From positions 1 to 64,000 of the forward strand of contig CAIPYV010000096.1 of NCBI GenBank assembly GCA_903869365.1: 64,000 nt of DNA, given 5' to 3'. A program made the position numbers and the translations under genes. Shown here one piece after another: positions 1 to 64,000 of this stretch. This DNA is from an uncultured Chlorobiaceae bacterium. GTDB taxonomy: Bacteria; Bacteroidota; Chlorobiia; Chlorobiales; Chlorobiaceae. Within the stretch, counting starts at the first letter, position 1; every line of letters starts with the position of its first letter. The notes below the pieces were generated by a model. That model had not been told where the DNA came from and made no database searches. It saw nothing but the letters and a program-made list of their open reading frames with translations.

Positions 1-391
1 TCCGGAGATAAATAAATAACGCCTAATCGATTCTAATATAATACTTTATGATGATGTTTCAAAACGTTATGGTGTGTTTTAAGTCCGACAGGCTGCTAGA
101 GAAACACGAATGTGCGTGCCTGTGCGCGCCACAGAATTCGGTTTCCCGCACATTTGACAAAGGAAAGTGATTCCGTTGAATTCTGGAACTTGAGTCCAAT
201 TGTGGAAACCGCACCAAGATCACTTGAGTGGCCAGGTGTAGCTCGGGTAATTGAACAATTGCTCTTCCGTGATATCCCATTCGATAGGCTTTGGCATAGC
301 CGTGCGAGTCTAACGTCACGCATCACCCGCCGAAGGAGCTTAGCATCTGAAGGTTGGGTGGATGCGCCTTGTTCGGCTTTTGAGTGTGTCT
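1..391. other. No gene assigned at left edge
   Basis: Several overlapping frames are open on both strands here (a 100-codon frame on plus, 76- and 86-codon frames on minus), but none has a recognisable domain, a convincing ribosome binding site or a partner gene. Mutually overlapping open frames on both strands are typical of moderately GC-rich non-coding DNA. The stretch may be the remnant of a gene that extends left of the window. I cannot assign a function. Confidence 0.4.
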
Positions 392-1102
392 TTACATATG
401 TCCAGACTGTCTAAGAATGTCACAATTCCTTTTTGCGGGTTCAAAACCATTATCTGCTGACTTCTTCATCCAACGCAAACCCTCTCTCTCTGATTGTGTG
501 ACCCCGTCACCACGCATACATATGAGGGCATAGTTGAATTGAGCTTCCGCGTGATCCATGTCTGCGGCCTGTCGAATAAAGTCCGCAGCCATAACCCATT
601 TTCCTTCTCCTCGCAAATTGATGCCTTCCTGGAACAATTCCTGTGCCATCGGTGATGAGGTAGTCTGATGCTCAAGAACCTTCTCGATAACAAAAGAACC
701 AGTTGTGCCCTTAGTTTCGTCCACCAACCACACACCGTCATATGCATCAGGATGATACGACGCCGGCGATCTGCAGAGAAAACTGCGATCACGTTCAGAT
801 GCTGTATTTAATGGGGCCACCAATGAATACCCCGCAGCGACAACAGTCATTCCAGTCAAATTTCGTCTTGTTCCGCATAAGGAGCACTCTACGCCACTTT
901 CATTCCACTCATGGCGGTGGCGGTGTGTCGCCTCTGGCATAGGTTTAGTCGGTGTTGATGTCGGAGGTTGCTTGGGCGTAGCGGGAGCGTGCGCAGTTTG
1001 CGGTGGCTGATTCTTAGCCGTAGCAGAGTCAGCCGTTTTCGCCAGAATGGGGGCTGGTTCTTTACTTGGCGAACCACCGAATAGTTTTTTCCAGAAGCTC
1101 AT
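392..1102 (-). CDS. Sel1-repeat protein with short N-terminal FWKKLFG motif
   Basis: This 236-aa protein has three visible parts. Residues 1-12 form a short aromatic/basic segment (SFWKKLFGG). Residues about 13-70 are rich in Pro, Ala, Thr and Lys and are probably disordered. A C-x2-C pair (CSLCGTRRN) near residue 75 could bind a metal but lacks a second pair nearby. The C-terminal 85 residues hold two Sel1-like helical repeats (AQELFQEGINLRGEGKW and AQFNYALICMRGDGV). Sel1 repeats mediate protein-protein contacts; no enzymatic activity is implied. There is no signal peptide, so it is probably cytoplasmic or peripherally membrane-bound. It stands alone. The SUMF1-like gene at 2561 begins with a very similar N-terminal segment, which suggests a shared targeting or docking role (inference). 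Confidence 0.75.
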   Translation of the reverse strand: MSFWKKLFGGSPSKEPAPILAKTADSATAKNQPPQTAHAPATPKQPPTSTPTKPMPEATHRHRHEWNESGVECSLCGTRRNLTGMTVVAAGYSLVAPLNTASERDRSFLCRSPASYHPDAYDGVWLVDETKGTTGSFVIEKVLEHQTTSSPMAQELFQEGINLRGEGKWVMAADFIRQAADMDHAEAQFNYALICMRGDGVTQSEREGLRWMKKSADNGFEPAKRNCDILRQSGHM

Positions 1103-2052
1103 GGGTCTCCTTTCGTGTTGTTTAGTTGCCGAACAACAAATAGACGGATCCGCCTAAACCGCGGATTTTAGAGTTTCAACCCATATAAAACTCCGATTAT
1201 CAACTAATCAAAAAACGGTTAACCGCATGTATAATAATCGGTTAAACAGTTTATTGAATTATATTTCTGGTTCATATATGGATCAGTAAAAAAAATGGCT
1301 TATAGGATAACAATACGAAAACTGACTCCAAGTTTCCCTATACTTGAGTTCATAAGTATTAAGTAACCTATAATTTATTATACAAATAAAATTATAAAAA
1401 ACACACTTTTATCAGCAATATTTTCACGAACAGGTAATCACGCAGTCAGCCCGCACTCAGCTACAGAGCCTGCACCCCGCTCATAAAGCCCGCCCCTCCG
1501 CCTCGCTCCATGCATTGCCGCCAAGCCATTGCTGCAGCACAATCCCGCTGTCTTTGCTGGCTGCTTGCACAGGCGGGAGAGCTGGGCATTAGCGGCGGTC
1601 GATGCATTGGCAGGATGGCGGCAAATCGGCGGCATGACAGCGGCACTTAAAAGCATTCATGGCGAGTACGCATTTTTAGGTCTGCGAGCCTGCAGAGCTT
1701 GCTTGGCTTGCTGGCTTGAAACGTGCATGTGGCGGGCAGGCTGCTTGCATTGGCGGCGTGAGAACGGACATTGGCAGTGCTGTCGGGCGGAAGAGGATTG
1801 GTGTGACAACTGACCTTTTACAATTCAAAGCACCCGATTTTGCTGCACGGTGACTGAGAGTCTTCTATTGCATGGATAGTATCGTAACCGTTAGTTTGAG
1901 CTTCGAACGAACGTCCGCAAAACTTGATCTGCCTCGGTGGCACAGCATTTGCAAAAAGAGAAGGCCAAATGATCGCCAGTCGTAAGGCAGATCAACCATT
2001 GCTTGCCTCATACCGACGTTTGCCTCTTTATCGGACGTATAGCTGCTCTTAT
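1103..2052. other. Non-coding stretch with palindrome and first diverged repeat
   Basis: No supportable gene. Positions about 1160-1435 are strongly AT-rich and contain a perfect 10-bp palindrome CGGTTAACCG (1216-1225) with a second CGGTTAA at 1239-1245 and a TATAAT-like hexamer between them, possibly the control region of the minus-strand Sel1 gene. From about 1440 the sequence turns GC-rich with repeated GCATTGGC and GGCGGC words, and includes a diverged first copy of the repeat seen at 2053 and 2251. The open frames here change strand and phase and look like by-products of base composition. Confidence 0.45.
1669..1790. repeat. Diverged copy A of ~170-bp repeat
   Basis: This stretch follows the same word order as the copies at 2053 and 2251: GCATTT-AGGTCTgCG, then GCTTGCTTGGCTTGCTGGCTTG, then a GGCG-GCA block, then GCATTGGCGGCGTGAG. 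Similarity is clearly lower than between the other two copies, so this assignment is tentative. Confidence 0.35.
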
Positions 2053-2214
2053 CTCGTTTTCAAGTGAGGGGCATCCCAACCAGGCGCATTTAAGGTCTCC
2101 GCGCTTGGGCTTGGGTGTGAGTCCGATGCTGAAGGGCTTGCTTTTTGTGGCTTGCTGACTTGCTTTGGTGGCGTGCAGATAGCGCATTGGCGTGAGTGAT
2201 TTGCAGCTTGCTTG
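2053..2214. repeat. Copy B of ~170-bp direct repeat
   Basis: The unit opens with CTCGTTTTCA, carries GCATTTAAGGTCTCCGCGCT and ends with GCGCATTGGCGTGAGTGATT followed by TGCAGCTTGCTTG. The same three blocks recur in the same order in copy C directly downstream; the middle part differs in length and sequence. No coding function is evident. It could be a dispersed intergenic element or specify a structured RNA. Confidence 0.8.
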
Positions 2215-2250
2215 CGAGCAATTGTTGCTGGACGCATGGTTGCTTTTTTT

Positions 2251-2432
2251 CTCGTTTTCAGGTGGTGGGCTCCGAACCAGGTGCATTTAAGGTCTCCGCG
2301 CTTGCGCTTGGACTTGACCGAAAGTCCGCTGCCGGAGGGTTTGCTTTGGCAAGCGGTTGGCTGATTGGCGGCATTGCGGACTTTTGCGGCGTGCAGACAG
2401 CGCATTGGCGTGAGTGATTTGCAGCTTGCTTG
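2251..2432. repeat. Copy C of ~170-bp direct repeat
   Basis: Second well-preserved copy, sharing the opening CTCGTTTTCA, the GCATTTAAGGTCTCCGCGCT block and the closing GCGCATTGGCGTGAGTGATT block with copy B. It is about 20 bp longer because of an insertion-like difference in the middle. It ends about 130 bp upstream of the SUMF1-like gene, so a promoter or leader role for that gene is possible but not shown. Confidence 0.8.
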
Positions 2433-2560
2433 AAGTGCAGCAGGCAATTCGGTATATTGACAGTAAATATTCAAGCTAAGCTGAACGCGATTTCCCAAAT
2501 GTTCATTCATAATCGTATCCCTCTGTAAACAAAGACTTGTTAACTATAAACGGAGTCAGA

Positions 2561-3517
2561 ATGAGCTGGTTTACTAAAATATTTGGCCATAAACAAGATC
2601 TTCAAAATCAAGATTCAGCCGAACAACTCAACCACCCACATCAAGCGTCACCTGAGCAGCCTGTTTTGGGTGAAACGGTGTCGACTCTGAATATCAGCAA
2701 AGAGTCTCTCATCGATAACTATGTTTTGATACGCGGCGGAGAGTTTACGATGGGAAGTCCGGAGGGTGAAGTTAATCGCCAAACCAATGAGACGCAGCAT
2801 CAGGTAAAATTGAGTGACTTTTATATGAGCAAATATACGGTAACTGTTGCCGAGTTCAGGAGATTCCTGGAAGCATCGGGGTACCAAGCATTTTCTGAAA
2901 TATTCGGCTGGAGCTTTATTATCTCCAATGGTGAGTCAAAAAAAGGGGATGGAGTAAACTGGCGTCATGGCGTTTCGGGTAGTGTGCGACCTCAGAGTGA
3001 AGAGAATCATCCGGTATTGTATGTGAGCTGGTATGACGCTGTCGCCTATTGCAAATGGCTCTCAACAAAAACGGGGAAACAATTTCGTTTACCAACCGAA
3101 GCAGAGTGGGAGTATGCTTGTCGAGCAGGAAGCAAAACAGCCTTCAATTTCGGAGAAAACCTTACAACGAATCAGGCAAACTATAACGGTTATCACTATA
3201 AACGCAATCCGGAAGGGGGATTCCGTCAGAACACCGTTGAGGTAAACAGTTTTGCCCCAAATGCATGGGGTTTGTACAACATGCATGGCAATGTTTATGA
3301 ATGGTGCAGTGACTGGTACAGTGGCACTTACTATGATGATTGTAAAGCAAAAGGCACCGTTTATAATCCCGCTGGTCCAGCAAGCGGTTCGAACCGTGTG
3401 TTTCGTGGCGGGAGCTGGCGCAACCACGTCGCGTACTGTCGGTCTGCTGATCGTGGTGGCAGCATCCCCTCCAGCCATAACTTCGAACTTGGCTTCCGCC
3501 TGGTGTTCGTACCGTAG
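2561..3517 (+). CDS. FGE/SUMF1-family (C-type-lectin fold) protein, DGR-target-like
   Basis: Formylglycine-generating-enzyme-like protein of 318 aa. The ATG at 2561 is preferred over an upstream TTG (2537) because GGAG lies just ahead of it. Residues 1-10 (MSWFTKIFGH) resemble the start of the Sel1 protein at 392-1102 and are followed by a Gln/Asn/Pro-rich linker. The SUMF1 domain starts near residue 60: GGEFTMGSPEGE, then HPVLYVSWYDAVAYCKWL, RLPTEAEWEYACRAG, NMHGNVYEWCSDW and RVFRGGSWRN. Many members of this fold are not true formylglycine-generating enzymes, and the paired active-site cysteines of FGE are not evident here, so a binding role is more likely. The C-terminus (GGSW...YCRSADR...LGFRLV) has the layout of the hypervariable ligand-binding face in diversity-generating retroelement targets. 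No signal peptide. Confidence 0.85.
   Translation: MSWFTKIFGHKQDLQNQDSAEQLNHPHQASPEQPVLGETVSTLNISKESLIDNYVLIRGGEFTMGSPEGEVNRQTNETQHQVKLSDFYMSKYTVTVAEFRRFLEASGYQAFSEIFGWSFIISNGESKKGDGVNWRHGVSGSVRPQSEENHPVLYVSWYDAVAYCKWLSTKTGKQFRLPTEAEWEYACRAGSKTAFNFGENLTTNQANYNGYHYKRNPEGGFRQNTVEVNSFAPNAWGLYNMHGNVYEWCSDWYSGTYYDDCKAKGTVYNPAGPASGSNRVFRGGSWRNHVAYCRSADRGGSIPSSHNFELGFRLVFVP
3411..3514 (+). other. Candidate DGR variable region (VR)
   Basis: In this last third of the SUMF1-like gene the solvent-face codons are mostly of the form NNC or NNT (cgc, aac, cac, gtc, then ggt, ggc, agc, atc), as expected if AAC/AAT codons of a template repeat were diversified at adenines. The invariant scaffold GGSW, YCRSA and GFRLV flanks them. 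This is a pattern match to known DGR targets. No template repeat and no reverse transcriptase gene is visible in the window. Confidence 0.4.
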
Positions 3518-3794
3518 TCAATTGGCAGCTCATTCCGGCTTTGCTTTTGAGCGAGAGAGCAGTACCAACATTTTGGTGAGCGGCGTTGAGGGACGAAACG
3601 ACTCACTCCGCCCTGATGGCTCCATTTGCGCAGCATTGCTGCACCGCCAGCCGCCAGAGAACTCGCAGCAGTCCGCACCAGACGCGCCACGTACGGCATA
3701 AGACCGCTGCTTACAACCCGTATTTCCATAAGTTCCTTAATGGTTAGAGCATCGGGAAATATACGTCATATTCAGCAATATTACATCCTCTGCA
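3518..3794. other. Gene-free junction between SUMF1-like gene and mobilizable element
   Basis: No supportable gene. A minus-strand frame (up to 122 codons from 3729) is open through here but runs antisense into the SUMF1-like gene. I searched by eye for a second copy of the end of the SUMF1-like gene (a template repeat) and for a copy of the tRNA-Val 3' end (a left att site) and found neither. Confidence 0.4.
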
Positions 3795-4235
3795 TCAATC
3801 AGCATTGTTGCTGACAGCCTGATGCAGCTCATCTTCATCGGCTATTGTGTCCTGCACAAGATCGTCAATAAACCGATGACCGCCTGCCATCTGGGTTGCC
3901 ACATACTCGACAAATTTCTGGTATTGATTCCAGGCCTCCCTTCTTGCTGCATCTTTTTCATTTTCACCGATACTCGGGGTATGGGCAAACCAGAGCTGTA
4001 CAAAAACAGCAAACGCTTCGGCCATCGCATTGATATCACGTTCCAGACGGGTGGCATGACGGCCAAGCCGGTCAAGCCTTCGCAACAGCAACTTCATATC
4101 GGTGGAATCATCGAAATACTCTTTCAGAGCTGATCCAATGACGCTGCTTTCCGTTGCATTGATTCTCTTGCAGTATGCCTTGAACTGGGCATAGAGTTCC
4201 GGAGAGAGGTAGGGGTGAATGTTCTTGCGCTTCAT
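3795..4235 (-). CDS. Ribbon-helix-helix-like conjugation accessory protein
   Basis: The 146-aa product starts with a short segment (KRKNIHPYLSPELYAQFKAY) followed by helices, the layout of CopG/Arc-type ribbon-helix-helix DNA-binding domains. Residues about 55-100 look helical and Leu-rich (LLLRRLDRLGRHATRLERDI) and may dimerise. The start ATG overlaps the stop of the coupling-protein gene by 4 nt, so translation is coupled and the gene is last in the transfer operon. Small RHH proteins beside VirD4/TraG and VirD2-type relaxase genes often act at oriT or as autoregulators; here that is inferred from context. Nothing recognisable follows it downstream. Confidence 0.6.
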   Translation of the reverse strand: MKRKNIHPYLSPELYAQFKAYCKRINATESSVIGSALKEYFDDSTDMKLLLRRLDRLGRHATRLERDINAMAEAFAVFVQLWFAHTPSIGENEKDAARREAWNQYQKFVEYVATQMAGGHRFIDDLVQDTIADEDELHQAVSNNAD

Positions 4236-6337
4236 AATGGTAAATGTCCTCCTTGTGGTGTTCTGCTTAAATCGATAATGGGTGCTCGCCCAGGTTGACT
4301 GCCATTCCGGTTGATGACGGCATCTTCTACAGAAAGCGTGTTTTCAGGAATCGACTCTTCATGAGAGAAATCATCCGAATCATCCCGGTGGAGGAAAGCA
4401 TGATCCTCGGCTGCTCGATCTTCATCAGGTAACTCCGTTTCAGATTCAACGGCATTGTTCCTGCATACCTCCTCTGAGGGAATTTCTACCCGTTGAACCT
4501 GACAGACTACCGGGTCGAACCATGAATTGCACTCCCCTTTCTTGAGAAGTTCTGCCTGCTGCTCGTCCGGATCATCCGGAGCTGGAAGCCAAGCCCTCTC
4601 CCTGAAGCGTTCGTCCTGATAGTACATGAGTTTTTTAGCCCGGTAGGGTGGCAATCCGCCGATCATCACTAATGCATCATCGCCCGGCAACTGAAGTATT
4701 TCACCGGGCGTGAGTAACGGCCTCGGGGTTTCCTGCTCGCTTTCCATGATATGGCCAAGCCAGGGCGAAAGCCGGTTACCGGCAAAGTTCATCTGGAGCC
4801 GTTTTTCTGTCGCCTGCCCGAGCAGATCGGAAATCCGTTTGGCCGTCCGTTCATCGAGAGCACCGTAGGTGATCCGTACATGTGAGTTATCGAGAATTGA
4901 ATTATTGGGGCCGTAAGCCATCTCGATCTGGTTCAGTGACTGGGCAATCATGACGCATTTGATGCCGTATCCGGCCATATAGGCCAGTTCCGATTCAAAA
5001 AAGCCAAGCCTTCCAAGACTGGGAAATTCATCGAGCATCATCAGCAACCGGTGCCGGTAATGCTTCTTGCCCTTTCCATACTCGATCTTTTCGGTCAGTC
5101 GCCTCCCGAACTGGTTCAGGACAAGCCGCATCAGCGGTTTTGTTCGTTCGATATCACTTGGAGGAACAACAAGGTAGAGGCTTACCGGATGCTCACTGTT
5201 CATCAGATCACGAATGGTGAAATCTGATGCTGAGGTGTTCCGGGCAATAAACGGGTCCCGGTACAAACCAAGAAAGCTCATAGCGGTAGAGACCACTCCC
5301 GAGAGTTCGTTTTCTGTCTTGTTAAGCATCTCCCTTGCACAGGCAGCCACAACCGGATGAGCGCCCTCTTTCAGATGAGAAAAGGTAAGCATGAATTTCA
5401 GGGTATCGTAAACGCTTCTTTCCGGGTCGGAGAGAAAGTTTGCAACACCACTTAGGCTTTTATCCTCTTCGGCATAGAGCACATGCAGGATAACACCGAC
5501 AAGCAGGGAGTGCCCGGTTTTTTCCCAGTGATCGTGATGTTCTTTCGAGCCATCCGGATCTACCAGAATATCGGCGACATTCTGCACATCCCTGACCTCG
5601 TAAGCCCCTTTTCGAATTTCAAGCAACGGATTGAAGCGTACTGAATCCGGTGCGGTCGGCTCGAACCGCCAGCAATGCGAAAAACGCCTCCGCCATCCGG
5701 CAGTAGCTGACCACAACTCCTTCTTGATGTCGTAGGCTATAACCGATTCGTTCCATGCCAGCAGTGTCGGGATAACAAGCCCCACCCCCTTACCGCTTCT
5801 GGTCGGTGCAAAGCAGAAAATATGCTCGGGGCCGTTATGACGCAGAATCATGCTGCCGGGCTTGTCCATCTTCCAATGTACTTCCCCGGTGCCCTTTGTC
5901 ACTTCCGTATGAAATTCAGCGTCGTTTGTTTGCCCCAGAATCACACCCTGCTCAACGAATATGCCGGTCTGCTGCAACTCACTGACCGATGCCCATCGAG
6001 CCGTTCCATAAGAGCCCGACGGGTTGCGACGTTTCGCCCGCCGAACAGCAAGGAACACCATCAGGGCAAACATGACGAAGAAGTTGACGTAGGTAATCCG
6101 GCTGGCATGTTCAAAAACCCAAGGCGCATATGCCTCGAAATGAAATGCCCAGAAAAACCACTGCCATGGATCGTAAACGGGATAACCCTGCACAACAAGA
6201 AGCGGTTTGCCAAGCTGATGCTGATATCCCAGCAGCCATGCGACATATTGTGTTGTTGCCCAGGTGCCGAACAATATGAAAGACATGCCGGTCGCTACAT
6301 GACCATAAAAAACATTGACCGTGCGGGTTTTTTTCAT
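4232..6337 (-). CDS. traG: Type IV coupling protein, VirD4/TraG family
   Basis: This 701-aa inner-membrane ATPase couples the relaxase-DNA complex to a type IV secretion channel. Hydrophobic segments lie near residues 10-35 and 82-98. The Walker A motif is APTRSGKGVGL (about 177-187) and the Walker B region is LLMMLDEFPSLGRL (about 418-431), both diagnostic of the TraG/VirD4 family. The acidic, low-complexity C-terminal 110 residues are typical of variable substrate-docking tails. It starts 3 nt after the relaxase stop and overlaps the next gene by 4 nt, so the three genes form one transcription unit. No T4SS structural genes are present, so the element probably depends on a channel supplied from elsewhere (inference). 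Confidence 0.93.
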   Translation of the reverse strand: MKKTRTVNVFYGHVATGMSFILFGTWATTQYVAWLLGYQHQLGKPLLVVQGYPVYDPWQWFFWAFHFEAYAPWVFEHASRITYVNFFVMFALMVFLAVRRAKRRNPSGSYGTARWASVSELQQTGIFVEQGVILGQTNDAEFHTEVTKGTGEVHWKMDKPGSMILRHNGPEHIFCFAPTRSGKGVGLVIPTLLAWNESVIAYDIKKELWSATAGWRRRFSHCWRFEPTAPDSVRFNPLLEIRKGAYEVRDVQNVADILVDPDGSKEHHDHWEKTGHSLLVGVILHVLYAEEDKSLSGVANFLSDPERSVYDTLKFMLTFSHLKEGAHPVVAACAREMLNKTENELSGVVSTAMSFLGLYRDPFIARNTSASDFTIRDLMNSEHPVSLYLVVPPSDIERTKPLMRLVLNQFGRRLTEKIEYGKGKKHYRHRLLMMLDEFPSLGRLGFFESELAYMAGYGIKCVMIAQSLNQIEMAYGPNNSILDNSHVRITYGALDERTAKRISDLLGQATEKRLQMNFAGNRLSPWLGHIMESEQETPRPLLTPGEILQLPGDDALVMIGGLPPYRAKKLMYYQDERFRERAWLPAPDDPDEQQAELLKKGECNSWFDPVVCQVQRVEIPSEEVCRNNAVESETELPDEDRAAEDHAFLHRDDSDDFSHEESIPENTLSVEDAVINRNGSQPGRAPIIDLSRTPQGGHLPL

Positions 6338-6340
6338 GAG

Positions 6341-8305
6341 TTATCTCCCTTTTCGCAGATCGAGTTGCTGAACCACTTTATACCCGGCTTCAGCATGGAT
6401 CAGCTCAACCTGTTTCGAGACAAGCCTTTCATAATCCTGCTTCCATGGGACCAGTGAAAACTCTTTGGCCTTCGGATCATAGAGCTGAGCATAACGTTTG
6501 CCGCTCGCTTGCAGGCCTGTATCGCTCAATGTCCCCCGGAACCGCTCTCCTGATTTCAGCTCCCTGAACTCTCCGCCATGCTGCTGTTTGATCTTTTCAG
6601 CGAGATCATGTTTTTCAAGCTTGTCAAGATGTTTTGCCCTGGCAGGATCGAGAGGGTCGATGCCAAGCTCCTGCAGAAAAAGAGCACGCCGCCGGACAGC
6701 ATCGTTCAGCTCTTTGCCAAACCCCTGTTTTGCAAATTCCGGGTTATCGGGTTTTGCTGTAAACCGGTCGATCCACATCCTGCCCCGGTAGTTTTCCTGT
6801 TCAGGTAATCGGAGCAGAGACTGCCGCTCAATTTTCTGTTGCATGGCGGGATTGGCCGCATCCCTTTCTTTCAGGGTTGCGATAAGATCATCCGGAACTC
6901 TCCATGAACCGTCTGGAAGCTGCCTGACGAGACCAAATCGCTGCAACCGCTGCAACCGTCGTTCATGGGCTTCGACATATGCTTTACGATGAAGCCTGCC
7001 TCCTCCTTCAACCTCAACCATCTCTTCCTGAATATCTTTCAGGTGCTGCTGCCGCTCATAGATGCCCCCATGCTTTGCTGCGTGGCTGGCAATGGCAAGA
7101 TCAGCCTTTTTCAGCCACTCTTCTTTTTCGGCTGTAACCGTGACGATATCACCCACCCCATACTTTCCGGGATCACTGCTTTTACCGAGATTGACATACC
7201 ATGCATTTCCCTGAGGAGTTTCAACCACGATGTAGTATCGGTCATGCCATTCATCGGACATTCCTTTGCTGACAAGCTTCCCTTCAATCCGCTGCGCATC
7301 CGGTTGAGGAGCATACATCCTGTACTTTCCGGGATCGCCACCGACGCTCTGGTGCATCTCCCTGAAGATTTCGTTTCGCCTGGCAATCGCCTGCAGCTTC
7401 TGCTCCCATCCTTCGGTCATCGACCACTGCCGGACTCCTGTATTTTCAGCAAGACCGAATGATTCAAGAGACTTCAAACGCCGGGAGAGCAGGCGTTGCT
7501 GAAACAGCTCCCTTTTTTCGACCGGACACTGACCAAGTTCTACCATACCATTTCGTTCAATGGCAACGATAGATCGGTCAAGAGAGGTGAGCCTTGCCGG
7601 TGATACCTCTTTGGTTCTCTGCTGCTGAATCTCCAGCTCTGAACGCATACCCAGTTCTCTGGTGGCAATTTCACCTGCCCGGTTGCGTATACCGTTCGAG
7701 ATATATTCAGGGCTGATTCTCAGCTCATTGCCATCACTGTCTACCCCTCTGACGATGATATGGACATGAGGGTTATCGGTATTGTAGTGATTCACGGCAC
7801 CCCAGTCGATCTTCCGGTCAAGATCGGACTCCATCTGGTTGACCAGTTTCCGGGTAAACTCATCGAGGTCAAGATCATCGGCATTTTCCGGAGAAACGAT
7901 AAAGCGGAACTGATGCGGCTCACCCTCAATCTCTCTCTGGAAACTGTTCCGGTCAAATCGGTTTTCATCACCATAGAGCTTGCCGGCAGTTCCATCCTTT
8001 TCAACACCTCCCCGCTCAACATACTGGACGTGCAGCATTGCGGCTCTTTTGCCCGCCGCAGTCATCTGAACGATTCTTGCCTTTACGACGACCCTGCGTG
8101 CATAATGACCGGCGCTTTTTACATGGCTTGGGCTGGCTCCACGATTTCTGTGGCCTCCCCGCAATGAACGGGTTGCTGTTTTTTTTGCAGACGTTTTTTT
8201 ACCAAGCTGATCCAGAAAAGAGCGCTTCATAACGGGCGCCTTTTCGACACGCGATTTTCCGCCTAACCGTGGCCGAAAAATCGGCAATTCTTCAGATGAC
8301 TTCAT
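6341..8305 (-). CDS. Relaxase, VirD2-like MOBP type with DUF3363-like region
   Basis: The 654-aa protein should nick oriT and stay bound to the 5' end of the transferred strand. The N-terminal 85 residues are very basic. The catalytic domain shows a likely motif-I tyrosine at Tyr95 in HVQYVERGGVEKDG, a histidine in PHQFRFIVSPE (His131), and the metal-binding motif NHYNTDNPHVHIIVRG (His173, His180, His182). This layout matches the VirD2-like relaxases carrying a DUF3363 domain that are found in integrative mobilizable elements with TraG and AlpA/ParA genes. The long C-terminal half is mixed helical with no further enzyme motif. The gene is preceded by a 234-bp gap that may contain oriT. Confidence 0.9.
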   Translation of the reverse strand: MKSSEELPIFRPRLGGKSRVEKAPVMKRSFLDQLGKKTSAKKTATRSLRGGHRNRGASPSHVKSAGHYARRVVVKARIVQMTAAGKRAAMLHVQYVERGGVEKDGTAGKLYGDENRFDRNSFQREIEGEPHQFRFIVSPENADDLDLDEFTRKLVNQMESDLDRKIDWGAVNHYNTDNPHVHIIVRGVDSDGNELRISPEYISNGIRNRAGEIATRELGMRSELEIQQQRTKEVSPARLTSLDRSIVAIERNGMVELGQCPVEKRELFQQRLLSRRLKSLESFGLAENTGVRQWSMTEGWEQKLQAIARRNEIFREMHQSVGGDPGKYRMYAPQPDAQRIEGKLVSKGMSDEWHDRYYIVVETPQGNAWYVNLGKSSDPGKYGVGDIVTVTAEKEEWLKKADLAIASHAAKHGGIYERQQHLKDIQEEMVEVEGGGRLHRKAYVEAHERRLQRLQRFGLVRQLPDGSWRVPDDLIATLKERDAANPAMQQKIERQSLLRLPEQENYRGRMWIDRFTAKPDNPEFAKQGFGKELNDAVRRRALFLQELGIDPLDPARAKHLDKLEKHDLAEKIKQQHGGEFRELKSGERFRGTLSDTGLQASGKRYAQLYDPKAKEFSLVPWKQDYERLVSKQVELIHAEAGYKVVQQLDLRKGR

Positions 8306-8397
8306 TGCTCCGGATCGTTATGATTTTTTACCCCTTACGTTGCCTGAAAACGGCTCCTGATGCTATTTCGCAGTATGTTAACCGAATGTCACCATGC

Positions 8398-8412
8398 TAA
8401 CACGCCGTGTTA
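8398..8412. promoter_or_regulatory. Perfect inverted repeat upstream of relaxase
   Basis: TAACACG-C-CGTGTTA is a perfect 7+1+7 palindrome about 95 bp upstream of the relaxase start, in the only sizeable gap of the transfer operon. Its size and symmetry suit a dimeric repressor, for instance one of the element's small RHH or HTH proteins. The binding protein is not identified. Confidence 0.4.
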
Positions 8413-8431
8413 ACCCTTTAATCCATTGCGT

Positions 8432-8474
8432 AACAATGCCTTGAAAGGCAATTGTTCGCATTGGTTTATCTTGC
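8432..8474. other. Candidate origin of transfer (oriT)
   Basis: An imperfect inverted repeat (AACAATGCCTT-GA-AAGGCAATTGTT, 8432-8455) is followed after 11 bp by TATCTTGC (8467-8474), one base different from the IncP-type nic consensus (YATCCTGY). In RP4 the nic site likewise lies close to one arm of an inverted repeat bound by TraJ. The site sits directly between the peptidase gene and the relaxase gene. This is inference from architecture; the nic match is short. Confidence 0.35.
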
Positions 8475-8539
8475 ACTACAACTGTTTACACACTCTCTTT
8501 CTCCCAAACCTCTTGATCATCGGGAAGCATGGACCTCTT

Positions 8540-9049
8540 TCAGAAAAGCCACAAAGGAACTGCAATGCCAAGAACAGAACACTCCTGAATCGGGCCATAG
8601 TACCGTGAATCAAAGCTGTTCGCCATACCTTCGATCCCTACCAGAAACCCCGATTGCACAACCCCGCAAGCGACATAGTCAGGTAAATTCCTGCCCTCTT
8701 TATCGCACTTCTGTATTCCTCCAAAATCATGACCGGCTACCTTGAATCGTCCGAATCTGGTGCATACAAAGTCACCCCTGAGACCGATAAGAGGCTTCAC
8801 CAGAAACCCATTGTCACGAAGCCAGTGGCGATCCTTTACCATCCGCCTGACCCCTTCAGGAACCTTGAAAACAAGAAGATCGCCACGATGGTAAAACGCC
8901 TTTCTCTCTATCCGGTAAAAGCCTTTCGGCAAGCTGTCGGTATAGTTATACACGCACCAAACTGCGGGAAAAAACCGGCCTACCAACGCAAGCGATGCGA
9001 TGAGGATTGCGGCACCGATCAAAGGGAAAAATCGCCGATAGTTCTGCAT
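8540..9049 (-). CDS. traF: TraF-type S26 conjugative-transfer signal peptidase
   Basis: The 169-aa protein has one N-terminal membrane segment (residues about 8-33) and the catalytic dyad of S26 peptidases: a Ser near residue 39 in DSLPKGFYRI and a Lys near residue 85 in LVKPLIGLRGD, followed by DSRYYGPI. In IncP plasmids TraF cyclises the TrbC pilin; genes of this family also occur in elements that lack pilin genes, as here. It overlaps the preceding gene by 31 nt, consistent with tight co-translation. Downstream is the 234-bp gap holding the candidate oriT, then the relaxase. Confidence 0.88.
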   Translation of the reverse strand: MQNYRRFFPLIGAAILIASLALVGRFFPAVWCVYNYTDSLPKGFYRIERKAFYHRGDLLVFKVPEGVRRMVKDRHWLRDNGFLVKPLIGLRGDFVCTRFGRFKVAGHDFGGIQKCDKEGRNLPDYVACGVVQSGFLVGIEGMANSFDSRYYGPIQECSVLGIAVPLWLF

Positions 9050-9486
9050 TTCAGCACCAGTGAGTTTATTTCCTGATTACTCATATTCCGGCTGGCGAGA
9101 AGTGCATGAAACCGGCAGAAAAACATATCCGGCAACTCCTGCAACGGCACTTTTTTCCTCCGCAGATAATGAACCAGACGAAACAGTTTTCGGACGTTTC
9201 CCCTGGATCTCGCCTCGACCAGAAGCGTTACCGATGGATAAACTCCCGCCACTTTTTCAGATGCATCTCCTTCACCTGTTCTGAAGAGAAACGCTCGGGT
9301 TTTTCGACGCTGCACCGTCATGTATCCGACAAGCGTTCCCGGCGAAAAAAGAGCAATATCTCCCTGCTGTCCCTGTATGGTGGAAACCGGTGAACCGAAA
9401 AAAACCGAGCAGAGAAGTTCGGCTTGGTTTCTCAGTTGAACAGCGGTAAATGTTTGATCCGGAGTCATGTTCATTCCTGCTATCAC
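9019..9486 (-). CDS. DUF2840-like protein of mobilizable element
   Basis: This 155-aa protein has no membrane segment or catalytic motif that I recognise. Its layout, with a central hydrophobic FSPGTLVGYMTV strand, a hydrophobic VTLLVEARSRGNVRKLFRLV segment and a closing Arg/Phe-rich helix, resembles DUF2840 proteins as I recall them. Those characteristically lie between parA and the S26 peptidase gene in integrative mobilizable elements, and this gene has exactly that position. The start overlaps the stop of the upstream RHH gene by 4 nt and its end overlaps traF by 31 nt. Function is unknown. Assignment rests largely on position. Confidence 0.55.
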   Translation of the reverse strand: MIAGMNMTPDQTFTAVQLRNQAELLCSVFFGSPVSTIQGQQGDIALFSPGTLVGYMTVQRRKTRAFLFRTGEGDASEKVAGVYPSVTLLVEARSRGNVRKLFRLVHYLRRKKVPLQELPDMFFCRFHALLASRNMSNQEINSLVLKCRTIGDFSL

Positions 9487-9755
9487 CGGGCAATCCGGGA
9501 TTTATTGTGTTTAGAAAAAAAGTCGTTCAACGCTTCCCCTGTCATGGACTGTATCGTCATTCCCTCCTGGAGTCCGATCATCTTCAATTGCTTGATGACA
9601 TCAGCTTCAAACCACACGGTCAAGGGCTTTTTCCCTGCCCTGCAAGGCGAAACGTATAGGGAAACCGGGTTGAAGCCGGCATCATGGTCATCAGCTTTTG
9701 CAGGTTTCAAATCCTCTTTTCGGAGTGCATCGACAAGACTTCCCTGTTTGCTCAT
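9483..9755 (-). CDS. Small DNA-binding protein (RHH-like) beside ParA
   Basis: The frame is open much further upstream, but those codons lie antiparallel inside parA. The ATG at 9755 is preceded by GAAGGAGATC, a strong ribosome binding site, giving a 90-aa protein. The C-terminal half (PLTVWFEADVIKQLKMIGLQ followed by a helix ending NDFFSKH) has the strand-helix-helix pattern of RHH proteins. The N-terminal half is polar and probably flexible. It starts 19 nt after parA, so it probably acts as the centromere-binding or regulatory partner of ParA (inference). Confidence 0.65.
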   Translation of the reverse strand: MSKQGSLVDALRKEDLKPAKADDHDAGFNPVSLYVSPCRAGKKPLTVWFEADVIKQLKMIGLQEGMTIQSMTGEALNDFFSKHNKSRIAR

Positions 9756-9774
9756 GGCAGGATCTCCTTCTTGA

Positions 9775-10434
9775 TCAGTTGATTCCGAGACGGCTGCATA
9801 GCCATCGAAAAACAGCGAGAATTTCTTCGGCTGCTTTCGATGCCGGTTCGTATTCCAGAACCGATAACCCGACGGTAAGCGAGTGAACAAAAGCTGCTCT
9901 CTGCCCCAGCGTATCAGGCGCCATATCGACACCGTAACCTGTAATGGCAGTTGTTGCTTCGGCGGCCAGAACACCTCTCGATGGCACGCCATTAAGCACC
10001 ACAACAGCCGGTGTCTGTGCCAGAGAAGCGAGATCGACTGAAGTTGCTATCGCCCTTAAATCAAAAACCGATGGCCGACATGGAATAAGCACAAGATCAG
10101 CAGCTCTTGCGGCAGACAACGCCACCGTTTCGGAATGAGGGGCTGTATCAAGAATGACCAGATCGGCACCGTTTTCGCGGGCTGTTTGAAGGATATGCGG
10201 CAGTCTCGATGAATGGGATGAAATAACGACAGGGCTCTCTTTCCGGCGGATATCATGCCAACTCCTGGCACTGGATTGAGGGTCCAGATCGACAATTGCA
10301 CAGTGCAATCCCCTCTGTTCTGCAGCAATGGCCAGATTGACGGCAATCGTTGTTTTTCCTGCCCCGCCCTTCTGGGAGACAACTGCTATTGTTTTCATTT
10401 TCTCGGCTTTGATTTCACTCCTTGAAGCACTCAT
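9775..10434 (-). CDS. parA: ParA-family partition ATPase
   Basis: The 219-aa protein carries the deviant Walker A motif KGGAGKTT (residues about 22-29) and the switch motif DLDPQSSARSW, both diagnostic of ParA/Soj ATPases. A GGAG lies 8 nt ahead of the ATG at 10434; an internal ATG at 10398 is a possible alternative that would remove 12 residues. In mobilizable elements ParA may stabilise the excised circle or assist relaxosome positioning. It forms one operon with the RHH gene downstream and probably the AlpA-like gene 46 bp upstream. Confidence 0.92.
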   Translation of the reverse strand: MSASRSEIKAEKMKTIAVVSQKGGAGKTTIAVNLAIAAEQRGLHCAIVDLDPQSSARSWHDIRRKESPVVISSHSSRLPHILQTARENGADLVILDTAPHSETVALSAARAADLVLIPCRPSVFDLRAIATSVDLASLAQTPAVVVLNGVPSRGVLAAEATTAITGYGVDMAPDTLGQRAAFVHSLTVGLSVLEYEPASKAAEEILAVFRWLCSRLGIN

Positions 10435-10480
10435 AAAAACTCCGTCAATACCTATTGACAGCGATAAAAATGATTCATCA

Positions 10481-10825
10481 CTATTTCACCCGGTATACTG
10501 ATTTTCGCTTGACAAGTTTGTTGATGACCTCCTTTTCCCTCTCGTAATTGGAGCGCACCCTGCTCTGATCGAGCCACTCTTTCAACTTGATTTCAGAGAA
10601 GTAGAGCCTCTTGGTTTTTTTCATGTAGGGAATCTTGTTGCGCTGGACCAGACTATAGATCGTCGGGATCGCGAGACGCAGATACTCGGCGGCTTCAGAA
10701 ACCGTGAGAAGCTTGTCCGGCTTTTCGGATTGTAATGCTCTGGTTATTTCCTGACGTATGATGATGGGGAGAGCATCGATCAAATCATCAATCGACTTAA
10801 ACCGGGGGTTTTCATCATGTCCCAT
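10481..10825 (-). CDS. AlpA/excisionase-like helix-turn-helix protein
   Basis: The ATG at 10825 is chosen because AAAGGA lies 8 nt ahead of it; a further upstream ATG (10870) lacks this. The 114-aa product has an HTH_17-type MerR-like DNA-binding domain: LLTVSEAAEYLRLAIPTIY, then SLVQRNKIPYMKKTKRLYF and KLKEWLDQSR. Such proteins act as excision factors or activate integrase or transfer genes. An N-terminal segment of about 50 residues precedes the domain, and the C-terminus is basic. The gene heads the parA-traF operon. Confidence 0.82.
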   Translation of the reverse strand: MGHDENPRFKSIDDLIDALPIIIRQEITRALQSEKPDKLLTVSEAAEYLRLAIPTIYSLVQRNKIPYMKKTKRLYFSEIKLKEWLDQSRVRSNYEREKEVINKLVKRKSVYRVK

Positions 10826-10871
10826 CGCTGATTCCTTTAAAGATTCTTGAGAGCAACGATGGAAAATCATC

Positions 10872-10914
10872 TAAAAAATTAACCCCGTTCAACCTCCAGA
10901 GGGTAAAACGGGGT
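10872..10914 (-). terminator. Rho-independent terminator after orphan gene
   Basis: On the minus strand ACCCCGTT and AACGGGGT pair (10882-10889 with 10907-10914), with CCTC/GAGG able to extend the stem inside, followed by TTAATTTTTT. It separates the integrase/orphan-gene unit from the AlpA-parA operon. Confidence 0.75.
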
Positions 10915-11047
10915 ACGGTTTATTATGGGTTTTCTGTCATGAGCGCAGGCAGGGGTTGCTGCCGAATGATGAGCATGATATGGGGTGTCTATCCGCAAGC
11001 TCTTCAGATCTTCCGGAATGATGCGAGAGGATGGCGCTTGTTTATCT

Positions 11048-12022
11048 TTACCAGCTTCTTTTGACTGCGGAATGAGTTCTGTACGGCAGCCAATCGAAAA
11101 GACAAATCCGGCTTCGGGATGAAGGCTCACCTTTTGCTTTCGTGAGGATATCCCAGACGGAATTCAAGCTCAACTCCGATTCTCCGCTTTTCGAGCGGTA
11201 CTTGAAGTTGTGGCAGAGCCAGTTACGAAGATGCGTCTGTGAATCGGTGATCTTTCGATGATAATGAAGGCGCCGGAAAACCTCGACCAATCTATTCTGG
11301 TTCCCCATGAAGAGAAGTTTTCGGTCTGACTCATTCCCCAGCAGCAGCAACAGCAAATCTTCCTGCTCCCGGGTGTCGAAAAATTTACTGAGGTCATTAT
11401 ACAACTCATCAAGCTGTTCAGTGGAGAGATGAATCTTCAAGACTGACACGTCATGAACCGGAACCGTTTTTACCCGCACAAGGGCTGGACGAGCCGCCTC
11501 GATGTTTCGAGTGATGAGCGTGTTGTACTCCGGATACAACAACTGAATCCTCTCTGAAAATTTTGACGATGGTGTTCCTGAACGGTAACCTATCTCCTGG
11601 AACAAAAAACCGAGCGCACGCTCAAGGGTCACAAAAACGCCCTGATAGGTTTCATAACCTTCATCTGTGTCGTTTATGAATTCAGCGTTGTACAGTTCGG
11701 ATACCTTTTGTTCGGCAGTCTTGCCAATCAGCATTCTGAAATGCTGCATCTCCCGGCCCCGGTATTCGAGAGGGATAAATTCGTGGCCACTTTGCGCTTT
11801 CTGAAACAATTTCCCGGCTTCAGCATCGACCTCTCTGATCCTCTTCAAAACAAAGGTAATCATGCCATACAGCTCGCAGGGAAAAAGACGTGCGATAAAA
11901 GGAGGCTCACTCTCCGGATCATTGCGATCCTGCTCGCAAAGCAAAAACAGATCGGACGAGCGAACTATGTGGTGACCGATGTATTCCCATTTGTTTACGC
12001 CACTTTTGAAAGTCCCTGTCAT
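11048..12022 (-). CDS. Orphan 324-aa protein of the mobilizable element
   Basis: I do not recognise this family. The protein has no signal peptide or membrane segment. The N-terminal third is rich in Arg/Glu with an aromatic core. The C-terminal part, from SVLKIHLSTEQLDELYNDLS through LFMGNQNRLVEVFRRLHYHR to HLRNWLCHNFKYR, is helical and vaguely resembles the C-terminal helical region of RteC-like regulators of Bacteroides elements; that is only a hint. The last 25 residues (SSRSRICLFDWLPYRTHSAV) look out of register with the rest, and a different frame is open past this stop to 10879, so a frameshift near 11110 is possible. The start lies 13 nt after the integrase stop with AAGG ahead of it. 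Confidence 0.6.
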   Translation of the reverse strand: MTGTFKSGVNKWEYIGHHIVRSSDLFLLCEQDRNDPESEPPFIARLFPCELYGMITFVLKRIREVDAEAGKLFQKAQSGHEFIPLEYRGREMQHFRMLIGKTAEQKVSELYNAEFINDTDEGYETYQGVFVTLERALGFLFQEIGYRSGTPSSKFSERIQLLYPEYNTLITRNIEAARPALVRVKTVPVHDVSVLKIHLSTEQLDELYNDLSKFFDTREQEDLLLLLLGNESDRKLLFMGNQNRLVEVFRRLHYHRKITDSQTHLRNWLCHNFKYRSKSGESELSLNSVWDILTKAKGEPSSRSRICLFDWLPYRTHSAVKRSW

Positions 12023-12035
12023 TTGTACCTTATGC

Positions 12036-13187
12036 CTAGATAGATGGCATCATCGCAATGGTACTGCGTTTAGTGCGAGGATGAATTTTCGCGTATCTTA
12101 TGGTGGTTTTTCGATCCCGGTGTCCGAGAATATCGCCTACAGCGTCAAGGTCTGCCCCCGCGTTCAACAACATCGTTGCACCAGTATGCCTTGCCCAGTG
12201 GGGGGAGATGTCCTTGCATGCCCAACTGAAATGGTTGCGGATTTCATGCGACAGTTCATGCCCATAAAGCTCGAAAGCACGCTGTGCCCAGACTTTCAAC
12301 ATGCCGCCATACCATTTTTTATGTCCCACATTGAATATCTTGTCGTCTGCGTTAAGTTCTCTTCCGAGCCTCTTCTTTGCAAGCTCCCGAGCCTCCCGAA
12401 GATAGATCATACCCTGTTCAGAAACAGGAATAGACTCTATCCGCTGTTTTTTTGCCTGGCGGAAATAGACCTCGAAACCGCCGATGCCATCCGGTCTTAT
12501 ATTCGATTCATTCATATTGACAAGGTCACCGGAGCGAACAGGAACAAAGCAGTTGAACAGAAAAGCAGCTCTGCGCCCAAGATGTCGGTGCGGCGTCTTG
12601 GCCAGAAGCATGATTTCTTCAAAGTAAAGGTATTTAATTTCTCCTTCATGTTCCGGAATCTGAGGAACCAACTTGTTAGGATTATCGACAACATATCCAT
12701 CCTGCTCAGCTTTTGAAATGGCCTGCCGGATTTTGGTCGAATAGGTTCGAGCAGTATTCTGTGCATGTGCGTTGAGAAGATAACCCTGATAAGCCTCCAG
12801 CCACTGATGACTCAGATCTCTGAATCTGATACCATCGGGAGCAAATCGGGCCAGACTCTTAATGGCATCCTTCCAGTTTTGCCGGGTATTTTTATTCAAC
12901 GTTTTATCGGCGAGCTGCCCGCAATAGGAGAGGAAATCACCGCTGTCATACTCTGCCGGTGATATTTTCAAACCGGTGGACAATCCCTTCAGCTCAAGCT
13001 GGCGCTTGGCCATAACATCCTGACAGAATTGAATCGTCTGCCGGTAATTGGCCTTGTCTTTTGGATCTGCAACAATATCCAGAGGCTCATATGAGCGCTT
13101 CCCATTATGATAAATCTCAAGATAGAATGAATGGCAACCTGGCTGCTGCCTGCCAGTCATAACCCGATGTCTTAAAACAAGTCTCAT
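12036..13187 (-). CDS. int: Tyrosine recombinase (phage-type integrase)
   Basis: The frame is open to 13328, but upstream codons start at a TTG inside the tRNA terminator; MRLVLRHRV at 13187 (or the ATG at 13199) is the likely start. The N-terminus (SFYLEIYHNGKRSYEPL) matches the arm-binding domain of Bacteroidota-type integrases. A core-binding SAM-like domain follows, then the catalytic domain with the first Arg in FVPVRSGDLVNMNESN, the box-II motif HWARHTGATMLLNAGADL (HxxR), LGHRD and the nucleophile Tyr in TTIRYAKIHP. All catalytic residues are present, so the enzyme should be active. It lies next to the 3' end of tRNA-Val, the expected target. Confidence 0.93.
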   Translation of the reverse strand: MRLVLRHRVMTGRQQPGCHSFYLEIYHNGKRSYEPLDIVADPKDKANYRQTIQFCQDVMAKRQLELKGLSTGLKISPAEYDSGDFLSYCGQLADKTLNKNTRQNWKDAIKSLARFAPDGIRFRDLSHQWLEAYQGYLLNAHAQNTARTYSTKIRQAISKAEQDGYVVDNPNKLVPQIPEHEGEIKYLYFEEIMLLAKTPHRHLGRRAAFLFNCFVPVRSGDLVNMNESNIRPDGIGGFEVYFRQAKKQRIESIPVSEQGMIYLREARELAKKRLGRELNADDKIFNVGHKKWYGGMLKVWAQRAFELYGHELSHEIRNHFSWACKDISPHWARHTGATMLLNAGADLDAVGDILGHRDRKTTIRYAKIHPRTKRSTIAMMPSI

Positions 13188-13310
13188 AATAGCCCCCATG
13201 AAGTTAGAGGTACGTTTTCGCGTGGCAATGGCGTAACAAAAACAATATAAAAAAGGCTCAACAACGATCAAAAACGATAAAAACGAAGTGATTTCAAGCG
13301 TTTTAAGGGG

Positions 13311-13349
13311 AAAGAAAAAAGCCTGCAAGTTGTTATTTTGCAGGCTTTT
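13311..13349 (-). terminator. Terminator downstream of tRNA-Val
   Basis: AAAAGCCTGCAA (13317-13328) and TTGCAGGCTTTT (13338-13349) form a perfect 12-bp stem; on the minus strand the hairpin is followed by TTTTTTCTTT. It ends the tRNA transcript and insulates the integrase gene. Confidence 0.85.
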
Positions 13350-13359
13350 AAGTGGGTTG

Positions 13360-13433
13360 TGGACGATAGAAGATTCGAACTTCTGACCTCTACAGTGTCA
13401 ATGTAGCGCTCTAACCAACTGAGCTAATCGTCC
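13360..13433 (-). tRNA. tRNA-Val (anticodon GAC)
   Basis: The minus strand folds as a complete cloverleaf of 74 nt: acceptor GGACGAT/ATCGTCC with discriminator A, D arm GCTC-AGTTGGTTA-GAGC, anticodon arm CTACA-TTGACAC-TGTAG with anticodon GAC, a 5-nt variable loop, and T arm AGAAG-TTCGAAT-CTTCT. No CCA is encoded. It lies downstream of clpX, and its 3' end faces the integrase, so it is the probable integration site of the mobilizable element. Confidence 0.95.
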
Positions 13434-13502
13434 TTTTCGAACGGGTCGAAATATAGAATATCATTTATAAAATGCAAAGGGAGTAATCCCCAGTTTTGCA
13501 CT

Positions 13503-14828
13503 TTATGCGGTTTTTTTCTGTTTCCTTGTGCCTGACACATACTCCGGTGCTGCTTTATTCTCTATGGTGTCGGCTGTAATGACGCATTTATGGATAACTT
13601 TCATCGAAGGCAGTTCAAACATGATGTCGATCATTACATTTTCAAGCACGGAGCGCAGTGCCCGAGCCCCTGTTCCTCGCTCAATGGCAATTCCGACAAC
13701 TTTGTCCAGAGCTTCGTCGGTAAACTCAAGCTCTACGCCATCCATTTCAAACAGCTTTTTATACTGCCTGGTAATGGCGTTTTTAGGTTCAACAAGAATG
13801 TTGCGCAATGCTTTTGCATCAAGCATATCAAGGGTGGAAATGACCGGCAGGCGACCGATGAACTCTGGTATCAGCCCATACTCGTGCAGGTCGTCCTGCA
13901 TAACAAGCTTGAGGATTTCAGGATCGTAGCCAGTTTGACCATGCTTAACCTTTGCGCCAAAGCCCATGGACGATTTTGAGACTCTTCGGGCAATCAGGCG
14001 GTCAAGACCTTCAAAAGCACCTCCGCAGATAAAGAGAATGTTCTTGGTGTTGATGTTGATCAACTGCTGCTCGGGGTGCTTACGGCCACCTTTAGGAGGA
14101 ACGCCTACAACGGCACCTTCAAGAATCTTCAAAAGAGCCTGCTGTACACCCTCGCCCGAAACGTCGCGGGTTATGGAGACATTGGCTGATTTGCGGGCAA
14201 TTTTATCAATCTCGTCAACATAGATAATTCCCCGCTCGGCACGCTCAAGATTAAAATCTGAAGCATGAAGCAGGCGGGCAAGAATGGTTTCAACGTCATC
14301 ACCAACGTATCCTGCCTCTGTCAACGATGTGGCATCAACGATAGAAAATGGAACTTCAAGCAGATTGGCGAGCGTCTGGGCCAAAAGAGTTTTTCCGGTA
14401 CCGGTTGGTCCAATAAGAAGAATATTGCTTTTTTCAATCACAACGCCATCGTCATCGTCATCACGCGTCCACTCCTGTGATTCGATCCTTTTGTAATGGT
14501 TATACACCGCTACTGAAAGCGACTTTTTGGCAATCTCCTGACCGACAACATACTGGTCAAGGGAGTCCATAATTGCTTTCGGGCTTACCAGACGTGGCTG
14601 AAACGGCTTCTCTGAAGGTCGCTCGGGCTGCTGTATCGCGCTGAGTTCTTTACGCAGGATTTCATAGGATGTTTTTATGCAACGGTCACAGATAAATGCT
14701 CTCGGACCGGCAACCATACTGGTGGATTCCTGAGCACTTCTGCCGCAGAATGAACAGAAAACCTCATCATTACTGTTCCCGTTGCCACCTCTGGCTTTAC
14801 CTTTTACCGTTTCTCTTTCTCTTGTCAT
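13503..14828 (-). CDS. clpX: ClpX, ATPase subunit of ClpXP protease
   Basis: ClpX unfolds substrates and feeds them to ClpP. The 441-aa protein has the N-terminal zinc-binding domain (FCSFCGRS and FICDRCIK), Walker [13 protein letters not shown], Walker [14 protein letters not shown], the pore loop [11 protein letters not shown] and the sensor/arginine region [14 protein letters not shown]. Length is near the family norm of about 420. The N-terminus ahead of the zinc domain has 22 extra polar residues. No clpP gene is adjacent in the window. It is probably transcribed with the DUF4404 gene 39 bp upstream. Confidence 0.97.
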
Positions 14829-14867
14829 GAAACTATCGAGCCTTCAATTTGTTAGTAAGGTATTTTC

Positions 14868-15134
14868 TTAAAATCCCATATTGGCCAGACTATCCAGCAC
14901 ATGCTGTATGGTCATACTCAGTTTGGGATGTCCGGTCTCAAAGTGATCAACAGCCTCTTTCATGCGCTCCACAAGTGATTCGTTCTCATGTGCACCTACG
15001 TTTTCAGTAACAAGTTTGCTTATATCCTCTCTGAGGTTCGTTAAAACCGCTACCGTGTTTTTATCAACGGTATCAACCTGTTCGAGCTCCTGATGAAGCT
15101 TTTCGAGAAGCTCCCTGAGTTTTTGCTGTTCCAT
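14868..15134 (-). CDS. DUF4404-family small helical protein
   Basis: This 88-aa protein is almost wholly helical and acidic (QQKLRELLEKLHQELEQVD) and ends with a short hydrophobic motif (HVLDSLANMGF). It matches the general look of DUF4404 proteins, whose function is unknown. Heptad-like Leu spacing suggests a coiled coil. It lies between gltD and clpX on the same strand, 66 bp after gltD and 39 bp before clpX. Confidence 0.7.
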   Translation of the reverse strand: MEQQKLRELLEKLHQELEQVDTVDKNTVAVLTNLREDISKLVTENVGAHENESLVERMKEAVDHFETGHPKLSMTIQHVLDSLANMGF

Positions 15135-15200
15135 AAGCCTGCTTGATTAAAAAGAAATTCATTGATGTACGGGTTATAACGCATAAGTCCCCTCAATCGT

Positions 15201-16676
15201 TTAGGGCAAACTTGTTTCTCCCATCAAAAATCGGTCACACTCGCGCGCAGCGGATCGACCCTCATGAATGGCCCAGACCACAAGACTCTGTCCACGGCGG
15301 GCATCGCCAGCAGCAAAAATTCGGTCACGGTTGGTAAGATATTTTTTGTCTGTAGCCTTGATGTTTGAACGGTCGTCCTGAACAACCTGAAGCTGCTGCA
15401 GAAGATGCTCATCGGGCCCGATAAAGCCCATGGCAAGCAGCACAAGCTCGGCAGGAATAATCTGTTCGGTACCTGCAACCGGCATAGGCAAATATCTTCC
15501 ATCAGCTTTAACCCACTCCACCTTTGAAACTTCAACAGCTTTCAGAGCACCGTTTTCGTCGGCAAGAAACTTTTTGGTCATCATGGAGTATTTTCTCGGA
15601 TCATCACCCTGCACAAGTGTCGCTTCCTCTTGTCCGTAATCGACTTTAAAGGTTTTTGGCCATTCGGGCCAAGGATTATCGAGCTGACGCTCAGAAGGCG
15701 GCTGCGGCATAATCTCGAGCTGTATAACACTTTTGCACCCTTGGCGCAATGAAGTGGCTACACAGTCTGTGCCGGTATCACCACCACCTATAACAACCAC
15801 ATTTTTTCCTTCGGCTGAAAGAACTGGTGCGCTCTCTGTCAGTAACGCTTTGGTGCTTGAACGCAGAAAATCCATAGCAAAGTGGATACCCGGAAATTCG
15901 CGGCCCTCAGCGAAAAGGTCTCGGGGCTTCGTTGCACCTGTACAGAGCACCACTGCATCAAACTCTTCGAGCAGTTTGTCGGCTGGATAATCAATACCAA
16001 CCTCAGTACTTTCCATAAATATGACACCTTCCAGCCTCATCAGATCAATTCGACGTTCGACAACCAGCTTTTTGTCGAGTTTCATGTTTGGAATGCCAAA
16101 CATCATGAGACCCCCGATACGGTCATCTCTCTCGAACACCGTGACACTGTGACCGGCCTTGTTAAGCTGGTCAGCACAGGCAAGCCCTGAAGGGCCAGAA
16201 CCAATAACGGCGACCCTTTTGCCTGTTCTATAGGCAATTGTTTTCGGTTCGACCCAGCCTTTGGCAAACGCATGTTCAATAATCGAGTACTCTATGTTCT
16301 TGATGGTGACCGGAAGCTCAATAATGCCGAGCACGCAGGAACCTTCGCATGGAGCAGGACAGACCCTTCCTGTAAACTCTGGAAAATTATTGGTTTTCAT
16401 CAACCGGTCATAAGCTTCATGCCAGAAACCTTTATAAACGTAGTCATTCCATTCAGGAATAAGATTGTGAATCGGGCAACCGCTTGTCATGCCGCTCAGC
16501 ATAAAGCCGGTATGACAGTAAGGCGTACCGCAATCCATACAGCGAGCACCCTGTTTCTGCAGATCAGCTTCCGCCATCTCCTTATGGAACTCCTGCCAAT
16601 CTTTTATTCTCTCCAGAGGTGCCCTGTCTGCAGGCAACGCTCTCTGGTACTCCATAAAACCTTTAACTTTGCCCAT
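15201..16676 (-). CDS. gltD: Glutamate synthase (NADPH) small subunit
   Basis: GltD passes electrons from NAD(P)H through FAD and iron-sulfur clusters to GltB, for glutamate formation from glutamine and 2-oxoglutarate. The 491-aa protein has the N-terminal cysteine-rich region ([33 protein letters not shown]) that binds two [4Fe-4S] clusters. Two dinucleotide-binding folds follow: [13 protein letters not shown] for FAD and [14 protein letters not shown] for NAD(P)H. The C-terminal [16 protein letters not shown] completes the FAD site. Length is normal for the family. It follows gltB by 50 bp on the same strand, an operon. Confidence 0.96.
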
Positions 16677-16726
16677 ATCAATAGTTTAATCTTTTCTAAA
16701 CAGGGCTGTACGGCCCTTTTTCGATC

Positions 16727-19700
16727 TCAATTCCCTGAAACACGTGCAGGATCATGGACATTTTTCTCGAACGATGCCATAACGGCTTCATCGCCAGTGA
16801 TACCCGCAGCTTCAACTTCGGCCATCGCATCAAGAGCTCTCTGATAATCATGCGATATAACTTTAACGAAACGCTGACGGAGTGCCACACTGTCATCAAG
16901 AATGGACTGACCAAGTTCACTTCCGGTATATTCAACATGCCTTTCAATCATAGACTGAAGCCCTGCAAGTTCCATAGGGTCATCCACCGAATAAAGGGCA
17001 ACCATCTCACGATTGCAGTTTTCGGCAAACGTTCCGTCCACATCATAGATATAGGCTATGCCGCCTGACATGCCGGCAGCAAAGTTGCGTCCGGTTTTTC
17101 CAAGAATAATCACGGTTCCACCGGTCATATATTCGCAACCATGATCACCGATAGCCTCAACGACAGCATTCAGGCCGCTGTTGCGGACACAAAAGCGCTC
17201 GCCTGCCATTCCCCTGATAAAGGCTTCTCCGGAAGTGGCACCGTAAAAACCGACATTACCGATAATGATATTTTCTTCCGGCACAAAAGAAGAGCCTTTT
17301 GACGGATAGACAACAATCCGCCCTCCGGAAAGCCCCTTACCCACATAGTCGTTGGCATCACCTTCAAGTTCGAGTGTCATGCCGTTCGGTATAAAGGCAC
17401 CGAAACTCTGGCCGGCAGAACCTGAAAATTTCAAATGGATCGTATCATCAGGTAATCCGGCAGAGCCATACGCTTTGGTAACTTCATAGCCAACAAGAGT
17501 ACCGACAACCCTGTTGGTATTCCTGATCGTAAGCGCGCTGAATACCTTCTCTTCTCTTTTTATCGCCGGTTCGCAGATTGAAAGCAGCATGGTACGGTCA
17601 AGACTTTCATCAAGCCCATGCTCCTGTGCAATGGTGCAGTATCGGGTTTCCTGTTCGTCTGCCTCAGCCTTGTACAGTATCTTGGAAAGATCAATGCCTT
17701 GTGCCTTCCAGTGCTTGATCGATTTCTTCATGGAGAGCAGTTCGGTATGACCGACAAGATCATTAATGGTGCGGACACCAAGACGCGACATGTACTCTCG
17801 AACACCCTCAGCAAGAAAGCGCATGAAGTTTTCAACATGTTCCGGTTTACCTTTGAAATGCTTGCGAAGCTCAGGGTTCTGGGTGGCAACACCAACTGGA
17901 CAGGAGTCGTCCTGACAGCAGCGCATCATAATACACCCCATCACCACGAGAGTCGTTGTTGCAAAGCCGAACTCTTCAGCGCCGAGTATTGCTGCGATAA
18001 CAATATCCCGCGCTGTTTTAAGCTGGCCATCTGCCTCCACCACAATCCGGCTGCGCAGATTGTTGAGGACAAGCGTCTGGTGCGCTTCAGCAAGACCGAG
18101 TTCCCATGGCATGCCTGCATGCATGATACTCGAAACTGGCGACGCGCCGGTTCCACCGTCATGGCCACTGATAAGCACAACATCTGCATGAGCCTTGGCA
18201 ACACCTGCCGCAATCGTACCTACACCAACAGTGGAAACCAGCTTGACGTTGATACGTGCCGTGTGGTTGGCATTTTTCAGATCATGAATAAGCTGCGCAA
18301 GATCCTCAATGGAATAGATATCATGATGGGGCGGGGGCGAAATCAATCCGACACCCGGAGTTGAATGACGAACCTTGGCCACCCACGGATAGACTTTAGA
18401 CCCTGGAAGCTGTCCCCCTTCACCGGGTTTTGCTCCCTGAGCCATCTTTATCTGGATTTCATTGGCACTGGCGAGGTATTCACTGGTAACACCGAACCTA
18501 CCGGAAGCAACCTGTTTGATAGCCGACATCCTCGAATCGCCGTTGGCATCTCTTTTGAACCGTTCAGGATCTTCGCCGCCTTCACCGGTATTACTCCTGC
18601 CCCCAAGCCTGTTCATGGCGATAGCCAGAGTTTCATGAGCCTCCTGACTTATAGATCCATAAGACATGGCTCCGGTCTTGAACCTCTTGAGAATGGTTTC
18701 AACCGATTCGACCTCTTCGAGGGGCACTGCATGCTCACTGAACCTGATATCCATCAAGCCGCGAATTGTGCAGAGATGCTCACTCTGGTCGTCTATAAGG
18801 TTTTCATATTTTTTAAACAGCTCATAGTTGGCCGTTCTGCATGAGTGCTGAAGAACATGAATTGCTTCTGGGCTGAACAGGTGATATTCGCCGTTATAAC
18901 GCCATTTTCTTTCACCCCCAGCTTCAAGACCCCGATTCACTTTGTTACCTGTAGGTGGAAAAACCGATTCATGGCGCTTGCGAACCTCTTCAGCCACTAT
19001 ATCAATACCAATACCCTCAATACGAGTCGGCGTCCGGGTAAAATAGGCATCAACAATCTGGGTATTGAGACCGACAGCCTCAAATATCTGGGCACCGCGG
19101 TAACTCTGAATGGTTGAAATACCCATTTTAGCCATGGTTTTCACAACACCCTTGACAGCGGCCTTGATATAATTTTTAATTGCACCTTTCTCATCCAGTT
19201 TTATCTGGCCTGATGCGACCAGCGAATGGATGGTCTCAAATGCCATATAGGGATTGACTGCACCTGCGCCATAACTGATCAACATGGCAAAGTGATGCAC
19301 AGCCCTTGGTTCAGCCGATTCAAGCACCAAACCGATCTTTGTCCTTATACCGGCATTAATAAGGAAGTTGTGCAGACCTGAAACTGCAAGCAATGCTGGA
19401 ATTGGCGCGCGGTCTTTTTCAATCTCTCCCTTGTCGGAAAGAATAATAATATTGACACCCTTGCTTGCTGCCTGTTCAGCATGGCGGTAAAGATCCTGCA
19501 TGGCAGCTTCAATCCCCTTGCCGCCTTGCGAGACATCATAAAATATCGGAAGAGTAACCGCTCTGAAACCAGGCTGATCAATACCTCGAATCTTTTCAAG
19601 GGACTGATTGGATAAAATAGGATGCGGCAACCTGATTCGTCGACAATTCACCTCTGAAGGCTCAAGCAATTGGCCTTCCGTGCCAAGCATGACTGTTGTG

Positions 19701-21340
19701 GAGGTTATAAGCTCTTCCCTGAGTGAATCTATCGGGGGATTGGTCACCTGGGCAAAAAGCTGCTTGAAATAGTCGTACAACAACTTCGATTTATTTGAAA
19801 GTACCGCCAAAGGGGTATCATTACCCATCGATCCTACGAGTTCTACTCCTTTCTCGCTCATCGTCTTGATCTGCAGGTAGATATCTTCCTGAGTATAGCC
19901 GAAAACTTTCTGGCGTGCGGTCAGACTGTACTTATCCTCATCAGGATTTTTAAGCTGAGGATGGTCTTCCAAAGCCTCAAGATCGATCATATTACGCGAT
20001 ATCCACTCTGCATAAGGCTGCTCAGCGGCAATAGTCTGCTTAATCTCTTCATCGGAAATGATGCGCCCTTCAACCGTATCGACAAGAAACATTTTACCGG
20101 GCTGGAGACGGTCCTTTTTAAGAATCCGCTCTGGTGCAATATCAAGCACCCCGACCTCTGATGCCATAATGACAAGGTCATCCTTCGTAATATAGTAACG
20201 TGAAGGGCGAAGACCATTACGGTCAAGAACGGCGCCAATCTGAGCACCATCAGTAAAGGTTACCGATGCGGGACCGTCCCACGGTTCCATAAGACAGCTG
20301 TGAAACTCGTAGAAGGCTTTTTTCGTCGGGGACATCGCATTGTTACCTGCCCATGGTTCAGGAATAATCATCATGGCTGCATGAGCCAATGAACGCCCTG
20401 AAAGAACAAGAAACTCAAATGTATTGTCGAGAATGGCAGAATCGCTGCCATCTTCAAGGATAACCGGTTTAATATCCTCCAAAGCATCACCGAACACCTC
20501 TGACTGAATGGTCTTCTCCCTCGCATTCATCCAGTTGACATTGCCCCTGAGTGTATTGATTTCACCGTTATGACTAAGATATCTGTATGGGTGCGCCCTG
20601 TCCCAGCTTGGGAAGGTATTCGTACTGAACCGGGAGTGCACCATGGCAATGGCACTTTCCATATCAGAATCATGCAATTCAGGATAAAACTCTCCTACCT
20701 GCTCAGGAAGGAGCATGCCCTTATAAATAATGGTTCTGCCGGAAAGACTTGAAATGTAGAAATAACTGCTCCCAAGCAGTCCAGCGGTATATTTGACCCT
20801 CTTCGTTATGCGGCGGCGAATGATATAGAGCTTCCTTTCGAATTCAAGTTCAGAAACTATATCTTTTCCCCATCCCACAAAGAGCTGCTTGACAACGGGC
20901 TCTTGAGATCGTGCGGTTTTTCCAAGGGTGTCATTGCATGTCGGCACTTTTCTGAAGCCGAGAAATTTCTGACCCTCAGCCTGAATCATCAAACGACAGA
21001 TATCTTCAATAGCACGTCTCTGGGATATATCCGGCGGCAGAAAAAGCATTCCTACGCCGTACTGTTTTTCAGGGGGAAGTTCAATATTTCTTTCTGTACA
21101 TGCTTTGCGAAGAAACTTATCTGGAATCTGAAGAAGAATTCCCGCACCATCACCGGTATTCTTTTCACACCCACAAGCTCCACGATGTTTCAGATTTTCA
21201 TTTATTTTCAAGCCCTGCTCTACAATGTCATGAGATTTGATGCCTTTGATATGGGCAACAAACCCTACACCGCAGGCATCATGCTCAAACTGAGGATCAT
21301 AGAGCCCCGCATTTAACGTAACGTTCATATTTTCAGGCAC
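16727..21340 (-). CDS. gltB: Glutamate synthase large subunit
   Basis: The 1537-aa protein is the catalytic large subunit. The class-II glutaminase domain begins at Cys23 within [10 protein letters not shown]; the preceding residues are the propeptide expected for an Ntn-type nucleophile. The central and FMN-binding domains follow ([28 protein letters not shown]), then the [3Fe-4S] cysteines in [15 protein letters not shown], and the C-terminal beta-helix rich in Gly ([33 protein letters not shown]). Length matches bacterial GltB (about 1500). An alternative start at the ATG four codons downstream would not change the mature protein. With gltD it forms the GOGAT ammonium-assimilation operon. 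Confidence 0.97.
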
Positions 21341-21441
21341 AACTTTTCAAACAGTTTCAAAAAAAAGGCAACCGATAGATCAAAGTGCAGAATATAAAAG
21401 TTTTTTAACAAAACAAGCTAAGACATGCAATACCAGAAAGT

Positions 21442-22185
21442 CTATGCCTTCCCCTGACTGGCAACGGCATCAACTGCCTTTTTCAAGGCTTCCGGATCGC
21501 CAAGATAGTAGCTTCTTATAGCTTTGAGGTTATCATCAAGCTCATAGACCAAGGGAATCCCTGTCGGAATGTTCACACTGACAATATCTTCCTCGGAAAT
21601 ATTATCAAGGTATTTGACCAGCGCGCGTAACGAGTTGCCATGAGCTGCAATAATGACCTTGCGACCTTTACGGATTTCGGGTGCTATTGTTTCGTGCCAT
21701 ATCGGAAGAAACCGCGCAACGGTATCCTTGAGACATTCACCAAGAGGAATCTCCGATTCGGTCAGGTCTGCATAACGGGGATCCGAGCCAGGATAGCGCT
21801 CATCGCCTTTTTCAAGTGCAGGTGGAGGAGTATCGTAGCTTCTCCGCCATACAAGAACTTGTTCTTCTCCATATTTCTGTGAAGTCTCTGATTTATTGAG
21901 CCCCTGCAACGCTCCATAATGGCGCTCGTTGAGACGCCAGCTCTTGAAAACGGGAATCCACATCAAATCCATGGCATCAAGAACACTCCAGAGTGTCCTG
22001 ATTGCACGTTTCAACACAGAGGTGTAGGCGACATCAAAAATAAACCCTTCGTCCCGAAGCAGTTTACCGGCGTATGCAGCCTCTTCTCTGCCCTTCTCGC
22101 TCAAATCAATATCATACCATCCAGTAAAGCGGTTTTCACGGTTCCATTGACTCTCTCCATGCCGCAACAAGACCAATTTTATCAT
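21442..22185 (-). CDS. gpmA: 2,3-bisphosphoglycerate-dependent phosphoglycerate mutase
   Basis: Interconverts 3- and 2-phosphoglycerate. The 247-aa protein starts with the catalytic [16 protein letters not shown] motif (phosphohistidine), has the specificity loop [18 protein letters not shown] and the second catalytic histidine in [16 protein letters not shown]. Length fits the cofactor-dependent family. It is transcribed alone, 101 bp downstream of the gltB start but on the same strand, with a divergent gene on the other side. Confidence 0.96.
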
Positions 22186-22498
22186 AGTGATGATCCCCTT
22201 TTTCTGGATTTTTTTTATTTCTGGAAAATTTTGATTCTCAAGTTGGCCTGCAATTTAATATTCTCCACACCTTTTCTCAAACTTCATCAACACCTTACTG
22301 ATAATGTTCACGTAAAGAATGTTCCTGACAGTTGTCGCGCATGGCTTTTTTTCTAAGAATTGTCTATAGATTTATAAATTGAAATATGATATCTTAAGTA
22401 ATTTTTGGCGAGGGATGCCCCCCCAGCTCTGCTCAGGGTACCTGCCACTCATTGGTAATGATTGGTCTGTAAATGCTCTTATACTGATAAAAACGACA

Positions 22499-23755
22499 AT
22501 GAACGTAGACAATTTCAGGTTACAAATAGGCGGAAAAGAATATGTACCCATCATTATCGGTGGCATGGGAGTTAATATCTCAACAACCGAACTCGCTCTT
22601 GCAGCAGAAAAACTCGGCGGAATAGGTCATATTTCCGACGCCTTGATTGGTTATGTCTGCGACAGAATATTCAAAACATCTTTTGTAAGCCGGAAAAGAA
22701 AAAAGTACGCTGCTTATAGTACCAATCCTGACAAATCTGCCGTCTTGTTTGATCTTGAAGAGTTGGCAGAAGCACAAAAAAAGTATATCGAACATACGGT
22801 CTCGCAGAAAACCGGGAACGGTGCGATTTTTCTGAACTGCATGGAAAAGCTGACCATGAACAGCGGCATTGAAACGCTGAAGGTACGGCTATGTGCTGCC
22901 ATGGATGGAGGAATTGACGGCTTGACTCTTGCCGCAGGCCTCAATCTCCGAACACTTGACCTTATACAGGCGCACCCAAGGTTTCGTGATGTCAAAATAG
23001 GTATTATCATCTCTTCGGTCAGGGCACTTTCCATCTTTCTTAAACGGGCTATCCGCCTTGATCGTCTGCCTGACTACATTGTTGTCGAAGGACCGCTTGC
23101 CGGCGGTCACCTTGGTTTCGGACCAGGCGACTGGCAGACCTTTGATCTCAAGACCATCTTCAACGAAGTGCTTGCTTTTCTGAAAAAAGAGGAGCTGAAC
23201 ATTCCGGTAATCCCTGCTGGCGGGATTTTTACGGGCACCGATGCGGTTGAATATCTTCAACTGGGTGCTGCGGGTGTACAAGTGGCAACGCGTTTTACGA
23301 TCAGCAAAGAGGCCGGTCTACCCTCAGAGGTCAAGCAACACTATATCAATGCAAGTCAGGAGGATATCGTGGTCAATATGGCTTCAACCACTGGATATCC
23401 CATGCGGATGCTCACCTCCTCACCAACACTCCGCTATACCATAAAGCCAAATTGTGAAGGATTAGGCTATCTGCTTGAAAATGGCGGAAAGTGCACTTAT
23501 ATCGACGAGTATTATCAGGCACTTGCAGCCAGAAAACCGGGAGAACCGCTTTTCATCAAAGAGAAAACGTGTCTCTGTACAGGCATGGCTAATTATGACT
23601 GCTGGACATGCGGCCAGACAACATACCGGCTCAAGGAAACAACAAACAGACTTGAAAACGGAAAATGGCAGCTTCCAGCAGCCAAGGATATTTTTCTTGA
23701 CTATCAATTCAGCAGTGACCACTCTATACGACTTCCGGAACCGGAAACGATTTGA
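22499..23755 (+). CDS. Nitronate monooxygenase / FabK-like flavoprotein with Cys-rich tail
   Basis: The fold is the FMN-binding TIM barrel of the nitronate monooxygenase and enoyl-ACP reductase II family: PIIIGGMGVNISTTELALAA at the start, VVEGPLAGGHLG in the middle, PVIPAGGIFTGTDAVEYLQL and GAAGVQVATRF at the phosphate site. I start at 22499 because the family consensus begins there; the frame is open 40 codons upstream and no start has a strong ribosome binding site. The 418-aa protein is longer than typical members because of a C-terminal region with CLCTGMANYDCWTCG, four cysteines that could bind a metal or cluster. The substrate is unknown. It stands alone. Confidence 0.8.
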   Translation: MNVDNFRLQIGGKEYVPIIIGGMGVNISTTELALAAEKLGGIGHISDALIGYVCDRIFKTSFVSRKRKKYAAYSTNPDKSAVLFDLEELAEAQKKYIEHTVSQKTGNGAIFLNCMEKLTMNSGIETLKVRLCAAMDGGIDGLTLAAGLNLRTLDLIQAHPRFRDVKIGIIISSVRALSIFLKRAIRLDRLPDYIVVEGPLAGGHLGFGPGDWQTFDLKTIFNEVLAFLKKEELNIPVIPAGGIFTGTDAVEYLQLGAAGVQVATRFTISKEAGLPSEVKQHYINASQEDIVVNMASTTGYPMRMLTSSPTLRYTIKPNCEGLGYLLENGGKCTYIDEYYQALAARKPGEPLFIKEKTCLCTGMANYDCWTCGQTTYRLKETTNRLENGKWQLPAAKDIFLDYQFSSDHSIRLPEPETI

Positions 23756-23844
23756 GATGATGTTGCGGCTGAAAACACGAAGAGTTAGAACACAGAACTT
23801 CTTTTCTGACAGCTAAAAACCGTCATAGAATAACTACTGCCGAT

Positions 23845-24867
23845 ATGAAAAGGAAAGCAAGCTCATTGGTGTATGCTGCACTTGTGGCTATCATACTCCT
23901 GACGATTGTCTTTATTGTCAACCAGTTGCATTCGGCAGTAAAGCTTCTCGATTCCTTCCACCCTTATGCTGGAGTGGTTTTTCTTGTTATCAGCACAGTC
24001 ATCATTCTTTTCCCTGTATATTTTGCAATCCGTTTTTTTTCAATCACAAAAAAACCACTTTTACCAGAACATGAGAACTCCAATGGAATGGAGCTTTATA
24101 CCGTCTGGATTGCTGAAAAAATGCCGGTACACTCCATGCACCCGGATGGATCAAAACAGCAAAAGGATCAGCGCTGGGTTCGCACCAACCTCAAGTTTCT
24201 CGAGGTTGACGCACTCAACATCACCAAGCAGATCGCCACTAAAAACTTTTTTGTAGGCGCGTTTGCCCAGAACACCTCATACGGTACAACCACCTCCCTG
24301 TTGAACAACGTCAAGGTACTCTGGAATATCTATACCATCCATAACCGCGAGCAGCATCTGGGAGAGTTTTTTGACCTTATTGGCTCTGTCTATGCGTGCC
24401 TTCCACTTTCTGATTTTAGAAAGGAAGAAATTCCTGCCCACATCAAGCCGATTATACAATCATCGTTCAGCAATACTCTCTCGACACTGCTGCCGGGGGG
24501 AAATCTGCTGACTCCGTTTTTTCTCAATCTTTTTCTTGCTGGCTCAACCAACACCTATCTCACCTGCCTTGCCGGAATTATTGCAATTCATCAGTGCCAG
24601 GCAATGACAGAAAAGGACAAAAAAGAAATTATTCAACAAAGCATGTTTGAAGCATCATTCATGTTGAAAGAGATCGTCAGGGAGTGCAATCCGATCCTCT
24701 CCGTCACCATCAGCAAGGCAGTAAAAAACGCCGGTATGGACAGCCTCGATACCATTCAGCCACCTCAGCCAGGAGGCGGCATGGCTCAAGATATCGTCTC
24801 CCACCTTGCAAGCTCTCTGAAACAGATTATCCGTGAGAACATAACCACAAAGCAAAACGAAGCATAG
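23845..24867 (+). CDS. Predicted inner-membrane protein of unknown function
   Basis: The 340-aa protein has two N-terminal membrane segments (residues about 8-28 and 40-64) separated by a short loop, then a soluble region of about 270 residues. A moderately hydrophobic stretch with LLPGGNLLTPFFLNLFLAGS and CLAGIIAIHQCQAM lies near residues 205-255 and resembles the membrane-associated part of DUF697-type proteins, which is a weak resemblance only. The tail has a Pro/Gly-rich turn (PPQPGGGMAQ) and a final helix. It begins 89 bp after the flavoprotein gene and ends 4 nt before the convergent tadA stop. No function is assigned. Confidence 0.65.
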   Translation: MKRKASSLVYAALVAIILLTIVFIVNQLHSAVKLLDSFHPYAGVVFLVISTVIILFPVYFAIRFFSITKKPLLPEHENSNGMELYTVWIAEKMPVHSMHPDGSKQQKDQRWVRTNLKFLEVDALNITKQIATKNFFVGAFAQNTSYGTTTSLLNNVKVLWNIYTIHNREQHLGEFFDLIGSVYACLPLSDFRKEEIPAHIKPIIQSSFSNTLSTLLPGGNLLTPFFLNLFLAGSTNTYLTCLAGIIAIHQCQAMTEKDKKEIIQQSMFEASFMLKEIVRECNPILSVTISKAVKNAGMDSLDTIQPPQPGGGMAQDIVSHLASSLKQIIRENITTKQNEA

Positions 24868-24871
24868 GCGC

Positions 24872-25333
24872 TTACGGTTTTTGCCGCAGCTCCCTGAAAA
24901 AATCCTGAAGCAGACTGCCGCATTTGTTCTCCATAATACCCCCGTAGACCTCTGGCTGATGATTGAGCTGCCCGCACCCGGTCACATTCATAACTGTCCC
25001 TGAGGCTCCCATTTTGGGATCATAAGCACCGAAAACAAGCCTCCCCACTTTTGCGTTGACAATAGCTCCAGCACACATCGGGCATGGTTCCAGTGTAACG
25101 GCAAGAGTACAATCATTGAGATATTTACTTCCGATGGTTGCCATTGCCGAAGTCAAGGCAATCATTTCAGCATGAGCTGTGGCGTCACATAGCGCTTCAA
25201 CCTGGTTATACCCTCTCCCGATAATATGACCATTACTATCCAGAACAACCGCACCCACAGGAACTTCCTTTCGTTCAAACGCCTTTAATGCTTCACGGAA
25301 AGCAAGCTCCATGCAATACGTAAATTCCATCAT
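24872..25333 (-). CDS. tadA: tRNA-specific adenosine deaminase
   Basis: TadA converts adenosine 34 to inosine in tRNA-Arg(ACG). The 153-aa protein has the deaminase zinc motifs HAEMIALTSAM (catalytic Glu) and PCPMCAGAIVNAKVGRLVFG, with the family's N-terminal FREALKAFERKEVPVGAVV. The tail NHQPEVYGGIMENKCGSLLQ is also characteristic of TadA and separates it from free-nucleoside deaminases. It is convergent with the membrane-protein gene and divergent from sucC with a 142-bp spacer. Confidence 0.93.
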   Translation of the reverse strand: MMEFTYCMELAFREALKAFERKEVPVGAVVLDSNGHIIGRGYNQVEALCDATAHAEMIALTSAMATIGSKYLNDCTLAVTLEPCPMCAGAIVNAKVGRLVFGAYDPKMGASGTVMNVTGCGQLNHQPEVYGGIMENKCGSLLQDFFRELRQKP

Positions 25334-25475
25334 AATTATTAAATAAATATTGTTGAGTTGGTGCTCCCGGACTTTATCATAATCCTAATTTTCATTATAC
25401 TATGCTCTTTGCGCAATTCCCGTTTTTCCAGCATTACAATGTAAAAACTGCGCCAGTAACCCAATACTAAACAAT

Positions 25476-26654
25476 ATGAACATTCATGAATATCAAGGCA
25501 AGGATATCCTGAGAACATTCGGAGTTGCCGTGCCAAAAGGAATTGTAGCATATTCGCCTGAAGAAGCAAAACAGGCTGCAGAACAACTTTTTTCCGAACA
25601 GAACAGCTCTGTTGTTGTTGTAAAAGCCCAGATTCATGCTGGTGGCAGAGGGAAAGCCGGCGGTGTTAAGCTTGCCAAATCACCTGAGGAAGCCTTTGAA
25701 ATTGCTCAGCAATTGATTGGCCAGATTCTCGTTACCCACCAGACCGGACCTGAAGGCAAAGAGGTCAGACGCCTGCTTGTGGAAGAGGGTATGAATATTG
25801 AAAAAGAGTTTTATGTCGGTATCACCCTTGATCGGTCCACATCAAGGAATGTTCTCATGGTTTCGACTGAAGGCGGTATGGAAATTGAAACGGTCGCTGA
25901 AGAGACTCCGGAAAGACTTCTGAAAATCCAGATTGATCCTCTGTTCGGAATACAAGAGTTTCAGGCTCGGGAAGCAGCATTTTTTCTTGGCCTTAAGGAT
26001 GAACAATTTCGCAACACAGTCCGCTTTATAACCGCGCTTTACAAGGCATATACCTCGATTGATGCGGCAATTGCGGAAATCAACCCGCTTGTAGTCACCA
26101 AAGAAGGAAAGGTCTTTGCTCTTGATGCCAAAATCAATTTTGATGATAATGCACTTTTCCGCCACAAAGATTTCCTTGAACTGAGGGATATCAGCGAAGA
26201 AGATCCTTTTGAAGTTGAAGCATCAAAATCAAATCTCAACTACGTCCGCCTTGATGGCAATGTCGGCTGTATGGTCAATGGAGCAGGACTTGCAATGGCC
26301 ACCATGGACATGATCCAGCTTGCTGGCGGCAAACCTGCCAACTTTCTTGATGTTGGTGGCTCCGCAAGCCCTCAAACTGTTGAAGAGGGTTTCAAGATTA
26401 TTCTGAGCGACAAAAATGTCAAGGCAATTCTCGTCAACATCTTCGGCGGCATTGTTCGCTGCGACCGAGTAGCAGGTGGCATTATCGAAGCCGCAAGAAA
26501 AATAGGACTCCACCTGCCGGTCATTGTAAGACTCGAAGGAACCAATGCCCCGATTGCACAAAAAATGCTTGATGATTCCGGGTTGAATCTCATTTCAGCT
26601 AACGGCCTGCGGGATGCTGCTCACAAGGTGCACGAAGCATTGCTTGCGTCTTAA
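25476..26654 (+). CDS. sucC: Succinyl-CoA synthetase beta subunit
   Basis: The 392-aa protein begins with [17 protein letters not shown], contains the ATP-grasp domain ([20 protein letters not shown]), and ends with the CoA-ligase domain carrying [28 protein letters not shown] and [15 protein letters not shown]. Length is standard. The enzyme would run in the succinyl-CoA-forming direction in the reductive TCA cycle if the host is a green sulfur bacterium. sucD is not adjacent; the gene is monocistronic and followed by a strong terminator. Confidence 0.97.
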
Positions 26655-26680
26655 CCCGAGCAACAATGGGATGGTACCGC

Positions 26681-26713
26681 AAAACACCTCGATGACCATC
26701 ATCGGGGTGTTTT
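26681..26713 (+). terminator. Rho-independent terminator of sucC
   Basis: AAAACACC-t-CGATGA and TCATCG-g-GGTGTTTT form a long stem with a 3-nt loop, about 25 bp after the sucC stop. The 3' arm itself ends in TTTT. Confidence 0.88.
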
Positions 26714-27164
26714 GATCCCCTCTCCTTCTACAACACTCACTTCTCCTATGGAATACATTACCCCACAGCAGAGCCTTTGGGGAATTGCAATCATCAGCGA
26801 TTAAACTTTTCCCTTCTGGCGTAGCATTAATTCTGTTATTTTACAACGTAATAAGTTTTTAAATTATGCTGTGTAAATAAGTATACAAACAAAACCAGAC
26901 ATATATTTTTCATATATAACATCACCCAAGAGCAACTCTACATTCAATGTCGTTACGCCAATCCACTTATAACTTTATTTTGAAGGCTATTAGAGAGTGG
27001 GGATACTCTATGTCAGAATTACCTAAACAGTAGCGTTCATCTTGTATATTCTGTATATAAGCAGAGAATAACAATCCGGTTTGTGATGGTTGGTACATAC
27101 GAATTAGAAATTTACCATGCCGAACAATAGTAATACTCATACAGGGATTTCAAGGGAGATCATC
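26714..27164. other. Gene-free spacer upstream of L,D-transpeptidase gene
   Basis: No open frame with support. A small hairpin (CCCC...GGGG near 26762-26782) is visible, and the second half is AT-rich and presumably carries the promoter of the downstream gene. I see no repeat or RNA gene. Confidence 0.4.
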
Positions 27165-27797
27165 ATGTTTCTGCTCTTATTTTTATTTCTTTTGGGTGGA
27201 TATGCTAAAACAGAAGAAATACCTGACAAAGGTTTTTTTTCTGTTGAGGAATCTGACATAACCGTTCACGAAGTTGTTGACTGGATAGTTACTACAAAAG
27301 ATAATAAAGAGAAGCCATTTGTGATTGTTGATAAAAAGCAGGCTAAAATTCATGTCTTGAGTAAAGAGGGAAGAGTCATTGCAACCGCACCAGCACTTGT
27401 TGGCGAGGCTGTTGGTGACTATTCAGTTCCGGGTGTTGGTGACAAAAAGCTCTGCGACATTAAACCTTATGAACGCACAACACCTGCTGGCAAATTTCTT
27501 GCCCGACGTGGCCTTAATTCTGATGGAACGGAAGTTATCTGGATAGATTTTAACACAGCTATAGCCATTCACCCAGTCCCCTCCAGCCACCCTCAAAAAG
27601 GAAAACTGCAACGTCTGCAATCTCTATCTTCTAAAGACAAAAGAAGTACGCTTGGATGCATCAATGTTACAAAGGAATTTTACATAACCATTATCAGTCC
27701 AATCTTTGCACAAGGGAACAGGTTTGTTTATATCCTCCCTGAGACAACACCAATTAATGATTTTTTCAAACTGCAGGTTAAGAACAAAAGCATCTGA
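27165..27797 (+). CDS. L,D-transpeptidase (YkuD-type) family protein
   Basis: The ATG at 27165 is chosen because AAGGGAG lies 7 nt ahead; an in-frame ATG at 27117 has none. The 210-aa protein then opens with a signal peptide (FLLLFLFLLGGYAKT). The catalytic region shows IAIHPVPSS and the SxxGC motif STLGCINV with the nucleophile Cys, as in YkuD transpeptidases that make 3-3 peptidoglycan cross-links or anchor proteins to the wall. The substrate strand KPFVIVDKKQAKIHVLSKEG also fits. No LysM domain is present. Location is periplasmic. It is convergent with the Sel1 gene. Confidence 0.78.
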   Translation: MFLLLFLFLLGGYAKTEEIPDKGFFSVEESDITVHEVVDWIVTTKDNKEKPFVIVDKKQAKIHVLSKEGRVIATAPALVGEAVGDYSVPGVGDKKLCDIKPYERTTPAGKFLARRGLNSDGTEVIWIDFNTAIAIHPVPSSHPQKGKLQRLQSLSSKDKRSTLGCINVTKEFYITIISPIFAQGNRFVYILPETTPINDFFKLQVKNKSI

Positions 27798-27850
27798 ACT
27801 ATCCATAGCCACTGTAGCAGATGACTGAATTTGTTGGGAAGGCAACTTTA

Positions 27851-28711
27851 TTAATCAACGGCAACCATATTTTCCTTCAACACGTTTGAGCCGGTGAGGG
27901 TTTTTGCTTGTTTCAAATCAACCAGTTTCTGCTGAGCTATAGCATTACCCTGAGAAGCTGCCAGACGATACCAACTCAACGCTTCAGCAAAGTTTTTATC
28001 GTTCCCATAACCTTTTTCTAAGATCAAACCGAGAGAAATCTGCGCCTTTACATTTCCCTGAGTCGCTGCAAGACGAAACCACTTTGCTGCTTCAGTATAA
28101 TTTTGAAGAACGCCTGTACCTCTTGCGTACATAACCCCAAGATTGTTCTGCGCCAGCACATGTCCCTGCTCGGCTGCAAGTTTGTAGAATTTCAATGCTT
28201 CAGTGAGATCCTTTGCAACCCCTGCACCCGTAGCATACGACACCCCAAGATTATATTGGGACTTTACGTCACCTTGAGCAGCTGCAAGCCTATACCATTT
28301 AACCGCTTTTGAAAGGTCTTGTACAACCCCTCTACCTTTGGCATACGATACCCCAAGATTATGCTGAGCCTCTGCCAACCCCTGTAAGGCCGCAAGAGTA
28401 AACCATTCTGCAGCTGCAGTATAGTTCTGCTCAACTCCTTGACCCTTATAATACATCTCTCCCAGATTATACTGAGCCTTGGAAAAACCTTGTTCAGCTG
28501 CAAGACGAACCCATTTTACAGCATCAGTATAATTTTGTTTGACACCCTCACCGGTATAGTAAATACCCCCGATAGTGAATTGGGCTTCTGCATCTCCCCG
28601 TTCAGCCGCAACACGAAGGTCTGAAATTATTCGAGAAGTTTCTGCTCTTCCTATCCCAAAAAACAAAGTCGAGCAGACAATTAAGATTAAAGCTTTTTTA
28701 AGCATAGCCAT
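27851..28711 (-). CDS. Exported Sel1-repeat protein
   Basis: The 286-aa protein begins with a signal peptide (KKALILIVCSTLFFGIGRAE) and then consists of six complete Sel1 repeats of 36 residues and a partial seventh, each with the core AEAQ-NLGV-YA-G-GV-QD-AVKWYRLAA. Such proteins are periplasmic scaffolds; no enzyme domain is present. At DNA level the 108-bp periodicity is easily seen (CAAGATTAT-CTGAGC blocks), making the gene prone to unit gain or loss. It is convergent with the L,D-transpeptidase gene, which also acts in the periplasm, but a link is not shown. Confidence 0.9.
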   Translation of the reverse strand: MAMLKKALILIVCSTLFFGIGRAETSRIISDLRVAAERGDAEAQFTIGGIYYTGEGVKQNYTDAVKWVRLAAEQGFSKAQYNLGEMYYKGQGVEQNYTAAAEWFTLAALQGLAEAQHNLGVSYAKGRGVVQDLSKAVKWYRLAAAQGDVKSQYNLGVSYATGAGVAKDLTEALKFYKLAAEQGHVLAQNNLGVMYARGTGVLQNYTEAAKWFRLAATQGNVKAQISLGLILEKGYGNDKNFAEALSWYRLAASQGNAIAQQKLVDLKQAKTLTGSNVLKENMVAVD

Positions 28712-29252
28712 ATATTTTATAAGCTTCTTTTCTGCTGTATTGCTCGACAGTCACAAAGCACTCTGTGTCAACCTTTGATAACCCAATATTATTTATATTT
28801 ATTACAGCAATTTTCATACCGAGTTATTCAACAAGAAGAGAGTGTTTCACTAACTACTTTGTTAAAAAACGACTTAACAAAAAAAGATTTAATGTATAGG
28901 ATAGTATTACACAACGAACAACCGTCTCATAAGAAAACATGCCGTCTCAACAACGTTTCTCTTATAGATTCTTGTATTTCTGGAAACAAAAAAAGCGAAG
29001 AGGAAAAAAGCTTCCCCTTCGCTATCCAAAACAACAACCCGTCAGGTTTAACCCTATCAATCATCAGTCATTTTTACAACACTGAATCATCATCAGTCAA
29101 CACACACAAGAAAACCTGACCTGCTGCTGCCATCTTTTCGAATCTATAACCATCAGATCATCGAGCAACTTAAACATGCGTTCAAAAGGTATGACGCGAT
29201 TTCTGTCAGAATCTTGCGGTGAATAAGTAATTTTTATCTTTTTTTCTTCGCT
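28712..29252. other. Gene-free spacer between Sel1 gene and efflux operon
   Basis: AT-rich first half with stops in all frames, then the macB-operon terminator at 28986-29023. One plus-strand frame (28775-29119) is open but has no domain or plausible start signal and runs through the terminator, so I reject it. Nothing else is visible. Confidence 0.5.
28986..29023 (-). terminator. Terminator downstream of macAB-type operon
   Basis: AGCGAAGAGGAA and TTCCCCTTCGCT (28994-29023) form a 12-bp stem with one mismatch and a 6-nt loop; on the minus strand TTTTTTT follows. It lies about 230 bp beyond the macB stop. Confidence 0.75.
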
Positions 29253-31226
29253 CTATTCGTATCGGAGGGCTTCGACAGGTTTCAGACTCGCTGCTTTTCT
29301 GGCGGGCCAAAGGCCGAAAAAAATGCCGGTAAGTGCTGAAAAAGCCGTTGCAAGCACAACCGACAAGGGTGAGGTTATTACCGTCCATCCGGCAAAAAAG
29401 GAAAGAATAAGAGAGATACCGATTCCCAATACAATACCGATAAACCCGCCGCTGACGGTCATCCCTACCGATTCTACGAGGAACTGAAGCATAATATCAT
29501 TTTTCCTGGCACCAATGGCCTTACGCAATCCAATCTCTCTTGTTCGTTCGGTCACGGAAACCAGCATAATATTCATGATACCTATGCCTCCGACCACCAG
29601 CGATATAGCAGCAATAGAGCCAAGCAAAAGGCTCATGGTTTGCGTGGTGCTGCTGAGCATCTTCTGAATTTCAGTCATATCCCTGATATTGAAGGAGTCA
29701 TCATCCTCTTTCAGCCGGTGCCGTTTGCGAATCAGCGCGCCGATATCGCTTTTCGTCTTTTCAATTAACGTTGGCGAAGCAACCTCAACAAAAATACCGC
29801 TGAGATAGGTTTTCCCGAGTACACGGTACATGGCTGTGTTTACTGGAATAATCACGACGTCATCTTCGTCCTGCGGTCCGGAAAATCCTTTTGCCGGTGC
29901 AATGCCGATAACGGTGAAATTAATTCTGTTGATTTTTACAGTCTTGCCAAGTGGATTGGTTGTGCCAAAGAGTTCCTTCACAACCGTCACCCCGATAATA
30001 GCCACCTTTTCACGGGTCTGAATCTCTTCACGGGTAAACCACCGTCCGACTGTCGGTATCGCCGATCGCATTGTACCGTAATCATAGCCTACTCCGCTCA
30101 GGTTTGTACTCCAGTTCTTGTTACCAAACACTATTCGGCCAGCTCCGTTCACTACCCCGCTGGCATTTTTTACCAGTGTATGCAGTGAAGCAATCTCGTC
30201 CACATCAGGAAAGGTAAAACGCGCGACAGCACCCGCGCCCTGAGCGGCACCCCTGATTTTTGCCGAGCCAGCCCTGATCGAGAGCATATTGGAACCCATC
30301 GATTTCAACTGCTCCTGCATTGATGCTTTTGCTCCCTCACCGAGCGCCATCATGGCAATCACTGATGCAACCCCGACCAGTATGCCGAGTACTGAGAGAA
30401 AAGAGCGCATCTTGTTGGCAAGAATTGACTGAAAAGCCTGGGCAATAAATCCCAAAACCCGGCCATCCTGCAGGAGCGATCCTTTTGTGGAACCATGGAT
30501 ATCAAAACCGATCTCTCCAGCAACGGCATTTGATGGCTCCTTTCCCGGTTTTCGCTTATCGGTAAGAATGAGACCATCCCTCATGGTAATGATCCGGTCA
30601 GCATACTCGGCGATCTCATTTTCATGCGTGACCATGATGATGGTTTTACCCTCTTCATGGAGTCCTTGCAGAATCTTCATAATCTCGGCAGAATTCTTCG
30701 TGTCGAGATTGCCTGTCGGTTCATCGGCAAAAATGATCAGGGGATCACGAACCAGTGCTCTTGCTATGGCCACTCGCTGCTGTTCACCTCCTGAAAGCTG
30801 ATTAGGCGTATGATCGATTCTCTTTTCAAGACCAACCATCTTCAGACGTTCTATCGCCTCCTGACGAAAGTTTCCTTTCAGGCCACTGTAGATATAGGGA
30901 AGCCGGACATTATCGACAATGTCCATCCGCTTGAGCAGGTGAAACTGCTGAAACACAAACCCGGCAACATTATTACGCACTCCGGCCTGCTCATCCTCCG
31001 TCATGGTATTGACATTATTACCGAAAATCCGGTACTCACCCTTGTCGGGATTGTCCAGAAGCCCGAGAATCTGAAGGAGTGATGATTTGCCTGACCCTGA
31101 GGCACCCATGATAGCAACAAACTCACCCTGCTCAATAGTAAGGGAAACACCTCGCAAAGCATGAACAGTGCTTTCACCGATCAGGTATGTCCGGTGAACA
31201 TCGAGAAGCTCAAGCATGCTTTTCAT
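29253..31226 (-). CDS. macB: MacB-type ABC transporter (ATPase-permease fusion)
   Basis: The 657-aa protein joins an N-terminal ATPase of the LolD/MacB type (Walker [13 protein letters not shown], signature [15 protein letters not shown], Walker [17 protein letters not shown]) to a permease with one membrane helix near residue 280, a large periplasmic domain and three C-terminal helices within the FtsX/MacB core ([20 protein letters not shown]). This matches MacB, which uses ATP to push macrolides, peptides or lipids from the periplasm through a TolC-like channel. It overlaps macA by 4 nt. The substrate is not known. A related role in lipoprotein or heme export cannot be excluded. Confidence 0.93.
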
Positions 31227-32194
31227 GGTTTCGATCTACGCTGTGGGGGAGTAAAAGGATTTAAACCTCCTTTATTTTTGGGTAACACAAAAGTGGTATC
31301 TGGCATCAGGACAAGAGAGTTGTGAGTTAAACCCTCAAGAATTTCAATATTGGTTCCATCCTGTAACCCTGTCTCCACTATGGTGTATCGTCTCCCTTTT
31401 TCGGCATCATCGCTTTTCTGACGAACAACACTTTTACCGTTTCTATTCTGGACAGCGCTGATCGGCAACAGTAACGCACCGTTTTTTTCCTGTACGATAA
31501 TTTTGATATTGGCGCTCATTCCAGAACGGAACACATCAGGAATACGGTCAGGAATAATATCGACATTGTAGATGTTGACGTTATTCTGCAGATGTGACTC
31601 GTAGTAGATATGCTCAACAGCGCCATTCACCCGAATGTCAGGATAGGCATCAAGCCCGATCAACGCTTTTTGACCGATTTTTACCCGTCCAATATCGGTT
31701 TCATCAACGAACGCCTTGACAATAAGGCGGTCTGAGAGTACGAACAGTGAATCACTCGTCGTCACCGTCTGGCCAGGATCGACACTGCGTACAATAACCT
31801 GTCCGTCCATAGGAGCAATAACTGCTGTTTTTTTATAGACATTTTCCCAATAGCTCTGTTCACTTTTTCCCTGCAGCTTTGCAGCATCAAGCAGCGCAGC
31901 CCGCTCGGTTGAACTGAGCATGGCAAGCACAGCGCCTTTCTTGACCAGCCTGCCTTCATCGACAAGAATTTCCTCTATTCTTCCGCCAACCGATGACTGG
32001 ATTTTAACGCGATTCTGCGGTTCAACAGCTCCGGTAGTCGATATTGATAACCTGATGGTTCCGCGTGATGGATGAATTTCATCATATCGTTTCTCCACAG
32101 TGCGAGTACCTTTAAATAACAAGAAACTCCCTATGCCAAGAACAAGAACCGAACCTACAACTCCCCATACCAGTTTACTCCTGCTGACCTTCAA
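31223..32194 (-). CDS. macA: MacA-type periplasmic adaptor protein
   Basis: Membrane-fusion protein linking MacB to the outer-membrane channel. The frame is open to 32254, but an AGGAGGAG ribosome binding site sits just ahead of a TTG at 32194, so translation should start there (about 323 aa). An N-terminal membrane anchor ([20 protein letters not shown]) is followed by the split lipoyl domain ([20 protein letters not shown] and [20 protein letters not shown]), a hairpin shorter than usual, and beta-barrel domains. The start overlaps the end of the outer-membrane channel gene by 20 nt and its stop overlaps macB by 4 nt, so the three are translationally coupled. Confidence 0.9.
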
Positions 32195-33449
32195 GCGCTC
32201 CTCCTTTTGACTGTATCCATTGAGCCTCGGCGAGCAGCATATCTGCCTCGGCATTGAGTAAATTCTTTTTTGCGTTCACAAGATTGTTTTCAATAATCAC
32301 CCAGTCGTTGAAGGTAACAAGACCATTCGAGTATTGGGCGTTTGCAATTTTAGAACGTTCGCTTGCTGCCTCAAGCTGTTTATTCTGTACAACAACCATC
32401 TGGCGTGCATCCTGAAAACTCTTCCAGCTTTGTTCGAGTGCGTTGAAGAGGAGGAGAAAGCCGCTTTGTTCCTGTGCATTCTGCTGGCTCAAGAATGCCT
32501 TGGCTTTGGCAACCCTTGCCCTGCCACTTCCACCTTCATAGATTGGCACGGAAAGCGTCATTCCAGCACTCCAGTCTACCGCATCGGTTGGCAGGCGATC
32601 ATAAGCACCTCTCCCGACTGATGAGGTCAGATAGATTTGTGGTGCAAAAGCACTCCTGGAAGCATCAAGATCAAAACGTGCAGCTTTGCTTTTGGTATCA
32701 AGCTGCTGAAAAAGGGGATTGTTTTTTACCAGCTTCGTTAGATCAGGTTTGCTGGCTGAAGGTTCACTGAGGTTGAATGTTCCCTTAACGGAGAACGGTT
32801 CATGAATATCTCGTCCGAGTGCTGATGCGAGGTTTGTCTGGGCAAGGATCAAGCCCCGTTTCGACTGGGAAACTTCAAACTGCGCTTGAGCCAGGTCAGC
32901 TTCAGCCTGACGAAGCGAACCGATATGTTCACGCCCTCCCTGGTAACGCAGACTGATCAGACGGACATTATTCTGTCGACGTACAGAGATTTCAGTGGCA
33001 AGTCCGACAAGATTCTGCGCTTTGAGCAATTGGATAAATGCGGAACGGAGAGCAAAACGGAGATTGGCAGAAACGGCATTGTAGTTATATTGGGCGGCCT
33101 TGATTGATTCTGCATTACTGGCAATCTGGTTTGAGGTTTTGTGTCCGTCATAAAGAAGCTGCTGAGCAGACAACGAATACGAAAGGGCTGAAGATGATCC
33201 GACTCCTTTTCCAAGAGTTGCGTTCTCTGAAGAGGTTACGCCAAAACTGAGCTGAGGCAATAACGCTCCTTTTGTAATGCGTTTATCGGCTTCGGCCTGT
33301 TGCAACACCGCAAGGGCTGAAAAGAGGTCAGGATGTGCCTTCACAGCTTCACTGACGCACTGATCCCAAGTTACAGACTCTTCCGCGTAGAGTGAAGAGA
33401 CTGCAACGAAAAAAGCCATAGCCACTAACAGAGTGATTTTTACCCTCAT
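32175..33449 (-). CDS. TolC-family outer-membrane efflux protein
   Basis: First gene of the efflux operon. The signal peptide MRVKITLLVAMAFFVAVSSL argues for a start at 33449 rather than 33503. The mature part of about 400 residues shows the two repeated TolC halves: long amphipathic helices (ADLAQAQFEVSQSKRGLILA; NAQEQSGFLLLFNALEQSW) and beta-strand ends with LTSSVGRG and SAGMTLSVPIYEGG. It should form a trimeric channel that accepts substrates from the MacA/MacB pump. The last 20 nt overlap the macA start. Confidence 0.9.
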   Translation of the reverse strand: MRVKITLLVAMAFFVAVSSLYAEESVTWDQCVSEAVKAHPDLFSALAVLQQAEADKRITKGALLPQLSFGVTSSENATLGKGVGSSSALSYSLSAQQLLYDGHKTSNQIASNAESIKAAQYNYNAVSANLRFALRSAFIQLLKAQNLVGLATEISVRRQNNVRLISLRYQGGREHIGSLRQAEADLAQAQFEVSQSKRGLILAQTNLASALGRDIHEPFSVKGTFNLSEPSASKPDLTKLVKNNPLFQQLDTKSKAARFDLDASRSAFAPQIYLTSSVGRGAYDRLPTDAVDWSAGMTLSVPIYEGGSGRARVAKAKAFLSQQNAQEQSGFLLLFNALEQSWKSFQDARQMVVVQNKQLEAASERSKIANAQYSNGLVTFNDWVIIENNLVNAKKNLLNAEADMLLAEAQWIQSKGGALEGQQE

Positions 33450-33581
33450 GCCAAAACAGTCTTTTCTTTTTTTGAAATTGTCACCATCATCATGGTTTAT
33501 CATCTTCGACGACCTTTGTGTGAAAACCTTGCTCTTTATAAGGACAATATTGATATAAATTCAGCACTTCCAACATTGATG

Positions 33582-34367
33582 TCATACTCTACCGGTAAAA
33601 AAATCCTTGTTGCGAAAAGAACCAAAAACAAGTCGGAGCAAGGCTTTCCTTTTTGTCAGCCACTCAATGCGGTCATACTCTTTGTCGCTGGCAAGCATTT
33701 TTTTAACAAGAAACACTGAGACAGTTTCGACATCATCAGCCATGCGATTAAAAAAATTTTTCCGTGAAACTTCATTTGAACTGGAAAGAGTATCCATAAG
33801 CATTCCGGTTATTACCATTCCAGGGCTCAACACCCCTATCTGAACACCACTCCCCTTTGCCTCATGCGAAAATGCTTTTGTAAAATAGTGCACAGCACTT
33901 TTTGATGTTCCATAAATACTCATTCGGTCGACAATCGATCCTCCGCTGCCATGACCTTCCATATTAAATATTTTACCACTACCCTGCCTGCTCATTCCGT
34001 TGAATGCCGTGACAGTTCCATTAATGAGGCCTCGAAGATTGACATCCAATATATGCCCGACCGTTACATCGTCAAGTTCCCATACTTTCTTCAAGGATTG
34101 TCCAATACCGGCATTGTTGACCCAAATATCAACATTTCCAAACCGCTTACCGGCAGACTGAAATAGATGCTCCATAGCATCTCGGTCAGCGACAGATCCT
34201 TCGACACCCAGAACTCTTCCTTTATAGTGACTCAAGGTACGAAACGCCTCATCAAGATGTTCCTGACTGCTGCCATTCAGGGTGACTGCATGCCCTTGTT
34301 CAAGGAATTGTTTTGCAAGCCCAAGGCCTATGCCTCTTGTGCTACCGGTTATAACAACATTTTTCAT
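33582..34367 (-). CDS. Short-chain dehydrogenase resembling chlorophyll b reductase (NYC1/NOL)
   Basis: The ATG at 34367 starts the Rossmann fold directly (KNVVITGSTRGIGLGLAKQF). The cofactor motif TGSTRGIG, the NNAG motif in VDIWVNNAGIG and the catalytic Tyr/Lys in YGTSKSAVHYF place it in the classical SDR family. What sets it apart is the segment IFNMEGHGSGGS before the catalytic Tyr, plus LSPGMVITGMLMD and a C-terminal LLRLVFGSFRNKDFF; from memory, plant NYC1/NOL proteins carry very similar IFNMDGAGSGGS and SPGMVLTELLL segments. Those enzymes reduce the C7-formyl of chlorophyll(ide) b. In a green sulfur bacterium a comparable C7 carbonyl exists in bacteriochlorophyll e. Substrate here is inferred only. 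It is divergent from the ABC-F gene and the efflux operon follows on the same strand after 130 bp. Confidence 0.8.
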   Translation of the reverse strand: MKNVVITGSTRGIGLGLAKQFLEQGHAVTLNGSSQEHLDEAFRTLSHYKGRVLGVEGSVADRDAMEHLFQSAGKRFGNVDIWVNNAGIGQSLKKVWELDDVTVGHILDVNLRGLINGTVTAFNGMSRQGSGKIFNMEGHGSGGSIVDRMSIYGTSKSAVHYFTKAFSHEAKGSGVQIGVLSPGMVITGMLMDTLSSSNEVSRKNFFNRMADDVETVSVFLVKKMLASDKEYDRIEWLTKRKALLRLVFGSFRNKDFFTGRV

Positions 34368-34550
34368 GACAATCAATGATTCAAGAGAACCGTGAAACAA
34401 ACAGTTTTTTAAATATATATATATCCATTTATAACGGCCCCTCGTTACAATAAGGCAAAGAATCGTGAAGCTTTGGTGAAATATTGTATCTTTTCCCCGT
34501 GTATAATATTTTTTCTATGATGTTGATCTATTTCAAAAGTCCTCTCTATC

Positions 34551-36509
34551 ATGCTTGAAGCAAGAAATCTCTCCCTCAGTGTTGGAACAAAAGAGCTCCT
34601 GACCGATACCTCGTTCCGCGTAGGAGACAAAGACCATGTCAGTCTTGTCGGTCTTAACGGTACAGGAAAAACAACGCTCCTGCGCCTTATCAGCGGGCCA
34701 AATACCGACTCCGCGCTCATTACCACCGGACAATTTCTCAAATCGGCTGAAACTACCATCGGTTATCTTCCCCAGGAAATTTCCTTTGATGCCGACCTTG
34801 AAAAAACCGCCCTTCAATATGCCCTTCAGGCCAACGTCCGGCTTTTTGAGCTTTCTGATAAAATAACCCGCATGGAACACGAGCTCGCCCTGCCCGAACA
34901 GGATTATGAAAGTGAGGCTTATCATCAGCTTATAGAACACTTTTCCGATGCAATGCACGAGTTTGAGCATCTTGGCGGCTACACCATGCAGTCAAATGCA
35001 GAAAAAGTGCTTGGTGGTCTTGGATTCAGCGAAATTGATTTTCATAAAAAAGTCAAAGCTTTTTCAGGTGGATGGCAGATGCGTCTGCATCTTACCAAAC
35101 TTCTGCTGCAGAACCCGACACTACTGCTCCTTGACGAACCGACAAACCACCTTGACATCGACTCACTCCGCTGGCTGGAAAATTATCTTGTCAACTATGA
35201 GCACAGCTATATCATTGTTTCTCATGATCGCTTTTTCCTTGACAAACTGACCACCAAAACCCTGGAAATTGCATTCACGCGTATTAATGAGTACAAGGGA
35301 AACTACTCCTATTATGAAAAAGAGAAGGCCGAGCGTTATGAGCTGATGATGGGTAAATACGAAAATGACGTAAAGAAAATAGAGGAGCTTAAGGCTTTTG
35401 TCGATCGCTTCCGCTACAAGGCCACAAAGGCACGACAGGCACAGAGCCGCCTCAAGCAGATGGAGAAGATGGAGAAAAACATGTTCTCCCCTGAAGAGGA
35501 TAACTCTCGCATCTCCTTCCGCTTTCCAAAGGCAAATCCATCCGGACGTGAAGTCATGAGGCTTGATGGCATTAAAAAAGCCTATATCCTGCCCGACGGC
35601 ACAAAAAAACAGGTGCTCAACAGCATCGATCTTGAGGTAATGCGCGGCGACCGAATTGCCATTGTAGGCTCAAACGGCGCAGGAAAGACAACCTTCTGCA
35701 AAATTCTGGCCGGAGAAATAGATTTTGAAGGCAAGCTGAGCATAGGGCACAATGTCTCCCTGAACTACTTTGCACAGCATCAGACTGAAAACCTCTCCCC
35801 GGAAAAAAGCGTCTATACGGAAATGGCCGATTCAGCGCCAACGTCAGAAGCGCAGAAAAAAGTGCGGGATATTCTCGGATGCTTTCTTTTCAGTGGAGAT
35901 GCGGTTAATAAAAAGATCAAGGTTCTGTCTGGGGGCGAAAAATCAAGAGTTGCTTTGGCGAAAATTTTACTTCAGGCATCAAACCTTCTGATCATGGATG
36001 AGCCTACAAATCATCTTGACATGCGATCAAAAGAGATGCTGATTGACTCACTTGAATACTATGACGGCACCCTGTTGATTGTCAGTCACGACCGCTATTT
36101 CCTCGACAGCTTGGTCAACAAGGTGGTAGAAATAAAAAACGGCTCTCTCCAGCTCTATCTTGGCACCTATGCCGAATATCTTGAAAAAGCTGAGAAAACC
36201 CTGGAGGCGGAACGCAAAGAGGAGGCCGCCGCACGACAGAAAAAACAGAGTGCCCCACCAAAAATCAGTGAAAAAGAGACAGAGCAGACTAAGAAAAGCG
36301 TCGCAGTTAAAAAAGACAAAAAGAGAATCGAGGAGATCGAGCAAAATATCAACCGGCTCGAACAGAAAAAAGAGACACTTGAAACCATGATGGCAACTGA
36401 GGACTTCTATAAAAAAAGCCAGGAAGAAACGGCTAAAGTTCTTGATGGATATCATACCCTGTGCAATGAACTGAATGTGCTTTTTGCAGAATGGGAACAA
36501 AAGAGTTAA
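34551..36509 (+). CDS. ABC-F family ATPase
   Basis: This 652-aa soluble protein has two ABC domains joined by a basic helical linker: first Walker [14 protein letters not shown], signature [15 protein letters not shown], Walker [14 protein letters not shown]; second Walker [14 protein letters not shown], signature [16 protein letters not shown], Walker [14 protein letters not shown]. The C-terminal 100 residues are a charged coiled coil ([17 protein letters not shown]), as in Uup/YheS-type members. ABC-F proteins act on the ribosome, relieving stalled translation; no membrane domain is present. It is transcribed alone and ends at a bidirectional terminator. Confidence 0.93.
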
Positions 36510-36519
36510 TGATCTTCCA

Positions 36520-36549
36520 CCGGCAAAAACCCAAACCTGTTTTTGCCGG
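36520..36549. terminator. Bidirectional terminator between ABC-F and sensor kinase
   Basis: CCGGCAAAAAC and GTTTTTGCCGG form an 11-bp perfect stem with an 8-nt loop between two convergent genes. The A- and T-rich arm bases serve either direction. Confidence 0.8.
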
Positions 36550-36555
36550 AAGAGT

Positions 36556-39500
36556 CTACAACCATTTTTGAATTGTTTCAATCAGAATTGCCGGAGTTAT
36601 CGGCTTTGAAACATAATCGCTCATACCTGCCTGCAGACAGAGTTCACGATCTCCCTTCATTGCATGAGCAGTAAGAGCGATAACGGGAATCGTGTGATTG
36701 AGTACTGCTGAGTGGGGACTACGAATGATACGTGTTGCCTCGAGACCATCCATTTCCTGCATCTGCACATCCATAATAACAAGATGGTAGGGACGAGCTT
36801 CAAGCGCCCGAAGCGCTTCAACACCATTGGTAACCACATCAATATGATAACCGAACTTCCGAAGAATACCCATGACCACCTTTTGATTGACACGACTGTC
36901 TTCAGCAAGAAGCAGTCTGATCTCCGCACGACCACTTTTCTCAGGTATTTCCTCAGAGGACAGAAGCATTCTGCTGGTCTTTTTCCCATCTTTTGAGTAC
37001 TGCCAGCCATTGACCTGATTCTTCTGTTTTCTGAACGGAAGGATAAACCAGAATTCCGACCCCTTATGTTCAAGGCTTTTTACTCCTATCTCTCCTCCCA
37101 TAAGCAGCACAAGCCGTCGGCATATAGCCAATCCAAGACCTGTCCCCCCGAACCTGCGAGTCATGGAGGCATCAACCTGGGTAAAACTTGAAAAAAGAGT
37201 TTTAATTTTCTCCTGTGGTATTCCAATACCGCTATCTGTAACCATAAAGCGGAGCCTGACCTCGTCATCATTACCCGAAATATGCTCCACAGACAATGAC
37301 ACCTCCCCCTGATTCGTAAACTTGATCGCATTACCGACAAGATTGTTGAGAATCTGGTATAGTCGCCCCGGATCACCCCGGAGAAAAGGAGTAACCTCTG
37401 GGGAAAGAGTGTAAATAAATTTTAGATTTTTTTCATCAGCTTTCAGGGCCATAATCACAGCAAAATCATCGACAACCTTTCGCAGATCAAAATCAAGAAT
37501 TTCAAGATCAAGTTTTCCTGCCTCAATCTTTGAAAAATCAAGAATATCATTGAGCAAGTTCAACAGAGACTCCGCACTTGCAAGTGCATCCTGCGCATAT
37601 TCCCGCTGCTGGGTGTTCAAAGCGGTATCAAGCAGAAGGGCGGTCATACCGATAACTCCGTTCATCGGTGTACGGATTTCATGGCTCATATTGGCCAGAA
37701 ATTCACTTTTTGCACGGTTTGCTGTTTCAGCGATAAAACGCGCAGTTACAAGCGCGGTTTCATGACGACGACGAACTTCAGTATTGGTAATGAGTTCAGA
37801 AAGAATCCGAAGCAGGGCAATATCCTCATCTCCCCAAGTTTTAAACTCACGAACTGAATCAAACCCCACAAAACCAAAACACTGATCACCATAATTCAAA
37901 GGAATGGTAATAAGTGACTGAATACCCTGAGGCTCCAGTATCGCCCATAAAGCGCTATTTTCCTTTAAAACATTAACATCAGGGATATAGACAACATTTC
38001 CCTGACGATGAGTTGCAAGCCATTCCGGCACCACCTCATTGGATATATCCTGAAGATTCTGAATTTCAGCAGTGATCCCCGAGGCACACCACTCATGGGT
38101 ATTGCTCATGGTTCCCTTTTCAAAGTCATAATGAAAGAGGTAAACACGGTCAACGCCTGAAAACTCTCCGACAAGGGCAAGCACCCTGTTGATGGATTTA
38201 TCAAGATCATCAAGAGGGTTATTGACAAAACCGATTGCAAGATCAATGAGCAACATTTGAAATGCAGACCTGTGTCTGAGTTCCTCTTCACGACGATTGA
38301 TGCTCCTGTCTGTTCGCCTTAAAACAACAATAAGAAAACCGAAAACCAGAGCAAAAATGACGATAATGGCAATCCCCCCAATTGATATAAGACGGTAAAC
38401 AGTCCACTTGTATGCCGAAATATCCTGCATCAGAATCATTTTACCAATCACTCTTCCTGAAGATTCTTTTAGAGGTTGGGCGGTAATTCTCCACGATCTG
38501 CCAGCCAGATCAGATTCAATACCTTCTGATGCATCGGCAGCAGAAAGGACTGAATTAAATTCCTGGGGAAAACGTCCAAACGAGGAAAACACCAGAAGCT
38601 CATTACGGTAAAGATCCCATCTGACGTCATTCTGAAAATTTTTCCTATCCTCATCCCCTACCGATCTTTGAATAAATTGTTTGTTGATAAAAATCGCCAA
38701 CCCGCTACCCGTCTCCAGTTTAATTCCCTTTAGAATATCCTCAATATCCTTACCAAGCTCAATATAACCGACAAGCCGACCTTCAAAAATCACTGGTATG
38801 TCGACCCAAAGAGTAAAACGCCCCAAAGGATTTAGTTCAATACCATTTGAGAGTTTTCTACTCCTCTCTGCCTCAGCTAAGGTTAAGCGGTTAATTCGCT
38901 CACCACTATGAGCAGGATTTGACACATTAAGAATACAAAGGTGCTCTGGATCAATAAAATTACATTGTGTTATCCCGTAAACGCGCTTGAGTCCCTCATA
39001 AAGTGGAGCTGTGTGCGAAGAGAGTTGACCTTTATCCTGTGCTTGTATTGCCTTAATTATAGAACTGTCATGACTGAGTTCCTCAACGATGATCGTAAGG
39101 GCATCCTCGGCCACATCAATGCTTTTCTGAAATGCACTGGATACCTCAGATTCAGAGTGGTGAACAGCATCAATTACTCTCTGCTGATGCTGCTTCCAAA
39201 GAAGCAAACTCATAAAGGCAATTATTAATGACATCAACACGCCCAGAGGAAAAATAAGACGGCGACGTACCGGGCTGGGAATTGCCTCGACATTGCGTGA
39301 AAGAAGATAAGAAGTGATGAGTGTAATGAGAGTCACCAACATCAGCCCTACAGGAATAGAAGATCGAGCGATAATGTCCAATGTCCAGTCAGAAGCATCG
39401 ACATCCATACCAAATACAGCAATGACCTTTCCGTTCCGGGGATCTACGAGAGGAACAAATCCACTAACCCAGTTACCCCAGCGATCGGGAACTGGCCCTT

Positions 39501-39948
39501 CGGTATAAGCTTCTTTAAGGGTGAACACCTTCTGAAGAATATCAGTAGCTTCCTCGTAAATCTGGCCTGCAGGTGAAGAGTCCGATGAATTCGATGGTTC
39601 AGAATCAGCGAAAAAAAATATTTTTCCGCTGCTGCTCTTGCCAAGAAGATAGACAAACCGGCACTGATAGGCAGCACTTCGGGAGCGAGCAAGCTGTTCC
39701 TTCAGTTTGCCATAGGCTGGCTTCCCAAGATCGGAAGTCGAACCTTCAAGTGTTTTCAACCGATCCAGCTCAATACCTTGGGCGGCCATTCGAACCTGCT
39801 GCAGCAACTGATCACGCATTTGATGATCCGCATATATGACCGTCCACCATGAGAGGATAGGAGCAATAAGAAAAAATATTCCTATTAACATTAATAGGAT
39901 ACGGTTCCTATTCATTGAAGCGGGTAACAGTGAATTCCTCAACTCCAT
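36556..39948 (-). CDS. Membrane hybrid sensor histidine kinase with two periplasmic sensor regions
   Basis: The 1130-aa protein has a membrane helix near residues 18-38, a first periplasmic region (about 40-200), two helices near 203-222 and 238-258, a second, Cache-like periplasmic region (about 260-530), and a helix near 533-560. In the cytosol follow a GAF domain (about 595-735), HisKA with phospho-acceptor His756 in [12 protein letters not shown], HATPase_c with [10 protein letters not shown] and [12 protein letters not shown], and a C-terminal receiver domain with Asp1060 in [12 protein letters not shown]. No output domain is attached, so the phosphate is probably passed to an HPt protein elsewhere. 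The signal is unknown. A start at the internal ATG (39915) is also possible. No response regulator is adjacent. Confidence 0.92.
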
Positions 39949-40068
39949 GATGTTTCAAGAAAAGAGTGGCCTTTTAAAAAAAACAAGACAACAGTCTCTC
40001 ATCAAATGCAAGACTTGAGCTGACACGCAACTCCTTATCTGCTATGAACAGTTCTGAAACATAATATC

Positions 40069-41214
40069 TTAAATTTTAACCCAACTGCGAAGACGATTAG
40101 AGTCGATACCTGCCTGGAGTACCTTCTGAATCATCAGACCATCGGAAAAACCCGCTGCATCGTGAAGAGTCTTTTCCTGATTATAAAGTGCTTTTACAAT
40201 CCGATGCGCAAGAAAGGCAAACCCGACCGCAAAAATACCGTGGACAGCCAGGGATGACTGCCTGATTTTTTCCTGCAGCACCAGTTCATCCCAAGGAAGT
40301 ATCGGGTCAACATGCTTCCATCGAGGAGCATCGATCAGACTCCGTCCTCTTTTTGCATTATCGCTTACAACCTCCCAAAGTTTTCCTGCCCCGTCAAGCC
40401 TTATCGTTTTCAGACTGCCTACCACTTCAAAGGAAAACCAGGTATACGCTCCTACCGTTGTAACGTGCATGAGTGAAGAGCTTCCAAGAGCAACAGAAGA
40501 GGGGCCAAACTTCATCATCATGGCGAAATTGTCATCCGAAGTCACTGCACAGGAGTTACCTGACGCATCTGGACGGTACGGAATACTTGTGGACAAATTG
40601 CAGGAAACTTCAGCTATTTCGCCGATAAGGTAACGGTTCATGTCAATCAGATGCGAACCAATCGCATGAAGGGCACCCCCTCCTTTAGAAGCATCACACC
40701 ACCATGACCAAGGCATGTCGGGGCGATTGCGACTGGCAAGATTGACCACGGTGCGGACTTCATACACTTTACCAATTTCACCTCCATCAATCATCTGTTT
40801 CATAGTCCTTACCGACGGATGAAATCGCAGTTGATGATCAAGAAGCGCTAAACCGGAAGCAGTGGAGGCCACGTCAACCATGGTAGTTGCATCCGCAATA
40901 TTGAGTGCAAAAGGCTTTTCACAAAGCACACTTTTGCCACTTTCAAGCACTCCTGTCACCATGGCTGCATGAAGAAAAGGAGGGGTTGTAACACAAACAA
41001 GATCAAGATCGCACTTCAGCAGGTCTCGCCAGTCAGCAAAACCCTGGCTGATATCGAACATCTTCATGAACTTCTGACGATGCAGTTCGGTAGGACTTGC
41101 CACTGCTGACAACTCTACATCTTCCATCAGTGAGAAGGCTGGAGCCTGAGCGACTTTTGCCCAGCTACTTCCCAAAAAGCCTATTTTTATTTTTTTTTTC
41201 ATTGAATTCGGCAT
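40069..41214 (-). CDS. Gfo/Idh/MocA-family oxidoreductase
   Basis: The 381-aa protein has an N-terminal NAD(P)-binding fold ([20 protein letters not shown]) and the family motif CEKPFALN followed by a C-terminal alpha/beta domain with [20 protein letters not shown] carrying the conserved His near the substrate. Members act on sugars, inositol or tetrapyrroles such as biliverdin; the substrate cannot be read here. The Gly motif is a slight variant ([10 protein letters not shown]). The ATG at 41214 abuts the U-tract of the hemN terminator; the second ATG at 41202 may be the true start. It lies downstream of hemN on the same strand. Confidence 0.85.
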
Positions 41215-41241
41215 AAAAAAAGGGTGACCGAAATCACCCTT
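41214..41241 (-). terminator. Terminator of hemN, abutting next start codon
   Basis: On the minus strand AAGGGTGA-TTTCGG-TCACCCTT is followed by TTTTT, and the T-run ends right at the first ATG of the downstream oxidoreductase gene. It lies 22 bp beyond the hemN stop. Confidence 0.8.
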
Positions 41242-41262
41242 ATCATTGGACTGAATCTTTAA

Positions 41263-42681
41263 TCAGCCAAGCAGCTGTGCTTTCGCGAGTCGGGCTTTCT
41301 CAATATAGGTCTTCTGAATATCGCGCGACACATTGTATGCCTTTGAAAGGCTGTCGGAGTTCCAGAGCCTTGCATCGAAAGCCATGCAGATATTTCTGAG
41401 AAAAGGTATGCCGACTTCGGTCACACGAACACCTTTATCAAGCAGGACAACCAAGCCATCATTTTCCATATCCTCAAGACGGTAAAGAGCAATATCAAGT
41501 TCGTCGCAGTAGAGTTTCGGATCTTGCCATGAGGTTTCCTGCTTGCACATCAGGTTGAGAATGTGACGGCGAAGGACAAGATCCTCATCAGTCAGAAGAT
41601 GACCACGATGCAGCGGGAAGCGTCCTTCATTCACTGCTTTGATGTAGTCGATATCGTCCCGCTCATTCTGGGCAAAAGCGTACCAGGTATCGCTGATCGA
41701 CGATGATCCGAGCGCAAGCATCATCTGTGTTGTATTTTCCGTATAACCCATAAAGTTGCGATGCAGGGTGCCGTTTTTGGCTGCCACATAGAGTGCATCT
41801 CCCTCGATAGCGAAATGGTCCATGCCGATCTCATGATAACCTATAGATTCGAGCATTGCACTGCCTTTATCGTAGAGCTCCTGTTTCACATCACCTACAG
41901 GCAGATCCTCCTCCTTGAACTTCCGCTGTCCTTCATACATGTGCGGGTTATGTCCATAAGCATAAAAAGCAAGACGATCTGGCTTGAGTTCCATAACCTT
42001 CTGAATAGTATCGGTAATAGTGGCAAGTGTCTGCTTTGGAAGACCATAAACAAGGTCAAAATTTATCGAGGTAAAACCTATTTTTCGGGCAAGATCTACC
42101 TTTTCCTTAACTAATTCGAATGATTGGATACGGTTGATTTCCTGCTGCACGACAGGGTCAAAATCCTGTATACCAAAACTCATGCGTCGGAAACCGACAT
42201 TGTAAAGCGCTTCAAGATGTTCCTTCGATGTTGAACGAGGATTTGTTTCGAAGCTGAACATATAGTTGTCCATTCTATTGACATCCCTGCATATACCGTC
42301 AATTAGCCTGGTCAGATTTTCCGGACTGAAAAAGGTAGGGGTTCCACCGCCAATATGCAGCTCCTTGACATTAAGCCTGCCGGGAAAAACGTCGATATAC
42401 ATCTGCCATTCCTTAAGAAGCGCCTCAAGATAGGGCGTCTCATAGGAGTGATCCTGTGTTCGATGAGCGTTGCAACCGCAGAAGTAACAGTGATTCTCAC
42501 AGTAGGGAATGTGAATATACAGACTGATTCCGGTAGTTTCGTTGCTGTCGTTAAAACCTTTGACCATTGCCCCTTTCCACTGCTCCTGAGTAACACCATC
42601 GGTACTCCATGAGGGAATGGTAGGATAGCTTGTGTAACGAGGTCCGGGATTACTGTACTTTACTGCAAGATTAGTTACCAT
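41263..42681 (-). CDS. hemN: Oxygen-independent coproporphyrinogen III oxidase
   Basis: Radical-SAM enzyme that decarboxylates coproporphyrinogen III to protoporphyrinogen IX without oxygen, a step of heme and bacteriochlorophyll synthesis. The cluster motif is [18 protein letters not shown] (CxxxCxxC-x-C as in HemN), preceded by [22 protein letters not shown] is the SAM-binding GGGTP element, and [20 protein letters not shown] and [11 protein letters not shown] are family blocks. The length of 472 aa and the initial RYTSYPT motif fit true HemN rather than HemW. It is monocistronic with its own terminator and divergent from purE. Confidence 0.96.
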
Positions 42682-42810
42682 TGTTAATCTTCCTCTACAA
42701 GTATTATTTTTATAAATTCATGTCACGGGAAAATACATAAAACTCGGGAATTTCATAAATCATTAGCCTGGAAACAGGGAACAATGCTGGCACCAAACTA
42801 TCCTTTAACT

Positions 42811-43326
42811 ATGAGTAAAAAAAATATACCTATTGTCGGCATCCTCATGGGTTCGGACTCGGATTTCGACATCATGAAGGAAGCTGCACTGGTTCTTGAT
42901 GAATTTGGCATTACTTCAGAGAGTTCTGTTATTTCAGCACACAGGACACCTCATGACCTCGAGCACTATGCCTCTTCAGCCATAGAACGAGGCTTGAAAG
43001 TCATTATAGCGGGAGCTGGCGGAGCAGCGCACCTTCCAGGCGTTACGGCGGCCATGACCGTGCTGCCTGTTATTGGCGTTCCGATTTTCAGCAGTAAACT
43101 CAATGGACAGGACTCTCTTTACTCTATCGTGCAGATGCCTGCGGGTATTCCTGTAGCAACGGTCGGTATCGACAATGCGCGGAATGCTGCACTTCTGGCT
43201 ATTCAGATTCTTGCGCTTTCCAGCGAGACATTGATGGCAGCCCTTATTGAGTTCCGTCAAAAACTTGCCGATGCATCGAGGCAGAAAACAGAAAAAATCC
43301 GTGAAAAACTTTATGCAAAAAGCTGA
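42811..43326 (+). CDS. purE: N5-carboxyaminoimidazole ribonucleotide mutase
   Basis: PurE moves a carboxyl group to give CAIR in purine synthesis. The protein begins [20 protein letters not shown] (start 42811; an upstream ATG at 42784 is possible) and has the active-site motifs [12 protein letters not shown] and [17 protein letters not shown], followed by [19 protein letters not shown] and [16 protein letters not shown]. Length of about 171 aa is standard. The class-I type is indicated by the SAHRTP sequence. purK is not adjacent. The gene end overlaps the DUF985 gene by 14 nt. Confidence 0.96.
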
Positions 43327-43813
43327 ATTCTGGATAGATCGCCTGCAACTGGTGCGCCATCCTGAAGGGGGTTACTACCGAGAAACCTACCGCAGCAGTG
43401 GTTCTTATGCTTTCACCAACTCCACACTTTTCAATGGTACCCGTTCCTATGCAACCGCCATCTACTATCTACTCAAAGACACAGATCGTTCAAAATTGCA
43501 TAGAATTCATTCAGACGAACTCTGGTTCTTCCATGCAGGCAATCCACTGAAGGTTCATATATTTCCAAAAAAAGGAGAACCGTCATGCTTTACCCTTGGA
43601 CTGTCTCCTGAAAACAGCGAAGTTTTGCAAGATACCGTCCCTGCAGAAAGCTGGTTTGGCGCATCACTTGAAAACACTGAAGCGGGAAGCTATTCGCTGG
43701 TTAGCTGCGTCGTTGCTCCAGGATTTGAATTCAGGGACTTTACGTTTGCTGACAGAATAACGCTCCTGAAAAAATTTCCCAAACACATTGACATTATCGA
43801 ACTCCTCACCTGA
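43313..43813 (+). CDS. DUF985 cupin-superfamily protein
   Basis: The 166-aa protein (start ATG 43313) shows the family opening [20 protein letters not shown] and the cupin metal-binding pattern [14 protein letters not shown], then [11 protein letters not shown] near the end. Members are small beta-barrel proteins, some described as sugar epimerase-like; no activity is established here. It overlaps purE by 14 nt and probably is translated from the same message. Confidence 0.88.
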
Positions 43814-43985
43814 AATAGAAGAGCATCTGGAGAGAGATGAGTATCTCATTCCGCACCAAATTGCTGACAGCTCGGGAGATTTTCTTTCTTTTTTTTACTT
43901 TACCCCATTATCTGCAGCTATTACCACTATTTTGCAGAACAGAGAAAGAAAGCATCAAAGTATTTAATGAAAGGTAACAGTGGAT

Positions 43986-45287
43986 ATGAAAAAGCAGGTA
44001 GTGATTGTTGGAGGCGGATTTGCAGGACTGAACGCGGCCAGGATACTGGGCAATAAGGTGGATATTGAGATTACACTCATTGATCGGAAAAACTACCACT
44101 TGTTTCAGCCTCTTCTGTATCAGGTGGCAATGGCTGCGCTTGGAGAGGGTGATATTGCTGCTCCCCTGAGAAATATGCTGGCAAATTATCGGAACATCAC
44201 GGTTTTCAAAGGTATTGTCGAAAACGTCAATATTGAGAAGAGAGTCGTCATAACCGATTTTGGAGATATCCCTTACGACTATCTCATTCTGGCTTGCGGT
44301 GTACAGCATCACTATTTCGGCAACAACCAGTGGGAAGAGTTTGCTCCAGGACTGAAAACCCTTGCTCAGGCAAAGGAGATCCGACGACGAGTAATGGAGG
44401 CTTATGAGCGGGCAGAAAGAACAAAAGATCCTGTTGAACGAAAAAAACTGCTGACGTTTGTCATTGTCGGTGGTGGACCTACCGGAGTAGAGCTGGCTGG
44501 TTCAATTGGTGAAATGAGCCGTTATACCCTCTCAAAATTTTATCGTAACATTGATCCGAAGCTGACCCGGATTTTCATTGTCGAAGCGGCACCGCGCATC
44601 CTTGGTTCTTTTGACCCGGAACTTGCAAGCAAAGCAACACGATCCCTTGAAAAACTTGGCGTTCAGGTCTGGACAAGCAGCATGGTCAGTAACGTCGATG
44701 TCAACGGGGTGCAAATCGGCAAGGAACGCATTGAAGCGGCTACGGTACTTTGGGCGGCTGGAGTTACAGCTATAGAGATCGGTAAAACGATAGGGCTGGA
44801 AACCGACCGGATCGGACGTATCATTGTCGGAGAAGACCTCAGTATTCCAAGTCATCCTGAAATATTTGTCGGCGGCGATCTTGCTTATTTTATGCAGAAG
44901 AACGGCAAAACATTACCAGGGCTTGCTCCCGTTGCCTTACAGCAGGGGCGAGCCATAGGCAGAAACATTCTTCTCGATCTGAAAACAAAGACAAGAAAAC
45001 TTTTCCGGTATCGGGATAAAGGGCAGATGGCAACCATCGGCAAAAACAAGGCCATCGTTGAATTCGGAAACATTAAGTTTGATGGCATTTTAGCCTGGTT
45101 CACCTGGCTGCTGGTGCATATCTATTTCCTTACCAGCTTCCGTCACAGGGTTTTTGTACTGTTGCAGTGGGGATGGTCCTATTTCACCTTCAGCTATGGC
45201 GCACGCCTTATCGTCAACAAGGAGTGGAGGTTCTACCCTGACCCGGATCCCTGTGCAAACCATACCAAAGAAGAGACGCAGGAATGA
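43986..45287 (+). CDS. ndh: Type II NADH:quinone oxidoreductase-like flavoprotein
   Basis: The 433-aa protein transfers electrons from NADH to a quinone without proton pumping. It has two dinucleotide-binding motifs, QVVIVGGGFAGLNAARIL for FAD and FVIVGGGPTGVELAGSI for NADH, plus the family motifs YHLFQPLLYQVA, GVQHHYFGNN and LAPVALQQGRAIGRNI. The C-terminus LLVHIYFLTSFRHRVFVLLQ with WGWSYFTFSYGARL is an amphipathic membrane anchor seen in NDH-2 enzymes. An ATG at 43986 with AAAGG ahead is preferred over the GTG at 43980. It is followed with 4-nt overlap by a small membrane protein. Distinguishing it from a sulfide:quinone-related enzyme relies on the missing cysteines. Confidence 0.88.
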   Translation: MKKQVVIVGGGFAGLNAARILGNKVDIEITLIDRKNYHLFQPLLYQVAMAALGEGDIAAPLRNMLANYRNITVFKGIVENVNIEKRVVITDFGDIPYDYLILACGVQHHYFGNNQWEEFAPGLKTLAQAKEIRRRVMEAYERAERTKDPVERKKLLTFVIVGGGPTGVELAGSIGEMSRYTLSKFYRNIDPKLTRIFIVEAAPRILGSFDPELASKATRSLEKLGVQVWTSSMVSNVDVNGVQIGKERIEAATVLWAAGVTAIEIGKTIGLETDRIGRIIVGEDLSIPSHPEIFVGGDLAYFMQKNGKTLPGLAPVALQQGRAIGRNILLDLKTKTRKLFRYRDKGQMATIGKNKAIVEFGNIKFDGILAWFTWLLVHIYFLTSFRHRVFVLLQWGWSYFTFSYGARLIVNKEWRFYPDPDPCANHTKEETQE

Positions 45288-45496
45288 TAAAAAGCGGTGC
45301 TGTATCGATGATCACGGGCATACTGCTCTCAGTGATCTTTATCGGGATTGCACTGTATCTCCTTTTTTTTCCTGATGGAGCACCTCATCTATCGAAAGAT
45401 GATCTCAGGCTTTATGCACTGCTGACAGGCTCTTATGGTCTATGGAGATTTATTCGCGTCTTTATTGTATGGAAAGAAGCGAAAAAAAATGTTTGA
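45284..45496 (+). CDS. Small two-helix membrane protein
   Basis: The 70-aa protein has a hydrophobic helix (residues about 6-29, ITGILLSVIFIGIALYLLFF) and a second amphipathic helix (LLTGSYGLWRFIRVFIVW). It overlaps the ndh stop by 4 nt (ATGA), so it is translationally coupled and may be an accessory subunit or membrane anchor of the NADH dehydrogenase. No family assignment. Confidence 0.65.
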   Translation: MIKSGAVSMITGILLSVIFIGIALYLLFFPDGAPHLSKDDLRLYALLTGSYGLWRFIRVFIVWKEAKKNV

Positions 45497-45577
45497 ACAG
45501 ATCGTCATACATCATTATAATCAAACAGTTATCACACTGTTATTCGGGAATTCAATCGTTTGAAGAACAAAAAAAGC

Positions 45578-46780
45578 ATGAAACCACTGCCCATAACCCA
45601 GGAAACCGAACAAAAGCTTTTTTTCCATAATTATGCCAGATTTCCTCTTGCCGTCACCCATGGAGAAGGAGTATGGCTTTTCAGCGATAATGGAAGCCGT
45701 TACCTCGATATGATTGCAGGTATCGGTGTCAATGCCCTCGGCTATGGAGATAAACGCCTCGTCGAGGCAATCAGCGCACAGGCGGCAAAACTGATCCATG
45801 CCTCAAACCTGTTCATGATGCAACCCCAGTTTGAGCTTGCAAAAAAACTGCTTGCTCTTTCCGGACTCTCAAAGGTCTTTTTTGCCAACAGTGGTACGGA
45901 GGCAATCGAAGCGTCCATAAAAATGGCAAGGAAATGGGCTGGACGGTCAGGTGATGAGCATAAAAAAGAGGTGCTCTCTCTGAGCAACTGCTTTCATGGA
46001 AGAACTTATGGTGCCATGTCCCTGACGGCAAAAGCTAAATATGTTGATGGATTTGATCCACTGCTTCCCGGAACTGGGATGATAGCCTTCAACGACATCG
46101 AAGACCTTGAGAAGAAAGTTTCTGACAAAACTGCCGCTGTTTTCATTGAAGTAGTTCAGGGCGAGGGGGGTATTCACCGGATTTCACAGCCTTTTATTGA
46201 AAGACTCAAAGAACTTCGGCTGCAATACAACTTCCTGATTGTTGCTGATGAAATTCAGGCCGGATGCGGCAGAACAGGAAAGTTTTTCAGCTATATGCAT
46301 GTTGATGCAGATCCCGATCTGGTATGCCTTGCCAAACCACTTGGTGGTGGTCTGCCACTGTCGGCCGTCATTGGTAATGAAAAGGTTGCAGATGTTCTCT
46401 CCTACGGCAACCACGGCACAACGTTTGGCGGGAACCCCGTTGCATGCGCAGCTGGAATTGCCATGATAGATGCCATTGAGGAAGATCTGCTTATGAAAAA
46501 CGCCGAGATAACCGGAAGATATATGCACGACGAACTTCAAAAATTAGCAGTTCGTCATCCCCAAATCACTGATATCCGTCAATATGGTCTGATGATCGGC
46601 ATCACCGTTGACAAAGAAGCTAAGTATTATGTTGAACAAGCGCTCAGGAAATATGTTATCCTCAACGCTACAAGCCAGAACGTTATCAGGCTTCTCCCAC
46701 CACTGAACATCACAAGGGAAGAGGCTCAACAATGTATCCTCGTACTTGATGAAATCTTTTCCGAAGAAACCGCAGGTTAA
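45578..46780 (+). CDS. argD: Acetylornithine aminotransferase
   Basis: PLP-dependent class-III aminotransferase in arginine synthesis. Shown by the opening [48 protein letters not shown], the PLP-lysine region [16 protein letters not shown] (Lys) and [16 protein letters not shown]. The ATG at 45578 is preferred over an upstream TTG. The 400-aa length is normal. The fold also covers ornithine and succinylornithine aminotransferases, so the exact substrate is inferred. No other arg genes are adjacent. It ends inside the start of the DUF3098 gene. Confidence 0.88.
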
Positions 46781-47000
46781 AACTGCTGAAAAAGCAGCAG
46801 AGATGCCCTTGGGAGCTGTCAACTATATCATGATAGCTCTTGGGGTGCTTGTTCTGGCAGGAAGCTACGGGATAATGTTTCTCGAAAAGGAAGTGGACGG
46901 ATTTTTCGCGCTTTTTATCAGTCCCGTAGCCCTTGTCTCAGCATACGGGTGGATTATCTTTGCCATCCTGCACCGACCAACACAGAAGAATAACCGCTGA
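46749..47000 (+). CDS. DUF3098-family small membrane protein
   Basis: The 83-aa protein has two membrane helices: [20 protein letters not shown] (about 28-47) and [20 protein letters not shown] (about 53-74). The MPLG-NY opening of the first helix and the C-terminal [16 protein letters not shown] match DUF3098, a family of the Bacteroidota/Chlorobi group of unknown function. The gene starts within argD (32-nt overlap) and its stop is immediately followed by the stop of the convergent tonB gene. Confidence 0.75.
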
Positions 47001-47807
47001 TTAATCAAGCTGAAACCGTATCGGGACGGTGAACCAGACCTTTATTGGGCTACCGTTCTGAATGCCGGGATAGTATTTTGATTCCATAACGGACTTTATA
47101 GCAACAGCGTCAAACACATCACAATCAGCGGGGATACGCTTCATCACCTTAGCCTTGACTGGATGACCATCTTCACCAATCAGTACACTGACAAACACCT
47201 TTCCAGTAATGCCGGCAATTCGTGCCATCTCGGGATAGGCAGGTTTTTTCTGGTCAAGAAATCCGGGCATTTTTTCACAGGGAACAAACATCGGCACCTC
47301 ATCACCTGCTGAAGCACTTCCGGATCCGGAACCGGTACCCTGGGTCTGTATCGCCTGTTTTAACTCTTTCTGAGTCGCAACAGTCTGTTCACGTGGAACT
47401 TCCTCCTCGTTGACCTTTTTAATCTTCCCAACATTCGGTGGGGCAACAGTCGACGAGGGAGTCACAGGAGTTGGCTCGGGAGCGGTGAGTGGAGGCGGAG
47501 GCGGAAGCTGCGTCACACTGGTTACAACTTCATAGCACTCGACCATCGGATGAGTATCTTTATCAAACAGTCCTGTCAATGAACCAATACGCTGCCAGTT
47601 AGCTGTAACAAGCCAAAAAAAAGAGAGCAGCGCGATCGCTGTAATGACTCCATGACTGAGAAAAAGATGTGCCTGCCGTCGTAGAACAAGATTGCCGTAA
47701 TGCAACTTCCGTAAACTATCCGTGTCAAGAAACTCTTCACCCAACGACCAGGAAAGCGCTCTTTTATGAAAAGTATCCTGATGGATTTTATCTAATTTTG
47801 AAGACAC
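47001..47807 (-). CDS. tonB: TonB-like energy transducer
   Basis: The 268-aa protein has an unusually long N-terminal cytosolic part of about 50 residues, one membrane helix (HGVITAIALLSFFWLVTANW), a Pro-rich periplasmic spacer (PPPPPLTAPEPTPVTPS), and a C-terminal TonB domain (YPEMARIAGITGKVFVSVLI, then VKAKVMKRIP and KYYPGIQNGSPIKVWFTVPI). It transmits proton-motive energy to outer-membrane receptors. The extended cytosolic N-terminus resembles multi-copy TonB proteins of the Bacteroidota. It is the last gene of the exbB-exbD-exbD-tonB operon, 29 bp after exbD2. Confidence 0.92.
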   Translation of the reverse strand: MSSKLDKIHQDTFHKRALSWSLGEEFLDTDSLRKLHYGNLVLRRQAHLFLSHGVITAIALLSFFWLVTANWQRIGSLTGLFDKDTHPMVECYEVVTSVTQLPPPPPLTAPEPTPVTPSSTVAPPNVGKIKKVNEEEVPREQTVATQKELKQAIQTQGTGSGSGSASAGDEVPMFVPCEKMPGFLDQKKPAYPEMARIAGITGKVFVSVLIGEDGHPVKAKVMKRIPADCDVFDAVAIKSVMESKYYPGIQNGSPIKVWFTVPIRFQLD

Positions 47808-47836
47808 CTTAACTCACTCCTTTGTTTATTCGTGCC

Positions 47837-48361
47837 TTAAACAGCTCTTTTAACTTCCAGTGCATCCTGTTCAGTATAATCATCAAGGCTGAACCGATCA
47901 ATTTTCATAAGATTCAGCTCGTCAATAATATCGACAAGCTGTTTATATTTTGCTTTGTCACTCAGTTTGACCACAATCACCAGTTTCTTGTTAGACACCG
48001 TCTGCTGCTTCAATAAAGAGCGCAACTGCGGACTTAAAGAAAGCTGACGGTTATCTTGAGTATCATAGAGAGCAATTCTTTTCGGCACCTCATTACCGAT
48101 AGAACAATAGGCCATCCCATCACCGGCAATCCTCATTGTCATGACATTATTTTCAGCCACCTTGACTTCCAACTTTTCCGGAGGAGTATTGATCTCCATG
48201 GTATTGGATTTGGAAAAGGTTGTTGTGAGCATAAAAAATGTCAAAAGAAGAAAAGCCACATCAACCATCGGAGTCATATCAAGACGAAAGCCGATTCGTT
48301 TGGAGTGATGTCTCCCTTTTTTTTTGCCGCTACTTCCGTTTGGAGAATCAACAATACCCAT
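47837..48361 (-). CDS. exbD: ExbD/TolR-family biopolymer transporter (second copy)
   Basis: The 174-aa protein has a basic N-terminus, one membrane helix ([20 protein letters not shown] with the conserved Asp at its start) and a periplasmic domain ([20 protein letters not shown]). Its helix and following residues are nearly the same as in the neighbouring exbD, pointing to tandem duplication. Gene spacing of 3 nt to the upstream copy shows a single operon. Two ExbD proteins with one TonB are common in Bacteroidota-type TonB systems. Confidence 0.93.
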
Positions 48362-48364
48362 ATC

Positions 48365-48898
48365 TCAGCGGACCTCCCTTTTAAGAACAGTAATCAGATT
48401 AAAGGTCAGCAGATTGGCTTTTTTATAAACCTTGATGACATGATTCACGGCTTCAAAACCAGCATCGGCATCGGCCCTGACTACCGGACGAAGTTTCGGG
48501 TCTGCAAAACGCGCCATGACCACAAATTTGTGAAGCTCATCACGATCTACCTGAAAGTTTTCAGCAAGTCTAAAGTTTTTCAGTGAATCTGCAACTGCTC
48601 CTGCAGACATTCCCGCACTCGTCAGCTTCGGTTTTATTACTGAATTGAACAGTTTTTCCCGGGACTGCTGTGAAGATACCCCCATGAAAAAGGTGTTTTG
48701 AGAGCTTACTGTTACCGTCAGAACATTTGACTCGGGAAGCTTCTGTACCGAATGTGAAGAGGGAAGGTTGATCTTAACCACTTCAGGAGGCCTAAACTTT
48801 GTTGTAAGCATGAAAAACGTCAATAGAAGAAACGCAACGTCCACCATTGGCGTCATATCAATGCGAAATCCAACCCTTTTTGCCTTGATCCTCGACAT
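48365..48898 (-). CDS. exbD: ExbD/TolR-family biopolymer transporter (first copy)
   Basis: The 177-aa protein has the ExbD helix ([20 protein letters not shown], conserved Asp) after a basic segment (KRVGFRIDMTPM) and a periplasmic domain of about 130 residues with a long insertion relative to ExbD2. It pairs with ExbB to form the proton channel that drives TonB. The start lies 6 nt after exbB. Confidence 0.94.
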   Translation of the reverse strand: MSRIKAKRVGFRIDMTPMVDVAFLLLTFFMLTTKFRPPEVVKINLPSSHSVQKLPESNVLTVTVSSQNTFFMGVSSQQSREKLFNSVIKPKLTSAGMSAGAVADSLKNFRLAENFQVDRDELHKFVVMARFADPKLRPVVRADADAGFEAVNHVIKVYKKANLLTFNLITVLKREVR

Positions 48899-48904
48899 CA
48901 GCTC

Positions 48905-49672
48905 TTATTCCGATTTACCTGTTCCGAGAGTGTGTATGATATAGAATGCAGCTTCATCAATCGTATAGCTGAAACGGTCAACCCGGCTGGTAAACACATT
49001 GTATGCAACAATCCCCATAATACCGCCGAGAATACCGAGCGCAGTATTAAAGAGAGCTTCAGAAATACCAAGTGAAAGCTGGACTGCGTCAGGAGCACCG
49101 CTGGTTGCCATGGCAGCAAAGGCACGGATCATACCGAGCGTTGTCCCCAGAAGCCCGACCATGGTGGAGATTGAGGCAATGGTGGAAATCGAAACCAGAT
49201 TTTTTTCCAGAAGCGGCATCTCCATAATGGTAGCCTCCTCAACAGCCTTTTCCATCTCGCTGATCTTTTTCTCCCGATCGGTGACATTATATTGAGAGAG
49301 TTTTTTGTAACGGTCAAGCACTGCGCGAAGCACGGCTGCAAGTGAACTCTGATGGTCATCACATTTCACTATAGCCTGATCAATAAAGCCGTTGTCAATA
49401 TCCTGTTTGAGGGCATGCACAAATTCAGGAATATTTCCCTTCCCCGAAGCCTTGTTCAACGCAATGATACGTTCCACCGTGTAGGCAACCACCATCAAAA
49501 TCAGCGACATGAGTACCGAGACAACAAGTCCCCCGTTGAACACGGCATGGAACATGGAACCCGGAGGAGTAGTGCCCATCCAGAAATAAAACCCGAGGGA
49601 AACCGCGTAAGTTACGGCAATGAGCAAACCCGTAAAAAAACCATGTTTCATAGACTTACAATTTTTTTTCAA
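48905..49672 (-). CDS. exbB: ExbB/TolQ/MotA-family proton channel
   Basis: The 255-aa protein has an N-terminal helix near residues 12-35, a second near 43-65 (VSVLMSLILMVVAYTVERII), and two C-terminal helices (ISTIASISTMVGLLGTTLGM and ALFNTALGILGGIMGIVAYN) with the conserved Thr and Pro/Gly pattern of ExbB. A cytosolic helical region separates the two pairs. It heads the operon exbB-exbD-exbD-tonB and is divergent from dnaG with a 278-bp spacer. Confidence 0.94.
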   Translation of the reverse strand: MKKNCKSMKHGFFTGLLIAVTYAVSLGFYFWMGTTPPGSMFHAVFNGGLVVSVLMSLILMVVAYTVERIIALNKASGKGNIPEFVHALKQDIDNGFIDQAIVKCDDHQSSLAAVLRAVLDRYKKLSQYNVTDREKKISEMEKAVEEATIMEMPLLEKNLVSISTIASISTMVGLLGTTLGMIRAFAAMATSGAPDAVQLSLGISEALFNTALGILGGIMGIVAYNVFTSRVDRFSYTIDEAAFYIIHTLGTGKSE

Positions 49673-49950
49673 TCAAGGATATAATCGAGGAATTATGAAC
49701 CAGCCTGTAATTTGCTATACTCAATAAAGCATATTTTACCATCAATGGAAATAGCGCCGGCCGCATGGATGATTTTTAAAAAACCAGCATCATTTTCCCT
49801 GATAAAACAGCTGAGAGCAGAGCAACAAAAACAAGTACTGCAACAAGCTGTAAATTTAGTAAATAAGCTTGTTATTTTTCAACAGTAATCGATTACTGAA
49901 AAAAAATAAAACGTGTTCCTGAAAATAACATTATAGACCAAAACAGGCAC
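49673..49950. promoter_or_regulatory. Divergent control region of exbB operon and dnaG
   Basis: This 278-bp AT-rich spacer separates divergent genes and must hold both promoters. No clear operator palindrome stands out; a Fur-like box was looked for and not found. Confidence 0.4.
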
Positions 49951-51846
49951 ATGATCCCTCATGCGATCGTTGATGATATCCGCCATTCAGCAGACATCGT
50001 TGATATTATCTCGGATTACCTGACTCTTCAGCCTTCAGGTCGCAACTATAAGGCACTGTCTCCCTTTACCAAGGAAAAAACTCCTTCATTCGTCGTTTCA
50101 CCCGACAAACAAATCTACAAGTGTTTCTCAACAGGCAAGGGTGGCAATGTTTTTTCTTTTGTCATGGAAATGGAAAAAGTCTCTTTTCCTGAAGCAATCG
50201 AACTTGTGGCAAAAAAATCGGGCATAGATATCAGCCGATATACTGAAAAAAAAGAACGCGATCCAGCACTTGAAGACAGCCGTACTGAAACCCTCCGCTG
50301 GGCATCCAGGTTCTTTGAAACTACACTGAAAAGCACATCTGGAAAAACTGGCTATGACTATCTTGTAACCCAGCGTGCGCTTTCTGAAAACACCATAAAA
50401 AACTTTGGGCTCGGCTATGCCCCTGATTCATGGGACAGCCTCTTCAACGAAGCTAAGAGAGCGGGCATACCGCAGGAACATCTTACTGATCTTGGACTTA
50501 TAACACAGAATAAACAGAGAAACTCCTGGTATGACACCTTCCGCAGCAGGGTGATTTTTCCTGTTTATTCAGTTGGAGGGCAGGTCGTTGGTTTTGGAGG
50601 ACGAACCCTGCTCGATGACCCTCAGACTCCGAAATACCTGAATTCGCCTGAAAGCCGACTGTTTGAAAAATCAAAACTGCTCTATGGTCTGAACGCGGCT
50701 AAACATGAAATCCGGCGGATGGAAAGCGCCATCCTTGTTGAAGGATACATGGATGTCCTTGCCCTTCACCAAGCAGGAATAACCAATGCTGTTGCCTCAT
50801 GCGGCACTTCACTGACCCGTTACCAGGCAAAACTTCTGCAACGCTATACTAAAAGTGTTTTGTTCATCTATGACGCCGATTCTGCCGGCAAAAAGTCGAT
50901 GATGACGGGTCTTGACACGCTGCTTGCGGAAGGCATTACTCCCTTCATTGTCATGCTTCCAACCGGTGATGATCCCGACAGTTTTGTTCGCCGGGAAGGC
51001 AGAGAAACATTTCTCCAGTTTACCGAAGAGAACAGGCTGCTGTTTCAGGACTTTCAAATTCGTTTTTTCAGGGAGTCGGAAGATTTCTCAAACCCTGAAA
51101 TAAAAGCAAAAGCCATAAGGGAGATGGCGCACACCATAGCCCTGATCCCAGACCGTATTCAGCAGGAACTGTACCTTCAGGGATTATCGGAAAAACTTTC
51201 GATCACCCACCATGCCCTTCAGGAACTTCTCGACAAAGAGAGTGCTGTGCAGGCAAAAAAAATATCTGCAGTAGAAAGCCGATCTTCTGTTCTACCACCA
51301 CGTCAGCAACCAGCAAACTTGTCTGTGCTGGAAAAAACCTTTTTAAAAGCACTGCTGGAAAGTACAGCCTATGGAAACGCGGTGCTGGAATTTGCCGCGT
51401 CACATGAAGCGATGCTCGAACTGCCGCACAAGGAAGCGCAACAGATTTTCACCCATATCGTCAACCGCTACCATGACATTGCCGGCAATCCGGAAGAGCA
51501 TATCGACATGACAACCGAAATAAGCCTTTTCAGCAATCCGGAATCGAGGGATCTTGCATCCGGCTTACTGCTTGACCCACCGGTCAGCAATAAATGGCTC
51601 GAACAATCTGATGTACATTCGGATAATGCAAAACGATGCCTGACGATGTTTCTTGATGCCTTCAAAAACCTTATTCTCGAACCGTTAATCCGTCAGAAAA
51701 TAGTGCTCACAGAACAGATCCGGATTGAAACTGATACAGAGAGAGAGATTGAACTCCTGAAAGAAAAGATTGTCCTTGACAAAAAAATCCGAAAAACTTC
51801 GCTTGATCTGAAAGCGATGATTACCTCTATTCTTGGAAAAAGCTGA
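49951..51846 (+). CDS. dnaG: DNA primase
   Basis: DnaG makes RNA primers for replication. The 631-aa protein has the N-terminal CHC2-type domain (SPFTKEKTPSFVVSPDKQIY, then KCFSTGKGGNVFSFVMEME), the TOPRIM core (SAILVEGYMDVLALHQAGIT and VLFIYDADSAGKKS), and a helical C-terminal helicase-binding region. In the zinc domain three of the four usual ligands are replaced: Ser37, Thr40 and Thr61 instead of Cys, His and Cys, with only Cys58 kept. I associate this loss with Bacteroidota/Chlorobi primases. Length is normal. No sigma-factor gene (rpoD) follows within the window. Confidence 0.95.
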   Translation: MIPHAIVDDIRHSADIVDIISDYLTLQPSGRNYKALSPFTKEKTPSFVVSPDKQIYKCFSTGKGGNVFSFVMEMEKVSFPEAIELVAKKSGIDISRYTEKKERDPALEDSRTETLRWASRFFETTLKSTSGKTGYDYLVTQRALSENTIKNFGLGYAPDSWDSLFNEAKRAGIPQEHLTDLGLITQNKQRNSWYDTFRSRVIFPVYSVGGQVVGFGGRTLLDDPQTPKYLNSPESRLFEKSKLLYGLNAAKHEIRRMESAILVEGYMDVLALHQAGITNAVASCGTSLTRYQAKLLQRYTKSVLFIYDADSAGKKSMMTGLDTLLAEGITPFIVMLPTGDDPDSFVRREGRETFLQFTEENRLLFQDFQIRFFRESEDFSNPEIKAKAIREMAHTIALIPDRIQQELYLQGLSEKLSITHHALQELLDKESAVQAKKISAVESRSSVLPPRQQPANLSVLEKTFLKALLESTAYGNAVLEFAASHEAMLELPHKEAQQIFTHIVNRYHDIAGNPEEHIDMTTEISLFSNPESRDLASGLLLDPPVSNKWLEQSDVHSDNAKRCLTMFLDAFKNLILEPLIRQKIVLTEQIRIETDTEREIELLKEKIVLDKKIRKTSLDLKAMITSILGKS

Positions 51847-52305
51847 CCTATTACGCTGGTTCAGGAACAGCTTCGCGCCCTCAAGGGAAATGTGCAATAA
51901 TCCGATTGTTTGTATACAAAAAAAAAGTGCGCCAAAATTAGCTTAAACAGTCAATTCAAACTGCACAAAATCGGACACAACTTTTTCATGCCATATTATT
52001 TTTGCATACCCTTGATTCATAAGGGTTTCGGGGTGTTTTTTTTGTTATTCCGATGTACAAAATCGGACAAATCGGACACTTAAAAAAAGGGGGCTCTTTC
52101 CAGTAAAATAAAAATCAATAGTTGCATATTTTTTACTTCAATATGACGCGACAGGCAAGATAGTATTTTTACTTTTATTATACACAAAACAAGTGATGGA
52201 TTTTATTGGCTCCGTTTCGGACAATGTTTTTCAAAATTTTTGAGGAGATTGATACATTCCCTTACATTCTTACCTGTAAGAAATTCCAACCAAAAGAAGA
52301 GAATA
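51847..52305. other. Intergenic region with repeated AAATCGGACA motif
   Basis: No gene is visible. The motif (C)AAAATCGGACA occurs at 51965-51978 and twice in tandem at 52057-52079 (acaaaatcggacaaatcggacac), and TTTCGGACAAT at 52215-52225 is a variant. A small hairpin near 52010-52040 (CCTTGATTCATAAGG, then a T-run) could be a terminator for dnaG. The region is AT-rich and probably contains the promoter of the toxin-antitoxin genes. Confidence 0.45.
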
Positions 52306-52530
52306 ATGCACATCTCAAGAATAACTTCTAAAGGTCAAACTACCATCCCTGTCTCTATTCGAATGGCTGCGCATTTGAAAGCTGGTGACACGCTGGCGTA
52401 TGAAATCAAAGGAGATCATGTGATTGTCAGAAAAATTAACTCACCCGAGGATGAATATCTGAAAGGAGTCGAGGATATACTCAGTGAATGGTCCTCACCC
52501 GAAGATGAGGAGGCTTGGAATGCCCTTTGA
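52306..52530 (+). CDS. AbrB/SpoVT-type antitoxin
   Basis: The 74-aa protein begins at the ATG 52306 (AGAAGAG ahead). Its N-terminal 45 residues form an AbrB-type swapped-hairpin DNA-binding domain: ISRITSKGQTTIPVSIR, then AGDTLAYEIKGDHVIVRKIN. The acidic C-terminal tail (EDILSEWSSPEDEEAWNAL) is the usual toxin-binding region of MazE-like antitoxins. It overlaps the toxin gene by 11 nt, typical of a coupled antitoxin-toxin pair. Confidence 0.85.
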   Translation: MHISRITSKGQTTIPVSIRMAAHLKAGDTLAYEIKGDHVIVRKINSPEDEYLKGVEDILSEWSSPEDEEAWNAL

Positions 52531-52789
52531 AGCTTTTGATGTTGTCGTAGTCCCTTTTCCGTTCACCGAAAAACTGGCGGAAAAACGTCGACCAGCTTTG
52601 ATTGTTTCCAGCAACTTATTTAATAAGCAGCATGATCATCTCATCCTGGCTATGATCACTACAGCAAAAAATAGTATCTGGGTCAGTGATGTCCAACTGC
52701 ATGACTGGAAAAGCGCAAATAAACCTGCCACTATCAAGTATATCCAAGCCATGATCCCTCCTTGCTATCAAACCAAATTTCTATTGTAA
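52520..52789 (+). pseudogene. PemK/MazF-family toxin, C-terminally truncated
   Basis: Starts at ATG 52520 inside the antitoxin gene. The family opening is intact (FDVVVVPFPFTEKLAEKRRP, then ALIVSSNLFNK and DHLILAMITTA), as in MazF-type endoribonucleases of the PemK family. After DWKSANKPATI the sequence stops matching: the conserved end of the family (about 25-30 residues beginning with a Val-Arg/Lys segment) is replaced by IKYIQAMIPPCYQTKFLL. The tail is antisense to the AAA-ATPase remnant, so the gene was broken by a recombination near 52720. It is probably inactive, though residual folding cannot be excluded. Confidence 0.7.
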
Positions 52790-52980
52790 CGATGCGTATC
52801 TTAGGAATATCATCTTTTTTTGAGTTCCGTTTCCCCTCGAAAATATTTTTCAGCGTATCAAGAAAGAGGCTTTTGCCGAAACGTCGTGGACGGGACAGAA
52901 ACACATATTGATATTTCTCAATCAATGCTCGGGCAATCTTTCCCTGCAGGCTGAAAGGAGCGATTTTCTTTTTGCTATAT
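52734..52980 (-). pseudogene. Remnant of AAA-ATPase-like (PF09820-type) gene
   Basis: The minus strand reads in one frame APFSLQGKIARALIEKYQYV then FLSRPRRFGKSLFLDTLKNI and FEGKRNSKKD, the N-terminal Walker A region of AAA-ATPase-like proteins (PF09820/DUF1703 context), where RPRRFGKS is the P-loop. It is cut off on both sides: upstream by a stop near 52981 and downstream by the junction with the toxin gene, where the last residues (IWFDSKEGSWLGYT) no longer resemble the family. The full-length proteins are about 500 aa. It is a fragment with no expected function. Confidence 0.7.
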
Positions 52981-53016
52981 TGTCAATCTATACACAAACC
53001 AAAAACCCGTACCACC

Positions 53017-53199
53017 ATGGCTATGAATGTTGAAATCAAAAACGGTAAACTCTGCATCGAGATTGATCTGGAAACGCCTACGCCCTCATCATCAGGAAAA
53101 ACACTGGTTGTTGCAAGCACGCATGGCAACACGGTCACCTCAGTGATGGTCGAAGGCAAGCCGGTAACCATAGGCCTCAACGCCTATATCAAGAAGTAG
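53017..53199 (+). CDS. Small conserved-looking protein of unknown function
   Basis: The 60-aa product begins at ATG 53017 (or 53023) and is rich in beta-strand pattern: IKNGKLCIEIDLETPTPSSS, then GKTLVVASTHGNTVT and a final VMVEGKPVTIGLNAYIKK. No domain is known to me, but similar small proteins with an ASTHG motif occur beside mobile regions as far as I recall. It follows the AAA remnant and is followed 3 nt later by a 38-codon frame. Confidence 0.5.
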   Translation: MAMNVEIKNGKLCIEIDLETPTPSSSGKTLVVASTHGNTVTSVMVEGKPVTIGLNAYIKK

Positions 53200-53202
53200 A
53201 AG

Positions 53203-53319
53203 ATGCGTCTCTCCAGAATACATTCCGGCCCTGTGCTTGACTTCTACACCCCGAATTTCTCAACCCAGCTTGAGCTGCTGCTGGCGGGATGCATTAATAA
53301 TTCGTTAGAATATTGTTAG
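53203..53319 (+). CDS. Possible 38-aa ORF downstream of ASTHG protein
   Basis: ATG 53203 lies 3 nt after the stop of the preceding ORF and the frame (RLSRIHSGPVLDFYTPNF, then STQLELLLAGCINN) ends at TAG 53319. Tight spacing hints at co-translation. The sequence looks like the beginning of a longer protein that has been truncated. Low support. Confidence 0.25.
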   Translation: MRLSRIHSGPVLDFYTPNFSTQLELLLAGCINNSLEYC

Positions 53320-53422
53320 ATTTAAGGTCTGGATCGTAAACCAGCACAAGTGTGGAGAAAACTTCAGACTCCTGTAAAGCTGCTCATCTCGTCTTTGACT
53401 GCAACAAGAGATTTACCTTTTC

Positions 53423-56400
53423 ATGGCAAAAAAGCAGAGAAGTAATAACCCGATCACCTCATCAGCGCTACGGCCGCTGGCTGAGGAGCGCCTGCACCAA
53501 AAAAAGTTAGCCGCTCAGGACTCAGCTCTCGCGAATCAGCACTCCCATTTCAGCACTGGTGTTTCAGCACTCAGCACTTCGTCTTCACCCGAAGAAATAC
53601 TTAAAATTGTCCATGAACTGAATGTTCACCAGATTGAACTTGAAATACAGGAGGAGGAGCTTGCCCGGACCAGGCTTGAGCTTGAAGAAAGTCTCGAGGT
53701 ATACACTGAGCTTTATGACTTTGCGCCAACCGGATATTTGACTCTCGGGCACGACGGCAGCATACTTAAAACAAACCTGACTGCAACAAAAATGCTTGGA
53801 GTTGATCGCGCCGGTCTGCCTGGCATGAACTTGAAAGCATTTGTTTTTCCTGAGGACTACAGGGTAATTGATGAACTGCTCGAAACAGTGTTCAGCAAGG
53901 GAGTACCTGGAAACTGCGAGGTTAAGCTTCTGGAACACCCGACTTTCTCACGCCGAACTGTTCGTATTGATGCGGCAATAAGTGAAATCGCTCAAGAATG
54001 CAGGGTTATGCTTTCGGATATTACGGAGTACAAGCAAACTGAAATCGAACTGCACCGTTTGAATCGCGCTCTTATGGCGACCAACAGCTGCAATCAGGTG
54101 CTGATCCATACCACGGATGAATTCGAGTTACTTGATCATATCTGCAACATCATGGTGGACATTGGCGGTTACCGGATGGCATGGGTCGGCTATGCTGAAC
54201 ATGACAAAGAGAAAACCATACGCCCGGTGGCCCGGGCAGGTTACGATGATGGCTATATTAATTCAATCACCATAACCTGGGCTGATGTGACTCTTGGTCA
54301 TGGCCCTACTGGAACAGCTATTCGTACAGGCGAGCCCTGCAATATCTGTGATATTCGGACAGAACCAAAGTTCAAGCCACTGTTACGTCAGGCTCTTGAG
54401 CAAGGGTATGCTTCAGTGCAGAGTTTACCACTGAAAACAGCTGGTGAGGTGTTTGGGGCCATTACCATATACTCCGATATACCGAATGCCTTTTCGCCAA
54501 AGGAAACTGAACTGCTCACTGCACTGGTGGACAATGTGTCGTACGGAATCACGATGCTGCGAAACAAGGGGGCAAAAGAGCACGCCGAGAATGAGCTCAT
54601 TGCCAGTAATGCAAGATTATCTCAGGCATTGGAAGCGGCACATGCGGGCGTTTGGGAGTGGAACCTGAAAACCAATGAGAATATCTGGTCAGAGGAGTTA
54701 TGGACGCTGTACGGTTTGAAGCGGAGCAGTGAAAAACCATCGTTCAAACTCTGGGCAGATTCTATTCTTCCTGATGACAGGGAAAAAACTATAGAGTTCG
54801 TTTCAAAGGCAACCGCCAATGAAACAGAGGTGAATATCAAGTATCGCGTCTTTTACCCTGACAGCTCTGTTCACTGGATAATGTCTCGAGGAAAGCCCTT
54901 TCGCGATAATAAAGGGGAAGTCGTTCGTTATATCGGTACGGTTATCGACATTACCGAACAAAAGCAGACAGAAAAGGCTTTAGTTGAGAGTGAAGAACGA
55001 TTCAGGGCATTATTTGAAAGCCATTCAGCGATTATGCTTCTTCTTGACCCGAAAACCGGCAACATCATCGATGCCAACCGGGCGGCCAGTGAATTTTATA
55101 GGTGGCCGGTTAAGAAACTTTGCACCATGCGCATACATGACATTAATACTTTGCCCCCTGAAGAGATCGGTCTGGTCCTGGAAAAATGGAAAAGTGCAGA
55201 CAAGCTCAATTTCTTGTTTACCCATCGAAAAGCTGACGGCTCAATCAGTGATGTCGAGGCATTCGGCTGCAAAATTGACTTACGAGGCAAAGCAATCATC
55301 TATCTTATTATCCACGACATCACCGAGCGCAAGCATGCTGCAGAAGAGAGTGACCGATTAAAAACAGCATTTCTGGCTAATATCAGCCATGAAATTCGCA
55401 CTCCCATGAATGGAATTATAGGTTTCTCCGAACTCCTTAAAGATCCTCATCTTACTGGAGAGGAACAGATCGAGTATATCGACCTTATTCATAAAAGTGG
55501 TGAACGCATGCTGAATTTGATTAATGATTTGATGGATATATCCAAGATTGATGCCAAAGAGGTAAAAGTAGTCATGACAGAAACCTCAATCAATAAGCTC
55601 TTGCAAGATATTATGGCATTTTCGAAACATGAAGCAGATAGACGAGGGCTACGATTAAGCTGTACAACAGGAGTGTCAGACGAGGAAAGCATTATTACAA
55701 CCGATAGCGTTAAGCTGAACCAGATCTTGACCAATCTGATTCAGAATGCACTGAAGTTTACCTCCAAAGGCGGGGTTGACATCGGCTATACCAGAAAGGG
55801 TAACATGCTTGAATTTTATGTGATTGATTCCGGGATAGGCATTGCTGCTGACAAAAAAGCGCAAATTTTCGAACGCTTCAACCAGGCGGATATATCGCTC
55901 ACCCGCGCTTATGAGGGAGCAGGTCTGGGATTGAGTATTTCCAAAGGATTCGTTGAGCTGATGGGGGGAACAATTTCGGTTGAATCGATAGAGGGCGCAG
56001 GAAGTACCTTTACCTTTACACTGCCGTACAACCCAGAATACCCTGCCCTCACTACTCAGTACTCAGTACTCAGCACTCAGCACTCTGAACATTGTATTCT
56101 TATTGTTGAAGATGATGAAGTAAGCACCCTTTTACTTAAAAGAAACCTTAAAGAGGAAAATATCACTCTTCTCTGCGCTGAAAACGGCTGGGAAGCCGTA
56201 GAGCTTGTACAGCATCACCCAGAGATCAATCTTGTGCTTATGGATATTAAAATGCCGATCATGAATGGGTTTGATGCAACAAAGCTCATCAAACAACAGC
56301 GACCTGATCTGCCGGTTATTGCCCAATCAGCATTCACCTCAAAAGAGGACAAGGAAAAAGCCAAGGCAGCTGGCTGCGATAACTTCATTACCAAACCCAT

Positions 56401-56449
56401 CAACAAAAACGAACTGCTCGATATGATGAATAAACTCCTTAAACTCTAA
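53423..56449 (+). CDS. Cytosolic hybrid histidine kinase, PAS-GAF-PAS-PAS-HisKA-HATPase-REC
   Basis: The 1008-aa protein has no membrane helix. Order of domains: a helical start (LHQKKLAAQ...), a PAS domain (about 95-210), GAF (about 225-385, GYRMAWVGYAEHD), PAS (about 405-530), PAS (about 535-650), HisKA with His656 in [12 protein letters not shown], HATPase_c (IQNALKFTS, DSGIGIAADK, GAGLGLSISKGF) and receiver with Asp941 in LVLMDIKMPIMNG. The linker near 880-892 (TQYSVLSTQHSEH) is encoded by a short nucleotide repeat. It is an intracellular sensor; the ligand is unknown. A paralogue with similar ends follows at 56640. No response regulator gene is adjacent. Confidence 0.93.
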   Translation: MAKKQRSNNPITSSALRPLAEERLHQKKLAAQDSALANQHSHFSTGVSALSTSSSPEEILKIVHELNVHQIELEIQEEELARTRLELEESLEVYTELYDFAPTGYLTLGHDGSILKTNLTATKMLGVDRAGLPGMNLKAFVFPEDYRVIDELLETVFSKGVPGNCEVKLLEHPTFSRRTVRIDAAISEIAQECRVMLSDITEYKQTEIELHRLNRALMATNSCNQVLIHTTDEFELLDHICNIMVDIGGYRMAWVGYAEHDKEKTIRPVARAGYDDGYINSITITWADVTLGHGPTGTAIRTGEPCNICDIRTEPKFKPLLRQALEQGYASVQSLPLKTAGEVFGAITIYSDIPNAFSPKETELLTALVDNVSYGITMLRNKGAKEHAENELIASNARLSQALEAAHAGVWEWNLKTNENIWSEELWTLYGLKRSSEKPSFKLWADSILPDDREKTIEFVSKATANETEVNIKYRVFYPDSSVHWIMSRGKPFRDNKGEVVRYIGTVIDITEQKQTEKALVESEERFRALFESHSAIMLLLDPKTGNIIDANRAASEFYRWPVKKLCTMRIHDINTLPPEEIGLVLEKWKSADKLNFLFTHRKADGSISDVEAFGCKIDLRGKAIIYLIIHDITERKHAAEESDRLKTAFLANISHEIRTPMNGIIGFSELLKDPHLTGEEQIEYIDLIHKSGERMLNLINDLMDISKIDAKEVKVVMTETSINKLLQDIMAFSKHEADRRGLRLSCTTGVSDEESIITTDSVKLNQILTNLIQNALKFTSKGGVDIGYTRKGNMLEFYVIDSGIGIAADKKAQIFERFNQADISLTRAYEGAGLGLSISKGFVELMGGTISVESIEGAGSTFTFTLPYNPEYPALTTQYSVLSTQHSEHCILIVEDDEVSTLLLKRNLKEENITLLCAENGWEAVELVQHHPEINLVLMDIKMPIMNGFDATKLIKQQRPDLPVIAQSAFTSKEDKEKAKAAGCDNFITKPINKNELLDMMNKLLKL
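56054..56087 (+). repeat. ACTCAGT/ACTCAGC repeat in kinase linker
   Basis: Five near-tandem heptamer-type units (ACTCAGT, ACTCAGT, ACTCAGC, ACTCAGC, ACTC) encode the kinase-receiver linker of the 53423 gene. Similar words occur at 53550-53580 in the same gene and, in reverse-complement form, in the spacer after it (56461-56495). Confidence 0.75.
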
Positions 56450-56460
56450 AACAGTGCTAA

Positions 56461-56495
56461 CTAAGTACTGAGTGAGGAGTGAGGAGCGAGGAGGA
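56461..56495. repeat. Intergenic GTACTGAGTGAGGAGTGAGGAGCGAG repeat
   Basis: Just after the first hybrid-kinase gene lies AGTACTGAGTGAGGAGTGAG followed by GAGCGAGGAGG, the reverse-complement type of the ACTCAGT words in the flanking kinase genes. The spacer to the next gene is 190 bp and has no other feature. Confidence 0.55.
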
Positions 56496-56639
56496 AGTAG
56501 ACTGGTTTTAGTCATAGAAGTGTCTCTATAGCTCGGCTATTTTTTTTATTTTGCGGATAATTATCAAGTGCTTGGGATAACAAAAAAAGAGGTGTGACAT
56601 CTTTATTTCTGTTCTATCGTAAAATTTGACCTTTCTTCC

Positions 56640-59312
56640 ATGGCAATAAAGCCACAAAGCACCACACCCACAACTGCTTCAGAACTGCGCGAACTTGCTG
56701 AAGCTCGCCTGCAGCAAAAACAAATAGCCATACCGGATCTCTCCACAGCGACTGATGTCATGATTCGGATGATCCATGAAATGGAGGTTTACCAGATCGA
56801 ACTTGAAATGCAGCAGGAGGCATTGACGCAGTCGAGAGATGAATTAGTTCAGTCAAAAAAAACAATTGCCGATAGTCTGGAACGCTATACAGAACTTTAT
56901 GACTTTGCACCGGTCGGCTATCTCACCCTTGCACCTGACGGGAGGATACTTGAAGCGAACCTGACAGCATCCCACATGCTTGGAGTTGAACGTTCTCAGT
57001 TACAAGGGAATCAGTTCCAGAATTTTATAATCACCGGGGCTCACTCCCTTTACAAAGCAATGCTCGATGCTGTTTTCAGCCAGAAAAAACGGGGATCATG
57101 CGAGCTTGTGCTTTTGACTTTTGAGTCACTGTATCCTGAACCTCAAGACCGCCATACCCCGACAGTCAGTACCGTTCGCCTTGAAGCTGCAGCAAGCGAC
57201 AATGGTCAGGAATGCCGGGTCATTCTCTCCGATATCAGTGAACTCAAACAAACAGAAAGCGAACTCCACAGGCTGAGCCGCGCACTGATAGCCACCAATC
57301 ATTGCAATCAGGCACTGATTCATACCTCCAATGAAATGGAGTTACTGCAAAAAATCTGCAGCATCATGGTTGAAGTAGGCGGCTACCGGATGGCGTGGGT
57401 TGGCTATGCGGAACAGAACGAGGCTAAAAGCATCCAGGTCGTTGCCCAGGCAGGGCTCGAAGATGGGTACATCGATACATCCAGAATAACCTGGGCTGAC
57501 GAACGTTATGGCCAGGGGCCAAAAGGGCTTGCTATCCGTACCGGCAAACCTTTCACCATTCGTGATATTCAAAAAAATGAAGAGTTCAAGCCTTGGCGTC
57601 GTGAGGCACTCGAACGAGGTTATGCCGCAATTCAGAGTCTACCCTTGAAATCGGAGCACAGGGTATTCGGAGCCATTACCATCTACTCAGAAATACCCAA
57701 TGCCTTTGATGCACAGGAAACCACACTACTCACCGCGCTTGCCGACAACCTCGCATACGGCATCACGATGCTGCGAACCCGTAACGCACGAGAACAGGCA
57801 GAACAGCAACTCAAAAAACTGAGTGTCGCCATAGAGCAGAGCCCTGCCATTGTGGTCATTACCGATCCCCTTGGCAACATCGAATATGTCAATCCGATGT
57901 TTACCCACGTGACCGGCTTCAGCGCTGAAGAGGCAAGGGGTAAAAAACCCAGCATCCTCAAGTCAGGCCTGATGCCGAAATCACTCTACGAAACGCTCTG
58001 GAAGACCATACTCTCAGGCAAGGTGTGGTGCGGAGAGTTGCAGAATAAAAAGAAAAACGGTGAACTCTACTGGGATCAGGCTGTTATAGCAGGTATACAG
58101 AATCAACAAGGTGAAATAACCAACTTTGTCGCCGTCAAGCTTGATATCACTCAGCAGAAAAAGATGCTGCAAGAGCTCATTGCCGCCAAAGAGCATGCTG
58201 AGGAGAGTGACCGCCTGAAATCAGCATTCTTAGCCAACATCAGCCACGAGATACGCACACCGATGAACGGCATTCTCGGCTTTTCAGCACTGCTCAAAGA
58301 GCCGCATCTCACAGGAGAAGAACAGGAAGAGTATCTCGATCTTATTGAACAAAGCGGCCAGCGCATGCTCAATCTCATCAATGACCTCATCGATATTTCG
58401 CGTATAGAAGCCGGCGAAACCAAACTGCAGATCACGCCAACCACAGTCAACAAAGTCCTGCACGATCTGTATGCCTTTTTCATGCCCGCAATCAGCAACA
58501 AAAAGTTGCAGTTACACTGCACCCTTGGTCTTCCAGACAACGAAAGCATCATTGATACCGACAGTGGAAAGCTTGCCCAGATTCTGACCAACCTCATTCA
58601 GAACGCCCTGAAATTTACCAGAACCGGAACCATCGACTTCGGCTATACCAGGCAAGGTACTACCCTCGAATTTTATGTCACTGATACTGGAATCGGCATT
58701 CCAGACGACATGCAACAAAAAATATTTGACCGATTCCACCAGGTCGACAACACCCTCACCCGAAACCACGAAGGCTCAGGACTCGGACTCAGCATATCCA
58801 AAGCCTACGTAGCAATGCTTGGCGGCACCTTCAAGGTAAAATCGACAGAAGGTACAGGAAGCACCTTCTCATTTAACATCCCTTTTAACCCTGTACATAC
58901 CCAGCCCTCAGTATCCGGTACTCAGCACTCGGTACTCAGCACTCAGCACTCAGAACATTGTATTCTGATCGTTGAAGATGATGAAGTCAGCACCCTTTTG
59001 CTGAAAAAAAATCTTAAAGGCGAAAATATCACCATGCTCTGCGCTGAAAACGGCTTGGAAGCGGTAGAGGTTGTGCAGCAGCACCCAGAGATCAATCTGG
59101 TACTTATGGATTTGAAAATGCCGATCATGAATGGTTTTGAGGCAACAAAGCTCATCAAACACCAGCGGCCTGAACTGCCCGTTATTGCCCAATCAGCATT
59201 CACCTCTAAAGAAGACAAGGAAAAAGCCAAAGAAGCTGGTTGCGATAACTTCATCACGAAACCCATCAGCAAGAGCGAACTGCTCGATATGATGGCAAAG
59301 CTGCTGGTCTAA
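56640..59312 (+). CDS. Cytosolic hybrid histidine kinase, paralogue, PAS-GAF-PAS-HisKA-HATPase-REC
   Basis: The 890-aa protein parallels its upstream neighbour but lacks one PAS domain. N-terminal PAS (about 80-205), GAF (about 215-375 with GGYRMAWVGYAEQN), one PAS with IEYVNPMFTHVTGFSAEEAR (about 395-510), HisKA with His536, HATPase_c (NALKFTRTG, DTGIGIPDDM, GSGLGLSISKAY), and receiver with Asp824 in LVLMDLKMPIMNG. The receiver and linker (SVLSTQHSEHCILIVEDDEV) are nearly the same as in the neighbour, pointing to recent duplication or gene conversion of this part. No membrane helix. The signal is unknown. Confidence 0.93.
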   Translation: MAIKPQSTTPTTASELRELAEARLQQKQIAIPDLSTATDVMIRMIHEMEVYQIELEMQQEALTQSRDELVQSKKTIADSLERYTELYDFAPVGYLTLAPDGRILEANLTASHMLGVERSQLQGNQFQNFIITGAHSLYKAMLDAVFSQKKRGSCELVLLTFESLYPEPQDRHTPTVSTVRLEAAASDNGQECRVILSDISELKQTESELHRLSRALIATNHCNQALIHTSNEMELLQKICSIMVEVGGYRMAWVGYAEQNEAKSIQVVAQAGLEDGYIDTSRITWADERYGQGPKGLAIRTGKPFTIRDIQKNEEFKPWRREALERGYAAIQSLPLKSEHRVFGAITIYSEIPNAFDAQETTLLTALADNLAYGITMLRTRNAREQAEQQLKKLSVAIEQSPAIVVITDPLGNIEYVNPMFTHVTGFSAEEARGKKPSILKSGLMPKSLYETLWKTILSGKVWCGELQNKKKNGELYWDQAVIAGIQNQQGEITNFVAVKLDITQQKKMLQELIAAKEHAEESDRLKSAFLANISHEIRTPMNGILGFSALLKEPHLTGEEQEEYLDLIEQSGQRMLNLINDLIDISRIEAGETKLQITPTTVNKVLHDLYAFFMPAISNKKLQLHCTLGLPDNESIIDTDSGKLAQILTNLIQNALKFTRTGTIDFGYTRQGTTLEFYVTDTGIGIPDDMQQKIFDRFHQVDNTLTRNHEGSGLGLSISKAYVAMLGGTFKVKSTEGTGSTFSFNIPFNPVHTQPSVSGTQHSVLSTQHSEHCILIVEDDEVSTLLLKKNLKGENITMLCAENGLEAVEVVQQHPEINLVLMDLKMPIMNGFEATKLIKHQRPELPVIAQSAFTSKEDKEKAKEAGCDNFITKPISKSELLDMMAKLLV
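58919..58952 (+). repeat. ACTCAGC/ACTCGGT repeat in second kinase linker
   Basis: Same position in the protein and same word type as 56054-56087: TACTCAGC-ACTCGGT-ACTCAGC-ACTCAGC-ACTCAG, encoding the kinase-receiver linker of the 56640 gene. Confidence 0.75.
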
Positions 59313-59431
59313 AAAAAAGTCAGCTCTCGGAGCGATTTTTTGAAAGGATGTTCAATGGTGCAGCGTAATAGTAGATAGGAAGCAGGATAATTCTGGTTCC
59401 AATGAACTTACAAACACAAACATAGATACTC

Positions 59432-59713
59432 ATGAAAAAGAACCTGATCGCAGGAATGATTGTTTCGCTTGCAATGACCGGAATTTTTGGTGGTGTTTCT
59501 TTCGCCGCTGACAAACCTGCTGGAGTTAAGAGTGAAGCTAAAGTTGAGGAAAGAGCAGAAAAAAGAGCAGAGATTAAAGCTGAAAGAAAAGGCGAGGAAA
59601 AAGCTGACAGGAAGGCACACAAGAGAGCCAAAAAAGCCAGAAAAGAACATAGAAAGGCACACAGAAGAGCGCATCATGTCAGAGCAGAAGCAAGAGAGAG
59701 AGCCTCAAAGTAA
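59432..59713 (+). CDS. Small exported Lys/Arg/Ala/Glu-rich protein
   Basis: The 93-aa protein has a signal peptide (LIAGMIVSLAMTGIFGGVSF, cleavage likely after AFA/AA near residue 26) and then a highly charged, strongly helical repeat-like body (EAKVEERAEKRAEIKAERKG, then KAHKRAKKARKEHRKAHRRA). The net charge is strongly positive. No domain is known. A periplasmic chaperone-like or metal-binding role through His/Lys clusters is conceivable but not shown. It is followed by a strong terminator. Confidence 0.65.
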   Translation: MKKNLIAGMIVSLAMTGIFGGVSFAADKPAGVKSEAKVEERAEKRAEIKAERKGEEKADRKAHKRAKKARKEHRKAHRRAHHVRAEARERASK

Positions 59714-59738
59714 GGTATTTTTTTTGAAGCCTTGTATT

Positions 59739-59767
59739 AGCCCCTTCGCAAGTCGGGGCTTTTTTTT
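59739..59767 (+). terminator. Rho-independent terminator
   Basis: AGCCCC-TTCGCAAGTC-GGGGCT followed by TTTTTTT, 25 bp after the small exported protein. It also separates that gene from the convergent TPR gene. Confidence 0.88.
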
Positions 59768-59768
59768 G

Positions 59769-61529
59769 TCAAGATGTGCTCTTCTTCCGTAGTATCCTGA
59801 TCTTCTGTTTCATCTCCTGCGCCCTCTGAGGGTTTCCAAGCTTTTCGTAAACCTGGACAAGGTGATCAAGTATTTCTGGCTCTCGAGTATCAATTCCCGC
59901 TGCTTTGTCAAGAATATCGCGGGCTTTGTCATACTCCCCCAACTTGAAGAGTACCCAGCCAAGCGTATCAAGGTAGCTGGCATTTTCCGGTTCGGCGGTA
60001 ACAGCCTTTAAGGCAAGTTCTTTGGCTCTTGCGAGATCATTTCCCTGCACCGCAAGAAGATATGCCAGATTGTTCATCATAAAAACATTGCCGGCATCAA
60101 TCTCAAGAATAGCCTCATAGAGATGAATGCTTTTGTCAGGATACCCAAGTTGATCATAGCATGATGCAAGGGTAATGCCAGCCTGCAGATAAATTTGTTT
60201 ATCCTTTTTTGCAACTTCTGGCTGTACCACTTTTTCAAGAAGCCGTGTCGCCTTTTTAAGGTTACCTATTTTAAAACAGAGTTCTCCTTCGAGAGCTCGA
60301 AACCTGAGTGATCGGATCGGAAAGCGCTTTTTTATGGTGGAAACCGTCTTCTCTGCCTGCCGATACTCCTTCAGGGTAAGATAGGCTGTAACAAGATCCT
60401 CCCAGATGGCAATATTGCCAGAATCCAATAACAGTGCCTTCTTGAAATCAGCTATGGAAGCGGCTTCCTGACCATGCAACAGTTTTATATTGGCTCTGAG
60501 TGCATAGACGCTGCTGTTGAAGGGATGACGCTTGTTGATTTCATCAATCATGGCAACAGCTGGTTCGACAAAAGTGCTGTCTTGGGCTGAACGCACAACA
60601 AACAGTTTAGCAAGGTCAATTTTCTGCTTAAGACTTACCTGATTTGTCTTGTAAAAGTGGTTAAGATCTTCAAGAAAAACAGGACGGTTTTTTGTCTTCA
60701 CCGAGACCTCAAACAGGGCAAGCCATGCAGGAAGGAACCGGGGATGCTCTTGCAGTACATTTCTGAACGTCCTGACAGCCTGGTCATGCTGTCCTGTCTC
60801 CATGTAAAGTTCCCCAAGAGTAAGGCTGAGCTTGTCTTTTTCATTTCCCTGCTCAATCATCTCCATTACTGTAGTGATTGCATCATGATAATGAAGGAGT
60901 TTTATTTCCATCAGCAACACCTGAGCCTGGGCTGTCTTATTCTTCGGATCAATGGCGAGAATTTCCTGAAACACCGCGAGGGCTTTTTCGGATTGTTCAG
61001 CAACAAGATATTCCAAGGCAAGGCTGGAGAGCGGTTCGGCGTTGCCCGGCTCAAGAGTAACAAGCTGCCGGTAGAGATCGGCTGCCCGGCCGTAATCGTG
61101 CATCTGATGAGCTATCCCGGCAAGAAAGCTTAGATAATATTTATTCCCCGGATTCAGTAAAACACTTTTTTCGCTGTGGAAACGAGCGGAATCGACAACA
61201 CCAAGGCCAGCGTAAGCTTTTGACAGTGCATAATGAATTGCAGCATTCGAGGGATCTCCAGTCAGCAGCTTCTGATATTGATCAGCTGCTCCCTGATACT
61301 CTTCGCGGGCATACAACAGCGATGCAGCAACAAACTCTCTTTTGGTGGCTTCAGCAAGAGAGTCAGAAGCCAGCTTTCCGGAAAGAGTGGTGCGGGGCAC
61401 AGTGCATGAGGAAAGCAAAAGAACAGAGCAGATCGCACTGGCAAGCACAAAGGAGAAAAAAAACCGCCGATCAAGCAGGTATGAAAATAACTTAACGATC
61501 CTGCTGCACATCAAACAAAGGGTATTCAT
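59769..61529 (-). CDS. TPR-repeat lipoprotein
   Basis: I start at ATG 61529 (GGAAG ahead); the frame is open to 61577. The signal sequence FVLASAICSVLLLSSC carries a lipobox (LSSC), so the protein is probably a lipoprotein. The rest of about 540 residues is a string of TPR units (for example ALSKAYAGLGVVDSARFHSE, LSSLALEYLVAEQSEKALAV, LPAWLALFEV, YLDTLGWVLFKLGEYDKARD), giving a solenoid for protein binding. Such lipoproteins often assist outer-membrane or exopolysaccharide assembly; no partner is identified. It overlaps the ruvB gene end by about 38 nt, so the two are co-transcribed. Confidence 0.85.
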   Translation of the reverse strand: MNTLCLMCSRIVKLFSYLLDRRFFFSFVLASAICSVLLLSSCTVPRTTLSGKLASDSLAEATKREFVAASLLYAREEYQGAADQYQKLLTGDPSNAAIHYALSKAYAGLGVVDSARFHSEKSVLLNPGNKYYLSFLAGIAHQMHDYGRAADLYRQLVTLEPGNAEPLSSLALEYLVAEQSEKALAVFQEILAIDPKNKTAQAQVLLMEIKLLHYHDAITTVMEMIEQGNEKDKLSLTLGELYMETGQHDQAVRTFRNVLQEHPRFLPAWLALFEVSVKTKNRPVFLEDLNHFYKTNQVSLKQKIDLAKLFVVRSAQDSTFVEPAVAMIDEINKRHPFNSSVYALRANIKLLHGQEAASIADFKKALLLDSGNIAIWEDLVTAYLTLKEYRQAEKTVSTIKKRFPIRSLRFRALEGELCFKIGNLKKATRLLEKVVQPEVAKKDKQIYLQAGITLASCYDQLGYPDKSIHLYEAILEIDAGNVFMMNNLAYLLAVQGNDLARAKELALKAVTAEPENASYLDTLGWVLFKLGEYDKARDILDKAAGIDTREPEILDHLVQVYEKLGNPQRAQEMKQKIRILRKKSTS

Positions 61530-62526
61530 TGCTTCCACTGCCGGTTGAAAAACGTAATAATGCCTGACGCGTTGCAACCCGTCCCCTTGTGGTTCTTGTC
61601 AGATAACCCGCCTGGATAAGATAGGGCTCGTAAACCTCTTCTATGGTATCGCGCTCTTCACCAACCGACACGGCAAGGGAGGCAATCCCCACCGGTCCAC
61701 CATTGAATTTGTTGACAATGGTCTCCATGATTTTTTTATCCATATCATCAAGTCCTTCTTCATCAATTTCAAGGCAGTCAAGTGTCTTCATGGCTATAGA
61801 GCGGTTGATACGCTCAACGCCGTCGACCTGTGCAAAATCCCTGGCACGCCTGAGCAGTCTGTTGGCAATACGTGGTGTACCTCTTGAACGTCCAGCAATT
61901 TCCGATGCAGCCTCGCCATCAATACCAATACCAAGAATACCTGAAGCCCTTATGATGATTCCTTCAAGAAGTTCAGGTGCATAGTAATCAAAGCGGCTGC
62001 TGATCCCGAACCTCGCCCTGAGGGGTGAGGTCAGAAGACCTGAACGTGTCGTGGCCCCTACAAGGGTAAACGGCTCAATACGAAGCTGTACCGCCCTTGC
62101 TGAGGGCCCGCTGTCGAGCATGATATCAATACGAAAATCTTCCATGGCTGAATAGAGATACTCCTCAACAGCGGGCGGCATACGGTGAATTTCGTCAATA
62201 AAGAGGACATCGCCTTTTTGAAGGCCGGTAAGCAGTCCGGCAAGATTTCCGGCCTTGTCGAGCAATGGACCTGAGGTTGACTTGATGCTGCTGCCCATTT
62301 CAGCGGCGATAATATAGGCAAGGGTCGTTTTCCCAAGTCCCGGGGGCCCGGACAACAGGACATGATCGAGAGCATCGCCCCGCATTCGGGCTGCTGAAAT
62401 AAAAACTTTCAAATTATCGGTCAAGCGCTGCTGACCAGCAAAGTCATCCATCGAGAGCGGACGGATCTGTTCCTCGATCCTGGTCTCAAGGGCATCGGGC
62501 GGCGTATTAAGCAGTTCTATTCTCAA
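61492..62526 (-). CDS. ruvB: RuvB Holliday-junction helicase
   Basis: RuvB, with RuvA, drives branch migration of Holliday junctions. The 344-aa protein has the AAA+ core with Walker A GPPGLGKTTLAYIIA, Walker B LFIDEIHRMPPAVEE, the sensor region LVGATTRSGLLTSPLRARFG and the C-terminal winged helix ending with GYLTRTTRGRVAT. Minor changes against the family norm (SGPLLDKAGNLAGLL) are conservative. ruvA and ruvC are not in the window. The gene's 3' end overlaps the TPR lipoprotein. Confidence 0.97.
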   Translation of the reverse strand: MRIELLNTPPDALETRIEEQIRPLSMDDFAGQQRLTDNLKVFISAARMRGDALDHVLLSGPPGLGKTTLAYIIAAEMGSSIKSTSGPLLDKAGNLAGLLTGLQKGDVLFIDEIHRMPPAVEEYLYSAMEDFRIDIMLDSGPSARAVQLRIEPFTLVGATTRSGLLTSPLRARFGISSRFDYYAPELLEGIIIRASGILGIGIDGEAASEIAGRSRGTPRIANRLLRRARDFAQVDGVERINRSIAMKTLDCLEIDEEGLDDMDKKIMETIVNKFNGGPVGIASLAVSVGEERDTIEEVYEPYLIQAGYLTRTTRGRVATRQALLRFSTGSGSNEYPLFDVQQDR

Positions 62527-62560
62527 GCAAAAAACATTACAGGTTATCAGTCATAACAAT

Positions 62561-63526
62561 TCAGAGCTTAATTCTTGGATCCGCAACGGCATAAAGCACA
62601 TCGGCAAAAAGATTGCCAAGGACTATCAAAGAACCTGAAATAAAGGTATTGGCAATGATGAGCGGGTAATCCCTTGCAAAAATAGCCTCTACCGTAACCC
62701 TGCCCATACCTGGAAAAGCAAAAATAACCTCAATAAACAGCGCTCCGCTGAAAATAAAAGGCAATGAACTTCCCATCAGGGTGATGACCGGCAGGAGCGC
62801 ATTTCGAAGTGCATGCCTGAAAATAACCACATTTTCCGGCAACCCCTTGGCCCTTGCTGTGCGAATATAGTCCTGCCGGATCACTTCGAGCATGCTGCCT
62901 CTGACATAGCGTGCAATACCGGCAGCACCGTTAATACTGAGCACGGTAACCGGCAGCACGAGATGCCAGAACCGGTCAAGCAGAAACCCCATCGTACCAT
63001 AACTTTCAGCCCCGATTTCGTTCAGACCTGAAACCGGAAAGAGAGGAAATTTCAGGGCAAAAAGAATAATCATCATCAATGCAAACCAGAACTCGGGCAT
63101 CGAATAAAAAAACAGGGCTGTCACGGTCAGAAACCTGTCAAGAAAGGTGTTCTGGCGAACCGCAGAAATAATACCGATAAGAATACCGAAGGTAAAATTT
63201 GCAATCAGGGTCAGTCCCGCTATAGTCACTGTTATCGGCAGTGCTTCGGCTATAACATCGAAGACCGGTTGCTGGGCCCGGCTGAAACTGCGTCCGAAAT
63301 CACCCTGCAGGACATTGGCAAGCCATTTGAAATACTGGACAGGCAACGGATCGTTAAGGCCATACTGCGCCCTGATCTGCTCGGCAACATTCGGACTGAT
63401 CCCCGGCTGGATAAAAAATGCCGCAGGATCACCAGGAGCAAGTCTGATAATAAAAAACGTCAGGGTCAATACACCAAAAATCAACGGAACAGCTATCAAA
63501 AGCCGTTTAAGAATATAGATCAGCAT
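62561..63526 (-). CDS. Oligopeptide-type ABC transporter permease (DppB/OppB family)
   Basis: The 321-aa inner-membrane protein begins with LIYILKRLLIAVPLIFGVLT and has six predicted helices with the transporter signature DYIRTARAKGLPENVVIFRH (EAA-like loop) and ALRNALLPVITLMGSSL. The first half shows the expected FFIRLAPGDPAAFF motif of the DppB/OppB group. It is probably the first permease of a peptide or nickel importer, but neighbouring oppC, oppD and binding-protein genes are not seen before ruvB. The start is 34 bp upstream of ruvB on the same strand. Confidence 0.92.
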   Translation of the reverse strand: MLIYILKRLLIAVPLIFGVLTLTFFIIRLAPGDPAAFFIQPGISPNVAEQIRAQYGLNDPLPVQYFKWLANVLQGDFGRSFSRAQQPVFDVIAEALPITVTIAGLTLIANFTFGILIGIISAVRQNTFLDRFLTVTALFFYSMPEFWFALMMIILFALKFPLFPVSGLNEIGAESYGTMGFLLDRFWHLVLPVTVLSINGAAGIARYVRGSMLEVIRQDYIRTARAKGLPENVVIFRHALRNALLPVITLMGSSLPFIFSGALFIEVIFAFPGMGRVTVEAIFARDYPLIIANTFISGSLIVLGNLFADVLYAVADPRIKL

Positions 63527-63712
63527 AACACGCTATTTTGCCACGTAAAACCCATAAGCTGAAAAAACCTGATTCCGTACAAAAAGCAACATTTTCAGGA
63601 AAAATAAAGCCTCCGAGGGCGAATCGGAGGCTTAAGAAACCTCCTGGAAACGAGGACACGAAAACAGGGGATTCTGAAACAGAATTTACACAATCCTTTC
63701 TATTTCGACAAG
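63527..63712. other. Spacer with hairpin between permease and right-edge gene
   Basis: No gene is supported: the open minus-strand frame (63507-63743) crosses the hairpin and the 3' end of the next gene and looks like chance. The hairpin is listed separately. Confidence 0.4.
63597..63632 (-). terminator. Terminator-like hairpin downstream of right-edge gene
   Basis: AGCCTCCGA and TCGGAGGCT pair perfectly (63608-63616 with 63624-63632) with a 7-nt loop; on the minus strand TTTATTTTTC follows, so it likely terminates the gene at the right edge. Confidence 0.75.
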
Positions 63713-64000
63713 TCATTCCTGTTGTATCCGCCTTCCCTGACATCTGTGGTTACGGGAACGGCTCAGGGCGGAGAAATACGAAACCCCGTTGGAGTACGGG
63801 GGGGCATAGGATAGCTGAAATTCTTCGTTTTTTTCTCTGGCCTTGTGCCCTAATGGCTCAATTATGTCTGTATAAAGATTCACGTTTCCAGAGATAAATG
63901 CCCAGAAAGCCTGGCCGCAATATTTGAAATAGTCGCCTTGATCGGGCTTATTCGATCTACCGTAACAGCATCCATTAACTGCTACAACCTGAAGTCCTGA
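63713..64000 (-). CDS. C-terminal end of type II restriction endonuclease-like protein (TdeIII-like, tentative)
   Basis: This frame is open from the right edge and ends at TGA 63713, giving 95 residues of a protein whose start is outside the window. The first 60 residues have clear protein character: VVAVNGCCYGRSNKPDQG, DYFKYCGQAFWAFISGNV, NLYTDIIEPLGHKAREKNEE. From memory this matches TdeIII-type restriction endonucleases, in which the tail continues into a conserved NKFT segment. Here the sequence after FQLSYA (PPYSNGVSYFSALSRSRNHR) has no such match and sits in GC-rich DNA, so the C-terminus is probably replaced or frameshifted. It would cut foreign DNA if intact; a partner methylase is not visible. 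Confidence 0.5.
   Translation of the reverse strand, partial: SGLQVVAVNGCCYGRSNKPDQGDYFKYCGQAFWAFISGNVNLYTDIIEPLGHKAREKNEEFQLSYAPPYSNGVSYFSALSRSRNHRCQGRRIQQE

Follow-up and report, generated by a model that had tools for sequence, protein, structure and literature searches.

DGRs that write more than one target are already known from Chlorobium (PMC3521204), as are remote and remnant targets of HRDC-type DGRs (PMC4891356) and degenerate loci with activity in trans (PMC10907252). The DGR of Chlorobium phaeobacteroides DSM 266 has two variable regions (VRs) in the DiGReF survey table (PMC3521204). In Treponema denticola, an HRDC-type DGR combines an HRDC accessory protein with the FGE-like target TvpA (PDB 2y3c) and with remote targets, and isolates without a complete DGR retain remnant targets (PMC4891356). 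Thiohalocapsa PB-PSB1 carries many DGR targets per genome together with degenerate loci that lack a reverse transcriptase (RT); its NACHT/STAND-type multidomain targets, which end in a C-type-lectin domain, have been proposed as antigen sensors (PMC10907252). In BPP-1, a hairpin/cruciform at the target is required for efficient homing, and both its stem structure and its loop sequence matter (PMC3240598).

The locus studied here lies in an uncultured Chlorobiaceae bacterium, by kinship a green sulfur bacterium of the genus Chlorobium, near the start of a 64,000-nucleotide stretch (the window) of one contig of a draft genome. Like C. phaeobacteroides DSM 266, the host belongs to the Chlorobium group and has more than one VR per DGR but, unlike that strain with its two VRs, it has some ten VR-like copies scattered over its genome, and the RT is broken. 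The Chlorobiaceae DGR family to which the locus belongs has in common with T. denticola the HRDC accessory protein, the FGE-like target, the remote targets and the remnant targets without a complete DGR, whereas the accessory gene of T. denticola lies between the template repeat (TR) and the RT and the Chlorobiaceae TR follows the RT on its 3' side; the two systems also have different hosts and targets. The resemblance to Thiohalocapsa PB-PSB1 lies in the many targets, the degenerate loci without RT and the NACHT/STAND-type multidomain targets. However, the target in the window consists of an FGE protein alone and has conjugation genes as neighbours, and loss in Thiohalocapsa took the form of MITE replacement while in this genome it took that of hairpin truncation and deletion of the RT core. 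Taken together, the evidence set out below leads us to conclude, with good confidence, that the window VR is a frozen or retired remote target of a Chlorobiaceae HRDC-type DGR, carried by an intact FGE-fold gene whose variable face stems from past retrohoming.

The gene at 2561-3517 (plus strand) encodes an FGE/SUMF1-like product of 318 aa that belongs to the FGE-sulfatase family (PF03781, E = 8e-65), counts FGE and T. denticola TvpA (2y3c, E = 3e-24) among its solved relatives and is 59-71% identical to FGE proteins from relatives and from its own genome. The VR forms the 3' end of this gene, whose FGE/C-type-lectin fold was assigned by sequence from PF03781 and the similarity to TvpA; an AlphaFold2 model with a mean pLDDT of 44 was set aside. 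Catalytic formylglycine-generating enzyme has two active-site cysteines in its C-terminal segment. The alignment suggests that the active-site segment of human FGE falls within the window VR and is not kept. The intact gene would specify a putative ligand-binding protein of the FGE fold, possibly a sensor or receptor. Its N-terminus, MSWFTKIFG (2561-2590), resembles the MSFWKKLFG of the adjoining Sel1-repeat gene (392-1102), and the closest FGE relatives begin, unlike it, with signal-peptide-like sequences; an N-terminal exchange is possible. The first 13.3 kb of the window also encode an S26/TraF-like peptidase, a DUF3363 relaxase, a VirD4/TraG coupling protein and a tyrosine integrase (12036-13328), so that the FGE gene is probably part of an integrated element, either conjugative or mobilisable. 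Positions 1-13328 would be the end of this element, the contig beginning inside it. A search of a plasmid collection with the window VR gave no match.

A preliminary description of this DNA had proposed that the SUMF1-like gene ends in a DGR-type variable region at 3411-3514, with neither template nor RT in the window. Both proposals hold, because near-copies of the 3' end occur at many loci of the genome and searches of the 64-kb window turned up neither a further TR-like copy nor an RT gene. The near-copies lie on contigs C105, C127, C11, C33, C114, C2, C45 and C20, to which a template search added C108, giving about nine VR-like copies besides the window in the 136-contig draft. The variable stretch is real, but its 5' limit lies further out than first thought: alignment to the template places the VR at 3386-3517 (plus strand), that is, 132 bp including the stop codon, homologous to the TR at C11:509-640 and to other Chlorobiaceae TR-like sequences. 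Beyond the stop codon, a 3' flank common to other VR loci (3518-3609, plus strand) is 94.6% identical to C105 over 92 bp, and homology ends at 3609. Just 3' of the VR, positions 3524-3552 match L021:640-666, just 3' of the TR on C11, in inverted orientation; TR and VR flanks thus differ by an inversion. A VR-like sequence on the minus strand of C45 (L023, about 799-919) is joined to a gene cut just past its P-loop (Walker A) region and is followed by a TR-type 3' flank; it appears to have arisen either by recombination between TR and VR or as a chimera during assembly.

As a check, the preliminary description proposed searching the whole genome for an imperfect copy that has adenines where the VR varies and lies next to an RT gene. 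Such a copy is present at C11:509-640, where an AAC-rich version of the VR lies outside any FGE gene and directly 3' of RT sequence, i.e. as a TR. The adjoining RT is broken. In the sister genome G037, the closest relative, an intact orthologous cassette has the order target VR (C79:5463-5593), HRDC protein (PF00570), RT and TR, the RT being 339 aa long (PF00078, RVT_1) with YMDD read in its translation, and the TR, which starts at 7257 just past the RT stop codon, is 98% identical to the C11 TR. Directly upstream of the C11 TR, a 133-aa ORF consists of the N- and C-terminal parts of the G037 RT joined to each other; alignment to that RT indicates that about 606 nt were deleted in frame, and with them the catalytic core, YMDD region included. 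The start of C11 aligns to the HRDC gene of G037 at its 3' end, and the remainder is off the contig. One further fragment, at the start of another contig (C110:1-231), encodes only RT residues 113-189 and then gives way to other sequence, and apart from these two remains the 136-contig draft contains no intact cognate RT with a YxDD motif. Because the assembly is a draft and several of its contigs stop within a VR or shortly after one (the breaks of C2, C11, C20 and C33 fall in or close to VRs), gaps may hide an intact RT as well as additional TRs. The genome also carries two unrelated, apparently intact DGRs, on C36 (L022) and C134 (L025), in which TR and VR differ only at template adenines inside the repeats. 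Among the other targets, C11 encodes a metallophosphatase-NACHT-FGE fusion of 1210 aa whose C-terminal VR is hypervariable (L021:2119-5748), the C33 target begins with sequence like the phosphatase part of this fusion, and the C105 target has a long N-terminal extension ahead of its FGE end; these three recall the NACHT/STAND targets put forward as antigen sensors in Thiohalocapsa (PMC10907252).

How the VRs differ from their templates bears on when they were last written. We compared 91 sampled VRs with 86 sampled TR-like sequences as templates, and found that VRs across the family differ from their templates mostly at A: 60 of the 91 have 0-2 non-A differences, most have 0-3, and 32 are strictly restricted to A. 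Against its best sampled template, the window VR differs at 20 of 35 A positions and 10 of 97 non-A positions (Fisher p = 1e-7), and is thus 90% identical at non-A sites; its differences are enriched at, and not restricted to, template A. This bias would not by itself prove a VR. Control FGE genes, from genomes with little or nothing of this DGR, differ at 13-16 of 27 A positions and 16-20 of 105 non-A positions, a similar though weaker bias, and for this reason we rejected A bias, the argument of the preliminary description, as stand-alone proof and regard it alone as weak evidence. The case for a VR rests instead on the near-copies, on the common 3' flank and on a divergence at non-A sites that is lower than in the controls. 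By these measures, the window VR is intermediate, more diverged than live VRs and less so than unrelated FGE genes, as would be expected had it been written once and not recently, and part of its 10 non-A differences could reflect an unsampled template. The C11 TR, from which the window VR differs at 16 non-A positions, is not the template that last wrote it. Elsewhere in the host genome, the VRs on C105, C33, C11 and C127 have only 1, 1, 2 and 3 non-A differences, respectively, from best templates that are unlike the C11 TR, suggesting recent activity of a cassette that the assembly lacks; the writer of these four VRs, at least one cassette, has either been lost or falls in an assembly gap. 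Many non-A differences are found on C45 (12), C114 (16) and C108 (16).

VR loci share an inverted repeat about 50 bp past the stop codon, within a common 3' flank, with a conserved 9-nt loop, GAGGGACGA. As in BPP-1, the repeat lies just downstream of the VR, and it is stem structure rather than stem sequence, together with loop sequence, that is conserved (PMC3240598). Compared with the phage-type hairpin of BPP-1, with its stem of 7-10 bp, 4-nt GRNA loop and position 4-34 bp from the VR, the Chlorobiaceae hairpin has a stem of about 16-21 bp with mismatches and lies about 33-55 bp from the stop codon. Its arms vary between loci and remain complementary (86.3% of cells paired versus 72.5% in shuffles), and both sides have changed in 13 of 21 pairs, a value reached by none of 500 shuffles. 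The hairpin is absent from all 36 TR flanks. In the window, alignment with 41 distinct hairpins and their covariation identify an intact left arm, ACCAACATTTTGGTGAGCGGCGTT (3564-3587, plus strand), followed by the intact loop (3588-3596, plus strand) and by a remnant of the right arm that begins with AACGACTCAC (3597-3620, plus strand), the outer partner CCAAAATGTT being missing. The end of homology to C105 at 3609 thus removes the outer ten pairs and leaves the window VR without an intact downstream hairpin/cruciform. Predicted single-stranded DNA folding gives about -8 to -10 kcal/mol for the window, compared with -18.6 to -21.6 for intact copies in the same genome, and default folding of 3510-3660 shows no excess stability (z = 0.29), as expected with a truncated arm. 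Similar hairpins with GGGACG loops occur 3' of Saprospiraceae DGR VRs (L178, L181, L172) and at other Bacteroidota loci, so this type of hairpin is probably wider than Chlorobiaceae.

Loss of the hairpin goes together with decay at non-A sites. Across the whole phylum, inverted repeats correlate weakly with non-A changes (p = 0.02), probably because the hairpin has another form and distance outside Chlorobiaceae. Within Chlorobiaceae, a restriction chosen after the all-phylum result was known, the median number of non-A differences is 1 among 49 hairpin-bearing VRs (maximum 6) and 9 among 21 hairpin-less ones (Mann-Whitney p = 6e-9). This p-value overstates independence, since related sequences are counted as independent, three of the 21 are control FGE genes and many of the others are stand-alone FGE genes. 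An earlier comparison, before later additions, gave p = 6e-5. Two neighbouring genes on G068:C6 provide an example: one has the hairpin and 0 non-A differences, the next lacks the loop and left arm and has 5. The association fits a sequence of events in which hairpin loss would end rewriting and ordinary mutations would then accumulate; drift preceding hairpin loss is the alternative order. For the window VR, the truncated hairpin is a likely cause of the 10 non-A differences.

In our model, the HRDC-type DGR family, which is widespread in Chlorobiaceae and has its working order in G037 (target/VR, HRDC, RT, TR), would copy TR RNA with errors at adenines, and the cDNA would replace the VR of FGE-domain genes that bear the long DNA hairpin. 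In the host genome, the cassette beside the only cognate TR found has lost its RT catalytic core, and the window gene, after losing the outer right hairpin arm, would persist as a frozen descendant, with a variable face set by past retrohoming and altered at present by ordinary mutation. The preliminary description had offered a choice between a remote target and an orphan left after loss of the RT, and each option is partly true. By ancestry the window VR is a remote target, the adenine-bearing near-copy lying on another contig directly 3' of RT sequence; with the C11 RT core deleted, no intact cognate RT in the assembly, part of the hairpin lost and non-A changes gained, it would now behave as an orphan.

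Three other explanations were weighed against this model. The window VR could be a live remote target, still rewritten in trans by an unassembled cassette of the same family with an unsampled template. Contig breaks at or near VRs on C2, C11, C20 and C33 leave room for such a cassette, other VRs of the host fit templates not found in the genome with only 1-3 non-A differences, and trans activity on remote VRs has been reported for Thiohalocapsa (PMC10907252); but the window hairpin is truncated, 10 non-A differences separate the VR from the best sampled template, and the diverged VRs across the family are the hairpin-less ones, so that we consider continued rewriting unlikely. Were the cassette instead one of those in the assembly, the RT of C36 or C134 would have to work in trans with the C11 TR and on the window VR. 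Both of these DGRs are intact and purely A-specific inside their repeats, the C36 RT shares 41% identity with that of G037 and the C36 target also has an FGE domain. Their small neighbouring ORFs are, however, not of the HRDC type and their TRs differ from those of the HRDC family, which makes this the least probable of the explanations, with a minimal chance of being right. Only slightly less improbable is that no VR exists and that an ordinary FGE paralogue has fast-evolving ligand-face residues that coincide with TR adenines. The A bias of the control genes would fit such a paralogue, and C114 and C108 of the same genome reach the control level of non-A divergence; against it, the window VR is closer to its template than these, shares its VR-type 3' flank with C105 and keeps the left arm and loop of a hairpin that is specific to VRs.

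The frozen-target reading has consequences for how DGRs are surveyed. RT-first surveys of metagenomes miss remote and retired targets, and here a single RT-less locus was the starting point from which a family of scattered targets, a cassette that has been inactivated and a hairpin conserved among targets came to light. We regard the hairpin as the most useful product of this analysis: combined with non-A distance, it provides a simple sequence test for live versus frozen targets, and the link between its loss and non-A decay mirrors in nature the hairpin mutants made in BPP-1. A literature search that covered few subscription journals found neither the 9-nt-loop hairpin in HRDC-type DGRs nor this link, and priority is accordingly uncertain. 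Finally, we tentatively speculate, as an idea that may well fail, that the long 9-nt-loop hairpin licenses targets in Chlorobiaceae HRDC-type DGRs, such that a gene gaining a VR end and a hairpin would join the repertoire while one losing its hairpin would be left as a frozen, fixed receptor; a single genome might in this way combine a library that is still live with an archive of earlier variants.
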